In this document: in pieces, positions 1-64,000 of the stretch
Layout: the number at the start of each line of letters is the position of its first letter
Position numbering within the stretch: the stretch's first letter is position 1
Source of the DNA: Amycolatopsis pittospori
GTDB lineage: Bacteria > Actinomycetota > Actinomycetes > Mycobacteriales > Pseudonocardiaceae
Assembly (NCBI RefSeq): GCF_013870525.1
Contig: NZ_JACBXD010000044.1
Location: forward strand, 1-64,000
DNA length: 64,000 bases
Reading direction: 5' to 3'
Program-made: the position numbers and the translations under genes
The notes under the pieces: generated by a model
The model's database searches: none
The model's input: only the letters and a program-made list of their open reading frames with translations
Told to the model about the DNA's origin: nothing

Positions 1-1437
1 GTCGCGGCCGCCGCGTCGGCCACCGCCGTCGTCGAGGGTCCCGAAGCCGCTGTCGCCGAACTCCGCGAGGCCATCGCCGCTCGCCCCGGTGGTCCGAAGG
101 ATCCCGGCCGGATGCATCTCGAAGCGCGGCTCGCGGTGATCCGTTCGTTCCTGCCGCACCACCGGCGGGTGGCGTCCGATCACCTGAGCGCGTACGCGGG
201 CTTGAGCGGCGTCACGCCCGACGAGCGCACCCTGCTGGGCTTGCTCGCGCAGATGGGCCGATACGAGGTCCGGCCCGCGGACGAAGTCGCCGCGACAGCC
301 TGCCGCGCGCTTTCGCACGGCGCGTACTTCGAAGACGCCACCGGAAGCATCGACGTGATGGTCGGCTGGGTGGTGGCGATGCTCGCGCTGATCTCGGCCG
401 ACGGCATCGACGAGGCACGCCGCGAGATCGAACGGGCGCGGCAGCGGGTGCGGGCGCACGGGTCGCCCGTCGAGTTCGCGATGGTCGCCAACGCCGCGCT
501 GTTCCTGAACTGGCGGCTGGGCAACGTGAGCGTCATGGAGGCCGAAGCCGAGGGCGCGCTCGCCGCGATCGGGGCCGAGGAGCCGCTGCCTCAGGTGGTC
601 GCGCTTCGGGCGACGTCGACCCATTTCCTCGCGTACGCCGCTCTGGAGCGGGGCGACCTCGAAGCCGCCGCCGAGGTGCTGGCGCGTTTCGACGCCGACC
701 ACGGCGACGGGCCGAGCATGATGCCGACGATGTGGCTGCACGAGCCCCGCGCGCTGATCGCGCTCGCCGTCGGGAATCCCGTTCTCGCCAGGACGCAGGC
801 GTTCCTGCAGCGTGACGAGATGGTCGCGGCCGGGGTCGATCCGCCGACCATCCCGTGGCGGGTCCCCGCCGTCCGCGCCGCGATGCTGCTCGGCGAGTCC
901 GACCACGCGCTGGAGCTGGCCAACGAACAGGTCATCATCGCGCGGAAATGGGGGACGGCCACGGAGATCGGCGCCGCGCTGAGGCTGCTCGCGCACGCCG
1001 ACGGCGACCGGCGGCTGGATCTGCTGACCGAGTCCGTCGGGGTCCTGGAGAGGTCTCCGGCGAGGCTGCACCTGGCCCGTTCGCTCATCGATCTCGGGGA
1101 GGCGATGCGGGTCGCGCGGCGGCGCACGGACGCCCGCACCCCGCTCAACCGCGGGATCGAACTGGCCACCGAATGCGGATCCGTCGTACTGCGCACCCGC
1201 GCCGTCGAGGCACTGGAAGCACTGGGCGACCGGCCCCGGCGGATGATCGTCGGCGGCCCGGCCTCGTTGACCGCGAGCGAACGCCGGGTCGCGGACCTGG
1301 CGGCGTCCGGACGGGCCAACCGCGAGATCGCGCAGGAACTGTTCGTCACCCCGAAGACGGTCGAAAACCACCTCGGCCGGATCTACACGAAACTCGGCAT
1401 CACCGGACGGCGCGAGCTGTCCCGCGTCCTTTCGTGA
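1..1437 (+). CDS. LuxR-family transcriptional regulator, C-terminal part (5' end outside window)
   Basis: The reading frame is open from base 1, so the gene starts upstream and only about 478 residues are visible. The C-terminal ~60 residues form a LuxR/NarL-type helix-turn-helix: LTASERRVADLAASG, then NREIAQELFVTPKTVENHL and a recognition-helix tail KLGITGRREL. The preceding ~400 residues are Ala/Leu/Glu-rich helical repeats like the TPR-like region of large ATP-binding (LAL/MalT-type) LuxR regulators. The ATPase domain would lie outside the window, so LAL membership is inference. It ends 112 bp before a secreted peptidase gene on the same strand, separated by a nested inverted repeat. An ATG at 112 is in frame but is internal, since coding potential continues upstream. 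Confidence 0.85.
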   Translation, partial: VAAAASATAVVEGPEAAVAELREAIAARPGGPKDPGRMHLEARLAVIRSFLPHHRRVASDHLSAYAGLSGVTPDERTLLGLLAQMGRYEVRPADEVAATACRALSHGAYFEDATGSIDVMVGWVVAMLALISADGIDEARREIERARQRVRAHGSPVEFAMVANAALFLNWRLGNVSVMEAEAEGALAAIGAEEPLPQVVALRATSTHFLAYAALERGDLEAAAEVLARFDADHGDGPSMMPTMWLHEPRALIALAVGNPVLARTQAFLQRDEMVAAGVDPPTIPWRVPAVRAAMLLGESDHALELANEQVIIARKWGTATEIGAALRLLAHADGDRRLDLLTESVGVLERSPARLHLARSLIDLGEAMRVARRRTDARTPLNRGIELATECGSVVLRTRAVEALEALGDRPRRMIVGGPASLTASERRVADLAASGRANREIAQELFVTPKTVENHLGRIYTKLGITGRRELSRVLS

Positions 1438-1438
1438 G

Positions 1439-1499
1439 GGACCCCCAGGGTGCGGCTCGGCAGAGTTGAGGGATCACCCCTCATGCGTTCAGGGGGTCC
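1439..1499. other. Nested inverted repeat between regulator and peptidase gene
   Basis: Outer arms GGACCCCC (1439-1446) and GGGGGTCC (1492-1499) are perfect complements. Inside lie TGAGGG (1467-1472) and CCCTCA (1478-1483) with a 5-nt loop. The structure starts two bases after the regulator stop codon and ends about 50 bp before the next start. It could end transcription of the LuxR gene, be a regulator-binding site, or form an mRNA leader fold. There is no U-run after it, so an intrinsic terminator of the E. coli kind is not shown. Confidence 0.45.
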
Positions 1500-1549
1500 G
1501 GAAGATCAGTCTTTACCTACCAAGCCGGACGAACCCGAAGGTAGGAGCC

Positions 1550-2485
1550 ATGATCCGCAAGACCAGCCTGATCCTCGCCGCCGCAGCCACCCTCACCGGT
1601 GTCGCCACTTTCCAGGGCACCGCGTCGGCGGACAAGATCGGGACCCCCGCGCCCTGCGTCAAGGCGACCGACATCTCCGGTGCCGACTTCGACGTCAAGC
1701 AGTGCGGGGTCAGCGACGTCGACCAGTTCCGCGCCGGACTGGAGAACGACGGCAACGCCTACTGCGGACCGGCTTCGCTGTATAACGTCCTGCACTACTG
1801 GGGCCATGTACGGAAGGCGCCGGTCGGGTGGGTGACCACCAGAGTCGGCCAGCTCGACCCGAAGGATCCGGCCGACTACAACGTCATCACCAACTCGATC
1901 GGGCGCATCGGCGTCGACTCGAAGTACGACGGCGGGACGAGCCTGAGCAACCTGCAGACGGCGTGGACCATCGCGACCAAACCGGCGCGCGACGCGGGCT
2001 GGTCGACGTCGGTCGGGAACATGAGCACCGCGAATACGACCGACTTCTCCGGGGAACTGGCGAAGAAACTGAACGAGGGACCGCTGCAGATCGCGTACGG
2101 CCGGTACAAGGCCGGGCCGACGGCGGGGAGCCTGCAGCGCAGCGGCGGCCACATCGTCACCGTCGTCGCGGCGAAGGGATCGTTCAACGGCAACACCGTC
2201 CAGCTGAAGCTGTCCGACCCGGGCCGTGCCGGGGACCACAAGGAGCCCGGTTACCTGGGCACGCAGTCGGAGTACCAGCTGCTGGACGTCACGCTGGAGA
2301 AGAAGACGATCTGGGAGTACCGCCCGGTCACCGACGACCCCGACACCGGCGTCGACGAGAGCCTGAAGCCGGGCACCTACCGGTCGGTCGTGCGGTGGGA
2401 ACTCACCGGGCCGCAGTACATCGGCACCACGCGGCAGATGATCGAGAACTTCAACTGGTTCGACATGAGCGCCCCCACCCCCTGA
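1550..2485 (+). CDS. Secreted C39-like cysteine peptidase family protein
   Basis: A 311-residue protein. The ATG at 1550 is chosen because AGGAG lies 3-7 nt upstream and it gives a clean Sec signal peptide (MIRKTSLILAAAATLTG..., cleavage near ASA-DK, residue ~28). The mature part has a papain-like C39/bacteriocin-processing-type signature: CGPASLYNVLHYWG with candidate nucleophile Cys72, GGHIVTVV with His201, and LSDP with Asp223, in the order Cys-His-Asp expected for the fold. No transmembrane or ABC domain follows, so it is a stand-alone exported enzyme rather than a bacteriocin transporter. Substrate unknown. Proteins of this type in actinomycetes are usually annotated C39 family peptidase or hypothetical. 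Catalytic activity is inferred from the motif spacing only. Confidence 0.75.
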   Translation: MIRKTSLILAAAATLTGVATFQGTASADKIGTPAPCVKATDISGADFDVKQCGVSDVDQFRAGLENDGNAYCGPASLYNVLHYWGHVRKAPVGWVTTRVGQLDPKDPADYNVITNSIGRIGVDSKYDGGTSLSNLQTAWTIATKPARDAGWSTSVGNMSTANTTDFSGELAKKLNEGPLQIAYGRYKAGPTAGSLQRSGGHIVTVVAAKGSFNGNTVQLKLSDPGRAGDHKEPGYLGTQSEYQLLDVTLEKKTIWEYRPVTDDPDTGVDESLKPGTYRSVVRWELTGPQYIGTTRQMIENFNWFDMSAPTP

Positions 2486-2505
2486 CCCCGGCCCTCTCTT
2501 CGCAC

Positions 2506-2560
2506 TTCGTCCTCTGAATGCGGTAGTTCGTACTGACGACTACCGCATTCAGAGGACGAA
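2506..2560. repeat. Palindromic repeat family A, copy 1 (possible bidirectional terminator)
   Basis: Two perfect 22-bp arms (2506-2527 and 2539-2560) around an 11-nt loop. The core arm CCTCTGAATGCGGTA recurs at 19241-19303 and 25481-25544 with different loops. It sits between two convergent genes, as expected for a shared terminator, but conservation of arm sequence between distant loci suggests a repeated element rather than independent terminators. Confidence 0.8.
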
Positions 2561-2572
2561 ACGCTTTCCGGC

Positions 2573-3097
2573 TCAGTGGAGGAACGCGCTCCTGGCGGCC
2601 AGGTCGGCCAGCAGGGCGCGGCCCTTCTCGGCGTTGCGCGGCTGGGCCAGGACGTCGTAGCGCCGGGCGACCAGCTGGCTTTGCGAGATGAACCCGCGCT
2701 TGTTCTTCGAAGCGGCGTACCCCAGCGCCCCGAACAGCAGGTTGAACCCGATACCCCCGACGAGGCCGACGAGGATCGGCACCAGTCCGGCGCCCGGGTT
2801 CAGCAGGCTCAGCACGAGGCCGAGGAACATACCGAACATCGCGCCGGAGAGCGCCGAGCTGGTCAGTACCTTGCTCCAGCCCATCCGTCCGGCGATCCGC
2901 TCGACCAGGATCGGTTCGACACCGACGATGGTCACGTCGGTGATCGGGAAGTCCGTCCCCGCGAGGTGGTCGACCGCACGCTGCGCCTCGGAGTACGACT
3001 CGTAGGAGCCGATGGGCCATCCGCTGGGCAGCGTCGGGAGCTGAGCCCGTCCCTGGGGCTCGGTGAACGTGGACTGCTGCGTGAATGCCTGTGTCAT
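2573..3097 (-). CDS. General stress protein 17M-like (GSP17M domain) membrane protein
   Basis: A 174-residue protein. The N-terminal third carries the pattern GSYESYSEAQRAVDHLAG and DVTIVGVEPILVERI, typical of the GSP17M/YflT-like 'general stress protein' domain found in many actinobacteria. Residues ~80-130 form two hydrophobic helices (ALSGAMFGMFLGLVLSLL and LVPILVGLVGGIGFNLLFG) separated by a short Pro/Gly loop, so it is probably a small inner-membrane protein. The start is supported by an AAGGA ribosome site just upstream. Its function is not established. It is transcribed divergently from the glutamine synthetase-like operon across a 228-bp intergenic region. Confidence 0.75.
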   Translation of the reverse strand: MTQAFTQQSTFTEPQGRAQLPTLPSGWPIGSYESYSEAQRAVDHLAGTDFPITDVTIVGVEPILVERIAGRMGWSKVLTSSALSGAMFGMFLGLVLSLLNPGAGLVPILVGLVGGIGFNLLFGALGYAASKNKRGFISQSQLVARRYDVLAQPRNAEKGRALLADLAARSAFLH

Positions 3098-3241
3098 TCC
3101 TTCTCACCTCTCTTGATCCGTACAACGTTCCGGAGGTACGGATCTCCTCCCGGTCCGGCGGGATTCACAGCATCTTCTCAGCCGGGCATCGCAGACAATC
3201 CGCCCAGGGATCAACTACAGTCCGCAATGGATAACGAACTA

Positions 3242-3279
3242 GACCATTGGTCGAGTTGACCGGGTCCGGTCGACCCGGT
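3242..3279. promoter_or_regulatory. Two palindromes upstream of the gamma-glutamylation operon (candidate operators)
   Basis: GACCA-T-TGGTC (3242-3252) is a perfect 11-bp palindrome, and ACCGGGT (3259-3265) with ACCCGGT (3273-3279) form a second inverted repeat with a 7-bp spacer. They lie 47-84 bp before the glutamine synthetase-like start, in the divergent promoter region. The first resembles the TGGTnnnACCA-type sites of FCD/GntR regulators, but no regulator can be assigned from sequence alone. Confidence 0.35.
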
Positions 3280-3325
3280 AGGAAGAAGCCGCAAAGGGAC
3301 CGCTTCGAACCTTTAGGTGAGGCTG

Positions 3326-4690
3326 ATGGCGAACAGGCGCGGCATGCTCACACTGGATCGGCTCCGGGAACTGGTCGCGGACGGGACCGTCGACACGGTC
3401 CTGGTGGCGATCACGGACATGCAGGGCAGGCTGCAGGGCAAACGCTGCGCCGCCGAGTACTTCCTCAACGAGGTCGTCTCGCACGCCACCGAAGCGTGCA
3501 ACTACCTGCTCGCGGTCGACGTCGACATGAACACCGTCGACGGCTACGAGATGTCGTCCTGGGAGACCGGCTACGGCGACTTCGTCATGCGCCCGGACTT
3601 CGAAACGCTGCGCCTGCTCCCGTGGCAGGAGGGCACCGCGCTCGTCCTCGCCGACCTCGAACGGGTGCAGGGCGGAGCGGTGGCCCCGTCGCCCCGCCAG
3701 ATCCTGCGCGGGCAACTCGACCGGCTGGCCGCGCTCGGCCTCGGCGCCTACGTCGGCACCGAACTGGAGTTCATCGTCTTCGACGACACCTTCGAGTCGG
3801 CCTGGGACAAGCGCTACCAGGGTCTCCGCCCGGCCAACCAGTACAACGTCGACTACTCCATGCTCGGCACCTCGCGGATCGAGCCGCTGCTGCGCCGGAT
3901 CCGCAACGACATGGGCGGCGCCGGGCTGTACGTCGAATCCGCCAAGGGCGAGTGCAATCCCGGTCAGCACGAGATCGCCTTCCGCTACGCCGACGCGCTG
4001 ACCACCTGCGACAACCACAGCATCTACAAGACCGGCTCCAAGGAGATCGCCGCGCAGGAGGGCAAGAGCCTCACGTTCATGGCGAAGTACAACGAACGCG
4101 AGGGCAACTCCTGCCATATCCACATCAGCCTGCGCTCCACCGAGGGCGAAGCCGTGCTCGCCGGCGACGGCCCCGGCGGGTTCTCGCCGATGATGGAACA
4201 CTTCCTCGCCGGGCAGCTCGCCGGATTGCGAGAACTCACCTACTTCCTGGCGCCGAACATCAACTCCTACAAACGCTTCGTGCCCGGCAGTTTCGCGCCC
4301 ACCGCGGTCGCGTGGGGCACGGACAACCGCACTTGCGCGCTCCGCGTCGTCGGGCACGGGGACTCCCTGCGCACGGAGAACCGCGTGCCAGGCGGCGACG
4401 TGAACCCGTACCTCGCGGTCGCCGCGCTGATCGCCTCCGGGTTGCACGGCATCGAGAACGAACTCAAGCTGGAGCCGGAGTTCCAGGGCAACGCCTACGG
4501 CTCCGACAAGCCGACCGTGCCGACGACCCTGCGCGAGGCCGCGGCGCTGCTCGACGGGAGCGAACTCGCCAGGTCGGCGTTCGGGGACGAGGTCGTCGAC
4601 CACTACCTGAACGCGGCCAAGGTGGAGCTGACCGCGTACGACGCCGCCGTCACCGACTGGGAGAGGATCCGTGGGTTCGAACGTCTCTGA
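3326..4690 (+). CDS. Glutamine synthetase-family gamma-glutamyl-amine ligase
   Basis: 454 residues with the type I/III glutamine synthetase catalytic fold. Visible landmarks are the metal-binding GTELEF (Glu ~146-148), EGNSCHIHISL (CHIH at 263-266, equivalent of the GS HIH loop), NSYKRFVPGSFAPT and the RVPGGDVNPYLA substrate/ATP segment. Family length is ~450. Neighbours decide the job: a C26 gamma-glutamyl hydrolase, an aldehyde dehydrogenase and an SDR follow in one operon, the PuuA-like arrangement. The ligase would gamma-glutamylate an amine such as putrescine, other polyamines or ethanolamine (compare Streptomyces GlnA3/GlnA4). Which amine is not readable from sequence. ATG 3326 is preferred over GTG 3317 because AGGTGAGG precedes it at proper spacing. 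Confidence 0.85.
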   Translation: MANRRGMLTLDRLRELVADGTVDTVLVAITDMQGRLQGKRCAAEYFLNEVVSHATEACNYLLAVDVDMNTVDGYEMSSWETGYGDFVMRPDFETLRLLPWQEGTALVLADLERVQGGAVAPSPRQILRGQLDRLAALGLGAYVGTELEFIVFDDTFESAWDKRYQGLRPANQYNVDYSMLGTSRIEPLLRRIRNDMGGAGLYVESAKGECNPGQHEIAFRYADALTTCDNHSIYKTGSKEIAAQEGKSLTFMAKYNEREGNSCHIHISLRSTEGEAVLAGDGPGGFSPMMEHFLAGQLAGLRELTYFLAPNINSYKRFVPGSFAPTAVAWGTDNRTCALRVVGHGDSLRTENRVPGGDVNPYLAVAALIASGLHGIENELKLEPEFQGNAYGSDKPTVPTTLREAAALLDGSELARSAFGDEVVDHYLNAAKVELTAYDAAVTDWERIRGFERL

Positions 4691-5384
4691 ACCTCTGATC
4701 GGGCTCACGTCCTACTTGGAGCCCGCGAAGTTCCTGGTGTGGGAGACCGAAGCCGCGTTGCTGCACCGCGTCTACGTCGACGGCATCGTGGCGGCGGGCG
4801 GGGTCCCGGTCCTGCTGCCGCCGGTGAGCGAGGCGCACGATCGGCTGGTGTCCGCTGTGGACGGTCTCGTGCTGGTCGGCGGCGCGGACATCGACCCGGC
4901 CCGCTACGGCCAGGAACAGCACGCGACCACCTACACCAGGCCGAATCGGGACGCCTTCGAGTTCGGTCTGCTGAAGTCCGCATTGGACGCGCGCAAGCCG
5001 GTTCTGGGCGTGTGCCGGGGTCTGCAGGTGCTCAGTGTCGCGCTCGGCGGGACGCTCGCCCAGCATCTGCCGGACACTTTGGACAGTGCGGATCACCAGC
5101 CCGCGCCGGCGACCTTCGGCACCACTACGGTGACTCTTGCCGAGGGCAGCCGCGCCGCGTCGATCCTCGGCACCGAGACCAAGGTGCCCTGCTACCACCA
5201 CCAGGCCATCGACAGGCTCGGTGACGGGCTGGTCCCGGTCGGCTGGGCCGCCGACGGAACGATCGAGGCGGCCGAACTGCCGGGAGACGGCTTCGTGCTC
5301 GGAGTCCAATGGCATCCCGAACAGAATCCCGGCGACATCAGGCTTTTCGAGGCACTCGTAGCAGCGGCTAAGGAGAATGGATGA
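4671..5384 (+). CDS. Gamma-glutamyl-gamma-aminobutyrate hydrolase family protein (peptidase C26)
   Basis: 237 residues, a class I glutamine amidotransferase-like hydrolase. The nucleophile elbow GVCRGLQVL has Cys115; the second catalytic pair is His215/Glu217 in VQWHPEQ. This triad is that of PuuD, which frees glutamate from gamma-glutamyl products once the amine carbon has been oxidised. It starts with GTG inside the last 20 bp of the ligase gene and overlaps the next gene by 4 bp, so the genes are almost certainly co-translated. The GAGAGGA site 8 nt upstream supports this start. The hydrolysed intermediate depends on the ligase substrate, which is unknown. Confidence 0.88.
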   Translation: MGSNVSEPLIGLTSYLEPAKFLVWETEAALLHRVYVDGIVAAGGVPVLLPPVSEAHDRLVSAVDGLVLVGGADIDPARYGQEQHATTYTRPNRDAFEFGLLKSALDARKPVLGVCRGLQVLSVALGGTLAQHLPDTLDSADHQPAPATFGTTTVTLAEGSRAASILGTETKVPCYHHQAIDRLGDGLVPVGWAADGTIEAAELPGDGFVLGVQWHPEQNPGDIRLFEALVAAAKENG

Positions 5385-6781
5385 CCGAGTACGACGCCGC
5401 CTCCGCGGGAGGGAACACGTCGGCGGTGTTCGAGGTGATCAATCCCGCCACCGAAGAGGTGGTGAGTTCGGTCGCGCCGACCTCGGCCGAGGAGACCGAC
5501 GCGGCGATCGCGCGCGCTCAGGCGGCGTACCCGGCCTGGCGAGCGGTCTCCCCGAGCGACCGGGCACGGCTGTTGCGCCGGTTCGCCGACGCCGTCGATG
5601 CCGATATCGAGAATCTCGCCCAGCTGGAGGTCACGAACTCCGGGCACACGATCGGCAACGCGCGCTGGGAGGCGGGCAACGTCCGCGACGTGCTGACGTA
5701 CTACTCGGCGTCGCCGGAACGGTTGAGCGGCAAGCAGATCCCGGTGCCCGGCGGCGTCAACATGACGTTCCAGGAACCGCTCGGCGTGGTCGGGGTGATC
5801 GTGCCGTGGAACTTCCCGATGCCGATCGCGGGCTGGGGCTTCGCACCCGCGCTCGCCGCCGGGAACACCGTCGTGCTCAAACCCGCCGAACTCACCCCGC
5901 TGACCGCGATCCGCCTCGGCGAACTCGCCCGCCAGGCCGGGATCCCCGAGCACGTCTTCCAGGTGCTCCCCGGCAAGGGATCCGTGGTGGGGCAGCGCTT
6001 CGTGGACAACCCCGCGGTGCGGAAGGTGGTGTTCACCGGTTCCACCGAGGTCGGCAAGCAGATCATGGCGGGCTGCGCCGCGCAGGTGAAACGGGTGACG
6101 CTGGAACTCGGCGGCAAGAACGCGAACATCGTCTTCGCCGACGCCGACCTGGAGAAGGCCGCGGCCACCGCGCCCTACGGCGTATTCGACAACGCCGGGC
6201 AGGACTGCTGCGCGCGGTCGCTGATCCTGGTACAGGCGAGCGTGTACGACCGGTTCATGGAGTTGCTGGAGCCCGCCGTGCACGGCGTCGTCGTCGGGGA
6301 TCCTCGCCTGGAGGTGACCGAGATGGGGCCGCTGATCTCGGCCGGGCATCACGCGAAGGTGTCGTCCTATGTGGACGACAGCGCGCCGGTGGCGTTCCGG
6401 GGGAGCGCACCCGCCGGACCGGGCTACTGGTTCCCGCCGACCGTCGTCACCCCGCCCGACCTGGGGCATCCGCTGGCCGCCGACGAGATCTTCGGCCCGG
6501 TCGTGGCCGTCGTCCCGTTCGCCGAGGAGGCGGACGCGGTGACCATGGCCAACCACACCGAGTACGGCCTGTCCGGCTCGATCTGGACCCGCGACGTCGG
6601 CCGCGCCTTCCGCGTCGCGCGCGGCGTCGAGTCCGGGAACCTTTCGGTCAACTCGCATTCGTCCGTCCGGTACTGGACGCCGTTCGGCGGGTTCAAGCAG
6701 TCCGGACTCGGCCGCGAACTCGGCCCGGACGCCGTCGACGCCTTCACCGAGACCAAGAACGTCTTCATCAGCACAGAGTGA
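5381..6781 (+). CDS. NAD(P)-dependent aldehyde dehydrogenase
   Basis: 466 residues, full-length ALDH superfamily. Motifs: PWNFPMPIAGWGFAPALAAGN (cofactor entry), FTGSTEVGKQI, the general-base region LELGGKNANIVF, catalytic Cys276 in GQDCCA, and EIFGPVVAVV. Placed between the C26 hydrolase (4-bp ATGA overlap) and an SDR, it most likely oxidises the gamma-glutamyl-aminoaldehyde (or its ethanolamine-derived analogue) to the acid, like PuuC. A separate amine oxidase or dehydrogenase is needed to make that aldehyde. No such gene is in this operon unless the downstream SDR does it. Confidence 0.9.
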   Translation: MTEYDAASAGGNTSAVFEVINPATEEVVSSVAPTSAEETDAAIARAQAAYPAWRAVSPSDRARLLRRFADAVDADIENLAQLEVTNSGHTIGNARWEAGNVRDVLTYYSASPERLSGKQIPVPGGVNMTFQEPLGVVGVIVPWNFPMPIAGWGFAPALAAGNTVVLKPAELTPLTAIRLGELARQAGIPEHVFQVLPGKGSVVGQRFVDNPAVRKVVFTGSTEVGKQIMAGCAAQVKRVTLELGGKNANIVFADADLEKAAATAPYGVFDNAGQDCCARSLILVQASVYDRFMELLEPAVHGVVVGDPRLEVTEMGPLISAGHHAKVSSYVDDSAPVAFRGSAPAGPGYWFPPTVVTPPDLGHPLAADEIFGPVVAVVPFAEEADAVTMANHTEYGLSGSIWTRDVGRAFRVARGVESGNLSVNSHSSVRYWTPFGGFKQSGLGRELGPDAVDAFTETKNVFISTE

Positions 6782-6824
6782 GCGTTCTTTTCGTATCAGG
6801 ACCATCAGCACGGAGGAATTAGGA

Positions 6825-7592
6825 ATGGTTCAGCGTTTCGAGGGCCGCGTCGCGGTCATCACCGGCGGCAGCAGCGGCATCGGTCTTGCCACCGCCCGCA
6901 GGCTGGCGAGCGAAGGCGCGAAGGTCGTCATCGGCGACATCTCGGCCGAGGCGGGCAAGGCCGCCGCGGACGAGGTCGGCGGCTTGTTCGTCCAGGCCGA
7001 CGTCACCGACGCCGACCAGGTCGAGGCCCTGTTCCAGACCACAGTGGACACTTTCGGCTCGGTCGACGTCGCGTTCAACAACGCCGGCATCTCCCCGCCC
7101 GAGGACGACTCGATCCTGACCACCGGCATCGACGCGTGGGAGAAGGTGCAGAAGGTCAACCTGACCTCGGTGTACCTGTGCTGCAAGGCGGTGCTGCCGC
7201 ATATGCGGCGGCAGGGCAAGGGCTCGATCATCAACACCGCTTCGTTCGTCGCGGTGATGGGCGCGGCGACGTCGCAGATCTCCTACACCGCGTCGAAGGG
7301 CGGGGTACTGGCGATGAGCCGCGAACTGGGCGTGCAGTTCGCGCGCGAGAACATCCGGGTCAACGCGCTCTGTCCGGGACCGGTGAACACGCCGCTGCTG
7401 AAGGAACTGTTCGCGAAGGACCCCGAGCGGGCCGCGCGGCGGCTGGTGCACGTGCCGGTCGGGCGGTTCGCGGAGCCGGAGGAGATCGCGGGCGCGGTCG
7501 CCTTCCTGGCCAGCGACGACGCCTCGTTCATCACCGCTTCGCAGTTCCTGGTGGACGGCGGGATCTCGGGCGCCTACGTCACCCCCCTGTGA
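6825..7592 (+). CDS. Short-chain dehydrogenase/reductase (3-oxoacyl-ACP reductase-like)
   Basis: 255 residues, classical SDR. The cofactor loop is GGSSGIGLATA, followed by NNAGIS, and the catalytic triad is Ser140, Tyr154 and Lys158 (SYTASKGG). The C-terminus ends with the usual VDGGISGAYV. A strong ribosome site (GGAGGAATTAGGA) precedes ATG 6825. It lies 43 bp after the aldehyde dehydrogenase in the same orientation and probably belongs to the amine-utilisation operon, oxidising an alcohol or aminoalcohol intermediate. The FabG label reflects general similarity only and not a fatty-acid role. Confidence 0.88.
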   Translation: MVQRFEGRVAVITGGSSGIGLATARRLASEGAKVVIGDISAEAGKAAADEVGGLFVQADVTDADQVEALFQTTVDTFGSVDVAFNNAGISPPEDDSILTTGIDAWEKVQKVNLTSVYLCCKAVLPHMRRQGKGSIINTASFVAVMGAATSQISYTASKGGVLAMSRELGVQFARENIRVNALCPGPVNTPLLKELFAKDPERAARRLVHVPVGRFAEPEEIAGAVAFLASDDASFITASQFLVDGGISGAYVTPL

Positions 7593-7612
7593 CCGACTAT
7601 CCGGACCGGACC

Positions 7613-7749
7613 GGACGGCACGCGTGATCCGACGGACGGCACGCGTGATCCGACGGACGGCACGCGTGATCCCGGGCTCGGTGGCGAGTCGTCCCGCTGG
7701 ACACGTGTGCCGTCCGTCTAATCACGTGTGTCGTCCATCCAGTCACGCG
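7613..7749. repeat. 21-bp tandem-unit repeat with inverted arms (family H, copy 1)
   Basis: Three identical-phase units GGACGGCACGCGTGATCC + GAC begin at 7613, 7634 and 7655 (period exactly 21). After a ~28-bp centre, 7701-7749 carries the same unit in reverse complement (GGACGGCACACGTG, GGACGACACACGTGATTAGAC when read on the minus strand). The whole can fold into a long imperfect hairpin. It fills most of the 307-bp gap between the SDR and the copper-protein gene. A second copy with the same architecture is at 55735-55870. Confidence 0.75.
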
Positions 7750-7899
7750 AGACCGCCACTCGCGCACCGCGAGACGTGGGGGAGCGCACCGGTCCGTCAC
7801 TCGTCCCGGTGGCCGGGATGGCGGCGCGCTGACCTGCGCTGTAGTTCTGAGACGCGGGGCCGGACGGTTCCGCGATCCGAGAAGCGCGGAGGCCCCAGG

Positions 7900-8274
7900 A
7901 TGACCCGGCAGATGAGCACCGCCATGCGCGACTGCATCGACCTGTGCAACGAGTGCCACGTCATGTGCGAGGAGATGATGTCGCGCTGCATGGAGATGGG
8001 CGGCGCCAAGCTCGGGATGATGATGGTCACCTGCGCGGACATGTCCCGCATGTGCGGCGACATGATGATGCGCTGTTCGGCCATGGTCGCCGACCTCGAG
8101 ATGATGCGCATGTGCGCGAAGATGTGCGGCCTGGCCTCGCAGATGATGCGCATGTGCGCCGAGGAATGCGCCAGGACCGGTGACGCCGACCTCGCCGGGG
8201 CCGCGGACATGATGATGCGCTGCGCCGAGCTCTGCGGCACCATCACCGCCGAGATGATGATGGAGAACGCCTAG
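7900..8274 (+). CDS. Met/Cys-rich four-helix-bundle protein (DUF326, probable copper-binding/storage protein)
   Basis: 124 residues, of which 30 are Met and 14 are Cys (35% together). Cys occur in helical CxxxC/CxxC-like spacing: RDCIDLCNECHVMC, MCGDMMMRC, MCAKMCG, MCAEECA, RCAELCG. This is the DUF326 / Csp-like cysteine-rich four-helix pattern; characterised Csp proteins line a bundle with Cys thiolates that hold many Cu(I) ions. Met residues flank almost every Cys, often as MMM. No signal peptide or Tat motif is seen, so a cytosolic (Csp3-like) location is likely. ATG 7900 follows GGAGG. No copper ATPase or CsoR-type gene is adjacent. Metal identity is inferred. Confidence 0.8.
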   Translation: MTRQMSTAMRDCIDLCNECHVMCEEMMSRCMEMGGAKLGMMMVTCADMSRMCGDMMMRCSAMVADLEMMRMCAKMCGLASQMMRMCAEECARTGDADLAGAADMMMRCAELCGTITAEMMMENA

Positions 8275-8280
8275 CCTCGA

Positions 8281-8294
8281 CCCGGCCGGCCGGG
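8281..8294. terminator. GC-rich palindrome after the copper-protein gene
   Basis: CCCGGCCGGCCGGG is a perfect 14-bp palindrome seven bases after the stop codon. It could form the stem of a transcription terminator separating this gene from the glycine-riboswitch operon. No U-tract follows. Confidence 0.35.
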
Positions 8295-8369
8295 CACGAC
8301 GGGTGTCCGGCCGAACGGGACAAGTGACGTGCTCGGCCAGAAGTAGACGCGCGCCGAACACGCCAGGTA

Positions 8370-8375
8370 CGGTGT
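8370..8375 (+). promoter_or_regulatory. Candidate -10 element for the glycine operon
   Basis: TACGGT fits the actinobacterial TAnnnT -10 pattern and would start transcription near 8382, about 20-30 nt before the riboswitch aptamer. No convincing -35 hexamer is seen, so this is a weak call based on position. Confidence 0.3.
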
Positions 8376-8402
8376 GCGCACAACTGCAGACAGGGCCGTT
8401 GA

Positions 8403-8594
8403 GCTGGAGCGGGAGAGCCCCCACGAACGTGGTGGGGCACCGAAGGAGCAAACTCCCCGGAATCTCTCAGGTACCCACTACCGCTTCCGCGAGGCCACTC
8501 TGGAAAGCAGGCGCGCAAGTGCGCCTCACCCAAGGTGAAAGCCGTCCCCTTCACGGGCGGTGAAACTCTCAGGTGCCATGACAGAGGGGGAGTT
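8403..8594 (+). ncRNA. Tandem glycine riboswitch (gcvT motif)
   Basis: Two glycine aptamers are recognisable. Aptamer 1 (about 8408-8479) has GGGAGAGC, the conserved CACCGAAGGAGCAAACTC segment and closing CTCTCAGG. Aptamer 2 (about 8497-8590) has CTCTGGAAAGC, CACCCAAGGTGAAAGCC, GGTGAAACTCTCAGGT and a closing CAGAG. This is the classic tandem architecture that senses glycine. Just downstream, GGGAG (8590s) can pair with CTCCC (8633-8637), between the ribosome site and the start codon of gcvP, suggesting control of translation initiation. Glycine would turn the operon on, as in other gcv riboswitches (established for the family; not shown here). Confidence 0.93.
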
Positions 8595-8637
8595 CCCAGC
8601 GCACCGGTCTATCCGGCGCCTGACCCAAGGAGCTCCC

Positions 8638-11469
<2,832 letters not shown>

Positions 11470-11477
11470 GGCACTTG

Positions 11478-12569
11478 ATGTCGAAAGAGACGTCCCTGCA
11501 CGGAGTCCACAAAGGACTGGGTGCGCTGTTCACCGATTTCGCCGGCTGGTCGATGCCGGTGCGCTATTCCAGCGAACTGGCGGAGCACAAGGCGGTCCGT
11601 GAGACGGCCGGGCTGTTCGACCTCTCCCATATGGCCGAGATCGAGGTGACCGGCCCCCAGGCCGCCGAGACCCTCGACTTCGCGCTGGTGGGCAACCTGT
11701 CCGGCGTCAAGCCGGGCCGGGCGCGCTACACGATGATCTGCGACGCCGACGGCGGCGTGCTCGACGACCTGGTCGTCTACCGCCTCGAGGACGAGAAGTT
11801 CCTGGTCGTCGCCAACGCGGGTAACGCCGACGTGGTCGCCGCGGCGCTGGCCGAGCGGGTCGCCGGATTCGACGCTGTCGTCGACAACAAGTCCGAGGAC
11901 GTCGCGCTGCTGGCCGTCCAGGGCCCGAAGGCCGTCGAGATCCTCGGCGCGGTCACCGACGCCGACCTCGGCGCGCTCAAGTACTACGCGAGTGTCCCGG
12001 CCGTCGTGAAGGGTCACGACGTCCTGCTCGCCCGCACCGGTTACACCGGCGAGGACGGCTTCGAGCTGTACGTACCGGCCGGTGAGGCTCCCGCCGTCTG
12101 GCGCATCCTCACCGAGGCCGGCGAGCCGCACGGCCTGCTCCCGGCGGGTCTCGCCTGCCGCGACACGCTGCGTCTCGAAGCCGGAATGCCGTTGTACGGC
12201 AACGAACTCAGCCTCCAGCTGAGCCCGTTCGAGGCCGGTCTCGGCCGCGTCGTCAAGTTCGAGAAGCCGGGCGATTTCGTCGGCAAGGCCGCGCTGGAGG
12301 AGCTGTCCAAGAAGGACGTTCCCCGGGTTCGCGTCGGCCTCAAGGGCTCCGGCCGCCGCGCACCGCGTCACGGCTACACCGTCCTGGCCGGCGAGACCGA
12401 GATCGGCGAGGTCACCAGCGGCGCCCTGTCGCCGACCCTGGGCTACCCGATCGCCATGGCCTATGTGGACCGGGAGCACTCCGAGCCCGGCACCGAGCTT
12501 TCCGTCGACATCCGGGGCCGTATCGAGCCCGTCGAGGTCGTCGCCCTGCCCTTCTACTCCCGCGCCTGA
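11478..12569 (+). CDS. gcvT: Aminomethyltransferase, T-protein of the glycine cleavage system
   Basis: 363 residues. It transfers the methylene carbon from aminomethyl-lipoyl-GcvH to tetrahydrofolate, giving 5,10-methylene-THF and ammonia. Landmarks are HKGLGALFTDFAGWSMPVRY at the N-terminus, LFDLSHMAEIEV, GYTGEDGFELYVP and the C-terminal LGYPIAMAYVD. The ATG at 11478 is used rather than the in-frame TTG just before it. Eight bases separate it from gcvP, consistent with one transcript under the glycine riboswitch. Confidence 0.96.
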   Translation: MSKETSLHGVHKGLGALFTDFAGWSMPVRYSSELAEHKAVRETAGLFDLSHMAEIEVTGPQAAETLDFALVGNLSGVKPGRARYTMICDADGGVLDDLVVYRLEDEKFLVVANAGNADVVAAALAERVAGFDAVVDNKSEDVALLAVQGPKAVEILGAVTDADLGALKYYASVPAVVKGHDVLLARTGYTGEDGFELYVPAGEAPAVWRILTEAGEPHGLLPAGLACRDTLRLEAGMPLYGNELSLQLSPFEAGLGRVVKFEKPGDFVGKAALEELSKKDVPRVRVGLKGSGRRAPRHGYTVLAGETEIGEVTSGALSPTLGYPIAMAYVDREHSEPGTELSVDIRGRIEPVEVVALPFYSRA

Positions 12570-12586
12570 AAGGCCCTTTCGCACCC

Positions 12587-12964
12587 ATGAGCATCCCCCA
12601 GGACCTGAAGTACACGAAGGAACACGAGTGGCTGAACGTCGTCGACGGCGTCGCCACCGTGGGCATCACCGCCTTCGCCGCCGAGTCGCTCGGTGACATC
12701 GTGTTCGTCCAGCTTCCCTCGGTCGGCGACACCGTCACCGCGGGCGAGGTGTTCGGCGAGGTCGAGTCGACCAAGTCGGTCAGCGAGCTGTACGCGCCCG
12801 TCGACGGCGAGGTCGTCGAGGTGAACGAGGCCACAACGGACACCCCCGAACTGATCAACTCGGACCCGTACGCCGAAGGATGGCTCCTGAAGGTGCGTCT
12901 GTCCGGCGACGTGCCCGCCCTGCTCGACGCCCAGGCCTACGCCGTGCTCACCCAGGAGAGCTGA
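12587..12964 (+). CDS. gcvH: Glycine cleavage system H-protein (lipoyl carrier)
   Basis: 125 residues, the usual H-protein length. The lipoylated lysine is Lys63 in [15 protein letters not shown]. The N-terminus [13 protein letters not shown] and the C-terminal [10 protein letters not shown] segment are standard for the family. It shuttles the aminomethyl group between GcvP and GcvT and returns electrons through lipoamide dehydrogenase (not in this window). The downstream lipA in the same operon makes the sulphur insertions needed on this very lysine. Spacing to gcvT is 17 bp. Confidence 0.97.
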
Positions 12965-12965
12965 G

Positions 12966-14234
12966 ATGTTCAACGCAAGCCTGTCCGAAGTGGACCCCGA
13001 GGTCGCCGCGGCCGTCGCCGCCGAGCTCGACCGTCAGCAGTCGACCCTGGAAATGATCGCGTCGGAGAACTTCGCCCCGGTGGGCGTGCTCGAAGCGCAG
13101 GGTTCCGTGCTGACCAACAAGTACGCCGAGGGGTACCCCGGCCGCCGCTACTACGGCGGTTGCGAGCACGTCGACGTCATCGAGCAGCTGGCGATCGACC
13201 GCGCGAAGGCCCTGTTCGGCGCCGAGCACGCCAACGTCCAGCCGCATTCGGGCGCGCAGGCCAACGCCGCCGCCATGGTCGCCGTGCTCAACCCCGGCGA
13301 CACCATCCTCGGTCTCGACCTCGCCCACGGCGGTCACCTGACCCACGGGATGAAGATCAACTTCTCCGGCAAGCTCTACAACGTCGTCGCGTACCACGTC
13401 GACAAGGAGACCGGGATCGTCGACGTCGAGGAGATCGAGCGCCTCGCCAAGGAGCACAAGCCGAAGCTGATCATCGCCGGCTGGTCGGCGTACCCGCGTC
13501 AGCTCGACTTCGCCGAGTTCCGCCGTATCGCCGACGAGGTCGGCGCGAAGGTCATGGTCGACATGGCGCACTTCGCCGGTCTCGTCGCCGCCGGGCTGCA
13601 CCCGAGCCCGGTGCCCTACGCGGACATCGTCACCACGACCACGCACAAGACCCTCGGCGGCCCGCGCGGCGGCATCATCCTGTGCCGCCAGGAACTCGCC
13701 AAGAAGATCAACTCGGCGGTGTTCCCCGGTCAGCAGGGCGGTCCGCTGGAGCACGTCATCGCCGCCAAGGCCGTCGCGCTGAAGGTCGCCGCGAGCGAGG
13801 AGTTCCGCGAGCGTCAGCAGCGTGTCCTCGAAGGCGCGAAGATCCTGGCCGACCGCCTTTCGCGCACGGACTGCGCCGAAGCGGGCGTCCGGGTGCTGAC
13901 CGGCGGCACCGACGTGCACCTGGTGCTCGTCGATCTGGTCAACTCCACTTTGGACGGTCAGCAGGCCGAGGACCGGCTGCACTCGGTCGGCATCACGGTC
14001 AACCGCAACGCCGTCCCGTTCGACCCGCGGCCGCCGATGATCACGTCGGGCCTGCGGATCGGCACCCCGGCGCTGGCCACCCGCGGGTTCGGCGCCGAAG
14101 ACTTCGCCGAGGTCGCCGACGTCATCGCCGAGGCGCTGCGCCCGGACTTCGACGAGGCCCTGCGCCAGTCGCTGTCCGCCCGCGTCGAACTGCTGGCGAA
14201 GAAGCACCCGCTGTACGCGGACCTCAACCGATGA
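12966..14234 (+). CDS. glyA: Serine hydroxymethyltransferase
   Basis: 422 residues. PLP enzyme that interconverts glycine plus 5,10-methylene-THF and serine plus THF. The PLP lysine is Lys228 in [14 protein letters not shown]; other landmarks are [29 protein letters not shown] and [11 protein letters not shown]. It starts one base after the gcvH stop. In this operon it would use the methylene-THF released by GcvT to convert a second glycine into serine, feeding sdaA. Actinomycetes often have a second glyA for biosynthesis; that cannot be checked here. Confidence 0.96.
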
Positions 14235-15232
14235 GCGCGCTCCCCGAGGGGCGCAAACTTCTCCGGCTCGAAGTCCGCAACGCGCAGACCCCGATCGAAA
14301 AGAAGCCGCCGTGGATCAAGACCCGCGCGCGGATGGGCCCGGAGTTCACTGAGCTCAAGGGCCTGGTCAAGCGTGAAGGCCTCCACACCGTGTGTGAGGA
14401 GGCCGGTTGTCCCAACATCTACGAATGCTGGGAAGACCGTGAGGCGACGTTCCTGATCGGTGGCGATCAGTGCACGCGGCGGTGTGACTTCTGCCAGATC
14501 GACACGGGCAAGCCGGCGGCGCTGGACACGACCGAGCCGCGCAAGGTGGCGGAGTCGGTGCAGGCGATGGGTCTGCGCTACTCGACGGTGACCGGTGTGG
14601 CGCGCGACGATCTGGAGGACGGCGGCGCGTGGTTGTACGCGGAGACCGTGCGGCAGATCCACGCGTTGAACCCGGGTACCGGTGTCGAGTTGCTGATCCC
14701 GGACTTCAACGCGGATCCCGACCAGCTGGCCGAGGTGTTCGGTTCGCGGCCGGAGGTGCTCGCGCACAACGTCGAGACGGTGCCGCGGATCTTCAAGCGG
14801 ATCCGGCCCGGTTTCCGGTACGCGCGTTCGCTCGAAGTGATCACGCGGGCTCGTGAGGCGGGTCTGGTGACGAAGTCGAACCTGATCCTCGGAATGGGCG
14901 AGACGCCGGAGGAGGTGGCTCCGGCGATGAAGGACCTGGTCGACGCGGGCTGCGAGATCCTGACGATCACGCAGTACCTGCGGCCGTCGCCGAGGCATCA
15001 TCCGGTGGACCGCTGGGTCAAGCCGGAGGAGTTCGTCGAGCACTCCAACGCCGCCGAGGCGATGGGTTTCGCCGGTGTGATGGCGGGACCGCTCGTGCGC
15101 TCGTCGTATCGGGCCGGTCGTCTGTTCGCACAGACGAAGGCCCACCGCGGCGAAGCGCTGTCGGAGAACTTGGCCCATCTCGCCGCCGAAGGGCCCGCGG
15201 CCCAAGAAGCCAGCTCACTGCTGGCCAGATAG
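14231..15232 (+). CDS. lipA: Lipoyl synthase
   Basis: 333 residues, radical SAM enzyme inserting two sulphurs into octanoyl-carrier proteins to make lipoyl groups. The radical-SAM cluster ligands are Cys81, Cys85 and Cys88 (CTRRCDFC), and the auxiliary cluster ligands are Cys55, Cys60 and Cys66 ([12 protein letters not shown]). The C-terminal [10 protein letters not shown] motif supplies the conserved Arg-Ser-Ser-Tyr-Arg segment. ATG 14231 overlaps the glyA stop (ATGA), marking translational coupling. LipA is more commonly next to lipB. Placing it in a glycine-riboswitch operon links lipoylation capacity to glycine supply. Confidence 0.95.
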
Positions 15233-15248
15233 GAAGGAGGGCAGATCA

Positions 15249-16622
15249 ATGGCGATCAGCGTCTTCGACCTGTTTTCGATCGGCATCGGCCCCTCCAGCT
15301 CCCATACGGTGGGCCCGATGCGCGCCGCACTGACCTTTGTGGACGGTCTCGCCGACGACGGTGAACTTGCCGCCACCACGCGTGTCCAATCGGAACTGTT
15401 CGGTTCGCTGGGCGCGACCGGGTTCGGGCACGGCAGTGACAAGGCCGTGCTGCTGGGGCTGTCCGGGGAGCGTCCGGAGGAGATCGACACCGACACGGTG
15501 CCCGGCAAGATCGCCGAGATCCGGGAGTCGTGTCTGCTGAAGGTGCGCGGTGAGCACGAGATCGTGTTCACCGAGGACACCGACCTGACCATGCACCGGC
15601 GGAAGTCGTTGCCGGCGCATCCGAACGGGATGATCTTCCGCGCCTTCGACGCCGACGGGAAGGTGCTGCGCGAGCGGACCTACTACTCCGTCGGCGGAGG
15701 GTTCGTTCGCGACGAGTCCTACGAGACCGACACCGTCGTCGTCGAGGACTCGACTCGGCTGGAGTTCCCCTTCCGCACCGGCGCGGACCTGCTGAAACAC
15801 TGCGAGGACACCGGGCTGCCGATCAGCGAGATCATGCTGCGCAACGAACTCTCGTGGCGCACGCGCGAGGAGGTCCGTGAGGGCCTCCTGGAGATCTGGC
15901 AGGTCATGGTCGAGTGCGTGCACAACGGCTGCGAGCACGAGGGAGTGCTGCCAGGTGGGCTGAAGGTGCCGCGCCGGGCCAAGGCGTTGCACGAGAAGCT
16001 GCTCGCCGAAGACGGCGTCGGCGATCCGCTGTACGCCATGGACTGGGTGAGCCTGTACGCGCTGGCGGTCAACGAGGAGAACGCCGCGGGCGGGCGCGTC
16101 GTCACCGCGCCGACCAATGGCGCCGCCGGGATCATCCCGGCGGTCCTGCACTACTACCAGCGGTTCATCCGCGGGTCTTCGGACGACGGCATCGTGACGT
16201 TCATGCTCACCGCGGGCGCGATCGGCTCGATCCTCAAGCAGACCGGCTCGATCTCGGGTGCCGAGGTCGGCTGCCAGGGCGAGGTCGGCTCGGCCAGCGC
16301 GATGGCCGCCGCCGGGCTCACCGAGGTCCTCGGCGGCTCGCCGGCGCAGGTGGAGAACGCCGCCGAGATCGGCGTCGAGCACCACCTGGGCCTGACCTGC
16401 GACCCGGTCGGCGGGCTGGTGCAGATCCCGTGCATCGAGCGCAACGCCGTCGGCGCGTCGAAGGCGATCCACGCCGCGCGGATGGCGATGCGCGGCGACG
16501 GCTCGCACGTCGTGACGCTGGACAAGGCGATCAAGACCATGCGCGAGACCGGCGCCGACATGAGCGTCAAGTACAAGGAGACCGCGCGCGGCGGCCTCGC
16601 CGTCAACGTCATCGAGTGCTGA
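15249..16622 (+). CDS. sdaA: L-serine ammonia-lyase (iron-sulphur type, single chain)
   Basis: 457 residues, the fused alpha/beta 4Fe-4S L-serine dehydratase that deaminates serine to pyruvate. N-terminal [22 protein letters not shown] is the family signature; the catalytic half contains [38 protein letters not shown] and [22 protein letters not shown] with cluster cysteines. A strong ribosome site (AGGAAGGAGG) precedes ATG 15249, 17 bp after lipA. It closes the route glycine to serine to pyruvate within one operon. A terminator-like hairpin follows the stop. Confidence 0.95.
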
Positions 16623-16629
16623 GCGGGAG

Positions 16630-16657
16630 CCCCGCAGGGCGGTCGCGTCCTGCGGGG
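16630..16657 (+). terminator. Terminator-like hairpin after sdaA
   Basis: CCCCGCAGG (16630-16638) and CCTGCGGGG (16649-16657) form a perfect 9-bp stem with a 10-nt loop, seven bases after the sdaA stop codon. It is followed immediately by the family B composite palindrome. Confidence 0.65.
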
Positions 16658-16659
16658 GT

Positions 16660-16712
16660 GTTGCGAAAGCCACTTTCGCAACCTTCAACGTTGCGAAAGT
16701 GGCTTTCGCAAC
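16660..16712. repeat. Composite palindrome family B, copy 1
   Basis: A 53-bp element made of two hairpins, each TTGCGAAAG...CTTTCGCAA with a 3-bp centre (CCA, then TGG), separated by the 7-bp spacer CTTCAAC. The two halves are also complementary to each other, so either two small or one large hairpin can form. Identical-length copies lie at 25566-25618 (opposite orientation) and 42457-42509. Confidence 0.85.
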
Positions 16713-16817
16713 GCCCCGTGGCGCCGCCGGACGCACCGAACGGCACCGGCAGACAGCGATCAGACAGCGGAGGCCGCTAGAAAACCCTGGATACATTCGC
16801 ACTGATCTGGGGTGAAA

Positions 16818-17207
16818 ATGCGAAGAATTGTCATCGGGATTCTGGCCGCACTGATCGCGGCCGGGGGCACGGTCCTGGCCTCCGCACCCGCGCAGGCCGG
16901 CCAATTGAACGGCGTCTGCGAGGACAGCGAGGTCTGCGTCTACCGGGACGCCTATCGTTCCGGAGGTATCGCGGACTTCGAGTGGAGCGCCCCCGACTAC
17001 TCGCAGTGGACCTTCTACGGCTCTTCGACGACGCTGAACGACAACGTGTCCTCGATTCACAACGAGGGCAACATCCTCCGGGTCCGGATCTGGGAACACG
17101 CCAACTACACCGGCAGGCTGCTCGACCTCATCGGGCGGAACACGGTGAAGGACACCCTGCCCGGTTACGACAACACGGCCAGCTCCCACCAGTTCATCAC
17201 CGGATGA
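16818..17207 (+). CDS. Secreted small peptidase-inhibitor I36 / crystallin-like protein
   Basis: 129 residues with a Sec signal peptide (MRRIVIGILAALIAAGGTV..., cleavage near AQA-GQ, residue ~30). The mature part has paired Cys (GVCEDSEVCVY) then DAYRSGGIADF, LNDNVSSIHN, RIWEHANYTGRLLDL and YDNTASSHQFI. This is the I36 peptidase-inhibitor (SMPI) / beta-gamma-crystallin-like domain common in actinomycete secretomes. The target is unknown. ATG 16818 is chosen because it aligns with the paralogue 0.87 kb downstream; an in-frame GTG lies at 16812. The next gene overlaps its stop by ATGA. Confidence 0.8.
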   Translation: MRRIVIGILAALIAAGGTVLASAPAQAGQLNGVCEDSEVCVYRDAYRSGGIADFEWSAPDYSQWTFYGSSTTLNDNVSSIHNEGNILRVRIWEHANYTGRLLDLIGRNTVKDTLPGYDNTASSHQFITG

Positions 17208-18067
17208 GGTCTCTCGTCCGGTTGTCCCTCTGTGCCGGTGTGGTGCTGGTGGTGGCGGGATGCGCGGCGACCGCGCAAAGCGCGCCGCCTCCCGCCGAGC
17301 CCGCACCGGCGCGGGTGGACACCACCGATCTCAAACGGTTCGCGTTGCCGTTGGACACCTACACGCCGAGCCGCGCGGAGAACGCCGCCATCGGAAAAGC
17401 CCGGTTCGCCGCGTTCAAGGAATGCCTGCTCGGATTCGGTTTCGACATCGGCGCGCTACCGGAAAGTCCGCCTGAAACCGCTGGGGTGAACGAATTCCGC
17501 TACGGCCTCACCGACGAGGTCAAGGCGCGGGCAACCGGGTACACGGCCGCCCCGCAACCCAAGCCGCCGCAGCCCGACATTCCCCCGGAAGCACGTCCGA
17601 TCGCCTCCGGAAAGGGTGAGCGCACCTACAAGGGCAAGCCCGTGCCCGAAGGAGGCTGCCAGGGCGAGGCCGGGCGCAAGGTCGCGGAGGGGGCCGCTCA
17701 CGACGAGAGGCTCGTGCTGCGCCTCGGCGACGAGGCGGGGAAGCAAGCCGAAGCCGACAGCCGGGTGAAGGCGGCTTTCCAGGCTTGGAGCGCGTGCATG
17801 ACGCGGGCCGGGTTCGACTACGCCGATCCGTGGAAGCCGAACGACAACCCCGAGTTCCAGGGGCAGGATGCCGGCCAGCGGGAGATCGCCACGGCCACGG
17901 CCGACGTGCGGTGCAAACGCGAGGTGGACCTCGTCGGCGTCTGGGCGTCCGTGGAGGCCGCGTACCAGGAACGAAAGATCGCTGAGAACGCCGAAGCGTT
18001 GAAGAACGTGAAGGGTGCCGTCCAGACCATGCTCGGCAACGCCGCCCGGATCACCGACACGAAGTGA
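17204..18067 (+). CDS. Lipoprotein of unknown function
   Basis: 287 residues. The N-terminus is a lipoprotein signal: MRSLVRLSLCAGVVLVVAGC with lipobox VAGC and lipidated Cys20. The mature protein has a Pro-rich stretch (PPPAEPAPA), then an acidic/charged helical body with conserved-looking Cys and Trp (FKECLLGFGFD, AWSACMTRAGFDYADPWKP, CKREVDLVGVW). Similar 'AxxAxxxC(M)...GF' lipoproteins are widespread and uncharacterised in actinomycetes. It overlaps the upstream I36-like gene by 4 bp and the second I36-like gene starts 8 bp after its stop, so the three are surely one transcription unit. No function can be assigned. Confidence 0.75.
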   Translation: MRSLVRLSLCAGVVLVVAGCAATAQSAPPPAEPAPARVDTTDLKRFALPLDTYTPSRAENAAIGKARFAAFKECLLGFGFDIGALPESPPETAGVNEFRYGLTDEVKARATGYTAAPQPKPPQPDIPPEARPIASGKGERTYKGKPVPEGGCQGEAGRKVAEGAAHDERLVLRLGDEAGKQAEADSRVKAAFQAWSACMTRAGFDYADPWKPNDNPEFQGQDAGQREIATATADVRCKREVDLVGVWASVEAAYQERKIAENAEALKNVKGAVQTMLGNAARITDTK

Positions 18068-18075
18068 GGATGAAC

Positions 18076-18459
18076 ATGCGAAAGAGCATCATCGCCGCGG
18101 CAGTGCTCGCGGCGGGCGTGTCCACGGTGGTCACGGTGGCTCCCGCTCAAGCCGCCACCTATGACGGACGCTGTGACAGCGGGGAGGTCTGCGTCTACGA
18201 GAATCGCGGTTTCCAGGGAGGTATGGCCGACTTCGACGGAGACGTCAACGACTACCGCTCCTTCAGCTTCGTCGGCGTCCCTTGGGTGTCGCTGAACGAC
18301 AACGCGTCGTCGCTGATCAACAAGGCGAACTGGATCCCGGTCTACCTCTTCGAGCACGCCAACCAGAGCGGCAGGCTGCTCACCAGGGTCGGTCCCGGCG
18401 ATGTGCAGGACCAGATGGCGTACGACAACCAGGCGAGCTCGCACGCTTTCCGGATCTGA
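18076..18459 (+). CDS. Secreted small peptidase-inhibitor I36 / crystallin-like protein (paralogue)
   Basis: 127 residues, clearly a paralogue of the protein at 16818: signal peptide MRKSIIAAAVLAAGVSTV, then DGRCDSGEVCVYENRGFQGGMADFDG, LNDNASSLIN, LFEHANQSGRLLTRV and YDNQASSHAFRI. The two Cys and the DNxxSSxxN and YDNxASSH segments are shared. ATG 18076 is used because GAGGA lies ~6 nt upstream and the start aligns with the paralogue. The pair brackets a lipoprotein gene, which suggests duplication after insertion or a functional set at the cell surface. Confidence 0.8.
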   Translation: MRKSIIAAAVLAAGVSTVVTVAPAQAATYDGRCDSGEVCVYENRGFQGGMADFDGDVNDYRSFSFVGVPWVSLNDNASSLINKANWIPVYLFEHANQSGRLLTRVGPGDVQDQMAYDNQASSHAFRI

Positions 18460-18491
18460 GCGGCGGGAACGGCGCGTCACCGTGAAAGCCT

Positions 18492-18497
18492 TAAACT
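18492..18497 (+). promoter_or_regulatory. -10 element for leaderless FadR-type regulator mRNA
   Basis: TAAACT lies 6 bp before the GTG start at 18504, leaving room only for a transcript that begins at or next to the start codon. There is no ribosome-binding sequence. This is the usual arrangement of leaderless actinobacterial mRNAs. Confidence 0.5.
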
Positions 18498-18503
18498 CGC
18501 ACC

Positions 18504-19226
18504 GTGGAGTCGAGCACGGTCGCGAACGCGGGTGACGCGCTGTTCCGCCCGGTGCGCGCGGGCAACGCCTTCGAGGAGACCGTCGAAAGGCTGCTTCAGG
18601 CGATCCGGCTCGGCGTGGTGGGCGCGGGGGAGCGGCTGCCTTCGGAGCGGGAACTCTCGGAGCGGCTCGGCGTCAGCCGGGTGACGTTGCGCGAGGCGAT
18701 CCGCGCGCTGGCGGACGCCGGGTACGTCGAGTCGAGGCGCGGCCGCTACGGCGGCACGTTCGTCAACGACGTCCTGCCCGATCCACCCGCCGCCGACGGC
18801 CGGAAGGTCGACAACGCCACCCTGGAGGACGCGCTCGGGCTGCGGCACGTCCTGGAGACCGGCGCCGCCGAGATGGCGGCTTCCCGTTCGCTCACCCCGG
18901 CCGACCGGCAGCACCTGACCAGCACGCTCGCCGAGGCCGCGGCGGCCGACGTCGGCGACTACCGGCGCAAGGATTCCCGGCTGCACCTGGCGATCGCCGA
19001 GGTCACCGCGTCCGGCTCGCTGACCACGGCGATGGCCGACGCGCGGATGCGGGTCAACCAGCTGCTCGACATGATCCCGCTGCTGGAACCGAACCTGGAG
19101 CACTCCAACGCGCAGCACGAGGCCATCGTCGACGCGATCCTCGCCGGCGACTCCGAGGCCGCCCGGCGGGCGATGACGGAGCACGTCGAAGGCACCGCTT
19201 CGCTACTTCGCGCCTTCCTCGCCTGA
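18504..19226 (+). CDS. FadR/FCD-family GntR transcriptional regulator
   Basis: 240 residues. The winged-helix GntR domain occupies residues ~20-90 (GERLPSERELSERLGVSRVTLREAIRALADAGYVES), followed by an all-helical FCD ligand domain with RLHLAIAEV and the metal-type His in EHSNAQHEAIVDAI and MTEHVEG. FCD regulators usually respond to carboxylates or sugar acids. The neighbours (I36 proteins, PBP) give no obvious ligand, so the regulon is unknown; control of the amine-utilisation cluster is conceivable but unsupported. Start GTG 18504 is favoured by the -10 element 6 bp upstream. A family A palindrome follows the stop. Confidence 0.85.
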   Translation: MESSTVANAGDALFRPVRAGNAFEETVERLLQAIRLGVVGAGERLPSERELSERLGVSRVTLREAIRALADAGYVESRRGRYGGTFVNDVLPDPPAADGRKVDNATLEDALGLRHVLETGAAEMAASRSLTPADRQHLTSTLAEAAAADVGDYRRKDSRLHLAIAEVTASGSLTTAMADARMRVNQLLDMIPLLEPNLEHSNAQHEAIVDAILAGDSEAARRAMTEHVEGTASLLRAFLA

Positions 19227-19240
19227 CCCCACCCACTCCC

Positions 19241-19303
19241 GCGTTTAGTCCTCTGAATGCGGTAGTTCGCATCGCCAACTACCGCATCCAGAGGACTAAA
19301 CGC
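19241..19303. repeat. Palindromic repeat family A, copy 2
   Basis: Arms of 27 bp (19241-19267 and 19277-19303) with one mismatch around a 9-nt loop, bounded by GCGTTTAG and CTAAACGC. The core CCTCTGAATGCGGTAG equals that of copy 1. Here the flanking genes point the same way, so it is not restricted to convergent gene ends. Confidence 0.8.
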
Positions 19304-19379
19304 GACGGGTGGGCAGGGCGATGACACGATTCGGTGATTTTCCCACAACCTTTTCACCCGTCCGGGCGTCTCTAGTGTC

Positions 19380-21329
19380 GTGGAAAACCCGGATGACGAA
19401 ACCGCACCCGAGTCGGAAACCACGGCCACCCCGGAGCCGGAGAGGAAGAAACGCAGGTGGCGGCGGGTACGCCGGATCGGCGCCTGGTCGCTCGGCCTCC
19501 TGATCGGCATCCCGGTGGTCGCGTTCGGGATCGCGTACGTCCTGCTCGACGTCCGCAGCCCGCAGGAGGTACTGGCCGACCTCGACAAGACCGTCGTCCT
19601 CCAGAACGCGGACGGCTCCGAACTGCTCAAGGTGGTCCCGCCGGGCGGCGACCGGCTGTTCGTGCCTTACGACGCCGTCCCCGCGAAGCTGCGCGACGCG
19701 ATCGTCGCGACCGAAGACCCGACGTTCTGGGACAACGAGGGCTTCGACCTCACCGGACTCGGCCGGGCGCTGGTGACCGGCGTCGGCGGCGGATCCGGGA
19801 TCACCCAGCAGTACATCAAGAAGTCCACCGGCAACGAGGACGCCACCCTCGTCCGCAAATTCTCCGAACTGGTGCTCGCCACGAAGATCACCCAGCAGCA
19901 GACCAAGAAGGAGATCTTCGAGAGCTACATCAACATCATCTCCTTCGGCCGCGGCACCTACGGCCCGGCGTCGGCGATGAACGCCTACTTCGGCCGCAAA
20001 CTCGACGACTCGATGAGCTGGAGCGAGGCGGCCTTCCTCGCCGGGATGATCCAGTCGCCGTCGGTGCACGACCCGTACGCCTCCACCCACGAGCACGCGA
20101 TGAAGCGCTGGTCGTACGTGATGAACAAGCTGGTCGCCCGCGGTTACGTCAGCCAGGCCGAGGCGGTCACGATGACCTATCCGGAGGACGCGATCCAGGC
20201 ACCGTCGGAGACCCGGGCGGGCCGCGTCACCTACGAGAAGTACCACCTCAAGCAGCAGGTTCTCGCCGAGCTTGAGCAGGCCGGCTTCCCGCTGGACCGG
20301 CTCCGCGGCGGCGCGATGAAGGTCGAGACGACGATCGATCCGCGTGCGCAGGCCGAGGCCGAGAAGACGGTCAAGGAGCGGCTGCAGGGCCAGCCCGAGC
20401 ATTTCCGGGCCTCTCTGGTCGCGGTCGAACCCGGCACCGGCGCGATCCGCGCTTACAACGGCGGAGGCTGGAGCGTGCACGACTACGCGGGCACCCCGTA
20501 CGGCACCGGGTCGGCCTTCCATCCGTTCACGCTCGCGGCCGGTCTGCGGCAGGGCGTCAGCGTGGACGAGCCGGTGAAGCTGCCGAAGGAGGTCGACTTC
20601 CTCGGCGAGACCTTCAAATTCGACGACCAGTGCGGCGATGCCGGGAAGTGCACGCTTCGCGAGGCGTTCGGGCGCGACGCGCAGGGGCCGTTCGTCGAGC
20701 TGGCGAAGAAACTCGGCGCGGAAGAGGTCCGGAACGGGGCCCGGGCGGCGGGCATCCCGGAGACCGTGGACGGCGAGGTGACCTTGCGCGAGAAGGACGG
20801 TTTCCTGATCGGCCCCGGGATCGCGGTCGGCCGCTATCCCTTGCGCGTCAGAGACATGGCGGGCGCCTACGCGACCTTCGCCGCCGAGGGTATGCGCGCC
20901 ACCCCGCACCTGGTGTCGAAGATCCGCGACGAGCACGGCGAGGTCGTCTGGGAGTGGCCTTCGGACAGGGCGCCCGCGTTCGACGGCGACGAGGAGCTGA
21001 GCCGCCGGATCGCCGGCACGATCGGCCGTGTGCTGATCACCGGACTGAAGGACCGTCCGGCGGCGTTGAAGACCGGTGACTTCCGCTTCCAGGAAACCGG
21101 GGACAACGCCGGTGCCTGGGCCGTCGGGTACACGCCACAGCTTTCGACGGCGGTCTGGGTCGGACCGGACGAACCACGCCGGATGCGGGACGCCGCCGGG
21201 GAGAAGCTGACGGGCAAGACGATCCCGTCCGAGATGTGGCAGCGCTTCATGAGCGGCTATCACCAAGGGCTGCCGGTGCGGTGGCCCGAGCCCGCCGACC
21301 CGCGGCCGGCTCAGGCACCGCCCCGGTGA
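19380..21329 (+). CDS. Class A penicillin-binding protein-like glycosyltransferase with degenerate transpeptidase domain
   Basis: 649 residues. A charged cytoplasmic tail (ERKKRRWRRVRR) and one transmembrane helix (~33-57) precede a GT51 peptidoglycan glycosyltransferase with intact motifs: TEDPTFW (catalytic Glu112), GGGSGITQQY and VRKFSE, FGRGTYG. The C-terminal transpeptidase-like domain keeps the serine of SxxK but reads SAFH (Ser378, His381 where Lys is expected). The SxN position reads GRDAQG, and KTG survives as Lys564-Thr-Gly before AWAVGYTPQLSTAVWVG. It is probably an active glycan polymerase that lacks classical cross-linking and beta-lactam acylation. GTG 19380 is the only start that keeps the tail; upstream sequence is the repeat. 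Confidence 0.85.
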   Translation: MENPDDETAPESETTATPEPERKKRRWRRVRRIGAWSLGLLIGIPVVAFGIAYVLLDVRSPQEVLADLDKTVVLQNADGSELLKVVPPGGDRLFVPYDAVPAKLRDAIVATEDPTFWDNEGFDLTGLGRALVTGVGGGSGITQQYIKKSTGNEDATLVRKFSELVLATKITQQQTKKEIFESYINIISFGRGTYGPASAMNAYFGRKLDDSMSWSEAAFLAGMIQSPSVHDPYASTHEHAMKRWSYVMNKLVARGYVSQAEAVTMTYPEDAIQAPSETRAGRVTYEKYHLKQQVLAELEQAGFPLDRLRGGAMKVETTIDPRAQAEAEKTVKERLQGQPEHFRASLVAVEPGTGAIRAYNGGGWSVHDYAGTPYGTGSAFHPFTLAAGLRQGVSVDEPVKLPKEVDFLGETFKFDDQCGDAGKCTLREAFGRDAQGPFVELAKKLGAEEVRNGARAAGIPETVDGEVTLREKDGFLIGPGIAVGRYPLRVRDMAGAYATFAAEGMRATPHLVSKIRDEHGEVVWEWPSDRAPAFDGDEELSRRIAGTIGRVLITGLKDRPAALKTGDFRFQETGDNAGAWAVGYTPQLSTAVWVGPDEPRRMRDAAGEKLTGKTIPSEMWQRFMSGYHQGLPVRWPEPADPRPAQAPPR

Positions 21330-21342
21330 TGCACCCGGTGAT

Positions 21343-22527
21343 TCAGCGCAGCGCGGTCTGCGCGGTCGTCCAGAAGTCCTCGCGCGCATGCCAGGGGGCC
21401 GGCCAGTCGGCGCGTTGCGTGAGGAGGATCCCGGTCAGTCCCGTGGCCGGAGCCGCCGCCCACGACGTGCCGAGCCCGCCGTCCCAGCCGTAACGGCCGC
21501 GGGCCGCGAGCCCGTCGTCCCGACTGACCACGGCGAGCCCGAATCCCCAGCCGAGCCCCGGGGACAGGAGCGGCGCGCCGCTCGCGGCCTGTTCCGCGGT
21601 GAGGTGGTCGGCCGTGAGCAGCGCGACCGACCTCGGGGACAGCAGCCGCTCGCCGTCGTGGACGCCGCCCGACAACAGCATCCGGCTGAACGCGAGGTAG
21701 TCGTCGGCGGTGGACACGAGCCCGGCGCCGCCCGAGGGGAACGGCACCGGCGCGTTCCACTGGCCGTCGGGAGCGTCGTAGACGTGTAGTTCGCCGGTGG
21801 CCTCGTCGGCTTGATACGACGTCGTGAACCGGTGCAGCCGATCGGCCGCGACGACGAAACCGGTGTCGACCATCCCGAGCGGTTCGAAGATCCGTTCGGC
21901 CAGAAAGCGTTCGAAGGGCATCTCCGCGGCCCGGGCGATCAGGATCGCCAGTACCTCCGAGCCGACCTGATACATCCACCGCTCACCGGGCTGGTGGAGC
22001 AGCGGCAGCGTGCCGAAGCGGCGCAGCCACTCGTCCGGATGATGCGGCGTCGTCGGCTTCGGCGGGCCGATGACCAGTTCGAGGTCGTCGATCGCGCGCT
22101 GGATCGGCGTCGAACCCGGTGGCGCGAGGACGATGCCGAAGCCCAGCCGGAAGGTCAGCAGATCCCGCAGGGTGATCGGGCGCGCGGCCGGGACGGTGTC
22201 GTCCAGCGGGCCGTCGATCCGGCGCAGCACCCGGCGGCCGGCGAGTTCGGGCAGCAGGTCGTCGACGGGCTCGTCGAGCCGGAGGCCGCACTCCTCGACG
22301 AGCATCATCGCCGCGACCGCGGTGAGCGGTTTGGTCATCGAGCTGATCCGGAAGAGACTGTCGCGTTCCATCGGAGTCCCGCCGATCGCCTTGTCTCCCA
22401 AGGCATTCACGTGGACTTCGTCGCCCGCGGCCACCAGGGACACCAGTCCTGGAACCTCGCCGCGTTCGACGTAGCCGGAAAGGACGCGCCGCCCCCGCTC
22501 GAGTCCGGCCGGGTCGAATCGGCTCAT
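21343..22527 (-). CDS. Beta-lactamase-fold serine hydrolase (class C/esterase VIII type)
   Basis: 394 residues. The nucleophile motif is Ser63-Met-Thr-Lys66 (ISSMTKPLTAV), with YQVGSEVLAILI in the Tyr position and GGAGLVSTADDYLAFSRML typical of the beta-lactamase/DD-peptidase/esterase group. There is no signal peptide, so it should act in the cytoplasm and is more likely an esterase than a beta-lactamase. ATG 22527 overlaps the last base of the upstream methyltransferase stop (TGATG), so it is translationally coupled. It is the third gene of an iron-box-controlled unit, which raises hydrolysis of a siderophore or catechol ester as a possibility (inference). Confidence 0.82.
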   Translation of the reverse strand: MSRFDPAGLERGRRVLSGYVERGEVPGLVSLVAAGDEVHVNALGDKAIGGTPMERDSLFRISSMTKPLTAVAAMMLVEECGLRLDEPVDDLLPELAGRRVLRRIDGPLDDTVPAARPITLRDLLTFRLGFGIVLAPPGSTPIQRAIDDLELVIGPPKPTTPHHPDEWLRRFGTLPLLHQPGERWMYQVGSEVLAILIARAAEMPFERFLAERIFEPLGMVDTGFVVAADRLHRFTTSYQADEATGELHVYDAPDGQWNAPVPFPSGGAGLVSTADDYLAFSRMLLSGGVHDGERLLSPRSVALLTADHLTAEQAASGAPLLSPGLGWGFGLAVVSRDDGLAARGRYGWDGGLGTSWAAAPATGLTGILLTQRADWPAPWHAREDFWTTAQTALR

Positions 22528-23183
22528 CAGGACTTGACCAAGGCGATGGTCAGCCCGTCGTAGCCCTTCGCGCCGACGGTCTGGAACGCCGTCGCGTCGA
22601 CACGTGGCTCGGCGGCGATCATCTCGTGCAGCCGCCGGATCCCTTGGACGTTCGGATCCTCGCTGGCGGCGTTCGCCACCGCGCCACCGCGGACGACGTT
22701 GTCGACCACGATCACGCCGCCGGGCCGGACGAGCTTCAGCGACGCCTCGAAGTAGGCGGGGTTGTTGACCTTGTCGGCGTCGATGAACGCCAGGTCGATC
22801 GGGCCCTCGACGCCGGGCAGGAGGTCCAGCGCCTCGCCGACGCGGACGTCGACCAGGCCGCCGAGCCCGGCCGCGTCGATGTTGCCGCGGGCGACGGAGG
22901 CGTGCTTCGGGTCGTATTCGAGGGTGACGAGCCTGCCCTGCGGCGGCAGGGCGCGCGCGAGCCAGATCGTGCTGTAGCCGCCGAGTGTGCCGATCTCCAG
23001 GATGGAGCGGGCACCGATCATCCTGGCGAGCAGGTTGAGCAGTTTTCCCTGGTTCGGCGCGACGGCGATCGACGGCAGCCCGGCCTCCTGAGAGGCGAGG
23101 AGCGCGGCTTCGAGGGCGGGATCGGACGGGACGAGGACCCCGGTGAGGTAGTCGTCCACTTCGGACCACAGTTGCTGTGACAT
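22527..23183 (-). CDS. SAM-dependent O-methyltransferase (COMT-like)
   Basis: 218 residues, the class I O-methyltransferase family that includes catechol/caffeoyl-CoA O-methyltransferases. The SAM motif is LEIGTLGGYSTIWLA, the acidic ribose contact is VTLEYDPKHA, and the metal-binding FIDADK and VVDNVVRGG loops are present, so Mg-dependent methylation of a catechol is likely. GGAGG precedes ATG 23183. It starts 28 bp after the siderophore-type ATPase and overlaps the hydrolase gene, so all three are probably transcribed from the iron-box promoter. Confidence 0.85.
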   Translation of the reverse strand: MSQQLWSEVDDYLTGVLVPSDPALEAALLASQEAGLPSIAVAPNQGKLLNLLARMIGARSILEIGTLGGYSTIWLARALPPQGRLVTLEYDPKHASVARGNIDAAGLGGLVDVRVGEALDLLPGVEGPIDLAFIDADKVNNPAYFEASLKLVRPGGVIVVDNVVRGGAVANAASEDPNVQGIRRLHEMIAAEPRVDATAFQTVGAKGYDGLTIALVKS

Positions 23184-23211
23184 GGCACCTCCGCCGCCAA
23201 CCTACTCGGAC

Positions 23212-24039
23212 TCAGGCGGCGCGGCGGCCCGCTTTCGGGATGACCAGCGGGGTCCCGGTCTCCGGGCAGGGCATGACCCGGCACGGCAGCTCGAAGATCT
23301 TCTCGACGTTGTCGGCGGTCACGACCTCTTCTGGCGTGCCTGTCGCGAGGACCTCACCGTCGCGCATCGCGATCATGTGGGTCGCGTAGCGCGCCGCGTG
23401 GTTGAGGTCGTGCAGCACCGCGACCAGCGTCCGGCCCTGCTCCTGGTGCAACTGCGCGCACAGATCGAGGATGTCCATCTGGTGGGCGATGTCCAGATAG
23501 GTCGTCGGCTCGTCGAGCAGCAGGAGATCGGTCTCCTGCGCGAGCGCCATCGCCATCCACACGCGCTGCCGCTGTCCGCCGGACAGTTCGTCGACCAGCC
23601 GCTCGGCGAGGTCGTCGACCCCGGTGGCGCGCAGGGATTCCGAGACCACGGTGGCGTCCTCACGGGACCACTGGCGCAGCAGGCGCTGGTGCGGGTACCG
23701 GCCGCGGGCGACCAGGTCGGCGACGGTGATGCCGTCGGGCGCGATCGAACTCTGCGGCAGCAGGCCGAGCCGGCGCGCGACCTCTTTGGCGGGGAAGGAG
23801 GTGATCACCTGACCGTCGAGGAACACCGAACCCGTGCGGGGCTTGAGCATGCGCGCGAGCGCGCGCAGCAGGGTCGTCTTCCCGCAGGCGTTCGGGCCGA
23901 CGATGACGGTGAACGACCGGTCGGGGATGACCACGCCGAGATTTTCGGCCACCGTCCGGCCGTCGTAGGCGAGCGTCAGCGCGTCCGCGTGCAGGCGGGA
24001 CGTCGTGCTCTGCTCGGTGAGGGTTTCCACGGTCTCCAC
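23212..24039 (-). CDS. Iron-siderophore ABC transporter ATP-binding protein (FecE/FepC-like)
   Basis: 275 residues, complete ATPase: Walker A GPNACGKTT (residues ~48-56), the Q-loop region LLPQSS, signature LSGGQRQRVWMAMALAQ, Walker B DLLLLDEPTTYLD and the switch His in AVLHDLNHAARYATH. This arrangement is that of FecE/FepC/FhuC ATPases that energise iron-siderophore, haem or B12 importers. No permease or binding protein is next to it, so it must work with components encoded elsewhere. It starts with GTG 24039, three bases from a perfect iron box, with no ribosome site, pointing to a leaderless, iron-repressed mRNA. Confidence 0.9.
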   Translation of the reverse strand: METVETLTEQSTTSRLHADALTLAYDGRTVAENLGVVIPDRSFTVIVGPNACGKTTLLRALARMLKPRTGSVFLDGQVITSFPAKEVARRLGLLPQSSIAPDGITVADLVARGRYPHQRLLRQWSREDATVVSESLRATGVDDLAERLVDELSGGQRQRVWMAMALAQETDLLLLDEPTTYLDIAHQMDILDLCAQLHQEQGRTLVAVLHDLNHAARYATHMIAMRDGEVLATGTPEEVVTADNVEKIFELPCRVMPCPETGTPLVIPKAGRRAA

Positions 24040-24041
24040 AC

Positions 24042-24056
24042 AGGTTAGGCTAACCT
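24042..24056 (-). promoter_or_regulatory. Iron box (IdeR/DmdR-type operator)
   Basis: AGGTTAG-G-CTAACCT is a perfect 15-bp palindrome matching the actinobacterial iron-box consensus TTAGGTTAGGCTAACCTAA. On the minus strand a -10 hexamer TAGCCT (24047-24052) lies inside it, 7 bp before the GTG start of the ATPase gene. An iron-loaded IdeR/DmdR protein bound here would block RNA polymerase directly. Confidence 0.88.
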
Positions 24057-24146
24057 AGCGACCCGCCGTTGTGGTGTCCCGTGGGTCGCAATGACATCAT
24101 CCGAGTGCAATGTTCCGAGCGGTCTCGGTGCGATCGAGGGTGATGT

Positions 24147-25475
24147 ATGGAGGACTACCGGATAGTCGCGGACGAGATCGCCGCCGACGTCGAGGCCGGC
24201 AGGCTCCGTCCGGGCGACCGGCTGCCGCCGCAGCGGCGGTTCGCCCGCGAACGCGGGATCGCCAACTCGACCGCCGCCAGGGTCTACGGCGAACTCGTGC
24301 GCCGGGGTGTCGTGGTCGGCGAGGTCGGCCGTGGCACGTATGTCCGCGCCGCGAGGCCGCCACTGGAGACCGCGCTCGCCGAGCCGGGCGGTGCGACGAT
24401 CGACCTCGAACTCAACTTCGCCGTCCTCCCGGAGCAATCCGCGCTCGTCGGCAAGGCACTGGAACCACTCCTGCGCGACGACGTCCTGACAGCGGCACTG
24501 CGGCCAGGGAGCGTCACCGGCTCGAAGCAGGCCAGGGAAGCCGTCGGCGGACTGTTCGCGAAGGACGGTTGGACGCCTGAAGTCCTCTTCGCCGGTAGCG
24601 GGCGCGAGGCCATCGCGGCCGCCATCGCCGCTTTCGTGCCGATGGGGGAACGACTCGCCGTCGAGGCCATCACCTACCCCGTGGTCAAGGCGCTCGCGGG
24701 GCGGCTCGGCGTCCAGTTGGCGCCCATCGAGACCGACGACCAGGGCCTCGTGCCCGAAGCGCTCGAAGCCGCGCACGCCGCCGCACCCGTGCGCGCGCTG
24801 TACGTCCAGCCGACGCTGCACAACCCGCTGGGGTCCACAATGGACGATGGGCGGCGGGCCGAACTGGCGGAAACCGTGCGGCGCATGGACATCCCGGTGA
24901 TCGAGGACGGCATCTACACCTTCCTGCGGCCCGAGATCCATCCGTTCGCGACGTTCGCGCCGGAACGCACGGTGTTCACCGACAGTATGTCCAAACGACT
25001 CGCCCCCGGCCTGACCACCGGATTCCTTGCCGTTCCGGCGGAATGGACGGAGCGACTGGCGGCGTCGGTGCGCTCGGGTGGCTGGGTCGCGCCGAGGTTC
25101 GCCCTCGAAGCCGCCACCCGGTGGATCACCGGCGGCACACTGGAAACCGTCGAACGGGCGAAGCGCCTCGACGCCGCGGAACGCCAGCGGGTGACGGCGG
25201 CGCGACTGGCCGGGTTCACACTGCGCGCGGATCCCCAGGCGTACCACTGCTGGTGGGAACTCCCGGAACATTGGCGCGCGGAAACCTTCGTCGCCGCTGC
25301 CGCGCGCCGGGGGATCGCGGTGACCCCCGCCGCCGCGTTCGCCGTCGTCCCGGGGCACGCCCCGAACGCGGTCCGGCTCGCGGTGTCCTCGCCGCCGCTG
25401 GAGACGCTTTCGGCCGCTTTGGACGTCCTCGCCGGACTCGCCGCCGGCCGCCCCGAAGACGCCGGCGTCGACTGA
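24147..25475 (+). CDS. MocR-type (GntR + aminotransferase) transcriptional regulator
   Basis: 442 residues. Residues ~1-70 form a GntR winged helix (GDRLPPQRRFARERGIANSTAARVYGELVRRG). The rest is a fold-type I aminotransferase-like domain with the PLP lysine Lys283 in DSMSKRLAPGLTTGFL and QPTLHNPLGSTM. MocR regulators use PLP and an amino compound as effectors, for example in vitamin B6, GABA or taurine control. The gene is divergent from the iron-box operon, with 107 bp between starts, and no PLP-synthesis gene is adjacent, so the target is unknown. A pure aminotransferase role is less likely given the intact HTH. Confidence 0.88.
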   Translation: MEDYRIVADEIAADVEAGRLRPGDRLPPQRRFARERGIANSTAARVYGELVRRGVVVGEVGRGTYVRAARPPLETALAEPGGATIDLELNFAVLPEQSALVGKALEPLLRDDVLTAALRPGSVTGSKQAREAVGGLFAKDGWTPEVLFAGSGREAIAAAIAAFVPMGERLAVEAITYPVVKALAGRLGVQLAPIETDDQGLVPEALEAAHAAAPVRALYVQPTLHNPLGSTMDDGRRAELAETVRRMDIPVIEDGIYTFLRPEIHPFATFAPERTVFTDSMSKRLAPGLTTGFLAVPAEWTERLAASVRSGGWVAPRFALEAATRWITGGTLETVERAKRLDAAERQRVTAARLAGFTLRADPQAYHCWWELPEHWRAETFVAAAARRGIAVTPAAAFAVVPGHAPNAVRLAVSSPPLETLSAALDVLAGLAAGRPEDAGVD

Positions 25476-25480
25476 CCCCC

Positions 25481-25544
25481 CGCGTTTCGTCCTCTGAATG
25501 CGGTACTTGCGCGTGCAACTACCGCATTCAGAGGACTAAACGCG
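25481..25544. repeat. Palindromic repeat family A, copy 3
   Basis: Arms at about 25481-25507 and 25517-25544, carrying CCTCTGAATGCGGTA and its complement, with mismatches near the loop (GGTACT against AACTACC) and in the outer part (TTCGTCC against GGACTAAA). It begins five bases after the MocR stop codon and is the first of three stacked hairpins. Confidence 0.75.
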
Positions 25545-25565
25545 TCAGGGCTGTCTCGCGGAGGT

Positions 25566-25618
25566 GTTGCGAAAGCCACTTTCGCAACGTTGAAGGTTGC
25601 GAAAGTGGCTTTCGCAAC
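25566..25618. repeat. Composite palindrome family B, copy 2 (opposite orientation)
   Basis: Same 53-bp design as the element after sdaA, but the spacer reads GTTGAAG instead of CTTCAAC, so the whole element is present as its reverse complement. It lies 21 bp after the family A copy. Confidence 0.85.
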
Positions 25619-25650
25619 ACCTGGTTCCCGACGGACCGCAAGGGTCGAGG

Positions 25651-25700
25651 GGGTCGTGAGTGGCAAGTGTCGTTCTAACCCTCTTTATCACTCACGACCC
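25651..25700. repeat. Long hairpin (family C) between convergent genes
   Basis: GGGTCGTGAGTG (25651-25662) and CACTCACGACCC (25689-25700) are perfect 12-bp arms with a 26-nt loop. Just after it, GAGGACTGAACGCGTCAGG (near 25713) repeats the outer end of the family A copy with one change, suggesting a remnant. A short related string (TCGTGAGTGG) reappears near 55661. Confidence 0.65.
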
Positions 25701-25725
25701 CATACCTGACCGAGGACTGAACGCG

Positions 25726-27534
25726 TCAGGGGCGGGGCGCCCACTTCCCGATGAAGCTTCCACAGGTGACGGTCTGCCCGGTGAGGCGCGACTGCAGCGC
25801 CTTCTCCATCCCCAGGTAGTCGAAGATCGGCGTGTCCGGCCGGACCTCGGCGGGGACGGGACCGCCGCGGGTCAACGTCGGCATGTCCACGGTCTGGAAC
25901 AGCACGAGGTAGTCGCCGTCGCGGTTGAGGTCGTCCGCGGTCGCGAGCATCCGTTGCGGCGCGTCGGCGACGATCTCCAGCGGTAGCGGCCATTCCAGCG
26001 GGAACGGGTTGCGCAGGCCGAAGGCGGGGTAGGCGAACGGGTTGTCGGGCAGGACCGCCGTGCGTCCGGCGGGGAATCGCGTGACGCAGTCACGGATCTG
26101 GGAGACGTAGGCGAAGGTGCCCGGGTTCGTCCGGATCCCGCGCATCGACGGCGTCACCGTGCCGAGGTCCCCGGTCAGTTTCTCGTGCGCCATGTCGAGG
26201 TACGCGGCTTCGTCGTGATGCGCGACGACGGCCCAGCCGGAGGCCAGCACCGCGACCAGTCCCGTCGCCGTCGCGGCGGTCAGAGCGGCCCATCGGGGCG
26301 GCTCGGGTATCGGGGGCAGCGCCTCCGCCAGCAGCAGGATCGCGGTCAGCGCCAGCGTCCCGGTGAACAGTGTCGGGGTGTCGTTCCCCCAGGACAGGCT
26401 GGTCATGAACCCGGTCGCGAAGACCAGCGCGCCCATCCGCGGGAACCGCCGCGTCGACGCCCAGTTCACCAGCAGCGCGACACCGAGGATCCACCAGAGG
26501 ACGTCGGCCCAGCGCGACGCGCCGGTGAAATGCCCGTCGACGACGGTGCCGACCACCACTCCCACCCCGGCCAGGAGCAGCAACCGCGCGAAGATCGCGC
26601 CGGCGGACCCCACCCGTTCGCGGAAGATCCCTACCAGGGCAAGGAGTACGCCGGCGATCGCGAAGAAGGTCAGTCCGCGCACCGGTGGCCGTGTGAGGGT
26701 TTCGGGATTCTCCAGCCACAGCCCGAGAAGTCGTTCGCCGTACGCGGGCAGGCCGCCGGTGAGCTGCTCGGCCATCGCGCCGAGACCGCCGTCGATCGTG
26801 ACGATTCCGATGTAGAGCACGAGAAAGGCGCCGAGCGCGACCAGATCCCAGGCCAGCCGCCCCCACCAGCGGCGCGTGCGGAACGCGCCTTCCCGCATCG
26901 AAGGGTGCAGCAGCAGCCAAACCAGCGCGATCACCGGAACCGGCGCGAAACTCTGCTTCACGAACACCGCCGTGCCCAGCAGTACGAGGCCGAGCCGCCG
27001 AGGCCACGCCTTGCCACCGCGTAGCCCGGAATCCAGCGCCCAGGCGCCGCACGCGGTCAGGAAGATCCCGTCGACGGTATGCCACGCCATCAGCGGGAAC
27101 GCGTTGAGGTTCAGCAGCGACGCGGCCGCCGTCAGCCCGGTGAGACCCGGTCCCCAGTCACGGACGCGACGCCGCGTGACCAGCACCGTGAACGCGATGG
27201 TCGCCAGGATGATCTCCAGCATGCTGAGCACGCTGGAGACGAAGAACAGCGGTCCGGGCACGACGAAGTCGACCATGTGCAGGTACGCCGAACCCAGCGG
27301 CCGTGCGGAGATGATGTCGGAGTGCGGGACTTCGCCGTGCAGCACCCGCCACGCCTGGGCGAGGATGAATCCCTGGTCCGAGGGGTGGAAACCGAAGCGC
27401 CCCACCCGGAGTTCGGTGACGACGGCGAGCGCGAGCACCCAGGCCGCGTGCAGGGAAAGCCGCAGCACTGTCCTGGACGGACGTACCACTGCGGTGTCCG
27501 GTCCGGTCGACAGCGGGGGACTGGCGACGTCCAC
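25726..27534 (-). CDS. Polytopic membrane protein, GT-C glycosyltransferase-like
   Basis: 602 residues with about ten to twelve hydrophobic helices and a soluble C-terminal domain of ~170 residues. The first extracytoplasmic loop has GFHPSDQGFILAQAWRVLHGEVPHSD, an Asp-containing loop placed like those of GT-C (Pmt/ArnT-like, DUF2029-like) enzymes that use lipid-linked sugars. The C-terminal domain contains RDCVTRFPAG and TVTCGSFIGKW with two Cys. It is convergent with the MocR gene and separated from the fused SDR gene by 112 bp in which I see nothing. No polysaccharide genes flank it, so the glycosyltransferase role is tentative. Confidence 0.6.
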   Translation of the reverse strand: MDVASPPLSTGPDTAVVRPSRTVLRLSLHAAWVLALAVVTELRVGRFGFHPSDQGFILAQAWRVLHGEVPHSDIISARPLGSAYLHMVDFVVPGPLFFVSSVLSMLEIILATIAFTVLVTRRRVRDWGPGLTGLTAAASLLNLNAFPLMAWHTVDGIFLTACGAWALDSGLRGGKAWPRRLGLVLLGTAVFVKQSFAPVPVIALVWLLLHPSMREGAFRTRRWWGRLAWDLVALGAFLVLYIGIVTIDGGLGAMAEQLTGGLPAYGERLLGLWLENPETLTRPPVRGLTFFAIAGVLLALVGIFRERVGSAGAIFARLLLLAGVGVVVGTVVDGHFTGASRWADVLWWILGVALLVNWASTRRFPRMGALVFATGFMTSLSWGNDTPTLFTGTLALTAILLLAEALPPIPEPPRWAALTAATATGLVAVLASGWAVVAHHDEAAYLDMAHEKLTGDLGTVTPSMRGIRTNPGTFAYVSQIRDCVTRFPAGRTAVLPDNPFAYPAFGLRNPFPLEWPLPLEIVADAPQRMLATADDLNRDGDYLVLFQTVDMPTLTRGGPVPAEVRPDTPIFDYLGMEKALQSRLTGQTVTCGSFIGKWAPRP

Positions 27535-27646
27535 ACTGCCCCTTCCCGCTCGTCCCTACCTCGGCCCGTGCCCGCCGACCCCGGCGTATCGGAAACCGAT
27601 GGTAGCGGCCGGGGGCGTCCCCCGATCGAGCCCGGCCGCGGGGACG

Positions 27647-29620
27647 TCAGGGACGGCGGCGCCAGACCAGCCTGGTGACCGCGCCCGCCACCGAGGCGAG
27701 CGGAGCCTTCCGTGGCAGGCCACGGGATTCCGGCGCGGACTCCGGCATCACCCGGTAGACGAGGTGCGCGACGAACCGCGTCGTCTTGGGTGCGACGAGC
27801 GTCACCAATTCGGCGGCCTTGCCTTCGGGCAGGTTCAGGATCTCCGGTCGCTCTTCGAGTGCCTTGACGACGAGTCCGGCGGCGCGCTCGGGCGAACTCG
27901 CCGGCATGCCGCGATAGGAGTTCGTCGCCGCGATCATGTCGGTGCGCACCAGGGGCATCCGCACCGAGGTGAAGGTGATCCCGTCGGAAAGCGTTTCCCT
28001 TCCGGCGGTCAGCCCGAACTCCTCCAGCGCGGCCTTCGAAGCCAGGTAAGCGGAAAACCGCGGTGTGTCGGTCTGCAGTCCTTGCGTGGTCACGTTGACG
28101 ACGTGGCCGAAGCCGCGTTCGGTCATCGACGGCAGCAGGCCGAGGATGAGCCGCACCGGTCCGAAGTAGTTGATCGCCATGGTGCGTTCGAAGTCGTGGA
28201 ACCGTTCGGTGGACAGCGAAAGCGAGCGGCGGATCGAGCGGCCCGCGTTGTTGACCAGCATGTCGACGGCGTCGTGCGCGGCGAGGACGTCCTTGACCAG
28301 CGCGTCGACGGCGCCACCGTCGGTGAGGTCGCACGGGTACGCGGACGCCTTCCCGCCCGCCGCGGCGATCTGTTCACGGACCTCTTCGAGTTCGTCGGCC
28401 CGCCTGGCCACGAGGATCACCTCGCCGCCCTTCGCGGCGACGGCCAGCGCTGACGCGCGCCCGATGCCCGAGGAGGCGCCGGTGATCAGCACCTTGCGGC
28501 CGCTCAACGGTTCCGGCCCCGGACGACGGCGGCCGCGATCGGGGTCCAGGTGTTCTAGCCAGTACCGGTACAGCGGACCGGCGTACTCCTTCAACGGGGG
28601 CAGGGAGATCCCGCTGCCTTCGAGGGCCGCCGTGGTCGCGCTGGTGTCGAAGTCGACCTCCATGCTCAGATGCGGCAGGACTTCGAGCGGGATGCCCAGT
28701 TCCTTCAGTACCGCCGCGCGGGCCGAACGTCCGCCCGGGACGCGGTCGAACCCTGCCGCGGCGGACCTCGCCAGGCGGGTTCCGGCGCGCTTCAGCGCTC
28801 CGGACGGCCGCGAGGGAAGGACGGCGGAGATCTTCGGCGCGCCCGCGACGCGCGCGAAGGCGTTGTAGACCTCGTGCAGCGGCTGGGGGCGCGGCGACGC
28901 GAGGTGATAGGTGCTGCCGCTCGGCGCCTCGGCGTGCATCAGGTGCTCGATCGCTTCGACGACGTAATCGACCGGGACGAGGTTCGTCGCGCCGAGATCC
29001 GGCGCGGCCAGCGGGAGACGGCGGGGCAGCGCGGCGAGCCGCGAGATCGCGGGGAGGAAGTAGTACGGGCCGTCGATCTTGTCCATCTCGCCGGTGCGCG
29101 AATCACCGGCGACGGCGGACGGCCGGTACACCCGGTACGGCGTCTTCCCGTGACGGCGCACGAGCTTCTCGGCCTCGAACTTCGTCGCGTGGTACGGCGA
29201 CGCGAAGCCTTGGCCGAGGTCGAAATCGGCTTCGGTGAAACGGCCGGCGTACTGCCCGGCCACCGCGATGGAGGAGACGTGGTGCAGGATCCCGGCGTTC
29301 GCCGCGGCGGCGAACTCCAGGACGTTGCGGGTGCCGTCGACGTTGGCCGCGCGGTTGGCCGCTTCGTCCGCGGTCAGGTCGTAGATCGCGCCGAGGTGCA
29401 CGACGTGGTCGAGGGGTCCCACTTTGGCCGGGTCGACGCCCAGCGTGGGTTCGGTCAAATCGCCGGTGACGGGAACGAGCTTCTCGTGGCTCGGGAGCTT
29501 CCCGCGTGAGGTCTCCCTCACGAGTACCTGGACGGCTACGGTCTCCGGACGCCGTAGTAGGCGCGCGACCAGGCGTTTTCCCAGAAAACCCGTCGCGCCC
29601 GTCACGAAGTAGGTGGTCAT
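27647..29620 (-). CDS. Two-domain reductase: NAD-dependent epimerase/reductase + SDR (AcrA1-like)
   Basis: 657 residues. Residues 1 to ~350 form an extended SDR (TGATGFLGKRLVARLL, YHATKFEAEKLVR), like the terminal/fatty-acyl reductase and epimerase group. Residues ~370-657 are a classical SDR: LITGASSGIGRASA, NNAGRS, YLASK with the usual active-site Ser position occupied by Thr in NVTTQG. Mycobacterial AcrA1-type proteins have this same two-part layout and length and are assigned acyl-CoA reductase activity, so lipid aldehyde/alcohol formation is the best guess. Only one polypeptide spans both domains; no frameshift is seen. Confidence 0.75.
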   Translation of the reverse strand: MTTYFVTGATGFLGKRLVARLLRRPETVAVQVLVRETSRGKLPSHEKLVPVTGDLTEPTLGVDPAKVGPLDHVVHLGAIYDLTADEAANRAANVDGTRNVLEFAAAANAGILHHVSSIAVAGQYAGRFTEADFDLGQGFASPYHATKFEAEKLVRRHGKTPYRVYRPSAVAGDSRTGEMDKIDGPYYFLPAISRLAALPRRLPLAAPDLGATNLVPVDYVVEAIEHLMHAEAPSGSTYHLASPRPQPLHEVYNAFARVAGAPKISAVLPSRPSGALKRAGTRLARSAAAGFDRVPGGRSARAAVLKELGIPLEVLPHLSMEVDFDTSATTAALEGSGISLPPLKEYAGPLYRYWLEHLDPDRGRRRPGPEPLSGRKVLITGASSGIGRASALAVAAKGGEVILVARRADELEEVREQIAAAGGKASAYPCDLTDGGAVDALVKDVLAAHDAVDMLVNNAGRSIRRSLSLSTERFHDFERTMAINYFGPVRLILGLLPSMTERGFGHVVNVTTQGLQTDTPRFSAYLASKAALEEFGLTAGRETLSDGITFTSVRMPLVRTDMIAATNSYRGMPASSPERAAGLVVKALEERPEILNLPEGKAAELVTLVAPKTTRFVAHLVYRVMPESAPESRGLPRKAPLASVAGAVTRLVWRRRP

Positions 29621-29652
29621 GGCCGGCTCCTTCCGTAGTGAGCCGACTGTAA

Positions 29653-29668
29653 CCTACTCAGAAGTAGG
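29653..29668 (-). promoter_or_regulatory. Palindrome upstream of the two-domain reductase (candidate operator)
   Basis: CCTACT (29653-29658) and AGTAGG (29663-29668) form an inverted repeat with a 4-bp centre, 33 bp upstream of the reductase start. TetR-type operators often look like this, but no TetR gene is adjacent. Confidence 0.4.
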
Positions 29669-29679
29669 AACGGTAGTTG

Positions 29680-29913
29680 TCATTCACTGTGGTCCGGATG
29701 TTGTGCCACCGCGACCACGGCGTCGCGGAGTGCGGCGCGCAATCGCCCCACGTCCAGCGGCCCGAGTACGGCGGCCTCTCCGGGCGGCGCCACGAGCACG
29801 ATCTTGTCGCTGCTCACGAATACCGTCACGTCCCTGCGCCTGCCTGCCAGGTCCCGGCAGCCGACCGACCATTCGTCCCGGGGTGCCAAGGTCCTCATCC
29901 TTCCAGTGCTCAT
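29680..29913 (-). CDS. Small conserved-looking hypothetical protein
   Basis: 77 residues: RTLAPRDEWSVGCRDLAGRRRDVTVFVSSDKIVLVAPPGEAAVLGPLDVGRLRAALRDAV. It has a beta-rich centre followed by one helix and neither signal peptide nor membrane segment. The ATG at 29913 follows GGGAGAT. It lies upstream of the two-domain reductase gene on the same strand. I do not recognise the family. Codon third positions are GC-rich as in neighbouring genes, which supports coding. Confidence 0.55.
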   Translation of the reverse strand: MSTGRMRTLAPRDEWSVGCRDLAGRRRDVTVFVSSDKIVLVAPPGEAAVLGPLDVGRLRAALRDAVVAVAQHPDHSE

Positions 29914-30115
29914 GATCTCCCTTTCTCGTCCGTGGCTGGGACGGGGACCTTTCGGGGCCGTGACGCGGGTTACCCGACATTCCTACTGATGGGTTAACCG
30001 TGCCTGCTGATCGTGATCAACTTCCGCTCGCGCTAGTCCGGACGGGCTTCCGTAGCTGGGCGAGGCACCCCGATCGGGAGTAGCGTCCGCGAGAGAGCCT
30101 GCTTGGGAGGTCTTG

Positions 30116-31339
30116 ATGTCCGAACCCAGGAAGATCGTCATCGTCGGCGCCGGTCTCGCGGGAGCGACGGCCGCCGGGGCGCTGCGAGAGCGTGGCTACA
30201 CAGGGGAAATCCTGTTGCTCGGCAGCGATCGGCATCGCCCGTACGAATTACCGCCCTTGTCCAAAGGACTTCTGCTGGGCAATACCGATGAGCCCGATTG
30301 GGTGCACGAAGCGGGGTTCTACGAAGAGAAGGAAATCCAGCACAAGCCCGGGGCGACGGCGACCAGGATCGAACTGGGCTCCCGGCTCGTTCTCGACGAC
30401 GTGGGCGGTGAGTACCGGTTCGACAGGCTCGTACTGGCCACCGGCTCGCAGCCGCGCCCGCTCCCGGTGACCGGCGGCGACCTGCCCGGACTGCGGACCC
30501 TCCGCACCCTCGATGACGCGCTCGCGCTGCGTTCGGCGTTCAAGGACGCCGAACGGGTGGTGATCGTCGGCGCGGGCTGGATCGGGACCGAGGCCGCCGC
30601 GGCGGCGAGGGAACACGGCGCCGAGGTGACCGTGGTCGACCAGGTCGGCTCACCGCTGCTCGCGGTGCTGGGCGAGCAGGTGTCCGCGGTGTTCAAGGAC
30701 CTCCACGCCGAGCACGGCGTGAATTGGAGATTGGGTGACGGCGTCGCGGAGTTCACCGGAGGACTCGACGGCGTGACCGGTGTACGCCTGAAGAGTGGTG
30801 ACGAACTTCCGGCGGACGTCGTCCTGGTGGCCGTCGGCGCCGCGCCGCGGGTCGATCTCGCGCACGCCGCCGGTCTGGAACTGTCCGACGACGGCGGTGT
30901 CTGCGCCGACGCCGGACTGCGGACCGCCGCGCCCGACGTCTACGCGATCGGCGACATCGCCGCGCATTTCCATCCCCGCTACGGAAAACGCGTCCGCGTC
31001 GAGCACTGGTCGAACGCGAAGTGGCAGGGCCTGCACGTCGCCGGGAACCTGCTCGGGGAGAACGAGCCGTACCTGAAGAGCCCGTATTTCTTCTCGGATC
31101 AGTACGACCTGGGTTGCGAATACCGCGGACTCGCCGACCCCGAAACCGACGAACTCGTCGTCCGAGGGGATCTCGCGGCGCGGGACTTCACTGCTTTCTG
31201 GTTACGCGACGGCCAGGTCACCGCCGCCATGAACGTCAACCAGTGGGATGACGGCGACGCGTTGAAGGCGCTCGTCGACGGACGGGCCACGGTGACCGCG
31301 GATCAGCTGAGGACGGCCGAGCTCAAGACTTTGGGGTGA
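30116..31339 (+). CDS. FAD/NAD(P)-dependent oxidoreductase, ferredoxin-reductase type
   Basis: 407 residues, similar in layout to the reductase component of P450 or Rieske dioxygenase systems. FAD-binding GAGLAGATAAGALRERGY at the N-terminus, NAD-binding GAGWIGTEAAAAAREHGAEV in the middle, ATGSQPRPL and the second FAD motif VYAIGDIAA, then a C-terminal reductase domain with EHWSNAKWQG. ATG 30116 follows GGGAGG. No ferredoxin or oxygenase gene is adjacent, so its electron acceptor is encoded elsewhere. The next gene is convergent, with a long palindrome between the two. Confidence 0.88.
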   Translation: MSEPRKIVIVGAGLAGATAAGALRERGYTGEILLLGSDRHRPYELPPLSKGLLLGNTDEPDWVHEAGFYEEKEIQHKPGATATRIELGSRLVLDDVGGEYRFDRLVLATGSQPRPLPVTGGDLPGLRTLRTLDDALALRSAFKDAERVVIVGAGWIGTEAAAAAREHGAEVTVVDQVGSPLLAVLGEQVSAVFKDLHAEHGVNWRLGDGVAEFTGGLDGVTGVRLKSGDELPADVVLVAVGAAPRVDLAHAAGLELSDDGGVCADAGLRTAAPDVYAIGDIAAHFHPRYGKRVRVEHWSNAKWQGLHVAGNLLGENEPYLKSPYFFSDQYDLGCEYRGLADPETDELVVRGDLAARDFTAFWLRDGQVTAAMNVNQWDDGDALKALVDGRATVTADQLRTAELKTLG

Positions 31340-31350
31340 CTCTCCCCGGT

Positions 31351-31403
31351 GCTATGAACGGCCCGTTACTGGCAAAATTTGCAAGTAACGGGCCGTTCAT
31401 AGC
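31351..31403. repeat. Long perfect palindrome between convergent genes (family D)
   Basis: Perfect 20-bp arms, 31351-31370 (GCTATGAACGGCCC...) and 31384-31403, with a 13-nt AT-rich loop that itself contains GCAAAATTTGC. It lies 11 bp after one stop and 13 bp before the other, so it can act as a terminator for both strands. Confidence 0.75.
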
Positions 31404-31416
31404 AGCGCGCGAGGGC

Positions 31417-32661
31417 TTAAACCTCCTGAGCGACCAAGAGCCGCGAAGGCCTCGTCATGGTCGCGAAGGCCAGCAGGGCCAGAACGCCGAAGCCCGCCAT
31501 CGTGATCCCCATCGGGATCGCGGTGCCCGCGCCGCCGAGTCCGACCAGCGGCGTCGCCAGCCCGCCGACGACGAACTGCAGCACGCCCAGCAGCGCCGAC
31601 GCCGAACCGGCGGAGCGCGCCTGTTCGGCCAGCGCCAGCGAGCTCGCGTTCGGCGCCACCATGCCGATGCTCGACACCAGGATGAACAACGGGATCAGCA
31701 GTCCGACCAGGCTGAGGTCCATCGCGACCGCGGTCAGTACGCCGAATCCGGCGACGGCCGCGACGATCAGGCCGATGGTCAGCAGCTTCCGCTCCGGGAA
31801 GCGACCGACGATGCGGCCGTTCAGCTGGCCGACGAGCACGATGCCGATGCCGTTGAGGCCGAACACCAGGCTGTACGCCTGGGGGCTCAGGCCGTAGACG
31901 CCCTGCAGCGCGAAGGACGAGCCGGAGATGTAGGCGAACAGGCTGCCGAACATCAGACCGGAGGCCAGCGCGTAGCCGAGGAAGCTCCGGTCGCGGAGCA
32001 GGCTCGCGTAGGTCCGCATCACCGAACCGAAGCGCGCCGGCGTGCGGCGTTCCTCGGGCAGGGGCTCCGGCAGCAGGAAGAAGACGACGGCGAGCAGGAT
32101 CGCGCCGAACACGGTCAGGCAGACGAACACCCCGCGCCACGACGTCCAGTTCAGGATCTGGCCGCCGATGATCGGCGCCAGGATCGGGGCGAGCCCGTTG
32201 ACCAGCATGAGCAGCGAGAAGAACTTCGTCATCGCGGTACCGGAGTAGAGGTCGCGCACGGTCGCCCTGGCGATCACGATCCCGGCGGCGGCGCCGAAGG
32301 CCTGAACGCCTCGGGCGGCGATGAGCAGGTCGGCGCTCGGGGCGATGGCGCACAGCACCGAGCCGACCATGTAGAGCGCGAGACCGGCGACGAGCGGCTT
32401 GCGGCGGCCGATCGCGTCGGACAGCGGTCCGAGGATCAGCTGCCCGAGCGCGAGCCCGATGATGAACGCGCTCAGCGTCAGCTGGACGGTCGCGTCCGCG
32501 GCGCGGAGTTCGCCGGCCATCTGCGGCAGCGCGGGCAGGTACATGTCGATGGACAGGGGCCCGAAGGCGGACAGGCCGCCGAGGATCAGGACGAAGCGGG
32601 CGCGTCCGGTGGTGATCGGTCGCGCGACGGGTTCTTCCACTCGCTCGGGCGCGATGGTCAT
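31417..32661 (-). CDS. MFS multidrug efflux transporter, Bcr/CflA family
   Basis: 414 residues with 12 predicted transmembrane helices. The first helix reads FVLILGGLSAFGPLSIDMYLPALPQM, the signature of Bcr/CflA drug-proton antiporters (the Asp in SIDMYLP is essential in the family). The loop between helices 2 and 3 carries GPLSDAIGRRKPL. ATG 32661 is chosen since GGAAGGA lies 6 nt upstream; an in-frame start 81 bp further up has no ribosome site. It probably exports drugs such as bicyclomycin- or chloramphenicol-type compounds or a metabolite. It is divergent from the fucose locus. Confidence 0.88.
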   Translation of the reverse strand: MTIAPERVEEPVARPITTGRARFVLILGGLSAFGPLSIDMYLPALPQMAGELRAADATVQLTLSAFIIGLALGQLILGPLSDAIGRRKPLVAGLALYMVGSVLCAIAPSADLLIAARGVQAFGAAAGIVIARATVRDLYSGTAMTKFFSLLMLVNGLAPILAPIIGGQILNWTSWRGVFVCLTVFGAILLAVVFFLLPEPLPEERRTPARFGSVMRTYASLLRDRSFLGYALASGLMFGSLFAYISGSSFALQGVYGLSPQAYSLVFGLNGIGIVLVGQLNGRIVGRFPERKLLTIGLIVAAVAGFGVLTAVAMDLSLVGLLIPLFILVSSIGMVAPNASSLALAEQARSAGSASALLGVLQFVVGGLATPLVGLGGAGTAIPMGITMAGFGVLALLAFATMTRPSRLLVAQEV

Positions 32662-32731
32662 GCTCGTTCCTTCCCCAGTCATGGTTCCGCGAGGAACAAC
32701 TTGCTTAGAGTAGGTAACTATTCCCGCTGTG

Positions 32732-32759
32732 AGTCTTGCCACCCAGGTTTCGCAAGACT
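32732..32759. promoter_or_regulatory. Inverted repeat in the MFS/fucose divergent promoter region
   Basis: AGTCTTGC (32732-32739) and GCAAGACT (32752-32759) are perfect 8-bp arms 20 bp apart centre to centre, about two helical turns. It may be an operator for the MFS gene. No regulator is adjacent. Confidence 0.4.
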
Positions 32760-32823
32760 GATCCGATCAATTTTCGAGACAAATCCGGGTGAGCTCTAGA
32801 TCTGGTCGAAGGTCGTCAGGTAT

Positions 32824-32834
32824 ACATCGGATGT
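32824..32834 (+). promoter_or_regulatory. Candidate operator of the fucose-locus regulator (site 1)
   Basis: ACATC-G-GATGT is a perfect 11-bp palindrome 57 bp before the first catabolic gene. Its right part, CGGATGT followed by nTG, recurs in the promoter region between the FadR-type regulator and the mutarotase gene (40234-40240), 7.4 kb away in the same locus. Confidence 0.5.
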
Positions 32835-32891
32835 CTGTTCGTTGCTGTTGGAGCCGTTGATTCTTGACGGTTCGGCCGGAAGGGAAAATCC

Positions 32892-33752
32892 GTGCAGCTG
32901 TTGCGTCTCGGGGAGCCGGGAAGTGAGCGTCCGTTCGTACGTGCCGGGGATGGCACGCTGCGCGACCTCGCGGGACTGACCGCCGACATCGATGGCAGCT
33001 TCTTCGCGGGCGACGGTGTCGCCAAGGTCGCGGCCGCGCTGGCCGCCGGTGAGCTGCCCGAAGCCGGTCCGGAATTCGCCGCCGCCAGGGTCGGTTCGCC
33101 GATCGCGCGGCCGGGCAAGGTCGTCTGCATCGGTCTCAACTACCGGCAGCACGCGGAGGAGTCCGGTGCCGCCGTGCCGACCGAGCCGGTCGTCTTCATG
33201 AAGGCGTCCGACGTCGTCGTCGGCCCGGACGACGACGTGCTCGTGCCGCGGAACTCGACCAAGACCGACTGGGAGGTCGAGCTCGGCGTCGTCATCGGCA
33301 AGACCGCGCGGTACCTCGAAAGCGTCGAAGAAGCCCTCGAGTACGTCGCCGGGTACACCGTTTCGAACGACGTCTCCGAGCGCGAGTTCCAGCTCGAACG
33401 CGGCGGCCAGTGGGACAAGGGCAAGTCGTGCGAGAACTTCAACCCGCTCGGCCCGTGGCTGGTCACCGCCGACGAGGTGCCCGACCCGCAGGACCTCGGC
33501 CTGCGGCTGTGGGTCAACGGAGAGAAGAAACAGGACTCGTCGACCAAGGACATGGTCTTCACGGTCGCCGAGATCGTGCACTATCTGAGTCGGTTCATGG
33601 TGCTGCGCCCGGGAGACCTCATCAACACCGGTACTCCGCAGGGCGTCGCGCTCGGCCGGCCCGAGCCCAAGCCGTACCTGCGGGAAGGTGACGTCATCGA
33701 GCTCGAGATCGACGGCCTCGGCCGCCAGCGTCAGACCGCGAGGCAGGCGTGA
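32892..33752 (+). CDS. Fumarylacetoacetate hydrolase-family protein, probable 2,4-diketo-3-deoxy-L-fuconate hydrolase
   Basis: 286 residues with the FAH fold. Metal-binding and catalytic segments are [58 protein letters not shown] and [16 protein letters not shown]-family enzymes hydrolyse C-C bonds of diketo acids. The surrounding dehydratase, SDR, lactonase and dehydrogenase point to cleavage of 2,4-diketo-3-deoxy-L-fuconate to pyruvate and L-lactate, the last step of the oxidative L-fucose pathway known from Xanthomonas and Burkholderia. GTG 32892 follows GGAAGGG. It overlaps the dehydratase start (TGATG). Confidence 0.85.
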
Positions 33753-35056
33753 TGGCCAAGATCGTGGGCATGGAGGTGCTCGACGTCCGGTTCCCCACTT
33801 CGCGGGAGCTGGACGGTTCGGACGCCATGAACCCGGACCCGGACTACTCGGCCGCGTACGTCGTCCTCCACACCGACGGCGGCCCCGACGGATACGGGCT
33901 CGCCTTCACCATCGGACGCGGTAACGACGTCCAGGCCGCGGCCATCCGCGCGCTCGAACCGCATGTCGTCGGCCGGGACGTCCCCACGGACGCGGCCGCG
34001 CTCGGCGATCTGTCGAGGGCACTGGTCGGCGACTCGCAACTGCGGTGGCTCGGCCCGGAAAAGGGCGTCGCGCATATGGCGATCGGCGCGGTCGTCAACG
34101 CCGCCTGGGATCTCGCCGCCCGTATCGCCGGACTGCCGGTCTGGCGCTTCGCGGCCGAGATGTCGCCCGAGGACCTGGTCTCCCTCGTCGACTTCCGCTA
34201 CCTCTCCGACGCTTTGACGGAGGAGGAGGCGCTGGAGATCCTCCGTGCCGCCGAACCCGGCCGTGCGGAGCGGATCGCCCGGATCGAGCGCGACGGGTAC
34301 CGCGCGTACAGCACTTCCCCCGGCTGGCTCGGCTACTCGGACGCGAAACTCGTCCGCCTCGCCGAGCAGGCGGTCGCCGACGGCTTCGAGATGATCAAGC
34401 TGAAGGTCGGCGGCAACCTGGAGGACGACGTCCGCCGGATGAAGCTCGCCCGCGAGACCGTCGGCACCGGCATCCGCGTCGCCGTCGACGCGAACCAGCG
34501 CTGGGACGTCTCGGCCGCGATCACCTGGATGACCGCGCTCGCGCCGTACGACCCGTACTGGATCGAGGAGCCGACCTCGCCGGACGACGTGCTCGGGCAC
34601 GCCGCGATCGCCAAGGCCCTTTCCCCGATCCGCGTGGCCACCGGCGAGCACGTCCAGAACCGCGTGGTGTTCAAGCAGTTGCTGCAGGCGGACGCGATCT
34701 CGGTGCTGCAACTGGACGCCGCCCGGGTCGGCGGGTTCAACGAGAACCTGGCGATCCTGTTGCTGTCGGCCAAGTTCGGCGTCCCGGTATGCCCGCACGC
34801 CGGCGGTGTGGGGCTGTGCGAACTCGTCCGGCACCTGTCCATGTTCGACTTCGTGGCGGTGTCCGGCTCGGACGTCGACCGGTCCATCGAATGGGTCGAC
34901 CACCTCCACGAGCACTTCACGGATCCGGCCGTCGTGGCCGACGGGCGGTATCTCGCCCCGTCCGCGCCGGGGTTCTCCGCGCGGATGCACGACGCGACCC
35001 TGCGCCGGTTCCGGTTCCCCGACGGTCCAGAGTGGACGGAGACTGCAAGTGAGTGA
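33752..35056 (+). CDS. Enolase-superfamily dehydratase, probable L-fuconate dehydratase
   Basis: 434 residues, mandelate-racemase subgroup. Catalytic set seen: Lys216/Lys218 (KLKVGG), Asp246 and Asn248 (VDANQRWD), Glu272 (WIEEP), Glu299 (GEHVQN) and His349 (CPHAGG). Spacing matches characterised L-fuconate dehydratases almost residue for residue (their K/D/E/E/H set is offset by two), and the long N-terminal region fits this family rather than smaller racemases. It removes water from L-fuconate to give 2-keto-3-deoxy-L-fuconate. ATG 33752 overlaps the upstream stop. Confidence 0.88.
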
Positions 35057-35807
35057 ATTCGAAGGCCTCGTCGCCGCCGTCACCGGTGGCGCGTCCGGGA
35101 TCGGCCGGGCCGCCGCCGAACTGCTCGCCGCTCGCGGGGCGACGGTCGCGGTGCTCGACCTGAAGCCGGACGACCTCCCCGAGGGCTTCACCGGATTCCG
35201 GTGCGACGTCGGCTCCGACGACGAAGTGCGTTCGGCGATCGAATCCGTCGTCGAACGCTTCGGCAGGCTCGACATCCTCGTCAACAACGCCGGTATCGGC
35301 GCGCAGGGCGACGTCACCGCCAACGACGACGACGAATGGCACCGAGTGCTCGACGTCAACGTCGTCGGCATGGTGCGGCTCGCGCGGGCCGCGTTGCCGC
35401 ATCTGAAGAAATCGCCGTCGGCCGCGATCGTCAACACCTGCTCGATCGCGGCGTGGGCGGGCCTGCCCAACCGCGCGCTGTACTCGGCCAGCAAGGGCGC
35501 GGTGCTCTCGCTGACGCTGGCGATGGCGACCGACCACCTCGCCGACGAGATCCGGGTCAACTGCGTCTGCCCTGGCACCGCGGACACCCCGTGGGTCGGC
35601 AGGCTGCTCGACTCGGCGGGCGATCCGGCCGCCGAGCGGGCCGCGCTGGCCGCCCGGCAGCCGATGGGCAGGCTGGTCACCGCGGACGAGGTCGCGAACG
35701 CGATCGTGTACCTCGCCAGTCCGCTTTCGGCTTCGACCACCGGCACGGCGCTCGCCGTGGACGGCGGTATGTACGGGCTGCGCCCGCGCGGCCCGGTCCA
35801 GAAGTAG
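35049..35807 (+). CDS. SDR, probable 2-keto-3-deoxy-L-fuconate dehydrogenase
   Basis: 252 residues, classical [17 protein letters not shown] cofactor loop, DLKPDD (Asp suggests NAD preference), NNAGIG, catalytic Ser132, Tyr145 and Lys149 (YSASKGA). It overlaps the dehydratase by 8 bp, GTG 35049 being internal to the upstream reading frame end. In context it oxidises the C4 hydroxyl of 2-keto-3-deoxy-L-fuconate to the 2,4-diketo acid for the FAH-type hydrolase. Substrate assignment rests on operon position, since SDRs are not readable for substrate. Confidence 0.85.
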
Positions 35808-35835
35808 GTTCCCCGCTGTCATCAAGGAGGATGCG

Positions 35836-36879
35836 GTGCGTACGAGGGTGATCAAGGTGGCCGCCGCGGCCACCGCGCTCGGGCTGGCCCTGTCGGCCTG
35901 TGGGTCCACGAAGGACAACGCGCCCACGGCGGGTGGCGGCGGGGCCCAGGGCGGCAAGGTCGGGGCGACGATCCCGTTGCTGACTTCGCCGTTCTGGCAG
36001 GCCTACAACAACTACGTGCCGCTAAAGGCGAAGGAGCAAGGCGTCGACGCGCTGCCCACGGTCAACGCGGACAGTGACTCGGCGAAGCAGATCACCGACG
36101 TCAACACCCTGCTCAACCAGGGCGTCAAGGGTCTCGTCGTGACGCCGATCGACTCCGCCGCGGTGGTCGCGGGGCTGAAGGCCGCGGAGAACAAGGGCGT
36201 CCCGGTGATCGCCGTCGACGTCGCGCCGGAGAGCGGCAAGGTCGCGATGGTGGTGCGCGCGGACAACAAGGCGTACGGCACCAAGGCCTGCGAGGCGATC
36301 GGCGCGAAGGTCACGTCCGGCAAGGTCGTGCAGGTCATGGGCGACCTCGCCTCGGTCAACGGACGCGACCGCTCCGAGGCCTTCCGGCAGTGCATGAAGA
36401 CGAAGTTCCCCGGCGTCCAGGTGCTGGAGATCGCCGCCGAGTGGAAGGCGGACAAGGCGTCGTCCGGTCTGGACAGCCTGCTGACCGCCAACCCGGACAT
36501 CAAGGCCGTCTACATGCAGGCGGGCGGCGTCTACCTCGCGCCGACACAGCAGGCACTCAAGCGCAAGAACCTCTACTTCCCGGTCGGCGACCCGAAACAC
36601 GTGGTGCTGGTCAGCAACGACGGGATCCCGCAGGAACTCGCCGCGATCCGCGCGGGCGAACTCGACGCGACCGTCTCCCAGCCCGCCGACGACTACGCCA
36701 AGTTCGGCATGTACTGGATCAAGAAGGCGATGGCGGGGGAGACCTTCAAGGCCGGGCCGACCGATCACGGCAGCACCGTCGTCGAGGTCCGGCCCGGGAT
36801 CCTGGAAGACCAGTTGCCCGCGCCCGTGGTCACCAAGGACAACGTGGACGACAAGGCCCTCTGGGGGAACAACCTGTGA
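35836..36879 (+). CDS. Sugar ABC transporter substrate-binding lipoprotein (RbsB-like)
   Basis: 347 residues. Signal peptide with lipobox LSAC, lipidated Cys22 (GLALSACGSTKD). The mature protein is a periplasmic-binding protein of the pentose/hexose type I fold: VGATIPLLTSPFWQAY, QGVKGLVVTPIDSAAV, GVPVIAVDV, DLASVNGRDRSEAFRQC. It captures the sugar outside the membrane for the ATPase and permease that follow. GTG 35836 follows AAGGAGG. The ligand is inferred to be L-fucose or a close relative from the neighbouring enzymes. Confidence 0.9.
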   Translation: MRTRVIKVAAAATALGLALSACGSTKDNAPTAGGGGAQGGKVGATIPLLTSPFWQAYNNYVPLKAKEQGVDALPTVNADSDSAKQITDVNTLLNQGVKGLVVTPIDSAAVVAGLKAAENKGVPVIAVDVAPESGKVAMVVRADNKAYGTKACEAIGAKVTSGKVVQVMGDLASVNGRDRSEAFRQCMKTKFPGVQVLEIAAEWKADKASSGLDSLLTANPDIKAVYMQAGGVYLAPTQQALKRKNLYFPVGDPKHVVLVSNDGIPQELAAIRAGELDATVSQPADDYAKFGMYWIKKAMAGETFKAGPTDHGSTVVEVRPGILEDQLPAPVVTKDNVDDKALWGNNL

Positions 36880-38399
36880 GCGCGCTGCCCGCCGGCTCCG
36901 CCGCCGTACCGGTGGTCAGCGCACAGGGCGTCGGTAAACGCTACGGCCCGACCGTGGCGCTGTCCGACGTCAGCCTCACCGTGAACCCCGGCGAGTCGCA
37001 CGCGCTCGTCGGCCGCAACGGTGCGGGGAAATCGACGCTCGTCTCGATCCTCACCGGACTGTCCAAGACGGACACCGGGCGGGTCGAGTTCGGCGGCGTC
37101 CCCGCCCCGCCACTGTCCAAACAGGACGACTGGAAACGCGCGGTCGCCTGCGTGTACCAGCACGCGATGGTCGTCCCGCAGCTGACCGTCGCGGAGAACC
37201 TCTTTCTGAACCGCCAGTCCGGCAAGGGATTCGCGATCGGCTGGCAGCGTCTGCGCCGCCAGGCCAGGGACCTGCTGGAATCCTGGGACGTGCACGTCGA
37301 CGTCGACACCCCTGCCGGGGAACTCTCGGTCGAGGACCGGCAGTTCGTCGAGATCGCGCGGGCGCTCTCCTATGGCGCCCGGTTCATCGTGCTCGACGAA
37401 CCGACCGCCCAGCTGGACAGCCAGGCGATCGAGCGGCTCTTCGACCGGATGCGCCAGATGCAGGCGAACGGGGTGACGTTCCTGTTCATCTCGCACCATC
37501 TGCACGAGGTGTACGAGGTCTGCCAGGCGGTCACCGTGCTGCGCGATGCCAAGCACATCCTCACCGCGCCGGTCTCGGAAGTCGGTCGCGCCGAGTTGAT
37601 CGACGCGATGACCGGGGAACAGGGCGGGCTTTCCGTCCGCGACGCGACGACCCGCGACGCTCTGGCCGCCGACGCGGACGAGATCCTGACCGTCGACGGC
37701 CTGTCCGGTGACGGCTTCCACGACGTGACCTTGCGGGTGCACCGCGGTGAGGTGATCGGTCTCGCGGGCAGCAACGCCAGCGGCAAGCACCAGGTCGCCG
37801 AAACCGTGTACGGACTGCGCTCGGCGACCTCCGGCACGATGCGGGTCGCGGGCGAACCGCTGAGGCCGGGTGACATCCCGGCGGCGATCCGCGCGGGAAT
37901 CGGCTGTGTACCGCGGGATCGGCACCACGAGGGCCTGGTGCTCGACCACTCCATCATGGACAACGCCACACTGTCCATTTTGGATCGGATGGGCAAGGCG
38001 GGCATCGCCGCGCCGAGCGCCCGGTACGAGCGGGCGTCGAGAGCGCTGAAGGACTACGACATCGTCGCGGCCGACGCCGAGCAACCGGTGTCCGACCTTT
38101 CCGGCGGCAACCAGCAGAAGGTCGTCCTGGCCCGCGCGCTCGCCGGGGATCCCCGGCTGGTCGTGCTGATCAACCCGACCGCGGGGGTGGACGTGAAATC
38201 GAAGGAGGCCCTGCTCGCGGTCGTCGACCGGGTGCGGGCCGAGGGCAAGGCGGTGCTGATCGTCAGCGACGAGCTGGACGACCTGCGCCTGAGCGACCGG
38301 GTGCTGGTGCTGCGCGCCGGTGCCGTGGTCGCCGAACACCAGGCCGGCTGGTCCGACGGCGACCTCGTGGCCGACATCGAAGGAGTCGAGCGCGGATGA
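36876..38399 (+). CDS. Sugar ABC transporter ATPase with two nucleotide-binding domains (RbsA-like)
   Basis: 507 residues, fused pair of ABC domains. The first has Walker A GRNGAGKST, a signature-position LSVEDRQFVEIARAL and Walker B FIVLDEPTAQLD. The second keeps a Lys in SNASGKHQ and a good signature LSGGNQQKVVLARAL, but its Walker B reads VVLINPTAGVD, so the usual Asp-Glu is Ile-Asn. The second site therefore looks unable to hydrolyse ATP by the normal route; I recall a subgroup of sugar importers with this NPTAGVD form, so it may be a lineage trait. GTG 36876 overlaps the upstream stop by GTGA. Confidence 0.9.
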   Translation: MSALPAGSAAVPVVSAQGVGKRYGPTVALSDVSLTVNPGESHALVGRNGAGKSTLVSILTGLSKTDTGRVEFGGVPAPPLSKQDDWKRAVACVYQHAMVVPQLTVAENLFLNRQSGKGFAIGWQRLRRQARDLLESWDVHVDVDTPAGELSVEDRQFVEIARALSYGARFIVLDEPTAQLDSQAIERLFDRMRQMQANGVTFLFISHHLHEVYEVCQAVTVLRDAKHILTAPVSEVGRAELIDAMTGEQGGLSVRDATTRDALAADADEILTVDGLSGDGFHDVTLRVHRGEVIGLAGSNASGKHQVAETVYGLRSATSGTMRVAGEPLRPGDIPAAIRAGIGCVPRDRHHEGLVLDHSIMDNATLSILDRMGKAGIAAPSARYERASRALKDYDIVAADAEQPVSDLSGGNQQKVVLARALAGDPRLVVLINPTAGVDVKSKEALLAVVDRVRAEGKAVLIVSDELDDLRLSDRVLVLRAGAVVAEHQAGWSDGDLVADIEGVERG

Positions 38400-39415
38400 C
38401 CGAACTGATGACGGATCCGAAGACGGCGTCCTTGGCGCCGCCACCGCCGAAACGCCGGAAGTTCCGCTGGCTGCGGGAACTGGCCCTGGTGCCGGCGCTC
38501 GTCGTGGTGCTGATCATCGGAGGACTGATCAGTGACACGTTCCTGACCTTCGGCAGCATCGTCGGCATCCTGTCCGCCTCGGCGGCGCTGTCGATGGTGG
38601 TGCTGGGCGAATCGCTCGTGCTGCTGACCGGGAAATTCGACCTGTCGCTGGAATCCACCATGGGGATGGCGCCCGCGCTGGGCGCGATGCTGGTGATCCC
38701 GGTGGCGTCTTCGGGCTTCGGCACCGAAATCCCCGGCTTCGTGGGCGTTCTCGCCGTACTCGTGGCCGGCGCGGCCGTCGGCTTCGTGAACGGGTTCCTG
38801 ATCGTCAAGCTGAAGCTGAACGCCTTCATCGTCACGCTGGCGATGCTGACCGTGCTGCGCGGCACGCAGATCGGGTCCACCCAAGGCAAGACGCTGTTCG
38901 ACCAGCTGGACGTGTTCACCGCGATGGCGACGACCACGTTCATCGGCCTGCCGATGTCGGTGTGGCTCGCCGCGGCGCTGTTCACCGTGTTCGGGCTGGG
39001 CCTGCGCTACCACCGGATCGGCCGGTCCCTCTACGCCATCGGGGGTAACCGGGCCGCCGCGCGGGCCGCCGGTATCCGGGTCGACCGCATCTCGTGGGGC
39101 GTGTTCGTCGTGGCCGGCGTGCTGGCCGCGCTCGGCGGTCTCGCGTACACGGGATACGTCGGCGCGCTCGGCGCCGACCAGGGCGACGGGTTGATCCTTC
39201 AGGTGTTCGCAGCCGCGGTGATCGGCGGTGTCTCCCTGGACGGTGGGAAGGGCACGCTGGTCGGGGCGCTCACCGGCGTGCTGCTCCTGCAGACGGTCAC
39301 CAACCTGCTGCAGGTCGCGCAGGTGCCGCCGGAGTGGCTGAAGGCGATCTACGGCGTGATCATCCTGGTCGCGTTGATCATTTCGCGCTACGCCAGCGGG
39401 AAAGCCCAGACCTAG
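38396..39415 (+). CDS. Sugar ABC transporter permease (RbsC-like)
   Basis: 339 residues with about nine to ten hydrophobic helices, branched-chain/ribose permease family. The family's EAA-like region is visible as ALYAIGGNRAAARAAGIRVD (variant SLYAIGGN) near residue 215-235, and GGVSLDGGKGTLVGALTGVLLLQ is the characteristic late loop. The N-terminus is a proline-rich cytoplasmic tail. ATG 38396 overlaps the ATPase stop (ATGA). With the binding protein and ATPase it forms a complete importer. A long palindrome follows the stop codon. Confidence 0.9.
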   Translation: MTELMTDPKTASLAPPPPKRRKFRWLRELALVPALVVVLIIGGLISDTFLTFGSIVGILSASAALSMVVLGESLVLLTGKFDLSLESTMGMAPALGAMLVIPVASSGFGTEIPGFVGVLAVLVAGAAVGFVNGFLIVKLKLNAFIVTLAMLTVLRGTQIGSTQGKTLFDQLDVFTAMATTTFIGLPMSVWLAAALFTVFGLGLRYHRIGRSLYAIGGNRAAARAAGIRVDRISWGVFVVAGVLAALGGLAYTGYVGALGADQGDGLILQVFAAAVIGGVSLDGGKGTLVGALTGVLLLQTVTNLLQVAQVPPEWLKAIYGVIILVALIISRYASGKAQT

Positions 39416-39422
39416 TCCGAAA

Positions 39423-39477
39423 GTCCGTGAAGGCCTCCTTCCCTACCCTGAAAGTAGGGAAGGAGGCCTTCACGGAC
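39423..39477. repeat. Long perfect palindrome between convergent genes (family E)
   Basis: Perfect 24-bp arms (39423-39446 and 39454-39477) starting GTCCGTGAAGGCCTCCTTCC, with a 7-nt loop. It lies between the permease stop and the convergent regulator stop. Its outer half GTCCGTGAAGG is shared with the palindrome at 45518-45572. Confidence 0.75.
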
Positions 39478-39497
39478 CATCAGTGGAGGTAGCTGTG

Positions 39498-40208
39498 TCA
39501 GGAAGCTTCGGCGGCCGCGGTCGGGTCGTCGGCGGTGCCGAGGGCGTTGCGGAGCCACTGCTCGACCCCGGCCACGTGCACGGTGGCCCAGGAACGGGCG
39601 AGTTCCGGTTCGCGGTTCGCGATGGCCTCGTAGATCGCCGAGTGCTGCTCGCGCGTCTTCGCGACAGCGCCCTCCTGCGTGAGCCCACGCCAGATCCGGG
39701 CACGCGCGGTGGGGCCGGAGAGGCTGTCGAGCAGCGAGCACAGCACCGGATTCCCGGAGCCGTCGGCGATCTTGCGGTGGAACTGCAGGTCGTTCGCGAC
39801 CAGCGCCTCCACCGTCGGCGAGTCGGCGAGTTCGTCGAGCAGGCGGCCTAGTTCCGCGATGTCCTCGTCGCTCATGTGCATCGCGGCCATCGCCGTCGCC
39901 GCCGGTTCGAGGATCCGGCGGACGGCGAGGAAGTCGAGCACGGTGTCGTCGCGGTGGAAGTCCACCACGAACGTCATCGCGTCGAGGAGGAGATTCGGTT
40001 CGAGGCTGGTGACGTACGTGCCGTCGCCCTGGCGGACGTCGAGCACGCGGATCAGGCACAGGGCCTTCACCGCTTCGCGCAGCGAACTGCGGGACAGGCC
40101 CAGCCGCTGGGCCAATTCGGCCTCTTTCGGCAGCCTGTCGCCAGGAGCAAGCTCGCCGGAGATGATCATGTCCTTGATCTTGTCGATCGCGACATCGGTG
40201 ACCGGCAT
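39498..40208 (-). CDS. FadR/FCD-family GntR regulator of the fucose locus
   Basis: 236 residues. Winged helix at ~1-70 (GDRLPKEAELAQRLGLSRSSLREAVKALCLIRV) and FCD ligand domain with conserved metal-type residues (DLQFHRKIADGSGN, REQHSAIYEAI). FCD regulators commonly sense sugar acids or keto acids, so L-fuconate or its keto derivative is a reasonable inducer (inference). It is divergent from the mutarotase gene; the 79-bp gap holds a CGGATGT motif also present before the first operon. ATG 40208 follows GGGAGGGCGG. Confidence 0.88.
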   Translation of the reverse strand: MPVTDVAIDKIKDMIISGELAPGDRLPKEAELAQRLGLSRSSLREAVKALCLIRVLDVRQGDGTYVTSLEPNLLLDAMTFVVDFHRDDTVLDFLAVRRILEPAATAMAAMHMSDEDIAELGRLLDELADSPTVEALVANDLQFHRKIADGSGNPVLCSLLDSLSGPTARARIWRGLTQEGAVAKTREQHSAIYEAIANREPELARSWATVHVAGVEQWLRNALGTADDPTAAAEAS

Positions 40209-40233
40209 GTTCCACCGCCCTCCCCGAAGACCT

Positions 40234-40257
40234 CGGATGTTTGAGTGTTAGTTGACA
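40234..40257 (+). promoter_or_regulatory. Candidate operator site 2 and -35 element upstream of mutarotase gene
   Basis: CGGATGT (40234-40240) is followed by TTG as at site 1 (where it is CTG), and a consensus -35 TTGACA lies at 40252-40257 reading toward the mutarotase gene. A matching -10 is not obvious. Position between the divergent regulator and catabolic gene suits an autoregulatory operator. Confidence 0.45.
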
Positions 40258-40287
40258 GAGTGCCATGTTTCGAGCTGAGGAGGCGCG

Positions 40288-40617
40288 GTGACCCACGGTG
40301 TCGCACTACAAAGAGTGGCACTCCACACCCGGTTGAAGCCGGGCAAGGAGGCCGAATACGAGTCGGTCCACGCCGTCATCCCACCCGATCTCGACGAGGC
40401 GCTGCGGGCCGCCGGGGTCGGATCGTGGCGGATCTGGCGTGACGGTCTCGATCTGTTCCACCTGGTGGAGGTCGAGGACTACGCGAAGATGCGGGCGATC
40501 CTGCGCGAGCATCCGGCCAACATTCCCTGGCAGGCACGGATGTCGGAACTGCTCGACGTCGAGGACGACTATTCGGGTGGCGATTCCGGCCTCGGTCTCG
40601 TATGGGAGCTTCCGTGA
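40288..40617 (+). CDS. Sugar mutarotase of the RhaM/DUF718 family (probable L-fucose mutarotase)
   Basis: 109 residues, the normal size for L-rhamnose-mutarotase-family proteins (ferredoxin-like dimer). Typical residues: RVALHTRLKPGKEAEYESVH, SWRIWRDGLDLFHLVEVEDY, NIPWQARMSELLDV. It interconverts sugar anomers, supplying the form used by the dehydrogenase. Family members act on L-fucose in oxidative fucose clusters as well as on L-rhamnose, so the context decides. GTG 40288 follows GAGGAGG. The next gene starts by GTGA overlap. Confidence 0.85.
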   Translation: MTHGVALQRVALHTRLKPGKEAEYESVHAVIPPDLDEALRAAGVGSWRIWRDGLDLFHLVEVEDYAKMRAILREHPANIPWQARMSELLDVEDDYSGGDSGLGLVWELP

Positions 40618-41585
40618 AGCTCTCCCTGTCCCCACTGGGGCTCGGCTGTGCGCAGCTGGGCAATCTGTACCACGCCATCACCGACGAAACGGCCGAAGAG
40701 ACCGTCCGTCAGGCGTGGAACGAAGGCATCCGGTACTTCGACACCGCGCCGCACTACGGTCTCGGCCTTTCGGAACGACGGCTGGGCGCGGCCCTTTCGG
40801 CGTATTCCCGTTCGGACTACGTGGTGTCCACCAAGGTCGGTCGCGTGCTGGAACCCCATCCGGACGGCGCGTCACGCACGGACTCGCAGGGTTTCGTGGT
40901 GCCCGCGGCCTACAAACGCCGTTGGGACTTCAGCCGCGACGGGATCCTCCGGTCGCTTGAGGACAGCCTGGAACGCCTCGGCCTGGACCGCGTGGACGTC
41001 GTCTACGTGCACGATCCGGACGAACACTTCGAGGACACCGTGAACGGCGCGTTCCCCGCGCTGCTCGAACTGCGGGAGCAAGGCGTCGTCGACGCCATCG
41101 GGGCCGGGATGAACCAGGCTCCGATGCTCGCCGAATTCGTCCGCCGGTTCGACCTCGACGTCATCCTGCTCGCCGGGCGGTACACGCTGCTCAACCAGCC
41201 CGCTCTCGACGATCTTCTGCCGCTGTGCCAGGAACGCGGGGTCGACGTCGTCGCCGGGGGAGCGTTCAACGCGGGGATCCTCGCCACCGCCACGCCGGGC
41301 ACGATGTACGACTACGCCGAGGCGCCGTCGGAACTGGTGGATCGCGCGCGGCGGATCGCGGAAGTCTGCGAACGGCACGGTGTCGAACTGCCTCAGGCCG
41401 CGCTGGCCTTGCCCGCCGCGCATCCGGCGGTGGTCTCCGTCGTCGTCGGCGCGCACGATCCCGGCCAGGTCCGGCTCAACGCCACGCGATTCCGCCGTCC
41501 GGTGCCGCGCGAGTTGTGGACGGAGCTGATCCGTGCGGGACTGTTGCGGGAGGACACCGTGCTGCGACCGGAAGGACAGTCGTGA
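40614..41585 (+). CDS. Aldo/keto reductase, probable L-fucose dehydrogenase
   Basis: 323 residues, AKR fold. Catalytic tetrad visible: Asp43 and Tyr48 (DTAPHYG), Lys74 (STKVGR) and His133 (VYVHDPD). It belongs to the pyridoxal-4-dehydrogenase / L-fucose (D-threo-aldose) dehydrogenase branch by sequence style and would oxidise L-fucose to L-fucono-lactone with NAD(P). GTG 40614 is favoured over ATG 40602 because GGGAG lies at proper spacing and it overlaps the mutarotase stop as the rest of the operon does. Confidence 0.87.
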   Translation: MKLSLSPLGLGCAQLGNLYHAITDETAEETVRQAWNEGIRYFDTAPHYGLGLSERRLGAALSAYSRSDYVVSTKVGRVLEPHPDGASRTDSQGFVVPAAYKRRWDFSRDGILRSLEDSLERLGLDRVDVVYVHDPDEHFEDTVNGAFPALLELREQGVVDAIGAGMNQAPMLAEFVRRFDLDVILLAGRYTLLNQPALDDLLPLCQERGVDVVAGGAFNAGILATATPGTMYDYAEAPSELVDRARRIAEVCERHGVELPQAALALPAAHPAVVSVVVGAHDPGQVRLNATRFRRPVPRELWTELIRAGLLREDTVLRPEGQS

Positions 41586-42415
41586 TCGACGCGCACCACC
41601 ACCTCTGGGACCCCTCGCGACGGCACTACCCGTGGATGACCGGTGAGGCACTGGGACCGATCCGCCGTCCGTACACAGTGGACGATCTCCGTACGGTGGC
41701 CAAGACGGCCGGGGTGAAGGCGACCGTGCTGGTGCAGACGGTCTCCTCGGAGGAGGAGACACGCGAGTTCCTTGCGGTCGCTTCGGCCGAGCCCCTGATC
41801 GCCGGGGTGGTCGGCTGGGTCGACCTCACCGCACCCGATGTGGCAGACCGGCTCGCCGCGTTTTCCGGGCCCCTGGTGGGAATCCGGCATCAGGTGGAGG
41901 ACGAGCCGGACCCCGCGTGGCTGACCCGGCCCGAGGTCTTACGTGGTCTCGCGGCCCTTGGCGAGGCCGGCTTGGCGTACGACCTTTTGGTGAAGCCGCC
42001 GCAACTTCCGGCCGCTCTCGCCGCCGCTTCGGCGTTGCCGGATCAGGTTTTCGTCCTCGACCACGCCGCGAAACCGCCGATCGCCTCCGGGGAATGGCAG
42101 CCCTGGGCGGACGGCATCGCGGCGTTGGGAGCCTTGGAGAACGTGTACTGCAAGCTTTCCGGTTTGGTCACCGAAGCCGACTGGGCACAGTGGAAGGTCG
42201 GGCACCTCGCGAGATGGGCCGAGCACGTCATCGACTCTTTCGGGGCCTCGCGGCTGATGTTCGGCTCCGACTGGCCGGTCTGCGAACTGGCGGCGGCGTA
42301 CGAGGTCGTCGTGGACACGGCGTTCTCGCTGACCGGCTCGTTGAGCGACTCGGAACGGCTGGAGTTCTTCGACGGCACCGCACGGCGGGCGTACCGGCTT
42401 CCCACCGCGACATAG
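41582..42415 (+). CDS. Amidohydrolase-superfamily lactonase, probable L-fuconolactonase
   Basis: 277 residues of the COG3618 group of amidohydrolases. N-terminal IDAHHHLWD supplies metal-binding His residues and the C-terminal FGSDWPVCE supplies the catalytic Asp; PWMTGEALGPIRRPY is also typical. COG3618 contains characterised L-fucono-1,5-lactonases. It would open the lactone made by the preceding dehydrogenase to L-fuconate, the dehydratase substrate. GTG 41582 overlaps the upstream stop (GTGA). It completes the set of pathway enzymes. Confidence 0.88.
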   Translation: MIDAHHHLWDPSRRHYPWMTGEALGPIRRPYTVDDLRTVAKTAGVKATVLVQTVSSEEETREFLAVASAEPLIAGVVGWVDLTAPDVADRLAAFSGPLVGIRHQVEDEPDPAWLTRPEVLRGLAALGEAGLAYDLLVKPPQLPAALAAASALPDQVFVLDHAAKPPIASGEWQPWADGIAALGALENVYCKLSGLVTEADWAQWKVGHLARWAEHVIDSFGASRLMFGSDWPVCELAAAYEVVVDTAFSLTGSLSDSERLEFFDGTARRAYRLPTAT

Positions 42416-42456
42416 CGGCTCACGAGCACCTGGGGCCAGTGGTAGGTCAGAGCAAG

Positions 42457-42509
42457 GTTGCGAAAGCCACTTTCGCAACCTTCAACGTTGCGAAAGTGGC
42501 TTTCGCAAC
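42457..42509. repeat. Composite palindrome family B, copy 3
   Basis: Same 53-bp element and same orientation (spacer CTTCAAC) as the copy after sdaA. It begins 41 bp after the lactonase stop, between convergent genes. The remaining gap to 42637 holds only a short hairpin, CACCGGTT-CGA-AACCGGTG (42540-42558). Confidence 0.85.
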
Positions 42510-42637
42510 ACGCGGAAACCGCCGGGACATACGACAAATCACCGGTTCGAAACCGGTGGGAGGAAGAAAGTGGGCGGCGCGGGGTCCAGGCGCCTGAGAG
42601 CCGCTGATCGACGACCTGCGGCAGGGGGGAAGGAAGG

Positions 42638-43294
42638 TCAGAACTCGTCCTGGTTGACCATCCCGCGCAGGCGGGCCAATGCGCGGTGCTGCGTCACGCG
42701 CACGTTGCCTGCGGAGATGCCCAGTGCTTCGGCGGTTTCGGCCGCGGAGAGGCCGACTGCGATGCGGAGGGCGAGGATTTCCTGCTGCACTCGCGGGAGA
42801 GTGGAGAGGAGGCGGCTGAGCCGGGCGCCGAGGTCCAGGTGCAGGGCGTGCGTTTCCGGCTCGTTGTCGGCGAAGGGCCGCTCCGGCAGTTCCGGCACCG
42901 GCTCCGACCGGTCACGGGAGACCGCGCGGTAGGCGTCGGCGACCTTGTTGGCGGCGATGGCGTGCACGAGATAGAGGAAGGAGCCGCCGCGATCCTGGTA
43001 GCCGGGCAAGGCCTTCAGCACCGCCATGCACACTTCCTGCGCGACGTCGTCCGCCGACAGGTAGGACAGGTCGCGTCCGCCCATCCTGGCGCGGCAGTAG
43101 CGCACCACGACGGGACCGATCATCCGCAGCAGCGCTTGGATCGCCGCCGGATTCCCGTCTCCCGCGTCCCTGACGAGGGGATCGAGATCTTCCTTCGTCA
43201 GCCGTCCTCCCGGTCGAGGCAGGTTCTCCGGAGTCGTATATCCGGGGACCGCATCGGGGGTGACGGTTCTGGACGCGCTGGAAGTTGCTTGCAT
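42638..43294 (-). CDS. RNA polymerase sigma factor, SigD/ShbA-like (sigma-70 family)
   Basis: 218 residues. Region 2 reads RYCRARMGGRDLSYLSADDVAQEVCMAVLKALPGYQDRGGSFLYLVHAIAANKVADAYR, region 4 reads LPRVQQEILALRIAVGLSAAETAEALGISAGNVRVTQHRALARLR. Regions 2 and 4 without region 3 mark an ECF-type factor; the linker RPFADNEPETHALHL is like that of SigD/ShbA factors. ShbA drives the housekeeping hrdB gene in Streptomyces, SigD acts in stringent-type responses in mycobacteria. ATG 43294 is chosen since GGGGAGGA precedes it. No anti-sigma gene follows. The 250-bp region upstream has no recognisable gene. Confidence 0.85.
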   Translation of the reverse strand: MQATSSASRTVTPDAVPGYTTPENLPRPGGRLTKEDLDPLVRDAGDGNPAAIQALLRMIGPVVVRYCRARMGGRDLSYLSADDVAQEVCMAVLKALPGYQDRGGSFLYLVHAIAANKVADAYRAVSRDRSEPVPELPERPFADNEPETHALHLDLGARLSRLLSTLPRVQQEILALRIAVGLSAAETAEALGISAGNVRVTQHRALARLRGMVNQDEF

Positions 43295-43544
43295 GGTCGT
43301 CCTCCCCGGCCGACCCTGCGACCGTCGCTGTCGAGGGGCCAACACTCCGTAACGATTGAGGGCGGCAGATGCTCCGTAAGATCAGATTCACCTGCCGCCG
43401 TTGCGACGCAGCGTAATCGTAGGCGCCGATCGGACGGCAGTAAAGATTTCAACTAGAGATAGCCCATTAGACGGAGTCGGCTTAATACAACCGAGACTCT
43501 GCGTCAGCGAAACAGCGGTCGCGATCGCAGGACGTATGCGGCCT

Positions 43545-43859
43545 TTAGCGCACCGCGATCAAAGCGGCCGCGGTCGCTACGACGAGTGCTGATGCGGTGA
43601 CAGCAAAGGCTGGGTTAAGAGGTTTCGGGGTTCCCGGTCCGCGCAGTGCCCGTTCACGAACGGAGCCGATGACGACCAGGGCCACCACGGTGGCTCCGGC
43701 GAACGCCACCGGGATGACCGCCGTTCCCCAGCCTCGTCGTGCGGCCATGTGCAGTAAGAGGAGTGTGCAGGCAGTAGCCGCGAGCGCCGTCCGGCGCCAG
43801 GCCAGCCCGGTCCGTTCCGCTTGCGCTCCGTGATCGCGCACGTGCGGCCGCGCGCTCAA
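43545..43859 (-). CDS. DUF202 family membrane protein
   Basis: 104 residues with three hydrophobic helices. The N-terminal ERTGLAWRRTALAATAC is the DUF202 signature (ER-x-x-LAWxRT). The start appears to be TTG 43859; ribosome-site support is weak. It is 13 bp downstream of a second DUF202-type gene in the same orientation, a pairing that is common in actinobacteria. Function unknown. Confidence 0.75.
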   Translation of the reverse strand: MSARPHVRDHGAQAERTGLAWRRTALAATACTLLLLHMAARRGWGTAVIPVAFAGATVVALVVIGSVRERALRGPGTPKPLNPAFAVTASALVVATAAALIAVR

Positions 43860-43872
43860 GATCCGGCCGTGA

Positions 43873-44226
43873 TCACGAGAACACCACCAGGGCCGCGGCC
43901 GTCAGCGTGATGACCAGGATTCCGGCGGTCAGGAACAGCAGCATCCCGCTCTTCGGCAGCGGCCGTCCCGTGCGCATCGCGGTCTGCACCTGCCGCCAGC
44001 GCGGGTACGCGGCCGCCGCGAGGACGGCGGCCAGTACGACGCACAGTCCGGCGAGCACGGTGCTCAACGCGGACGGGTCCGGAACCAGCTGATGCACCGC
44101 GACGCCGCCGGCGAGCAGGCCCAGTGCCGTCCTCAGCCAGGCGAGGAAGGTCCGCTCGTTGGCGAGCGTGAATCGGTAGTCGGGTTCCGCGCCACCGTCG
44201 TGCGGTCCGCCGTTGATCTCTGCCAC
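43873..44226 (-). CDS. YidH/DUF202 family membrane protein
   Basis: 117 residues. YRFTLANERTFLAWLRTALGLLAGGVAV is the YidH-type DUF202 motif, followed by two more hydrophobic helices (VLAGLCVVLAAVLAAAAY, GMLLFLTAGILVITLTAAALVVF). The N-terminus is acidic and cytosolic. It leads the DUF202 pair. No biochemical role is established for this family. Confidence 0.82.
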   Translation of the reverse strand: MAEINGGPHDGGAEPDYRFTLANERTFLAWLRTALGLLAGGVAVHQLVPDPSALSTVLAGLCVVLAAVLAAAAYPRWRQVQTAMRTGRPLPKSGMLLFLTAGILVITLTAAALVVFS

Positions 44227-44236
44227 CCGACGAACA

Positions 44237-44692
44237 CTAAGCCTTCTGGCGAGGGAAGACCCACCAGCGAAGGACCGCGAAGCGTGCGATGCCGCCCACG
44301 ACGCTGGCCATGAGCAACGCGCCCGTCTGCTCCAGTGCGGTCGGTTCGCTGATCACCGCGTCGAGGGACGCGAGCACGATCGAGCCGTACGCCGCGTAAA
44401 AGGCGAACGTCACCAGGTCCTGGAAGTGCCGCTTGCCCGGATGACTCTTCCGGGTGGCGAAGGTGACCCGGCGGTGGAACTCGGTGTTCCCGATGGTCGT
44501 GACGGCGAGCGCGACCAGATTGGCCGGCTGGGGACCCAGTATCGGCTGTAAGACAAGGAACAGCACCGCTTGAAGACCGGTGGCGGCCACTCCGGCGACC
44601 ACGTACCAGGCGGCGTGATGGCCCAGCTCGTGATGTCGCTCCGGCGCGCGCCGGATGATCCGGTGCCCTGGCGCCCACCTGGTGGTGGTCAT
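44237..44692 (-). CDS. GtrA family membrane protein
   Basis: 151 residues with four hydrophobic helices (AAWYVVAGVAATGLQAVLFLVL, NLVALAVTTIGNTEFHRRVTF, FYAAYGSIVLASLDAVI, LLMASVVGGIARFAVLRWWVF). The NTEFHRRVTF loop and terminal FxxLRWWVF are GtrA hallmarks; GtrA proteins are thought to flip or help transfer polyprenyl-linked sugars. ATG 44692 is preferred because a -10 (TAGCGT) lies 7 bp upstream and a -35 (TTCACA) 16 bp further, suggesting a leaderless message; an in-frame GTG at 44716 would lie inside that promoter. Confidence 0.78.
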   Translation of the reverse strand: MTTTRWAPGHRIIRRAPERHHELGHHAAWYVVAGVAATGLQAVLFLVLQPILGPQPANLVALAVTTIGNTEFHRRVTFATRKSHPGKRHFQDLVTFAFYAAYGSIVLASLDAVISEPTALEQTGALLMASVVGGIARFAVLRWWVFPRQKA

Positions 44693-44711
44693 GCGAACGA
44701 CGCTACTCCGT

Positions 44712-44727
44712 TTCACAAACTTGTGAA
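44712..44727 (-). promoter_or_regulatory. Palindrome covering the -35 of the GtrA gene
   Basis: TTCACAA-AC-TTGTGAA is a perfect inverted repeat with a 2-bp centre. On the minus strand it contains the presumed -35 hexamer TTCACA, with -10 TAGCGT at 44700-44705. A protein bound here would compete with RNA polymerase. Confidence 0.5.
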
Positions 44728-44860
44728 GCTACTAAACCTGCTGGGAACTGTGATCCCCGCGACAGGGCACCGTTTCACCGAGAAGGGCGTCGGGTAAGCC
44801 ACAGGGACCGGGTCGAGTACAGCACGGCCCGGTCGACGTCCGACGAGGAGGAAGAGGCCG

Positions 44861-45076
44861 GTGAGCGATCGTGAGACGGCCGAACCGGAAACACTGACGC
44901 CCAGCGAGGCTCTCGACGAGGACGAACTCCGCGTCGACCCGCTCGAGGAAGGCATCGAGCCGCCCGAGCACTGGAGTGGAGCCGATCGGTTCGGGACCAC
45001 TCCGGCGGAGATCCGCGAAGGGGAATCCCATGCCCAGCGGCTGGCCGAAGAGGTCCCGGACGTGGGCGAAAAATGA
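44861..45076 (+). CDS. Small acidic protein, DUF5709-like
   Basis: 71 residues, strongly acidic: SEALDEDELRVDPLEEGIEPPEHW, then REGESHAQRLAEEVPDVGE. The pattern DPLxEGxxPPE followed by EGExxxxRLAEEVPD is that of actinobacterial DUF5709 proteins, of unknown role and probably partly disordered. GTG 44861 follows GAGGAAGAGG. It stands alone between the GtrA gene (divergent) and the HesB-like gene (82 bp downstream). Confidence 0.7.
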   Translation: MSDRETAEPETLTPSEALDEDELRVDPLEEGIEPPEHWSGADRFGTTPAEIREGESHAQRLAEEVPDVGEK

Positions 45077-45157
45077 TCTTCACTCAGACGGCGGGCCAAG
45101 TCCGGACCCCCTAGCGTGGTCCGTCAAGTGCAAGACCGCGACGAAGGAAGGCCGAAG

Positions 45158-45469
45158 ATGCTTACTGTCACCGAAGCCGCCGCCGAGGCGATCACCGCAC
45201 TGACCGGGCAGGACGGAACGCAAGGCGGAAGTGGTTTGCGTTTCGCGATGCATTCCCTGGAGGGGGATAGTCCCCAGCTCGCCGTTTCGGTTGCTCCGCA
45301 GCCCGAAAACGGTGATCAGGTGCTCGGCGCCGAGGACGGCCCGAAGGTGTTCTTGGAACCCGACGCCGCCGCGCTGCTCGACGACAAGGTGCTCGACGTA
45401 CAGCAGGACGAAACCGGCGAAGTCGCCTTCGCCGTACTCCCGCAGGCACACCCGCAGCCCGGCAGCTGA
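45158..45469 (+). CDS. HesB/IscA-like protein lacking cysteines
   Basis: 103 residues with the HesB/IscA-type start MLTVTEAAAEAITALTG and the GLRFAMHSL, FLEPDAAALLDDKVLDV strand-helix pattern of Fe-S biogenesis A-type carriers. It contains no Cys at all, while A-type carriers need three, so it cannot carry a cluster in the usual way. Such Cys-free relatives occur in actinobacteria and are sometimes annotated adhesin or Fe-S biosynthesis protein. ATG 45158 follows GAAGGAAGG. Function unknown. Confidence 0.75.
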   Translation: MLTVTEAAAEAITALTGQDGTQGGSGLRFAMHSLEGDSPQLAVSVAPQPENGDQVLGAEDGPKVFLEPDAAALLDDKVLDVQQDETGEVAFAVLPQAHPQPGS

Positions 45470-45517
45470 GCTGCGCGAGTTCAGACTTCGAGAAGCACCG
45501 AACGCCCGGTCCTGAGG

Positions 45518-45572
45518 TCCGTGAAGGACTCCTTGAGGGACCCAGGGTCCCTCAAGGAGTCCTTCACGGACT
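45518..45572. repeat. Perfect 55-bp palindrome between convergent genes (family E/F)
   Basis: Two perfect 27-bp arms (45518-45544 and 45546-45572) around a single A. The arm starts GTCCGTGAAGGACTCCTTGA; its first 11 bases equal those of the palindrome at 39423-39477. Located between the HesB-like and glycerate kinase stops. Confidence 0.8.
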
Positions 45573-45592
45573 GACGGTCTTGACGTTCGGGC

Positions 45593-46717
45593 TCAAGTCC
45601 GGGCCCAGGCACGGACCAGCTCGCCGGCCCGCTCGCGCAGGAGTTCCGCCGCGTGCGCACGCGCGTGGTCGAGTGAGGGCGCGTGGTCGATCAGGGCGGC
45701 GCTGCCCACGACCCCGAGGCCGGCGAGCTGGCTCTGATCCAGCTGGATGCGTCCGGCCAGCACCATCAGCGGTACCGCGTGCTCCTGCGCACGGGCCGCG
45801 ATACCCGCCGGAGCCTTGCCGTCGAGACTCTGTTCGTCCAAGGAACCCTCGCCGGTGATGACCAGATCGGCCCGTTCGATCGCGCCCGCCACGCCGGTGA
45901 GTCCGGCGATGAGCTGGAAACCGGATTCGACGCTCGCGCCGAGTCCGGCGATCGCCCCGGCGGCCACGCCGCCACCCGCGCCCGCTCCCGGGATGTCGGA
46001 GACGTCCGGGGTTCCGGCGTTCACCAGTGCCTGCGCCCAACGGGCCAGCGCCTCGTCCAGCTGCTCGACCTCACGCGGTCCCGCACCCTTCTGCGGACCG
46101 AAGATCGCGGCCGCGCCGCGCGGTCCGAGCAGCGGGTTCGTCACGTCGGTGGCGACGGCGACCTCGACGGAGCCGAGCCTGTCGCGCACCGGGCCGAGTT
46201 CGGCCGAAGCGACGCGGCCCAGCGTGCCGCCACCCAAGCCGACCGGGGCGCCGAACGCGTCGAACACCCCGGCGCCCAGGGCCGCCAGCATCCCGGCGCC
46301 GCCGTCGGTGCTCGCGGTTCCGCCGACGGTCAGGACCAACCTCCGCGCGCCGTTGTCGAGCGCGTGGGCGAGGAGTTCGCCGACGCCCCAGGTGTGCGCG
46401 GTCAGTGCCACGTCCGGGCTCGGCTCGACGAACTCGATCCCGCACGCGCGGGCCGATTCGATGTAGGCCGTTCCGTCGAGGACCACGTAGCGCGCTTCGA
46501 CGGTGTCTTCGAGCGGGCCACGGACCGGAAGTTCCACGAGACGTCCGCCTGCCGCGAGGAGGACGTCGAGCGTTCCTTCGCCGCCGTCGGCCACCGGGCA
46601 GGACGAGACCTCGGCCTCGGGCAACGCGTCGCGGACGCCGTGGGCGATCGCTTCCGCGGCCTCGACCGCGGTCAGGCTTCCCTTGAACTTGTCGGGCGCG
46701 ATGACCACACGAGTCAT
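45593..46717 (-). CDS. Glycerate kinase
   Basis: 374 residues, glycerate kinase type-1 (GarK/GlxK) family: N-terminal VVIAPDKFKGSLTAVEAAEAI is the hallmark, with CPVADGGEGTLDVLL and LTVGGTASTDGGAGML later. It phosphorylates D-glycerate (to 2- or 3-phosphoglycerate; this family usually to 2-phosphoglycerate) with ATP. Its start overlaps the upstream 2-hydroxyacid dehydrogenase stop by ATGA, so the two are one operon feeding glycerate from hydroxypyruvate or glyoxylate-derived carbon into glycolysis. Confidence 0.92.
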   Translation of the reverse strand: MTRVVIAPDKFKGSLTAVEAAEAIAHGVRDALPEAEVSSCPVADGGEGTLDVLLAAGGRLVELPVRGPLEDTVEARYVVLDGTAYIESARACGIEFVEPSPDVALTAHTWGVGELLAHALDNGARRLVLTVGGTASTDGGAGMLAALGAGVFDAFGAPVGLGGGTLGRVASAELGPVRDRLGSVEVAVATDVTNPLLGPRGAAAIFGPQKGAGPREVEQLDEALARWAQALVNAGTPDVSDIPGAGAGGGVAAGAIAGLGASVESGFQLIAGLTGVAGAIERADLVITGEGSLDEQSLDGKAPAGIAARAQEHAVPLMVLAGRIQLDQSQLAGLGVVGSAALIDHAPSLDHARAHAAELLRERAGELVRAWART

Positions 46718-47679
46718 GGACGAACCTCCGTCAGCGGGTTTCCGCCGGTGAGCACCGACGCGACGTTTTCGGCCGCGAGCACGGCCATGGCGGTACGGGT
46801 CTCGACCGTCGCCGATCCGAGGTGCGGCGTCAAGACGACGTTCTCGAGTTCCAGCAGTCGCGGTTCGACCTCGGGCTCCGCCTCGAACACGTCGAGGCCG
46901 GCTCCGGCGATCTCACCGGCTTCGAGCGCGTCCGCCAGCGCCGCCTCGTGGACGACCGGCCCGCGCGTGGTGTTGATCAAGTAGGCGCCCGGTTTCATCG
47001 TCTTCAGCGCGTCCGCGTCGATGAGGTGCCGCGTTTCCGGCGTCAGCGGGCAATGCAGTGAAACGACGTCGGAACGTTCCAACAGTTCGGTGAAGGAGAC
47101 GTACTCGGCGCCCAGGGTCTTCTCGACCTCTTCGGACAAGCGAGACCGTCCTGAATAGACGATCCGCATGCCGAAACCGAGCGCCCGTCGCGCCATCGCC
47201 TGCCCGATCTGGCCGAGTCCGACGACGCCGAGTGTCTTGTCCTGCAGGCCGGAGCCGAGCAGGAAGCCGAGATGGAACGACCACGGCGTGCGCGAGCGGA
47301 TCAGCCGTTCGCCCTCGCCGAGCCGGCGCGTGACCGCGAGGAGCAGTCCGAACGCCAGATCCGCGGTGGCGTCGGTGAGCACACCGGGTGTGTTGGTGAC
47401 GGTGACGCCGCGTTCGGCCAGCGCCGGGACGTCGACGTTGTCGTAGCCGACGGCCACGTTCGCCACGACCTTCAGATCCGGGCCCGCCGCTTCGGCGACC
47501 TCGCCGTCGATCCGGTCGTGCAGCATGCCGACGACCGCGGACGCGCCCCGGACGAACTCGCGGAGTTCGTCCGGCGTGAGCGGCCTGTCGGCGCGGGACA
47601 GTTTCACCTCCCCGACTTCGGCGAGCACCTTCACCGCTTCGTCGGGAATCCACCGGGTCACCGCGATCGTCGAGGGCAC
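46714..47679 (-). CDS. D-isomer-specific 2-hydroxyacid dehydrogenase (glyoxylate/hydroxypyruvate reductase-like)
   Basis: 321 residues. NAD(P)-binding GVVGLGQIGQAMARRAL, catalytic Arg in NTTRGPVVHEAAL, Glu in DVFEAEP and His in LTPHLGSA. VSLHCPLTPETRHL is also standard. Pairing with glycerate kinase indicates it makes or uses D-glycerate (hydroxypyruvate reductase) or reduces glyoxylate. GTG 47679 is the start; the previous gene ends at 47730 on the same strand. No glyoxylate carboligase gene is in the window. Confidence 0.88.
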   Translation of the reverse strand: MPSTIAVTRWIPDEAVKVLAEVGEVKLSRADRPLTPDELREFVRGASAVVGMLHDRIDGEVAEAAGPDLKVVANVAVGYDNVDVPALAERGVTVTNTPGVLTDATADLAFGLLLAVTRRLGEGERLIRSRTPWSFHLGFLLGSGLQDKTLGVVGLGQIGQAMARRALGFGMRIVYSGRSRLSEEVEKTLGAEYVSFTELLERSDVVSLHCPLTPETRHLIDADALKTMKPGAYLINTTRGPVVHEAALADALEAGEIAGAGLDVFEAEPEVEPRLLELENVVLTPHLGSATVETRTAMAVLAAENVASVLTGGNPLTEVRP

Positions 47680-47729
47680 CCACTCAGCCTAGTGCCCGGC
47701 GGTTGGTATCCCAAACCTGAGAATCCCCG

Positions 47730-49859
47730 TCATGAGGGATGCTCTTCCCCTGCGCGGGGGACCCGGGTGAGGCGGATCAGGGCGCTCGCGTAGTCCTTTC
47801 CGGGCAGGTTCGGGTCGATCCCGTGCGAGAGCAGCACGGCCCCGTGGTGGATCTCGCCGGTGTCGGCGTCGCGGTATCGCGCGTCCGGGTCCAGGCCGGC
47901 GAGCCGCGGCGGGACGAGCGCGCGGCCGTACTCCGCCGGCCGTTGCCAGATGAGCACGACCACGCGGTCTTCGAACAGATACTGGACCGCCGTCAAGGGG
48001 GAGTCCTCCGGTTCGCCCAGCCGGTACTGCGCGCCGTGCTGGACGACCGGGCGGATCTCCTTGTACAGCGCCACGAGCGCGGCGGCCTCGCGCCGTTCCT
48101 CGAACGTCCACAGTGGAAGGTCGCCGCCGAGGCCGAGTACGCCGGCCATCGCGACGTGGAACCGGAACCGCAGCGGGATCGCCCGTCCGGTCAGCGGATT
48201 CGGGCTGTCGGTCACCCAGGCGGCCATCGTGCCCGCCGGGTAGAGCTGGCTGTAGCCGTGCTGGATGCCGATCCGGTCGAAGGCGTCGGTGTTGTCCGAC
48301 GTCCACACTTCGTCGGTGCGGGCGAGGATGCCCAGGTCGGCCCGGCCGCCACCGCCCGCGCAGGATTCGATCCGCAGCCGCGGGTGATCCGCGCGCAGCC
48401 GGTCCATCACCGCGTACACCGCGCGGACATGGTCGATCCACAACCGCGACGCGTCCTCGCCGCGTTCCGGCCAGCCCGCTTCGGTGAACGCGCGGTTCAT
48501 ATCCCATTTGAGGAAGTCGATCTCGTGTGTGCCCACCAGGTTGTCGAGCCATTTGTGCGCCCAGTCCGCCACTTCCGGCCGCGCGAAGTTCAGCACGAGC
48601 TGGCTCCGCAACGTCGTCCGCTCGCGATTGTCCATACGCAGCACCCACTCCGGATGCGCGCGGTGGAGATCGCTGTCGGGGTTCACCATCTCCGGCTCGA
48701 CCCAGATGCCGAACCGCATGCCGAGCCGGTGGACCTCGTCGATGAGCGGGTCGAGTCCGTGCGGGAAGCGTTCGGCGTTGGCCGTCCAGTCGCCGAGCCC
48801 GGCGGAATCGTCGACGCGTCCGCCGAACCAGCCGTCGTCCATGACGAACAGCTCCGCGCCCAGTTCGGCCGCGGCCACGGCGAGCGCCTTCTGCTTCTCC
48901 TCGTCGACGTCCCAGCCGGTGGCCTCCCACGAGTTGTAGACGATCGGCCGCAGCTCCTCGGGATGCGGCAGGACGTGCCCGGAAACGTAGGCGTGCCAAC
49001 GCCTGCTGGTGCCGCCGAAGCCGTCGGCCGCGTAGAGTCCGGCGAACATCGGCGTCTCCCAGGTCTCGCCGGGCCGCAGATACCGCGTCAGTCCCTCGTG
49101 GCCGACGCCGCCGGTCCAGGTGACGCGGTCGGTGTGCGAGCGCTCGGCGGTGATCCGCCAGCTGCCGCTCCACGCGAGCGCGGTGCTCCACACCTCGCCG
49201 TGGTTCTCGACGGCGTCACCCGCGTCGAGCATCAGCCAGGGGTTGGCCTGGTGACTGGAAACCCCGCGCCTGCTGGTCAAGGTCGTCTCGCCGACGGACA
49301 GCGGTTCGCGGCGGACGCCGAACTCCGCGCTCCACGCGCCGGACACGTGCGAAAGCCGGTAATCGGCGCGTCGCGGCAGTGTCCAGGCGGCGGAATCGGT
49401 GCGGGACAAGGTGATGGGGGCGTCGTCGCCGGTGTGCCGCAGCGTCGTCCAGCGCTCGATGACGTCGGAGTCGTCGTGCACGCGGTAGTGCAACTCGACT
49501 TCGAGCGGGTAGTGCCGGTCGCGCAGGCGGACGGTCAGCTCCCCGTTTTCGCTTTCGTGGCCGGCGAAACTCCACTCGATCGCCTGGGTCCCGTCCTGGA
49601 ATCGCACCTGCAGACCGGAGACGCCGAACGCCGCGCCGCCCTCGGCCGGGAGTTCGGGCCGGTCGTCGCCGGGCTCGTCGAAACTGCTGTCCGCCGGGCT
49701 CCGCCTGGCCGCGATCGACTTCGCCTGTTCGAGCGTGAGCGGGGGACCCCAGTGCACATGCCCCGGCCGGTCGGCGGCGTCGAGCCGCAACGCGTACGAA
49801 GTGCCCGGGGTGCTGAGCAGCCAGAGGCGCTGGGCGGGGTCGAACTCGATCCTCGACAT
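47730..49859 (-). CDS. Alpha-galactosidase, GH36 family
   Basis: 709 residues, full-length GH36: N-terminal beta-sandwich, then a TIM barrel with MDDGWFGGR, nucleophile Asp453 in FLKWDMNR and acid/base Asp522 in WTSDNTDAFD, with CAGGGGRAD between them. No signal peptide, so it hydrolyses imported alpha-1,6-galactosides (melibiose, raffinose type) in the cytoplasm. It is divergent from a ROK regulator and the galactoside importer. 50 bp separate its stop from the 2-hydroxyacid dehydrogenase start. Confidence 0.94.
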   Translation of the reverse strand: MSRIEFDPAQRLWLLSTPGTSYALRLDAADRPGHVHWGPPLTLEQAKSIAARRSPADSSFDEPGDDRPELPAEGGAAFGVSGLQVRFQDGTQAIEWSFAGHESENGELTVRLRDRHYPLEVELHYRVHDDSDVIERWTTLRHTGDDAPITLSRTDSAAWTLPRRADYRLSHVSGAWSAEFGVRREPLSVGETTLTSRRGVSSHQANPWLMLDAGDAVENHGEVWSTALAWSGSWRITAERSHTDRVTWTGGVGHEGLTRYLRPGETWETPMFAGLYAADGFGGTSRRWHAYVSGHVLPHPEELRPIVYNSWEATGWDVDEEKQKALAVAAAELGAELFVMDDGWFGGRVDDSAGLGDWTANAERFPHGLDPLIDEVHRLGMRFGIWVEPEMVNPDSDLHRAHPEWVLRMDNRERTTLRSQLVLNFARPEVADWAHKWLDNLVGTHEIDFLKWDMNRAFTEAGWPERGEDASRLWIDHVRAVYAVMDRLRADHPRLRIESCAGGGGRADLGILARTDEVWTSDNTDAFDRIGIQHGYSQLYPAGTMAAWVTDSPNPLTGRAIPLRFRFHVAMAGVLGLGGDLPLWTFEERREAAALVALYKEIRPVVQHGAQYRLGEPEDSPLTAVQYLFEDRVVVLIWQRPAEYGRALVPPRLAGLDPDARYRDADTGEIHHGAVLLSHGIDPNLPGKDYASALIRLTRVPRAGEEHPS

Positions 49860-49889
49860 GCACCCGAGCGTAGAGCTGACCAGGGAAAA

Positions 49890-49928
49890 AATAAATTCTT
49901 GACGAAGTTAATTTATTCGTCGTACCGT
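49890..49928 (+). promoter_or_regulatory. AT-rich operator and leaderless promoter of the ROK regulator
   Basis: AATAAATT (49890-49897) and AATTTATT (49910-49917) are perfect arms with a 12-bp spacer, in an otherwise GC-rich context. The spacer begins a -35 TTGACG (49899-49904) and a -10 TACCGT lies at 49923-49928, 7 bp before the ATG. This AT-rich palindrome between divergent alpha-galactosidase and ROK genes is the likely ROK operator for both directions. Confidence 0.7.
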
Positions 49929-49935
49929 ACCGGCC

Positions 49936-51105
49936 ATGCCACGCAGTGCACCGGCAAGGGCGCCGATCACCAGTCCCGCGGCGGCGACCGTGTTCACCAC
50001 GGTCCTGACGCAGGGGCCGGTCAGCCGCGTGGACGTGGCCCGCCGGACGGGCCTCTCCTCGGCGGCCGTCACCAAGGCCGCGCGGCCGTTCATCGAGGCC
50101 GGTTACCTGGAGGAACTGGCGTCGGAGGAACGGACCGGGCCGGGGGCGGGCCGTCCGGCGAACCCCCTCGCGATCCGGCCGGACCGCGAGTACTTCGTCG
50201 GCGTGAAGATCACCGCGGACGACCTCATCGGCGTCGTCACCGACCTTCGCGCCGGGATCCTGACCTCCCGCCACCATCCGTTGCGCGAGCACGACGCCGA
50301 GCACGTCGTGGCCGCGCTCGCGGATCTGGTGGGCGAACTCCTGGACGAGGGTTACCGCGACCGGGCCTACAGCCTCGGCGTCGCCATCTCCGGTGACGTC
50401 GACCGGGTGACCGGATTCGTCCGCTACTCGCCTTTCCTCGGCTGGCGAGACGTTCCGCTCGCCGAACTCCTCGACGAGGCGACGGGTCTGAAGACGACGT
50501 TGGAGAACGACGTCAAGGCGCTCGCCGTCGCTGAGCAGTGGTTCGGCGAAGGCGTCGGCGCGTCGTCGTTCGCGCTGGTCACCGTGGGGACCGGCATCGG
50601 CAGCGCGCTGGTGGTCAACGGTCAGCTGGTCAGCGGAGCACACGGGGTGGCGGGCGAGATCGGTCATGTCCCCATCGCCGACGGCGGACCGGCCTGCCAT
50701 TGCGGCGGAACCGGTTGCGTGGAAGCGATCGCGTCCACCGAGGCGATACTGACCGCGGCGAGGGAGGCGGCGGGCGAACCCGCGTTGACCATGGACGACG
50801 CCGTCGCCAGGGCACGCGGGGGAGACGAGTCCCTGCGCGAGGTGTTCGCCGGCGCGGGTCACGCGATCGGGCTCGGGCTGGCCGCGCTGGTCAACCTCTT
50901 CGGCCCGGAGCGTGTGGTCGTCTCCGGGGAAGGCGTCGCCACGTACGACTTGTTCGAAGAGCAGATCCGCCGGACCTTCGCCGTGCAGGCGTTCGGCAGC
51001 GCGGGCCGGTGCGGTCTGGTGATCCGGCCGCTGCCGTTCGAGGAATGGGCGCGGGGCGCAGCCGCCGTCGCCGTACAAGGTCTTTTCGTCCCCGACCGCC
51101 TTTAG
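49936..51105 (+). CDS. ROK family transcriptional regulator
   Basis: 389 residues. N-terminal winged helix (GPVSRVDVARRTGLSSAAVTKAARPFIEAGYLEE) and a C-terminal ROK sugar-kinase-like domain with the zinc motif CHCGGTGCVEA after GVAGEIGHVPIADGG. ROK regulators release DNA on binding sugars or sugar phosphates. Position between GH36 alpha-galactosidase and a sugar importer indicates control of alpha-galactoside use. ATG 49936 lies 7 bp after the -10, so the message appears leaderless. The binding-protein gene begins 9 bp after its stop. Confidence 0.9.
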   Translation: MPRSAPARAPITSPAAATVFTTVLTQGPVSRVDVARRTGLSSAAVTKAARPFIEAGYLEELASEERTGPGAGRPANPLAIRPDREYFVGVKITADDLIGVVTDLRAGILTSRHHPLREHDAEHVVAALADLVGELLDEGYRDRAYSLGVAISGDVDRVTGFVRYSPFLGWRDVPLAELLDEATGLKTTLENDVKALAVAEQWFGEGVGASSFALVTVGTGIGSALVVNGQLVSGAHGVAGEIGHVPIADGGPACHCGGTGCVEAIASTEAILTAAREAAGEPALTMDDAVARARGGDESLREVFAGAGHAIGLGLAALVNLFGPERVVVSGEGVATYDLFEEQIRRTFAVQAFGSAGRCGLVIRPLPFEEWARGAAAVAVQGLFVPDRL

Positions 51106-51114
51106 GAGTTCGAC

Positions 51115-52395
51115 ATGCCAGCTCCGATTTCCCGCCGCGATTTCCTTGTCGGCTCGATGCTCTTCGCCGGCGGTGCGGTCGTTTCCGCCTGTGCCACCGG
51201 TGATCCGCTCAACAAGGGCGGGAACTCTTCCGGCGCCAAGGTGACGTTGAACCAGTGGTATCACGCTTATGGCGAGGACGGCACGCAGGAAGCGGTCAAG
51301 CGGTACGCGCGGGAATTCACCAAGGCCAACCCCGACATCGCCGTCAACATCACCTGGATCGCGGGCGACTACGAGACCAAACTGAACTCCGCGCTGCTCA
51401 CCTCGCAGGCGCCGGATCTGTTCGAACTCGGCGACTTCCGGTACCAGAACGTCAAGAACGGCCTGCTCGCCCCGCTGGACGACATCGTCGCGCCGGTGCG
51501 CGGCGAATTCAGTCAGGCGGCGCTGGACATGGTGACCGTCGACGGGAAGCTTTACGGCGTCAAGATGATGGACGACGTCATGATGCTCTTCTACCGCAAG
51601 AGTGTCCTGCAGGCGGCCGGGATCGCGCCGCCCCAGACGTTCGCGGAGCTGCTCGAAGCGACCAAGAAACTCAACGCCGACAAGCAAAACGGCCTGTATC
51701 TCGGCACCGACGGCGTCGGTGACTCGGCGTACCTGCTGCTCTGGTCGGCGGGCGTCGATCTGTTCGACGCGAGTGGCGAGAAGGTCGCCTTCGACGGTCC
51801 GCGGGCCGTCGCCGCGATCGAAGGACTCAAGCAGCTGCACGATTCCGGCGGACTGCTGAAGGGTTACACCACCGACTGGTCGGATCCCGGCGCGTTCAAG
51901 GACAAGGCCGTCGCCATGCAGTGGTGCGGACTCTGGGCGATGCCGCAGATCAAGAAGTCGCTCGGCGACGACTTCGGCGTGGTGCCGTGGCCGAAGTTCG
52001 GCGACGCGGGACGTCCGGCCGCTCGCGTCGGCGGCTGGTCGCAGCTCGTTAACGCCAAGGGGTCCCATGTGGACGCGGCCAAGGAGTACGTGAACTGGCT
52101 GTGGATCCAGCAGCAGGAACTGCAGAAGGACTGGTGCGTCAAGTACGGCTTCCACATCCCGGCGCGTAAGCCGATCGCGGCGCAGACCACGGAATTCGCC
52201 GAGGGCGCCGCCAAGGACGCCGTCGCCATCTCGCAGCAGAACGGGCACACCTTCCCGGCGTTGTGGAACAAGGCGTCGCAGAACCTGCTTCTGCAGTCGG
52301 TCGTGAAGATCGCGAACGGGGAGGCCGCCGCCGGCCCCGAACTCGCGGACGCGGCGAAGAAGGTCCAGGCCGAAGTCGACAAGCAGCTGGCATGA
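51115..52395 (+). CDS. Sugar ABC transporter substrate-binding protein, Tat-type lipoprotein
   Basis: 426 residues. The signal has both a twin-arginine motif (SRRDFLVG) and a lipobox (VSAC), so it is likely exported folded and lipidated at Cys ~25. The rest is a family-1 extracellular solute-binding protein: LNQWYHAYGEDGTQEAVKRY, LTSQAPDLFELGDF, and MQWCGLWAMPQIKKSLGDDFG. It would bind alpha-galactosides (melibiose, raffinose, stachyose) for the two permeases downstream. GGAGT precedes ATG 51115. Confidence 0.9.
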   Translation: MPAPISRRDFLVGSMLFAGGAVVSACATGDPLNKGGNSSGAKVTLNQWYHAYGEDGTQEAVKRYAREFTKANPDIAVNITWIAGDYETKLNSALLTSQAPDLFELGDFRYQNVKNGLLAPLDDIVAPVRGEFSQAALDMVTVDGKLYGVKMMDDVMMLFYRKSVLQAAGIAPPQTFAELLEATKKLNADKQNGLYLGTDGVGDSAYLLLWSAGVDLFDASGEKVAFDGPRAVAAIEGLKQLHDSGGLLKGYTTDWSDPGAFKDKAVAMQWCGLWAMPQIKKSLGDDFGVVPWPKFGDAGRPAARVGGWSQLVNAKGSHVDAAKEYVNWLWIQQQELQKDWCVKYGFHIPARKPIAAQTTEFAEGAAKDAVAISQQNGHTFPALWNKASQNLLLQSVVKIANGEAAAGPELADAAKKVQAEVDKQLA

Positions 52396-53363
52396 CGTCG
52401 ACCGTGACCCCGCCTGCCCGGGCCCGCCTCGCCGGACGGGCGGCCCGGGCCAAGCGGGTCAGGAAACGGGTGGACTGGCGGGCGATCGGCGCGTTCGCCG
52501 TGCTCACCGGGCCGACGGTGCTCGGCCTGGGCCTGTTCAAATACGTCGCGATCGGCTGGAGCTTCCTGCTCAGCTTCAACGACGCGCGCGGCACCCTCGA
52601 CCTCGGCGAATGGGTCGGCCTGGACAACTACACCACGCTGCTCGCCGACGAGGCCTTCCTGTCCTCGCTGACTTCGATCGGCCTGTTCACCTTGTTCATC
52701 GTGCCGGTGACGTTCGCGATGTCGCTCGGGCTTGCGGTACTGGTGAACGGCATCGGCAAGGGCCGCGCGTTCTTCCGGACGGCCTTCCTCATCCCGGCCG
52801 CGGTTTCCTACGTGGTCGCCGCGCTGGTGTGGCGGATGGCGCTGTTCAACGGGCTCCCGACCGGTGTCGCGAACACGCTCGGCGGCCTCTTCGGCATGGA
52901 GCCGGTCGCGTGGCTTTCCGAGACGAGCCCACCGCTGTACTGGATCGCGGTGGTGACGCTGAGGCTGTGGCTTCAGGTCGGGCTCTACATGATCCTGTTC
53001 CTGGCCGGGCTGCAGGCGATCCCGCGGTCGCTGTACGAGGCCGGGGAACTGGACGGGACTTCGCGGTGGCAGGCGTTCCGGCACATCACCTTGCCGCAGT
53101 TGAGGAACACCTCGGTCGCTGTCCTGCTGCTCATCCTGATCGCCGCGTTCCAGGCCTTCGACGAGTTCTACAACCTGTTCAGCTCGGTGCAGACGGGCAA
53201 CGCCACCGCGCCGGTGCGGCCGCCGCTGGTGTTCCTCTACGACTCCGCGCTCGGCGACCAGAACTACGGGCTCGGTTCGGCGGGCGCGTTCGTGCTGACC
53301 CTGATCATCGTGGCGGTCACGTTGCTGCAGGGCCGGATCGTCGGCTTCGGGAAGAAGGACTGA
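52392..53363 (+). CDS. Sugar ABC transporter permease (MalF/UgpA-like)
   Basis: 323 residues with six hydrophobic helices after a basic cytoplasmic tail (RLAGRAARAKRVRKRVDW). The EAA loop is EAGELDGTSRWQAFRHITLPQL. It starts inside the binding-protein stop (ATGA). No ATPase is encoded here; such carbohydrate importers share a common MsiK-type ATPase encoded elsewhere in actinomycetes (established for Streptomyces, inferred here). Confidence 0.92.
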   Translation: MTSTVTPPARARLAGRAARAKRVRKRVDWRAIGAFAVLTGPTVLGLGLFKYVAIGWSFLLSFNDARGTLDLGEWVGLDNYTTLLADEAFLSSLTSIGLFTLFIVPVTFAMSLGLAVLVNGIGKGRAFFRTAFLIPAAVSYVVAALVWRMALFNGLPTGVANTLGGLFGMEPVAWLSETSPPLYWIAVVTLRLWLQVGLYMILFLAGLQAIPRSLYEAGELDGTSRWQAFRHITLPQLRNTSVAVLLLILIAAFQAFDEFYNLFSSVQTGNATAPVRPPLVFLYDSALGDQNYGLGSAGAFVLTLIIVAVTLLQGRIVGFGKKD

Positions 53364-53364
53364 C

Positions 53365-54222
53365 ATGGCCGTCCTGACCTCCACCGCGCCTGCCCGCGTG
53401 CGCCGTAAGAAGAACGTCGGCGGCTACGCGCTGGCGACTGTGCTCTCACTGATCTTCCTGCTGCCGTTCTACCTGATGGTGCGCAACGCGCTGGTGACCC
53501 CGGACCAGGCGACGTCGGCGGACTGGCAATGGCTGCCGGATCCGTTGAGCTGGGCCAACTTCGGTGATCTGTTCGCCGACGAATCGGTGCCGATGGCGAG
53601 TTCGCTGGGGAACTCGTTCCTGATCGCGATCGTCACCGCGCCCATCGCGACGCTGCTCGGTTCGATGGCGGGCTACGCACTGGCCCGGATCGAGGTGCCC
53701 GGACGGCGGGCGGTGTTCACCTTCGTCCTGGTGACGCTGATGATCCCCCAGTCGGTGACATTCGTGCCGACGTTCGTCGTGGTCGGCGCGATGGGCGGCG
53801 TGAACACCCCATGGGGGATAATCGCGCCGAACCTCTTCAACGCCTTCGCGGTGATCCTGTTCCGCAACTTCTATCTCCGGTTCCCCGCCGAGATCGAGGA
53901 AGCCGGCCGTCTCGACGGACTCGGGTACCTCGGCGTGTACGTGCGGCTCGTGCTCCCCAACTCGGGAGCGATGCTCGCGTCGCTCGGCTCGCTGTTGTTC
54001 ATCGAGAGCTGGAACGCCTTCCTGTGGCCGCTGGTCATCGGGCAGGACCCGGCGTCGTGGACCGCGCAGATCGCGCTGTCGACGTTCCTCACCGCGCAGA
54101 CGGTGAACCTGCCCGCGCTGTTCGCGGGTGCACTGGTCACCATCGCCCCACTCGTCGCGATGTTCCTGGTCGCGCAGCGCTTCATCGTCCGCGGGATCAC
54201 CGCCAGCGGGCTCAAGGAGTAG
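53365..54222 (+). CDS. Sugar ABC transporter permease (MalG/UgpE-like)
   Basis: 285 residues, six hydrophobic helices. Its EAA loop is EEAGRLDGLGYLGVYVRLVLP and the N-terminal LPFYLMVRNALVTPDQ segment is typical of CUT1 second permeases. It starts one base after the first permease stop. Together with the upstream proteins it forms a CUT1-type importer for alpha-galactosides. The secreted alpha-galactosidase gene follows 21 bp later. Confidence 0.92.
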   Translation: MAVLTSTAPARVRRKKNVGGYALATVLSLIFLLPFYLMVRNALVTPDQATSADWQWLPDPLSWANFGDLFADESVPMASSLGNSFLIAIVTAPIATLLGSMAGYALARIEVPGRRAVFTFVLVTLMIPQSVTFVPTFVVVGAMGGVNTPWGIIAPNLFNAFAVILFRNFYLRFPAEIEEAGRLDGLGYLGVYVRLVLPNSGAMLASLGSLLFIESWNAFLWPLVIGQDPASWTAQIALSTFLTAQTVNLPALFAGALVTIAPLVAMFLVAQRFIVRGITASGLKE

Positions 54223-54243
54223 TTCTCTCAACGAGGAGACGAC

Positions 54244-55563
54244 ATGCGCTTTCTCCGCCGTCTTTGCGTCGCGCTTTTGGTGATCTTCTCGGCCGTCGCC
54301 GTGCCGGTCGCCGAGGCGAAGACCGCTTTCGTGAAACCGTTCATGGGCTGGAGCAGCTGGAGCGTCCAGTCGTCGACGAGGCCGGGCTACGGCACCGGCT
54401 GGCTCAACGAGAACCACATCCGCGACGCCGCCGACGCGATGGCGGGCAAACTGAAGCGGGCCGGGTACGACCACATCAACATCGACTCGGGTTGGAACGC
54501 CACGGCCGACTGGGTCTTCCACACCGACGCCAACGGGATCCCGGATCCGGAGCCGTCGCGGTTCCCCAGCGGGATCAAGGCCTTGGCCGATCACGTGCAC
54601 GGCAAGGGGTTGAAGCTCGGCCTGTACTCGGTGACAGGGCTGGAGAAAGAGGTCTACGACAAGAACGCGCCCATCGCGGGGACTTCCTGCCGGGCGCAGG
54701 ACATCGCCTTCAGGCCGTTGACGCCGTCGAACATGTGGGGCGGCAACTGGAAGATCGACTACCGGAACCCCTGCGCGCAGCAGTACTACGACTCGATCGT
54801 CGCGAAGTTCGCTTCGTGGGGCGTCGACTTCATCAAGGTCGACGGGACGACCGAGGACAACGTCGGCGACCTCGCCGCCTGGTCCAAGGCCATCGACCGG
54901 TCGGGCCGCGGGATGTGGCTGACCGCGAGCGCCTGGCCGGTCCCGCGCTCGATCGGCGAGCGGCTCGCCCCGCACGTCAACGGCGTCCGCGTCGACACCG
55001 ACATCGAGTGCTACTGCGACACGGTGTCCTCTTGGGACAGCTCGGTGAAGGCCCGCTGGGCGGACCTGCCGAACTGGCTCGGCATCTTCGGCCGCGACTA
55101 CCGTGCGGACCTGGACTCGATGCCGATCTCGAACAACGTCGGCAACGGCATCCAGGACGGCATCGACGACGTCGAGCGCCAAAGCGTCATGACGTTCTGG
55201 TCGATGGCTTCGGCGCCGCTGTACGTCGGCGGCGACATCTACTTCCTGGACGACAAGGCCGTCTCGATCCTCACGAACCCCGAAGTCATCTCGGTCGACC
55301 AGTCGGGCACGTACCCGACGCGGGTGACCGGCGGGGATCTGCAGGTGTGGAAGAAGAAACTGCGCGACGGCAGCTGGGCGCTGGCCGTCTACAACCTGGG
55401 GTCCTCGCCCGCCGACATCACCGTGAAGTGGGGCGACGCCGGGCTGCACGGGAAGAAGAAGGTGCGAGACCTGGTTTCCCGTTCGGAGCTCGGGAAGTTC
55501 TCCGGTTCCTGGACAGCGTCGGCGGTTCCGGCGCACGGGTCGCGGTTGATCCAGGTGCGGTAG
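54244..55563 (+). CDS. Secreted alpha-galactosidase, GH27 family
   Basis: 439 residues. Signal peptide MRFLRRLCVALLVIFSAVAVPVAEA (cleavage near residue 25). The barrel has PFMGWSSWS, HINIDSGW, catalytic nucleophile Asp200 in DFIKVDG and the acid/base Asp (~253) in VDTDIECYCD; the C-terminal ~90 residues form the usual beta-sandwich. It acts outside the cell, releasing galactose from alpha-galactosides or galactomannan side chains, while the GH36 enzyme finishes imported oligosaccharides. It is the last gene of the importer operon; GAGGAG precedes ATG 54244. Confidence 0.92.
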   Translation: MRFLRRLCVALLVIFSAVAVPVAEAKTAFVKPFMGWSSWSVQSSTRPGYGTGWLNENHIRDAADAMAGKLKRAGYDHINIDSGWNATADWVFHTDANGIPDPEPSRFPSGIKALADHVHGKGLKLGLYSVTGLEKEVYDKNAPIAGTSCRAQDIAFRPLTPSNMWGGNWKIDYRNPCAQQYYDSIVAKFASWGVDFIKVDGTTEDNVGDLAAWSKAIDRSGRGMWLTASAWPVPRSIGERLAPHVNGVRVDTDIECYCDTVSSWDSSVKARWADLPNWLGIFGRDYRADLDSMPISNNVGNGIQDGIDDVERQSVMTFWSMASAPLYVGGDIYFLDDKAVSILTNPEVISVDQSGTYPTRVTGGDLQVWKKKLRDGSWALAVYNLGSSPADITVKWGDAGLHGKKKVRDLVSRSELGKFSGSWTASAVPAHGSRLIQVR

Positions 55564-55568
55564 GTCTT

Positions 55569-55590
55569 CCCGCGGGTGGCGGCCCGCGGG
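55569..55590 (+). terminator. Terminator-like hairpin after the GH27 gene
   Basis: CCCGCGGG (55569-55576) and CCCGCGGG (55583-55590) are each self-complementary and pair with one another around TGGCGG, five bases after the stop codon. No U-run follows. Confidence 0.5.
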
Positions 55591-55594
55591 GTGA

Positions 55595-55643
55595 GATGAA
55601 GGGGCCTTTCGTCGCGAACTTCGTGAGGAGGGGTCCCTTCATC
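55595..55643. repeat. Imperfect palindrome (family G)
   Basis: GATGAAGGGGCC (55595-55606) and GGTCCCTTCATC (55632-55643) pair with one or two mismatches. A similar AAGGGGCCCTTC string occurs near 55919, outside this element. It belongs to the same style of intergenic hairpins seen elsewhere in the window. Confidence 0.5.
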
Positions 55644-55734
55644 GCGTTCGGTGCGGGTCGTCGTGAGTGGCGATTCGGGTCAGGGCCAACCGTGTCTCAG
55701 GTACCCACCGGTCGGGCGTTTCGCGTGGCTGGCG

Positions 55735-55870
55735 GGACGACACACGTGATCAGACGGACGACGCGCGTGACTGGACGGACGGCAAGCGTGACTGGACGGA
55801 CGACACGGCAGGACTCGGCCGTCGCCGAGTGTCGTCCGTCTGATCACACGTGCCGTCCGCCCAGTCACGC
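55735..55870. repeat. 21-bp tandem-unit repeat with inverted arms (family H, copy 2)
   Basis: Units GGACGACACACGTGATCAGAC, then two related 21-bp units, start at 55735, 55756 and 55777 (period 21), and reverse-complement units fill about 55829-55870 (CGTCTGATCACACGTG, CCGCCCAGTCACGCG). The centre contains CGGCCGTCGCCG. Same design and unit sequence as 7613-7749, 48 kb away. It accounts for much of the 500-bp gap before the pca cluster; the remainder (55871-56010) shows no gene. Confidence 0.75.
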
Positions 55871-56013
55871 GAAAGTACCGACTCGATACCGGCGCCCTGC
55901 TTGCCCATATGTACTTGGAAGGGGCCCTTCTCGACTCGCGCCGGCGATCGCAAGTAGTCGGCTAAACGCGACCGCCCCAAAGAAGGAGTGCCCCGGCCGC
56001 CCGAACCGTGCTA

Positions 56014-56030
56014 TGTTCAGATGAAGAACA
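56014..56030 (+). promoter_or_regulatory. Inverted repeat upstream of the pca cluster (candidate operator)
   Basis: TGTTC (56014-56018) and GAACA (56026-56030) are symmetric arms with a 7-bp centre, 34 bp before the first pca start. It overlaps a possible -10 (TATGTT, 56012-56017). IclR-type regulators such as the one encoded downstream bind short palindromes of this kind. Confidence 0.4.
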
Positions 56031-56063
56031 AGTGTGCGCGATACGAACAGGCCGGGAGTGGGG

Positions 56064-56873
56064 ATGGCGGAGCTGCTGTCGTTGAAGGAGGCCGTGGCAC
56101 GGCTGGTGCACGACGGGGACACCGTCGCGCTCGAGGGCTTCACGCACCTCATTCCCGTAGCCGCCGGCCACGAGATCATCCGTCAGCGCCGCACCGGCCT
56201 GACGTTGGTCCGGATGACCCCGGACATCGTCTACGACCAGCTCATCGGCGCGGGCTGCGCGAGCAAGCTGATCTTCTCGTGGGGCGGTAACCCCGGTGTC
56301 GGCTCGCTGCACCGTTTCCGCGACGCGGTCCAGTACGAGTGGCCGGTACCGCTGGAGATAGAGGAACACAGTCACGCCGGGATGGCGAACCGGTACGTCG
56401 CCGGGGCGTCGGGTCTCCCGTTCGCGGTACTTCGCGGTTACACGGGCACCGATCTGCCTTCGCGGACGGACACGATCAAGCCCATCACCTGCCCGTTCAC
56501 CGGTGAACAGCTCGCCGCCGTCCCCGCGCTGAACCCGGACGTGACGATCGTGCACGCGCAGCGTGCCGACCGTGCGGGCAACGTCCAGATCTGGGGTATC
56601 ACCGGCGTTCAGAAGGAGGCGGTGCTGGCGGCGAAGCGGTCGCTGGTCACCGTCGAGGAGGTCGTGGACGAACTGGAGCCGCGGCCGGGCGCGATCGTGC
56701 TGCCGTCGTGGGCGGTCACGGCCGTCGCCGAGGTGCCCGGCGGGGCGAGCCCGTCCTACGCGGCCGGGTACTACGAACGGGACAACGACGCCTACCAGGC
56801 ATGGGACGCGATCGGCCGGGACAGGGAGAGCTTCACCCGCTGGCTCGACGAGCTGACGGGAGTGAAGGCATGA
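56064..56873 (+). CDS. pcaI: 3-oxoadipate CoA-transferase, subunit A
   Basis: 269 residues, CoA-transferase family I alpha subunit: LLSLKEAVARLVHDGDTVALEGFTH, then WGGNPGVGSLHRFRDAV and a C-terminal VLPSWAVTAVAEVPGGASPS. It joins PcaJ to move CoA from succinyl-CoA to 3-oxoadipate. ATG 56064 is chosen because GGGAG lies 6 nt upstream; an in-frame GTG at 56034 would overlap the presumed promoter. First gene of the pca cluster; PcaJ begins by ATGA overlap. Its length is longer than the proteobacterial PcaI (~230) but normal for actinobacteria. Confidence 0.88.
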   Translation: MAELLSLKEAVARLVHDGDTVALEGFTHLIPVAAGHEIIRQRRTGLTLVRMTPDIVYDQLIGAGCASKLIFSWGGNPGVGSLHRFRDAVQYEWPVPLEIEEHSHAGMANRYVAGASGLPFAVLRGYTGTDLPSRTDTIKPITCPFTGEQLAAVPALNPDVTIVHAQRADRAGNVQIWGITGVQKEAVLAAKRSLVTVEEVVDELEPRPGAIVLPSWAVTAVAEVPGGASPSYAAGYYERDNDAYQAWDAIGRDRESFTRWLDELTGVKA

Positions 56874-57625
56874 CCGAGTACACCTCCGACGAGATGATGA
56901 GCGTCGCCGCCGCTCGTGCGCTCGGCGACGGGACGTCCTGTTTCGTGGGCATCGGCCTGCCCAGTACGGCCGCGAACCTGGCCCGCCGTGGCCACGCGCC
57001 GAATCTGACGCTGATCTACGAATCCGGCTGCCTCGGCGCCAAACCGACCCGGCTCCCGCTGTCGATCGGAGACGGCGAACTGGCCGACACCGCGGACGCC
57101 GTGGTCAGTGTCCCCGAGGTCTTCAACTACTGGCTGCAGCCCGGCCGGATCGACGTCGGCTTCCTCGGCGCCGCCCAGCTGGACAAATTCGGCAACATCA
57201 ACACCACCGTCATCGGCCCCGACTACGCGAACCCCAAGGTCCGCCTGCCCGGCGCGGGCGGTGCGCCGGAGATCGCCGCGTCGTGCCGTGAGGTGTTCGT
57301 GGTGCTGCGGCAGAACCCCCGCGCGTTCGTCGAGAAGGTCGACTTCGTGACGTCGTTCGGCCACGGCTCCGGCAAGGGGGACCGGGAGCGGCTCGGCCTC
57401 CCCGGCGCCGGTCCGACGCTGGTGGTCACCGACCTGGGCCTGATGCGGCCGGACCCCGAGACCTCGGAGCTGACGCTCACCGAACTGCACCCCGGCGTCG
57501 AGGTCGATCAGGTCGTCGAGGCGACCGGGTGGAAACTGAAGGTGGCAGGCGACCTGGGAACCACCCCGGCGCCGACCGAGGCAGAACTCCGCATCCTCCG
57601 AGACCTCAAAAGGGCGAGCGCATGA
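56870..57625 (+). CDS. pcaJ: 3-oxoadipate CoA-transferase, subunit B
   Basis: 251 residues, CoA-transferase family I beta subunit. The catalytic Glu lies in LIYESGCLGAKP (family ES/EN-G motif), preceded by GIGLPSTAANLARR and followed by QLDKFGNINTTVIG. With PcaI it makes 3-oxoadipyl-CoA, the substrate of the thiolase encoded next. Both junctions are ATGA overlaps, so PcaI, PcaJ and PcaF are coupled in translation. Confidence 0.9.
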   Translation: MTEYTSDEMMSVAAARALGDGTSCFVGIGLPSTAANLARRGHAPNLTLIYESGCLGAKPTRLPLSIGDGELADTADAVVSVPEVFNYWLQPGRIDVGFLGAAQLDKFGNINTTVIGPDYANPKVRLPGAGGAPEIAASCREVFVVLRQNPRAFVEKVDFVTSFGHGSGKGDRERLGLPGAGPTLVVTDLGLMRPDPETSELTLTELHPGVEVDQVVEATGWKLKVAGDLGTTPAPTEAELRILRDLKRASA

Positions 57626-58800
57626 CCGACGTCTTCCTGTTCGACGCCATCCGTACCCCGTTCGGCAAATACGGCGGCGCACTGTCCGGGGTCCGCCCGG
57701 ACGACCTGGCCGCCACCGTCTTGCGGGCGCTGGGCGAGCGCAACGACCTCGACCCGGCCACCGTGGACGAGGTGGTGCTCGGCGACGCCAACGGCGCGGG
57801 CGAGGACAACCGCAACGTCGCGCGGATGGCGGCGCTGCTGGCGGGCTGGCCGACGACCGTTCCCGGCGCCACGGTGAACCGGCTGTGCGGTTCCGGTCTC
57901 GACGCGGTCATGCAGGCGAGCCGGTCGGTCCAGGTCGGCGACGCGTCGCTCGCCGTCGCGGGCGGCGTCGAGTCGATGAGCCGTTCGCCGCTGGTCATGC
58001 AGAAGCCGGAGAAGGCCTTCCCCGCCGGCAACCAGACACTGCACTCCACCGCGCTCGGCTGGCGCATGGTCAACCCGAAGATGCCCGAGCAGTGGACGGT
58101 CTCGCTCGGCGAGTCCACCGAACAGCTCGCCGAGCGCTACGGCATCGGCCGCGAAGAGCAGGACGCGTTCGCCGTCCGCAGCCACGTCAACGCCGCCCGC
58201 GCCTGGGACGAGGGGTTCTACGACGACCACGTCGTGCCGGTCGCGGGCGTAGAGCTCACCCGGGACGAGGGCATCCGGCCGGACTCCAACCCCGAAAAGC
58301 TCGCGAAGCTCAAGCCCGTCTTCCGTCCACAAGGGACGGTCACGGCGGCCAACGCCTCACCGCTGAACGACGGCGCGTCGGCGCTGCTGCTCGGCGACGA
58401 GGCAGCGGGGAAGCGGCTCGGCAAGGCGCCGCTGGCCCGGATCGCCGGCCGGGGCGCGGCTGGTGTCGATCCCGACGTCTTCGGCATCGGCCCGGTCCGC
58501 GCGGCGGAGATCGCCCTGGAACGGGCGGGGATCGGCTGGGACGACCTGGCGGCGGTGGAACTGAACGAGGCGTTCGCCGCGCAGTCGCTGGCCTGCCTGC
58601 GGGACTGGTCGAAGCTCGACCCGGAGATCGTGAACGTCAACGGCGGTGCGATCGCGATCGGACATCCGCTCGGTGCCTCCGGCGGCCGGATCCTCGGCAC
58701 GCTGGCCCACCACCTGCGCCGCACCGGCGGCCGGTGGGGCCTGGCCGCCATCTGCATCGGCGTCGGCCAGGGGCTGGCCGTCGTCCTCGAAGCACACTGA
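57622..58800 (+). CDS. pcaF: 3-oxoadipyl-CoA thiolase
   Basis: 392 residues, thiolase family. Nucleophile Cys89 in NRLCGSGLDAV, His in AIGHPLGASGGR and the second Cys in AICIGVGQG, plus NEAFAAQSLACL. It cleaves 3-oxoadipyl-CoA to succinyl-CoA and acetyl-CoA, ending the beta-ketoadipate pathway. Its start overlaps pcaJ (ATGA). The pca context distinguishes it from general acetyl-CoA acetyltransferases. Confidence 0.92.
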   Translation: MTDVFLFDAIRTPFGKYGGALSGVRPDDLAATVLRALGERNDLDPATVDEVVLGDANGAGEDNRNVARMAALLAGWPTTVPGATVNRLCGSGLDAVMQASRSVQVGDASLAVAGGVESMSRSPLVMQKPEKAFPAGNQTLHSTALGWRMVNPKMPEQWTVSLGESTEQLAERYGIGREEQDAFAVRSHVNAARAWDEGFYDDHVVPVAGVELTRDEGIRPDSNPEKLAKLKPVFRPQGTVTAANASPLNDGASALLLGDEAAGKRLGKAPLARIAGRGAAGVDPDVFGIGPVRAAEIALERAGIGWDDLAAVELNEAFAAQSLACLRDWSKLDPEIVNVNGGAIAIGHPLGASGGRILGTLAHHLRRTGGRWGLAAICIGVGQGLAVVLEAH

Positions 58801-58829
58801 ACCGCTGATCCGCGCCTGGAGGAGGCAGC

Positions 58830-59564
58830 ATGTCCGCACCCGCAGAACTGAGGCTCCCGCGCTACCGGCGCGATCCGGAGGGGACGCATCCGCCGCTCGA
58901 CTACGCCGGTTACCGGTCGACGGCGCTGCGGCACCCCCAGGAGCCGCTGATCGTGCTCCCGCATCTGCTGACCGAGGTCACCGGGCCGGCGCTGGGGCCG
59001 GGGCGGATCGGCGAGTTCGACAACGACCTCACCCAGGGGCACGCGGGTGAGCCGCAGGGACAGCGGATCATCGTCACCGGACGGCTGCTCGACGGCGACG
59101 GACGGCCGATCCGGGATTCGCTCGTCGAGATCTGGCAGGCGAACGCCGGCGGGCGCTACCGGCACACCGGGGACCGCTGGCCGTCGCCGCTCGACCCCAA
59201 CTTCGACGGCGCGGGCCGGACGCTGACCGACGGCGACGGCCGCTACACCTTCACCACCATCAAACCGGGCGCGTATCCGTGGAAGAACCACGACAACGCC
59301 TGGCGTCCGGCGCATATCCACTTCTCGGTCTTCGGCAGCGCGTTCACCCAGCGGCTGGTCACCCAGATGTACTTCCCGGAAGACCCGCTGTTCTCCCAGG
59401 ACCCGATCTTCAACTCCATCCCGGACGAGAAGGCGCGGCAGCGGATGATCGCGCGGTTCGACCTCGACCGCACCGAACCCGAGTGGGCGCCGGCATTCCA
59501 GTTCGACATCGTCGTGCGCGGTCGAGAGGCCTCGGTCTTCGAGGACGAGGAGGACGAGCACTGA
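58830..59564 (+). CDS. pcaH: Protocatechuate 3,4-dioxygenase, beta subunit
   Basis: 244 residues. The Fe(III) ligands are all visible with exactly the family spacing: Tyr110 (GRYRHTGD), Tyr149 (GAYPWKN), His162 and His164 (RPAHIHFS). The subunit cleaves the ring of protocatechuate between C3 and C4 to 3-carboxy-cis,cis-muconate. GGAGGAGG precedes ATG 58830 after a 29-bp gap, so it could be separately tuned. The alpha subunit gene overlaps its stop by one base (TGATG). Confidence 0.94.
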   Translation: MSAPAELRLPRYRRDPEGTHPPLDYAGYRSTALRHPQEPLIVLPHLLTEVTGPALGPGRIGEFDNDLTQGHAGEPQGQRIIVTGRLLDGDGRPIRDSLVEIWQANAGGRYRHTGDRWPSPLDPNFDGAGRTLTDGDGRYTFTTIKPGAYPWKNHDNAWRPAHIHFSVFGSAFTQRLVTQMYFPEDPLFSQDPIFNSIPDEKARQRMIARFDLDRTEPEWAPAFQFDIVVRGREASVFEDEEDEH

Positions 59565-60112
59565 TGCCGGAGACGACCCCTTCCCAGACCGTCGGACCGT
59601 ACCTGTCGATCGGCCTGCCCTGGCCGGACGGGCCGGACGTCGTCCCGGTGGACGAACCGGCCGCGATCCGTATCCACGGCCGCGTCTTCGACGGCGCGGG
59701 CGAGCCGATCCCGGACGCGATGATCGAGACCTGGCAGGCCGACGCGGACGGCCGGTTCGACCACCCCGACGATCCGCGCGGAGCGGTCGCGAGCGGGTTC
59801 CGGGGCTTCGGGCGCTGCCCGACCGATCCCGGCGGGAACTACGAGATCCGGACCATCAAACCCGGTGTGCTGCCGGGGCCGGCGGGCAGCACCCAGGCCC
59901 CGCATATCGACGTCTCGGTGCTCGCGCGCGGCCTCCTGCACCGCGTGGTCACCCGGATCTACTTCGAGGACGACGACACTTCCGGCGACCCGGTGCTGGC
60001 GTCGGTCCCGGAATCCCGCCGAGGCACGCTGATCGCGGCCAAGACCGGCGACGGCTACCGATTCGACATCCGGCTGCAGGGCGAGGGAGAGACGGTCTTC
60101 TTCGATGTCTGA
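59564..60112 (+). CDS. pcaG: Protocatechuate 3,4-dioxygenase, alpha subunit
   Basis: 182 residues, alpha subunit: TPSQTVGPYLSIGLPWPDG at the N-terminus and AIRIHGRVFDGAGEPIPDAMIETWQADADGRF in the core; it lacks the full set of iron ligands, as usual for this subunit, but shapes the substrate pocket. ATG 59564 overlaps the pcaH stop. The next gene, pcaD, starts 8 bp before its end. pcaB, which normally lies here in many actinobacteria, is missing. Confidence 0.93.
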   Translation: MPETTPSQTVGPYLSIGLPWPDGPDVVPVDEPAAIRIHGRVFDGAGEPIPDAMIETWQADADGRFDHPDDPRGAVASGFRGFGRCPTDPGGNYEIRTIKPGVLPGPAGSTQAPHIDVSVLARGLLHRVVTRIYFEDDDTSGDPVLASVPESRRGTLIAAKTGDGYRFDIRLQGEGETVFFDV

Positions 60113-60884
60113 TCCGGTGAAGGTGCACAGCGTCGCGGAAGGGCCCGCGGACGGTCCGGTCGTGGTGTTCAGCGGTTCGCTCGGCAGCGACCACCGCATG
60201 TGGGAGCCGCAGGTGAAACCCTTGACGGACAAAGGGTTCCGGGTGATCCGCTACGACACCCGCGGGCACGGCGGGTCCCCGGTGCCGCCCGGCCCGTACA
60301 CGCTGGACGACCTCGGCGGCGATCTGCTGGCGCTGCTCGACACACACGGCGTCGAAAGCGCGCACGTCGTCGGGCTCTCACTCGGCGGGATGACCGGGAT
60401 GTGGCTCGGCGTCCACGCCGCCGACCGGATCGAAAGCCTCGTGCTGTGCTGCACTTCGGCGAAGCTCGGCCCGCCGAAGATGTGGGCGGACCGGGCGAAG
60501 GCCGTGCGGGAGAACGGAACCGCGTCGGTCGCCGAAGCCGGAGTCGGCCGGTGGGTGACAGCGGAGTACGCCGCCGCGCATCCGGAGCGGACCGAGTACC
60601 TGCGCGAGATGATCGCCGCCGTCCCGGCCGAGGGCTACGCGGCCTCGTGTGCGGCCATCGAGCGAATGGACCTCGTCGAGGACCTGCCCAAGATCGCGGC
60701 GCGGACGCTGGTCATCGCCGGATCCGAAGATCCGGCCACCCCGGTCGAGCACGCCGAGGTGATCGCGGGTGGCATCCCGGACGCACGGCTCGCGATCGTC
60801 GAAGGCGCCGCGCACCTGGGCAGCTTCGAACAGCCGGAGCGGTTTTCCTCGCTGATCCTCGAACATTTGGAGGCGGTCCGATGA
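60105..60884 (+). CDS. pcaD: 3-oxoadipate enol-lactonase
   Basis: 259 residues, alpha/beta hydrolase. Nucleophile Ser92 in GLSLGGMTG, with SGSLGSDHRMWEPQ (oxyanion/N-terminal region typical of PcaD), IAGSEDPATP (Asp) and EGAAHLGSFEQPE (His). It hydrolyses 3-oxoadipate enol-lactone to 3-oxoadipate. It overlaps pcaG by 8 bp and pcaC by 4 bp. In Streptomyces and Rhodococcus PcaD and PcaC are often one fused protein (PcaL); here they are separate. Confidence 0.9.
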   Translation: MSDPVKVHSVAEGPADGPVVVFSGSLGSDHRMWEPQVKPLTDKGFRVIRYDTRGHGGSPVPPGPYTLDDLGGDLLALLDTHGVESAHVVGLSLGGMTGMWLGVHAADRIESLVLCCTSAKLGPPKMWADRAKAVRENGTASVAEAGVGRWVTAEYAAAHPERTEYLREMIAAVPAEGYAASCAAIERMDLVEDLPKIAARTLVIAGSEDPATPVEHAEVIAGGIPDARLAIVEGAAHLGSFEQPERFSSLILEHLEAVR

Positions 60885-61285
60885 CCGACGACACCTACGA
60901 GACCGGCATGCGCGTGCGCCGCGAGGTCCTCGGGGACGAGCACGTCGATCGCGCGGTCGCCCGCACCACCGAGTTCAGCCGCCCGTTCCAGGACTACATC
61001 ACCCGGGGCGCGTGGGGTTCGGTCTGGTCGCGGGACGGGCTCGACCGCAGGACCCGCAGCTGCGTCACCCTGGCCGCGCTCACCGCGCTGCAGGCCCACG
61101 ACGAACTCGCCATGCACGTCCGAGCGGCGGTCCACAATGGACTTACCGCGCAGGAGATCTCCGAGGTCCTGCTGCACACCGCCGTCTACGCGGGTGCCCC
61201 GGCCGCGAACGCGGCGTTCGCCGTCGCCCAGCGGGTGCTGGCCGAACTCGGTGAGCCTGCGGCCCAGGAGAAGGGCGGCGGTTAG
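60881..61285 (+). CDS. pcaC: 4-carboxymuconolactone decarboxylase
   Basis: 134 residues, CMD/AhpD fold: RREVLGDEHVDRAVARTTEFSRPFQDYITRGAWGSVWSR is the PcaC signature, then SCVTLAALTALQAHDELAMHVRAA and HTAVYAGAPAANAAFA. It decarboxylates gamma-carboxymuconolactone to the enol-lactone. ATG 60881 overlaps the pcaD stop. Nothing suggests loss of function. Confidence 0.93.
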   Translation: MTDDTYETGMRVRREVLGDEHVDRAVARTTEFSRPFQDYITRGAWGSVWSRDGLDRRTRSCVTLAALTALQAHDELAMHVRAAVHNGLTAQEISEVLLHTAVYAGAPAANAAFAVAQRVLAELGEPAAQEKGGG

Positions 61286-61288
61286 GGT
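61283..61288 (+). promoter_or_regulatory. -10 element for leaderless IclR regulator mRNA
   Basis: TAGGGT lies 6 bp before ATG 61295 at the very end of pcaC (it overlaps the stop codon), and no ribosome site is present. The regulator may be transcribed both from here and by read-through. Confidence 0.45.
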
Positions 61289-61294
61289 TCTCGT

Positions 61295-62101
61295 ATGGAC
61301 GAAGGCGAGGTGACCGAGCGCGGAGCGCACCATGTCCAGTCGCTGGAGCGCGGACTGGCGGTGATCAAGGCGTTCAACGCGGACGCGGCGGAACTCACGC
61401 TGAGCGACGTCGCCCGCTCCACCGGGCTGACCAGGGCGGCCGCCCGCCGGTTCCTGCTCACCTTGGTCGACCTGGGATACGTGCGCACGGACGGCAAGTA
61501 CTTCTCGCTCACCGCGCGCGTCCTCGAACTCGGCTACTCGTACCTATCCAGCATGTCGCTTCCCGAGGTCGCGCAGCCGCATCTGGAGCGACTGTCCGCC
61601 GAGGTGCACGAGTCGAGTTCGGTGTCCGTCCTCGAAGGCCCGGACATCGTCTACGTCGCGCGGGTGGCCGTCTCGCGGATCATGACGGTCAGCATCAACG
61701 TCGGCACGCGTTTCCCGGCGCACGCGACGTCGATGGGACATGTCCTGCTGGCCAACCTCGAAGACGCCGACCTGCGCGACTACCTCGACGGGGCGAAGCT
61801 CGACAAGCTCACCGCGCGCACCATGAGCCGCCCCGAGGAACTGCTCGCCGAACTGACGAAAGTCCACCAGCAGGGCTACGCGATGGTCGACCAGGAACTT
61901 GAAGAAGGCCTTCGCTCGATCGCCGCCCCGATCCGGGACCGGCGGGGACGGGTGGTCGCCGCGGTCAACCTGTCCACCCACGCCAGCCGTACGACGCCGG
62001 AGTCGGTCGAGAGCGAACTGCTGCCGTCGCTGCTCACGGCGGCGCGAGCCATCGAGGCCGACCTGGCCTCGGCGCCGCCGAGCAAGGCAAGCCACGGATG
62101 A
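61295..62101 (+). CDS. IclR family regulator of the beta-ketoadipate cluster (PcaR/PobR-type)
   Basis: 268 residues. IclR helix-turn-helix at ~10-75 (SLERGLAVIKAFNADAAELTLSDVARSTGLTRAAARRFLLTLVDLGYV) and ligand domain with MGHVLLANL, DQELEEGLRSIAAPIRDRRGRVVAAVNLS. The DQELEEGLRSIA segment is typical of PcaR/PcaU/CatR-type regulators that sense aromatic catabolites such as protocatechuate or 3-oxoadipate. Position at the end of the pca cluster supports that job. ATG 61295 has a -10 6 bp upstream. Confidence 0.88.
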   Translation: MDEGEVTERGAHHVQSLERGLAVIKAFNADAAELTLSDVARSTGLTRAAARRFLLTLVDLGYVRTDGKYFSLTARVLELGYSYLSSMSLPEVAQPHLERLSAEVHESSSVSVLEGPDIVYVARVAVSRIMTVSINVGTRFPAHATSMGHVLLANLEDADLRDYLDGAKLDKLTARTMSRPEELLAELTKVHQQGYAMVDQELEEGLRSIAAPIRDRRGRVVAAVNLSTHASRTTPESVESELLPSLLTAARAIEADLASAPPSKASHG

Positions 62102-62141
62102 GGCCGGTCTTGGACGAGGCCGAGCATGAATAGGGCCGGGC

Positions 62142-62711
62142 ATGGCTGAGATCGCCGGGCTGCTCCTCGCGGCCGGGGCCGGACGCCGGTTCGGCGGACC
62201 GAAGGCGCTGGCCGTCCTCGACGGCGAGCCGTTCGTCGTCCGTGCGCTGCGAGTGCTCGCCGACGCCGGGTGCACCCCGGTCCGCGTAGTGCTGGGTGCC
62301 TCCGCCGCCGAAGTCCGCGCGCTGCTGCCGGACCCCGAGGTCGCCGTCGTGGCCGGAGACTGGGAGTCCGGCATGGGTGCGTCCCTGCGCGCGGGCCTGA
62401 ACGCGATGGAAAAGACCGGCGCGGACGCCGCTGTCGTCCACCTCGTGGATCTGCCCGGGGTCGGGGCCGAGGTGGTGCGCCGGGTCGCGGACGACGCCGA
62501 CGAGAGCACTGTCGCGCGCGCCGCGTACGACGGCGTCCCTGGTCATCCCGTTGTACTCGGCCGCCGCTGGTGGCCGGAGATCGTGGCCGGCGCTTCGGGG
62601 GACAAGGGCGCGCGAGACTGGCTCAAGGGCCGTCCGGATCTGCGGCTCGTCGAGTGCGGCGACCTCGGCACCGGGCACGACATCGACCGCCGCGAGGATC
62701 TTCCAGGCTGA
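62142..62711 (+). CDS. MobA-like nucleotidyltransferase (MocA/CoxI-type)
   Basis: 189 residues. The NTP-binding signature LLLAAGAGRRFGGPKALAVLDGEPFV and the metal Asp in VVHLVDLPGVG, GHPVVLGRRWWPEI, DKGARDWL match molybdenum-cofactor cytidylyl/guanylyltransferases. These add a nucleotide to molybdopterin for xanthine-dehydrogenase or CO-dehydrogenase type enzymes. The neighbouring MoxR/CoxD ATPase fits maturation of such a Mo hydroxylase, but no such enzyme is in the window. Other sugar nucleotidyltransferase roles are less likely. Confidence 0.8.
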   Translation: MAEIAGLLLAAGAGRRFGGPKALAVLDGEPFVVRALRVLADAGCTPVRVVLGASAAEVRALLPDPEVAVVAGDWESGMGASLRAGLNAMEKTGADAAVVHLVDLPGVGAEVVRRVADDADESTVARAAYDGVPGHPVVLGRRWWPEIVAGASGDKGARDWLKGRPDLRLVECGDLGTGHDIDRREDLPG

Positions 62712-62730
62712 TCTCCGGCTCCCCGAGGCT

Positions 62731-62736
62731 TACGAT
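62731..62736 (+). promoter_or_regulatory. -10 element for leaderless MoxR-type gene
   Basis: TACGAT lies 6 bp before GTG 62743 with no ribosome site between, 20 bp after the preceding stop. A transcript starting at the GTG is likely. Confidence 0.45.
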
Positions 62737-62742
62737 CGGGTC

Positions 62743-63615
62743 GTGACCGTCGAATCGCCCGAGAAACTGGCCGAAGCCCTCGAATCGGTCGGCTATCTCG
62801 CCGACGACGGCATCGCCACGGCCGGATTCCTCGCGTTGAAGCTCGGCCGCCCGTTGTTCTGCGAGGGCGAACCGGGCACCGGCAAGACCTCGCTCGCGCT
62901 GGGACTGGCGGAAGCGCTGGGCCGGCCGCTCATCCGGCTCCAGTGCCACGAGGGCATCGACGCGGCGCAGGCGCTGTACGAATGGGACTTCCCGCGCCAG
63001 CTCCTGCACCTGCGCGCGCTCGAAGCGGCCGGCGACGGCCGACTCGACGTGGAGACCGCCGAGCAGTCCCTCTACACCGAGCGCTTCCTGCTTTCCCGGC
63101 CGCTGCTGAAGGCGTTGCAGACCTCGCCGTGTGTCCTGCTGGTCGACGAGATCGACCGCGCGGACGACGAGTTCGAGGCGTTCCTGCTGCAACTGCTCGA
63201 CGAGAACGCGGTGACCATCCCCGAATTCGGCGAGGTCCGTGCCGAGCATCCGCCGCTCGTGGTGCTCACCTCCAACCGGACGCGGGAGGTGCACGACGCG
63301 CTGAAACGCCGCTGTCTCTATCACTGGCTCGAACATCCGGACCTCGGCCGGGAGATCGAGATCCTGCGCCGCAAGATCCCGAATCTCGGCGAAGGGCTCG
63401 CGGCGCAGGTCGCGGCGGCGGTGCATCGGTTCCGGGCGATGGAACTGCTGAAGCCGCCCGGCGTGGCGGAATCCCTCGACTGGGCACAGGCACTCCTCGC
63501 CCTGGGCATGTCCGAATTGGACGCCGCGGCGGGCGCGCGGACACTCGGCTCGGTGCTCAAGTACAGCGAGGACATCGACCGCGTCCGCGCCAAACTGGAC
63601 GAACTGCTCTCCTGA
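62743..63615 (+). CDS. MoxR-type AAA+ ATPase (CoxD-like)
   Basis: 290 residues. Walker A GEPGTGKTSL (Lys48), Walker B VLLVDEIDRADDEFE, sensor 1 VVLTSNRTREVHDALKRRC and the arginine-finger region HWLEHPD. The QCHEGIDAAQALYEWDFPRQLL segment is characteristic of the CoxD/MoxR branch that remodels or activates molybdenum enzymes together with a VWA partner (CoxE). No VWA gene follows here, and a TetR gene comes next. It pairs with the MobA-like gene 31 bp upstream. Start GTG 62743 is supported by the -10. Confidence 0.88.
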   Translation: MTVESPEKLAEALESVGYLADDGIATAGFLALKLGRPLFCEGEPGTGKTSLALGLAEALGRPLIRLQCHEGIDAAQALYEWDFPRQLLHLRALEAAGDGRLDVETAEQSLYTERFLLSRPLLKALQTSPCVLLVDEIDRADDEFEAFLLQLLDENAVTIPEFGEVRAEHPPLVVLTSNRTREVHDALKRRCLYHWLEHPDLGREIEILRRKIPNLGEGLAAQVAAAVHRFRAMELLKPPGVAESLDWAQALLALGMSELDAAAGARTLGSVLKYSEDIDRVRAKLDELLS

Positions 63616-63643
63616 ACCGCCGGCGCCGCGATACTGCGTGAGG

Positions 63644-63660
63644 GATGTCGTCATGACATC
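63644..63660 (+). promoter_or_regulatory. Palindromic operator upstream of the TetR gene
   Basis: GATGTC (63644-63649) and GACATC (63655-63660) are perfect arms with a 5-bp centre, and the inner GTCATGAC is itself a palindrome. It lies 52 bp before the TetR start, a standard autoregulatory position. Confidence 0.55.
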
Positions 63661-63711
63661 ATGAGCAAGCGGAACGTTGCTCCGCTAGCATCGGCTGTGA
63701 GGAGTGGCGTG

Positions 63712-64000
63712 ATGAGTGACGAGGGCAAGTCCCAACGCGCGGACGCCCGGCGCAACGCGGAGACCCTGCTCGACGCGGCGGCCGCGGTGTTCGTGACTTC
63801 AGGGGTGGAGGCGCCGGTCCGTGACATCGCGGCGAAGGCCGGCGTCGGCATGGGCACGATCTACCGGCACTTCCCGACCCGCGCCGACCTCATCATCGCC
63901 GTGTACCGGCATCAGGTCGAAGCGTGCGCCGAAGCCGGGCCCGCCCTGCTGGAGGACAGCGATAGCCCGTACCTCGCCTTGAGACGCTGGATCGACCTCT
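63712..64000 (+). CDS. TetR family transcriptional regulator (3' end outside window)
   Basis: Only the first ~96 residues are inside the window and the frame is open to the edge. The N-terminal DNA-binding domain is clear: RRNAETLLDAAAAVFVTSG, VRDIAAKAGVGMGTIYRHFPTRADLIIAVYRHQ. The ligand domain is cut off, so no inducer can be guessed. ATG 63712 follows GAGGAG; an in-frame GTG lies just before it. The palindrome at 63644-63660 is its probable operator. Confidence 0.85.
   Translation, partial: MSDEGKSQRADARRNAETLLDAAAAVFVTSGVEAPVRDIAAKAGVGMGTIYRHFPTRADLIIAVYRHQVEACAEAGPALLEDSDSPYLALRRWIDL

Follow-up and report, generated by a model that had tools for sequence, protein, structure and literature searches.

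A class A penicillin-binding protein of Amycolatopsis with degenerate transpeptidase motifs, a conserved glycosyltransferase site and a predicted envelope-stress promoter

The gene described here occupies positions 19380–21329 of a 64,000-nucleotide stretch of DNA (the window) from a member of the Amycolatopsis orientalis group; the ten relatives with named records were all Amycolatopsis, the nearest being A. orientalis (92%), and we take the genus to belong to the family Pseudonocardiaceae. The reading frame, present as the preliminary description of this DNA had reported it, lies on the forward strand (as do the parts and the promoter given below) and runs from a GTG start to the stop codon included in these coordinates. 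It encodes a protein of 649 amino acids that is a class A penicillin-binding protein (PBP) by homology. A predicted single transmembrane helix at about residues 33–55 (19476–19544; a hydrophobic stretch that is helical in the AlphaFold2 model) precedes a GT51 glycosyltransferase domain with both catalytic glutamates (residues 90–251; 19647–20132; Pfam Transgly PF00912, 150.8 bits) and a C-terminal transpeptidase-fold domain that is predicted to be catalytically dead (residues 345–594; 20412–21161) and gave a weaker match (Pfam Transpeptidase PF00905, 48.6 bits). The protein scored under the cut-off of the PBP1A-family model TIGR02074 (302.9 bits against 508.75) and of the monofunctional glycosyltransferase model TIGR02070 (87.2 bits against 182.65; it has a transpeptidase domain besides). 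A PADLOC run on the DNA returned no match.

The transpeptidase motifs of PBPs are SxxK, SxN and KTGT (PMC4810414; this and the other PMC articles are cited from excerpts). None of the three that define class A PBPs (SxxK, SxN and KTG[T/S]) is found in the window protein. In place of SxxK stands S378-A-F-H381 (20511–20522), and the RDAQ reported at the SxN region corresponds to residues 432–435, with D433-A434-Q435 (20676–20684) aligning with SxN itself. The KTG segment had been described as kept; K564-T-G566 is indeed present, but the next residue, a Thr or Ser in active enzymes of this class, is Asp567 (K564–D567; 21069–21080), which had gone unremarked. A cysteine pair of the transpeptidase domain (Cys418 and Cys424; 20631–20651) is retained.

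We surveyed 80 genomes of the genus and found an orthologue in 72, counting the window; the 71 besides it are 58–92% identical to the window protein. The other eight contain broken pieces only (G055), a best match of 41–42% identity (six genomes) or a best match with an E value of 1.7e-98 (G062). The orthologue of G029, whose frame is lost after about residue 454, was dropped from the counts, leaving 71 readable sequences. The SxxK lysine is absent from every one of them. A complete SxN survives in a single orthologue (L067) and KTG in 19, KTG[T/S] is found in none, and 70 have lost all three motifs; both cysteines of the pair are present in 71/71. The loss of the transpeptidase machinery claimed in the preliminary description is thus conserved among orthologues. 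The same cannot be said of His381, whose conservation that description had proposed to check: position 381 is Tyr in 30 orthologues, His in 23, Gln in 12, Thr in three and Asp, Phe or Ser in one each, so that the conserved feature is the absence of lysine, and a conserved role of His381 as replacement base is ruled out by the occurrence of seven residues there. In 60 orthologues Ser378 is retained; the remaining 11 have Thr, Pro or Ala instead.

In the glycosyltransferase domain, Glu112 (the catalytic base, motif 1; 19713–19715), Asp113, Gln144, Lys147, Arg159 and Glu163 (the second catalytic glutamate, motif 3; 19866–19868) are invariant in 71/71. The claim that the GT51 motifs are kept holds for these six residues and was otherwise slightly too strong, as the motif-2 Thr is Gly140 (19797–19799) in 71/71. 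This glycine is rare across the phylum, its DNA pattern occurring in 2 of 396 genomes (the own genome and one that reads GGTG). Within the family, five PBPs with intact transpeptidase motifs (L096, L105, L112, L114 and L115) have the same glycine, which need not mean loss of the polymerase for that reason and is ruled out as proof of a dead glycosyltransferase. The motif-1 His is Asn119 in 71/71; Asn also stands there in two of the three intact paralogues of the own genome (both copies in L088), the third (L089) having His. Equivalences with E. coli PBP1b numbering (T267, E290 and so on) are presumed, E233 excepted.

An AlphaFold2 model of the protein (60 sequences) had a mean pLDDT of 87.6. 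The nearest solved structure, by sequence (3.1e-48) and by fold, is PonA1 of Mycobacterium tuberculosis (PDB 5crf and 5cxw), the best match of the model being the penicillin V complex (5cxw; 350 residues of the transpeptidase part aligned, Z 47.7, rmsd 2.0, 34% identity). The two differ at the catalytic motifs, where PonA1 has GSSFK, SLN and KTGT and the window protein SAFH, DAQ and KTGD. PonA1 also binds Bocillin (PMC4483258). The transpeptidase fold is thus predicted to be whole although its site is dead.

Selection differs between the two domains. Mean pairwise identity among the 71 orthologues is 82% in the glycosyltransferase domain, 67% in the linker and 63% in the transpeptidase domain. 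As a control for pN/pS we used an intact paralogue taken from the 21 genomes compared; beyond the orientalis group this control combines two tandem paralogues, and synonymous sites are partly saturated. Mean pN/pS was 0.318 (glycosyltransferase) and 0.550 (transpeptidase) in the degenerate PBP against 0.512 and 0.549 in the intact paralogue, and the transpeptidase-to-glycosyltransferase ratio of pN was 2.10 against 1.21. In the 13 genomes of the orientalis group this ratio was 2.06 against 1.45, with a transpeptidase pN/pS of 0.215 in the degenerate PBP and 0.278 in the paralogue; in the other eight genomes it was 2.69 against 1.27, and the transpeptidase domain was looser than that of the paralogue (0.616 against 0.462). 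In the degenerate PBP, pN/pS is therefore below 1 in both domains, and its glycosyltransferase domain is more constrained than that of the paralogue. Across all 21 genomes, as within the orientalis group, the transpeptidase domain evolves no faster than its active counterpart, which suggests a remaining function; on balance, the pattern favours a structural role for the fold over plain decay.

The protein type extends beyond the genus. When 390 genomes of the family were searched, the matches listed included it in three genomes (G170, G178 and G181) out of the 19 from a second genus, at 59–60% identity over residues 19–395. These three orthologues (L099–L101) lack the SxxK lysine and have deletions across the SxN and KTG regions, and their glycosyltransferase motifs are kept. 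A model of one of the shortened proteins (L100) had a pLDDT of 85.1 and matched PonA1 with Z 32.7 and rmsd 2.7 over 273 residues. We placed 113 glycosyltransferase domains in a FastTree phylogeny, 69 with the SxxK lysine and 44 without, the latter including 35 of the 74 degenerate sequences of Amycolatopsis and the second genus. Sequences without the lysine fell into one clade on the Pseudonocardiaceae side (35 sequences, support 0.697) and two clades from a Streptomyces-like genus (seven and two sequences), of which the clade of seven groups with 12 intact PBPs at 0.976. By phylogeny, the nearest relative with an intact transpeptidase site is L096 (48% identity), which has SxxK, SxN and KTGT. 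In another tree, the junction of Amycolatopsis with the second genus has a support of 0.599; because this value and that of the whole clade are modest, the junction rests also on the shared neighbours described below.

In the 11 genomes of the Streptomyces-like genus, nine of 53 class A PBPs lack the SxxK lysine (L150, L153, L162, L165, L166, L167, L175, L179 and L183), and L175 and L179 are without SxN and KTG as well. Given that the clades are separate, the losses in Amycolatopsis and in the Streptomyces-like genus look independent, and a common origin is unsupported (the support of 0.697 being modest). If SxxK is never regained, the tree would imply at least three separate losses.

Neighbouring genes were counted at 57 loci with flanking sequence, two of which are the same place and one of which (L096) has an intact transpeptidase site; loci with short flanks were scored as misses. 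A GntR/FCD (FadR-type) regulator, at 18504–19226 on the forward strand of the window (Pfam), lies upstream on the same strand in 51/57 loci and adjoins the PBP gene (centres within 2 kb) in 40/57. A serine dehydratase gene is found upstream in 48/57 and a convergent methyltransferase gene downstream in 45/57. Further upstream, the window contains glyA, gcvH, gcvT and gcvP (names by NCBIfam). The three loci of the second genus likewise have gcvP upstream and a convergent methyltransferase gene downstream of the PBP, beside which the GntR gene was not found; within Amycolatopsis the position of gcvP is known from the window, as it lies beyond the flanks of the other loci.

Some elements of the window are of narrower distribution. 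Between sdaA and the GntR gene (16812–18459), a predicted lipoprotein with no Pfam match has a protein of the peptidase-inhibitor I36 family on either side; each of the three matches only one of nine close loci and none of 48 distant ones, so that the trio looks like a recent insertion. Convergent to the PBP gene, on the reverse strand (21343–22524), is a gene for a serine hydrolase resembling class C beta-lactamases (Pfam Beta-lactamase). As it has matches at three of nine close loci and at none of the 48 distant ones, it is no conserved partner. A 65-nucleotide palindrome (19240–19304; 27 of 28 bp paired in the arms, 9-nucleotide loop) separates the GntR gene from the PBP promoter, and 5 of 12 other loci of the orientalis group (L007, L009, L020, L022 and L023) have a like palindrome at the same site. 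With at most two mismatches allowed, the own genome has 202 copies of the palindrome arm (103 forward, 99 reverse; none in the reversed control), an abundance that assigns it to a family of REP-like palindromic repeats.

Immediately upstream of the PBP gene we found a predicted promoter of the ECF sigma-E type, CAAC-N17-CGTC (19346–19370), with the GTG start 9 nucleotides past CGTC; as the start adjoins the -10 element, a leaderless mRNA is predicted. The same layout (spacing of 16–18, start 8–9 nucleotides downstream) occurs at 70 of the 74 loci of this PBP type, L068, L069, L072 and L101 being without it. In the promoter alignment, built in such a way that AAC and CGTC are necessarily 100% conserved, most positions separating the two elements show stronger conservation than positions farther upstream. 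Of 1,480 mononucleotide-shuffled sequences, 15 contained any such match, a comparison to be read with the relatedness of the orthologues themselves in mind. The bare pattern is no rarer in the own genome than in the reversed control (four matches against three), which leaves conservation as the case for the promoter. Without the start-codon spacing the pattern is common: of 46 intact PBP frames of other genera, 23 have it in the 900 bases upstream. The three intact paralogues of the own genome had no match in the 300 bases searched, which N-terminal extensions place inside coding sequence, so that this absence carries no weight; the same holds for L096. Among the nine PBPs of the Streptomyces-like genus without the SxxK lysine, one had the pattern, lying 674 bases ahead of the position that aligns with residue 60 of the window protein. 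The locus of the window thus has the promoter features of a sigma-E-type regulon member (AAC and CGTC at the right spacing, conserved in relatives), with weak genome-wide specificity. Promoters of sigma-E in Streptomyces coelicolor share this form; there the factor controls the response to envelope stress that vancomycin induces, and all three class A PBPs of the species are among its targets (PMC6767563).

The sequences themselves show the loss of transpeptidase residues, the invariance of glycosyltransferase residues, the pattern of selection and the conserved promoter pattern; from these we infer the activity, the blindness to beta-lactams and the induction of the protein. It is probably (at a rough probability of 0.63) an envelope-stress-inducible, beta-lactam-blind glycan polymerase whose transpeptidase domain is only structural, in line with the first of the two options of the preliminary description, a dedicated glycan polymerase. 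The protein would be a membrane-anchored GT51 lipid II polymerase descended from a bifunctional class A PBP, with a D,D-transpeptidase site that is predicted to be dead, being without the general-base lysine, SxN and KTG[T/S]. Because these are gone, it would be expected to lengthen glycan strands but neither to cross-link them nor to be acylated by beta-lactams, and the transpeptidase domain may persist in folded form for structure or docking. The own genome encodes four GT51 proteins, the other three of which have SxxK and KTGT, as well as seven proteins with a transpeptidase domain, two FtsW/RodA proteins and six YkuD L,D-transpeptidases. Given these intact PBPs and YkuD proteins, cross-linking in trans is possible and would fall to the three intact class A PBPs, to class B PBPs or to L,D-transpeptidases of the same cell. 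Transcription is probably from the sigma-E-type promoter as a leaderless message, and as promoters of this type belong to envelope stress, the protein would be made while the wall is under attack.

Two experimental systems offer precedents for such a division of labour. In M. smegmatis, PonA1 with a dead transpeptidase sustains growth and one with a dead transglycosylase does not, the transglycosylase activity being the one needed for growth; the transpeptidase domain was called dispensable for survival, both activities affect cell length, and loss of transpeptidase activity shortened cells (PMC4483258). In E. coli, PBP1b with a dead transpeptidase (S510A) is, together with the L,D-transpeptidase YcbB, enough for wall polymerization under beta-lactams (PMC5089857). 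The likeness to the latter lies in a transpeptidase-dead class A PBP that supplies strands for cross-linking in trans; the difference is that S510A was engineered in the laboratory, whereas the loss described here is natural and shared across a genus. Monofunctional glycosyltransferases of the MtgA/SgtB type resemble the window protein in expected function (polymerization only), but are without a transpeptidase domain, of which the window protein keeps one that is predicted to be folded.

Of the other explanations, the one that fares best, although we consider it unlikely, is a regulatory or scaffolding pseudo-PBP in which neither domain is catalytic and which would bind lipid II or glycan and recruit or tune active synthases. 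A transpeptidase domain that is kept, predicted to be folded and under purifying selection without its catalytic residues is what such a protein would have, and the motif-2 Gly in all 71 orthologues fits as well. That glycine is shared with PBPs whose transpeptidase site is intact, however, and the glycosyltransferase domain, with both catalytic glutamates and the Gln, Lys and Arg of motifs 2 and 3 invariant, is the most constrained part of the protein; the deletions of the second genus fall in the transpeptidase domain and spare the glycosyltransferase. We regard as improbable that Ser378 still acts as a nucleophile with another general base (His or Tyr), forming a slow acyl-enzyme that would serve as a beta-lactam sensor or an unusual transpeptidase. 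Ser378 is kept more often than would be expected had all constraint been lost, and the lysine position is mostly Tyr, His or Gln; yet that position ranges over seven residues, the serine itself is substituted in 11/71, SxN is lost in 70/71 and KTG[T/S] in 71/71, and the second genus has deleted these regions.

Slow, genus-wide pseudogenization, in which a relic transpeptidase domain is decaying and the gene in its entirety is heading for loss, likewise seems improbable to us, although several observations point that way. The gene of G055 (L087) has several breaks, that of G029 (L086) runs out of frame, and seven of 80 genomes are without it, so that it is not essential everywhere; the two damaged copies indicate either that the gene is dispensable in some lineages or that the assemblies are faulty. 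The transpeptidase deletions of the second genus and the looser transpeptidase pN/pS in the eight genomes outside the orientalis group are in keeping with decay too. Against it stand a readable frame in 71/80 genomes at 58–92% identity, pN/pS below 1 in both domains, and the conservation of the promoter pattern and of the flanking genes. A sequencing or assembly error at the SxxK site, which the preliminary description had proposed to expose by looking for lysine in orthologues, is ruled out along with chance, as none of the 71 carries it, in assemblies of many qualities that include single contigs, and we found nothing in its favour.

Class A PBPs without SxxK are in general already known, as a sequence remark: 13 of 100 class A PBPs of Streptomyces lack SxxK, mostly keep SxN and KTG and were considered functional PBPs (Ogawara 2016, PMC6273383). 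The Amycolatopsis type resembles these in having lost SxxK and kept the glycosyltransferase domain, and differs from them in having lost all three motifs in 70/71 orthologues. The excerpted text of PMC9146315 yielded nothing on SxxK. Among the titles and abstract openings listed in searches of the open-access literature, none dealt with this Amycolatopsis protein, and we did not meet there the genus-wide loss of three motifs, the orthology, the selection pattern or the promoter.

Amycolatopsis is known for wall-active antibiotics. Judged from gene distribution alone, the occurrence of the protein in 72/80 genomes of the genus and in three of a second genus suggests no special tie to glycopeptide producers. 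A broader interpretation, which we offer tentatively and hold to be possible rather than probable, is that penicillin-blind glycan polymerases arose repeatedly in filamentous actinobacteria (at least three times, by the glycosyltransferase tree) from bifunctional class A PBPs whose transpeptidase site was killed and whose fold was kept. The Amycolatopsis form would have come under an envelope-stress sigma factor, so that attack may shift wall synthesis from beta-lactam-sensitive coupled synthesis to uncoupled polymerization with L,D-transpeptidation in trans.

The protein would represent a natural, stable and genus-wide separation of glycan polymerization from cross-linking within a class A PBP, a separation of which the examples in PMC4483258 and PMC5089857 are engineered mutants. 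It raises the questions of whether a class A glycosyltransferase domain can function in vivo unaided by a transpeptidase of its own and of why a transpeptidase fold that cannot react is kept, and it illustrates that annotation as a 'penicillin-binding protein' can mislead on function. Its interest would rise if the model of a stress-induced, uncoupled polymerase is true, and Amycolatopsis may possess a step of wall synthesis that is insensitive to beta-lactams.
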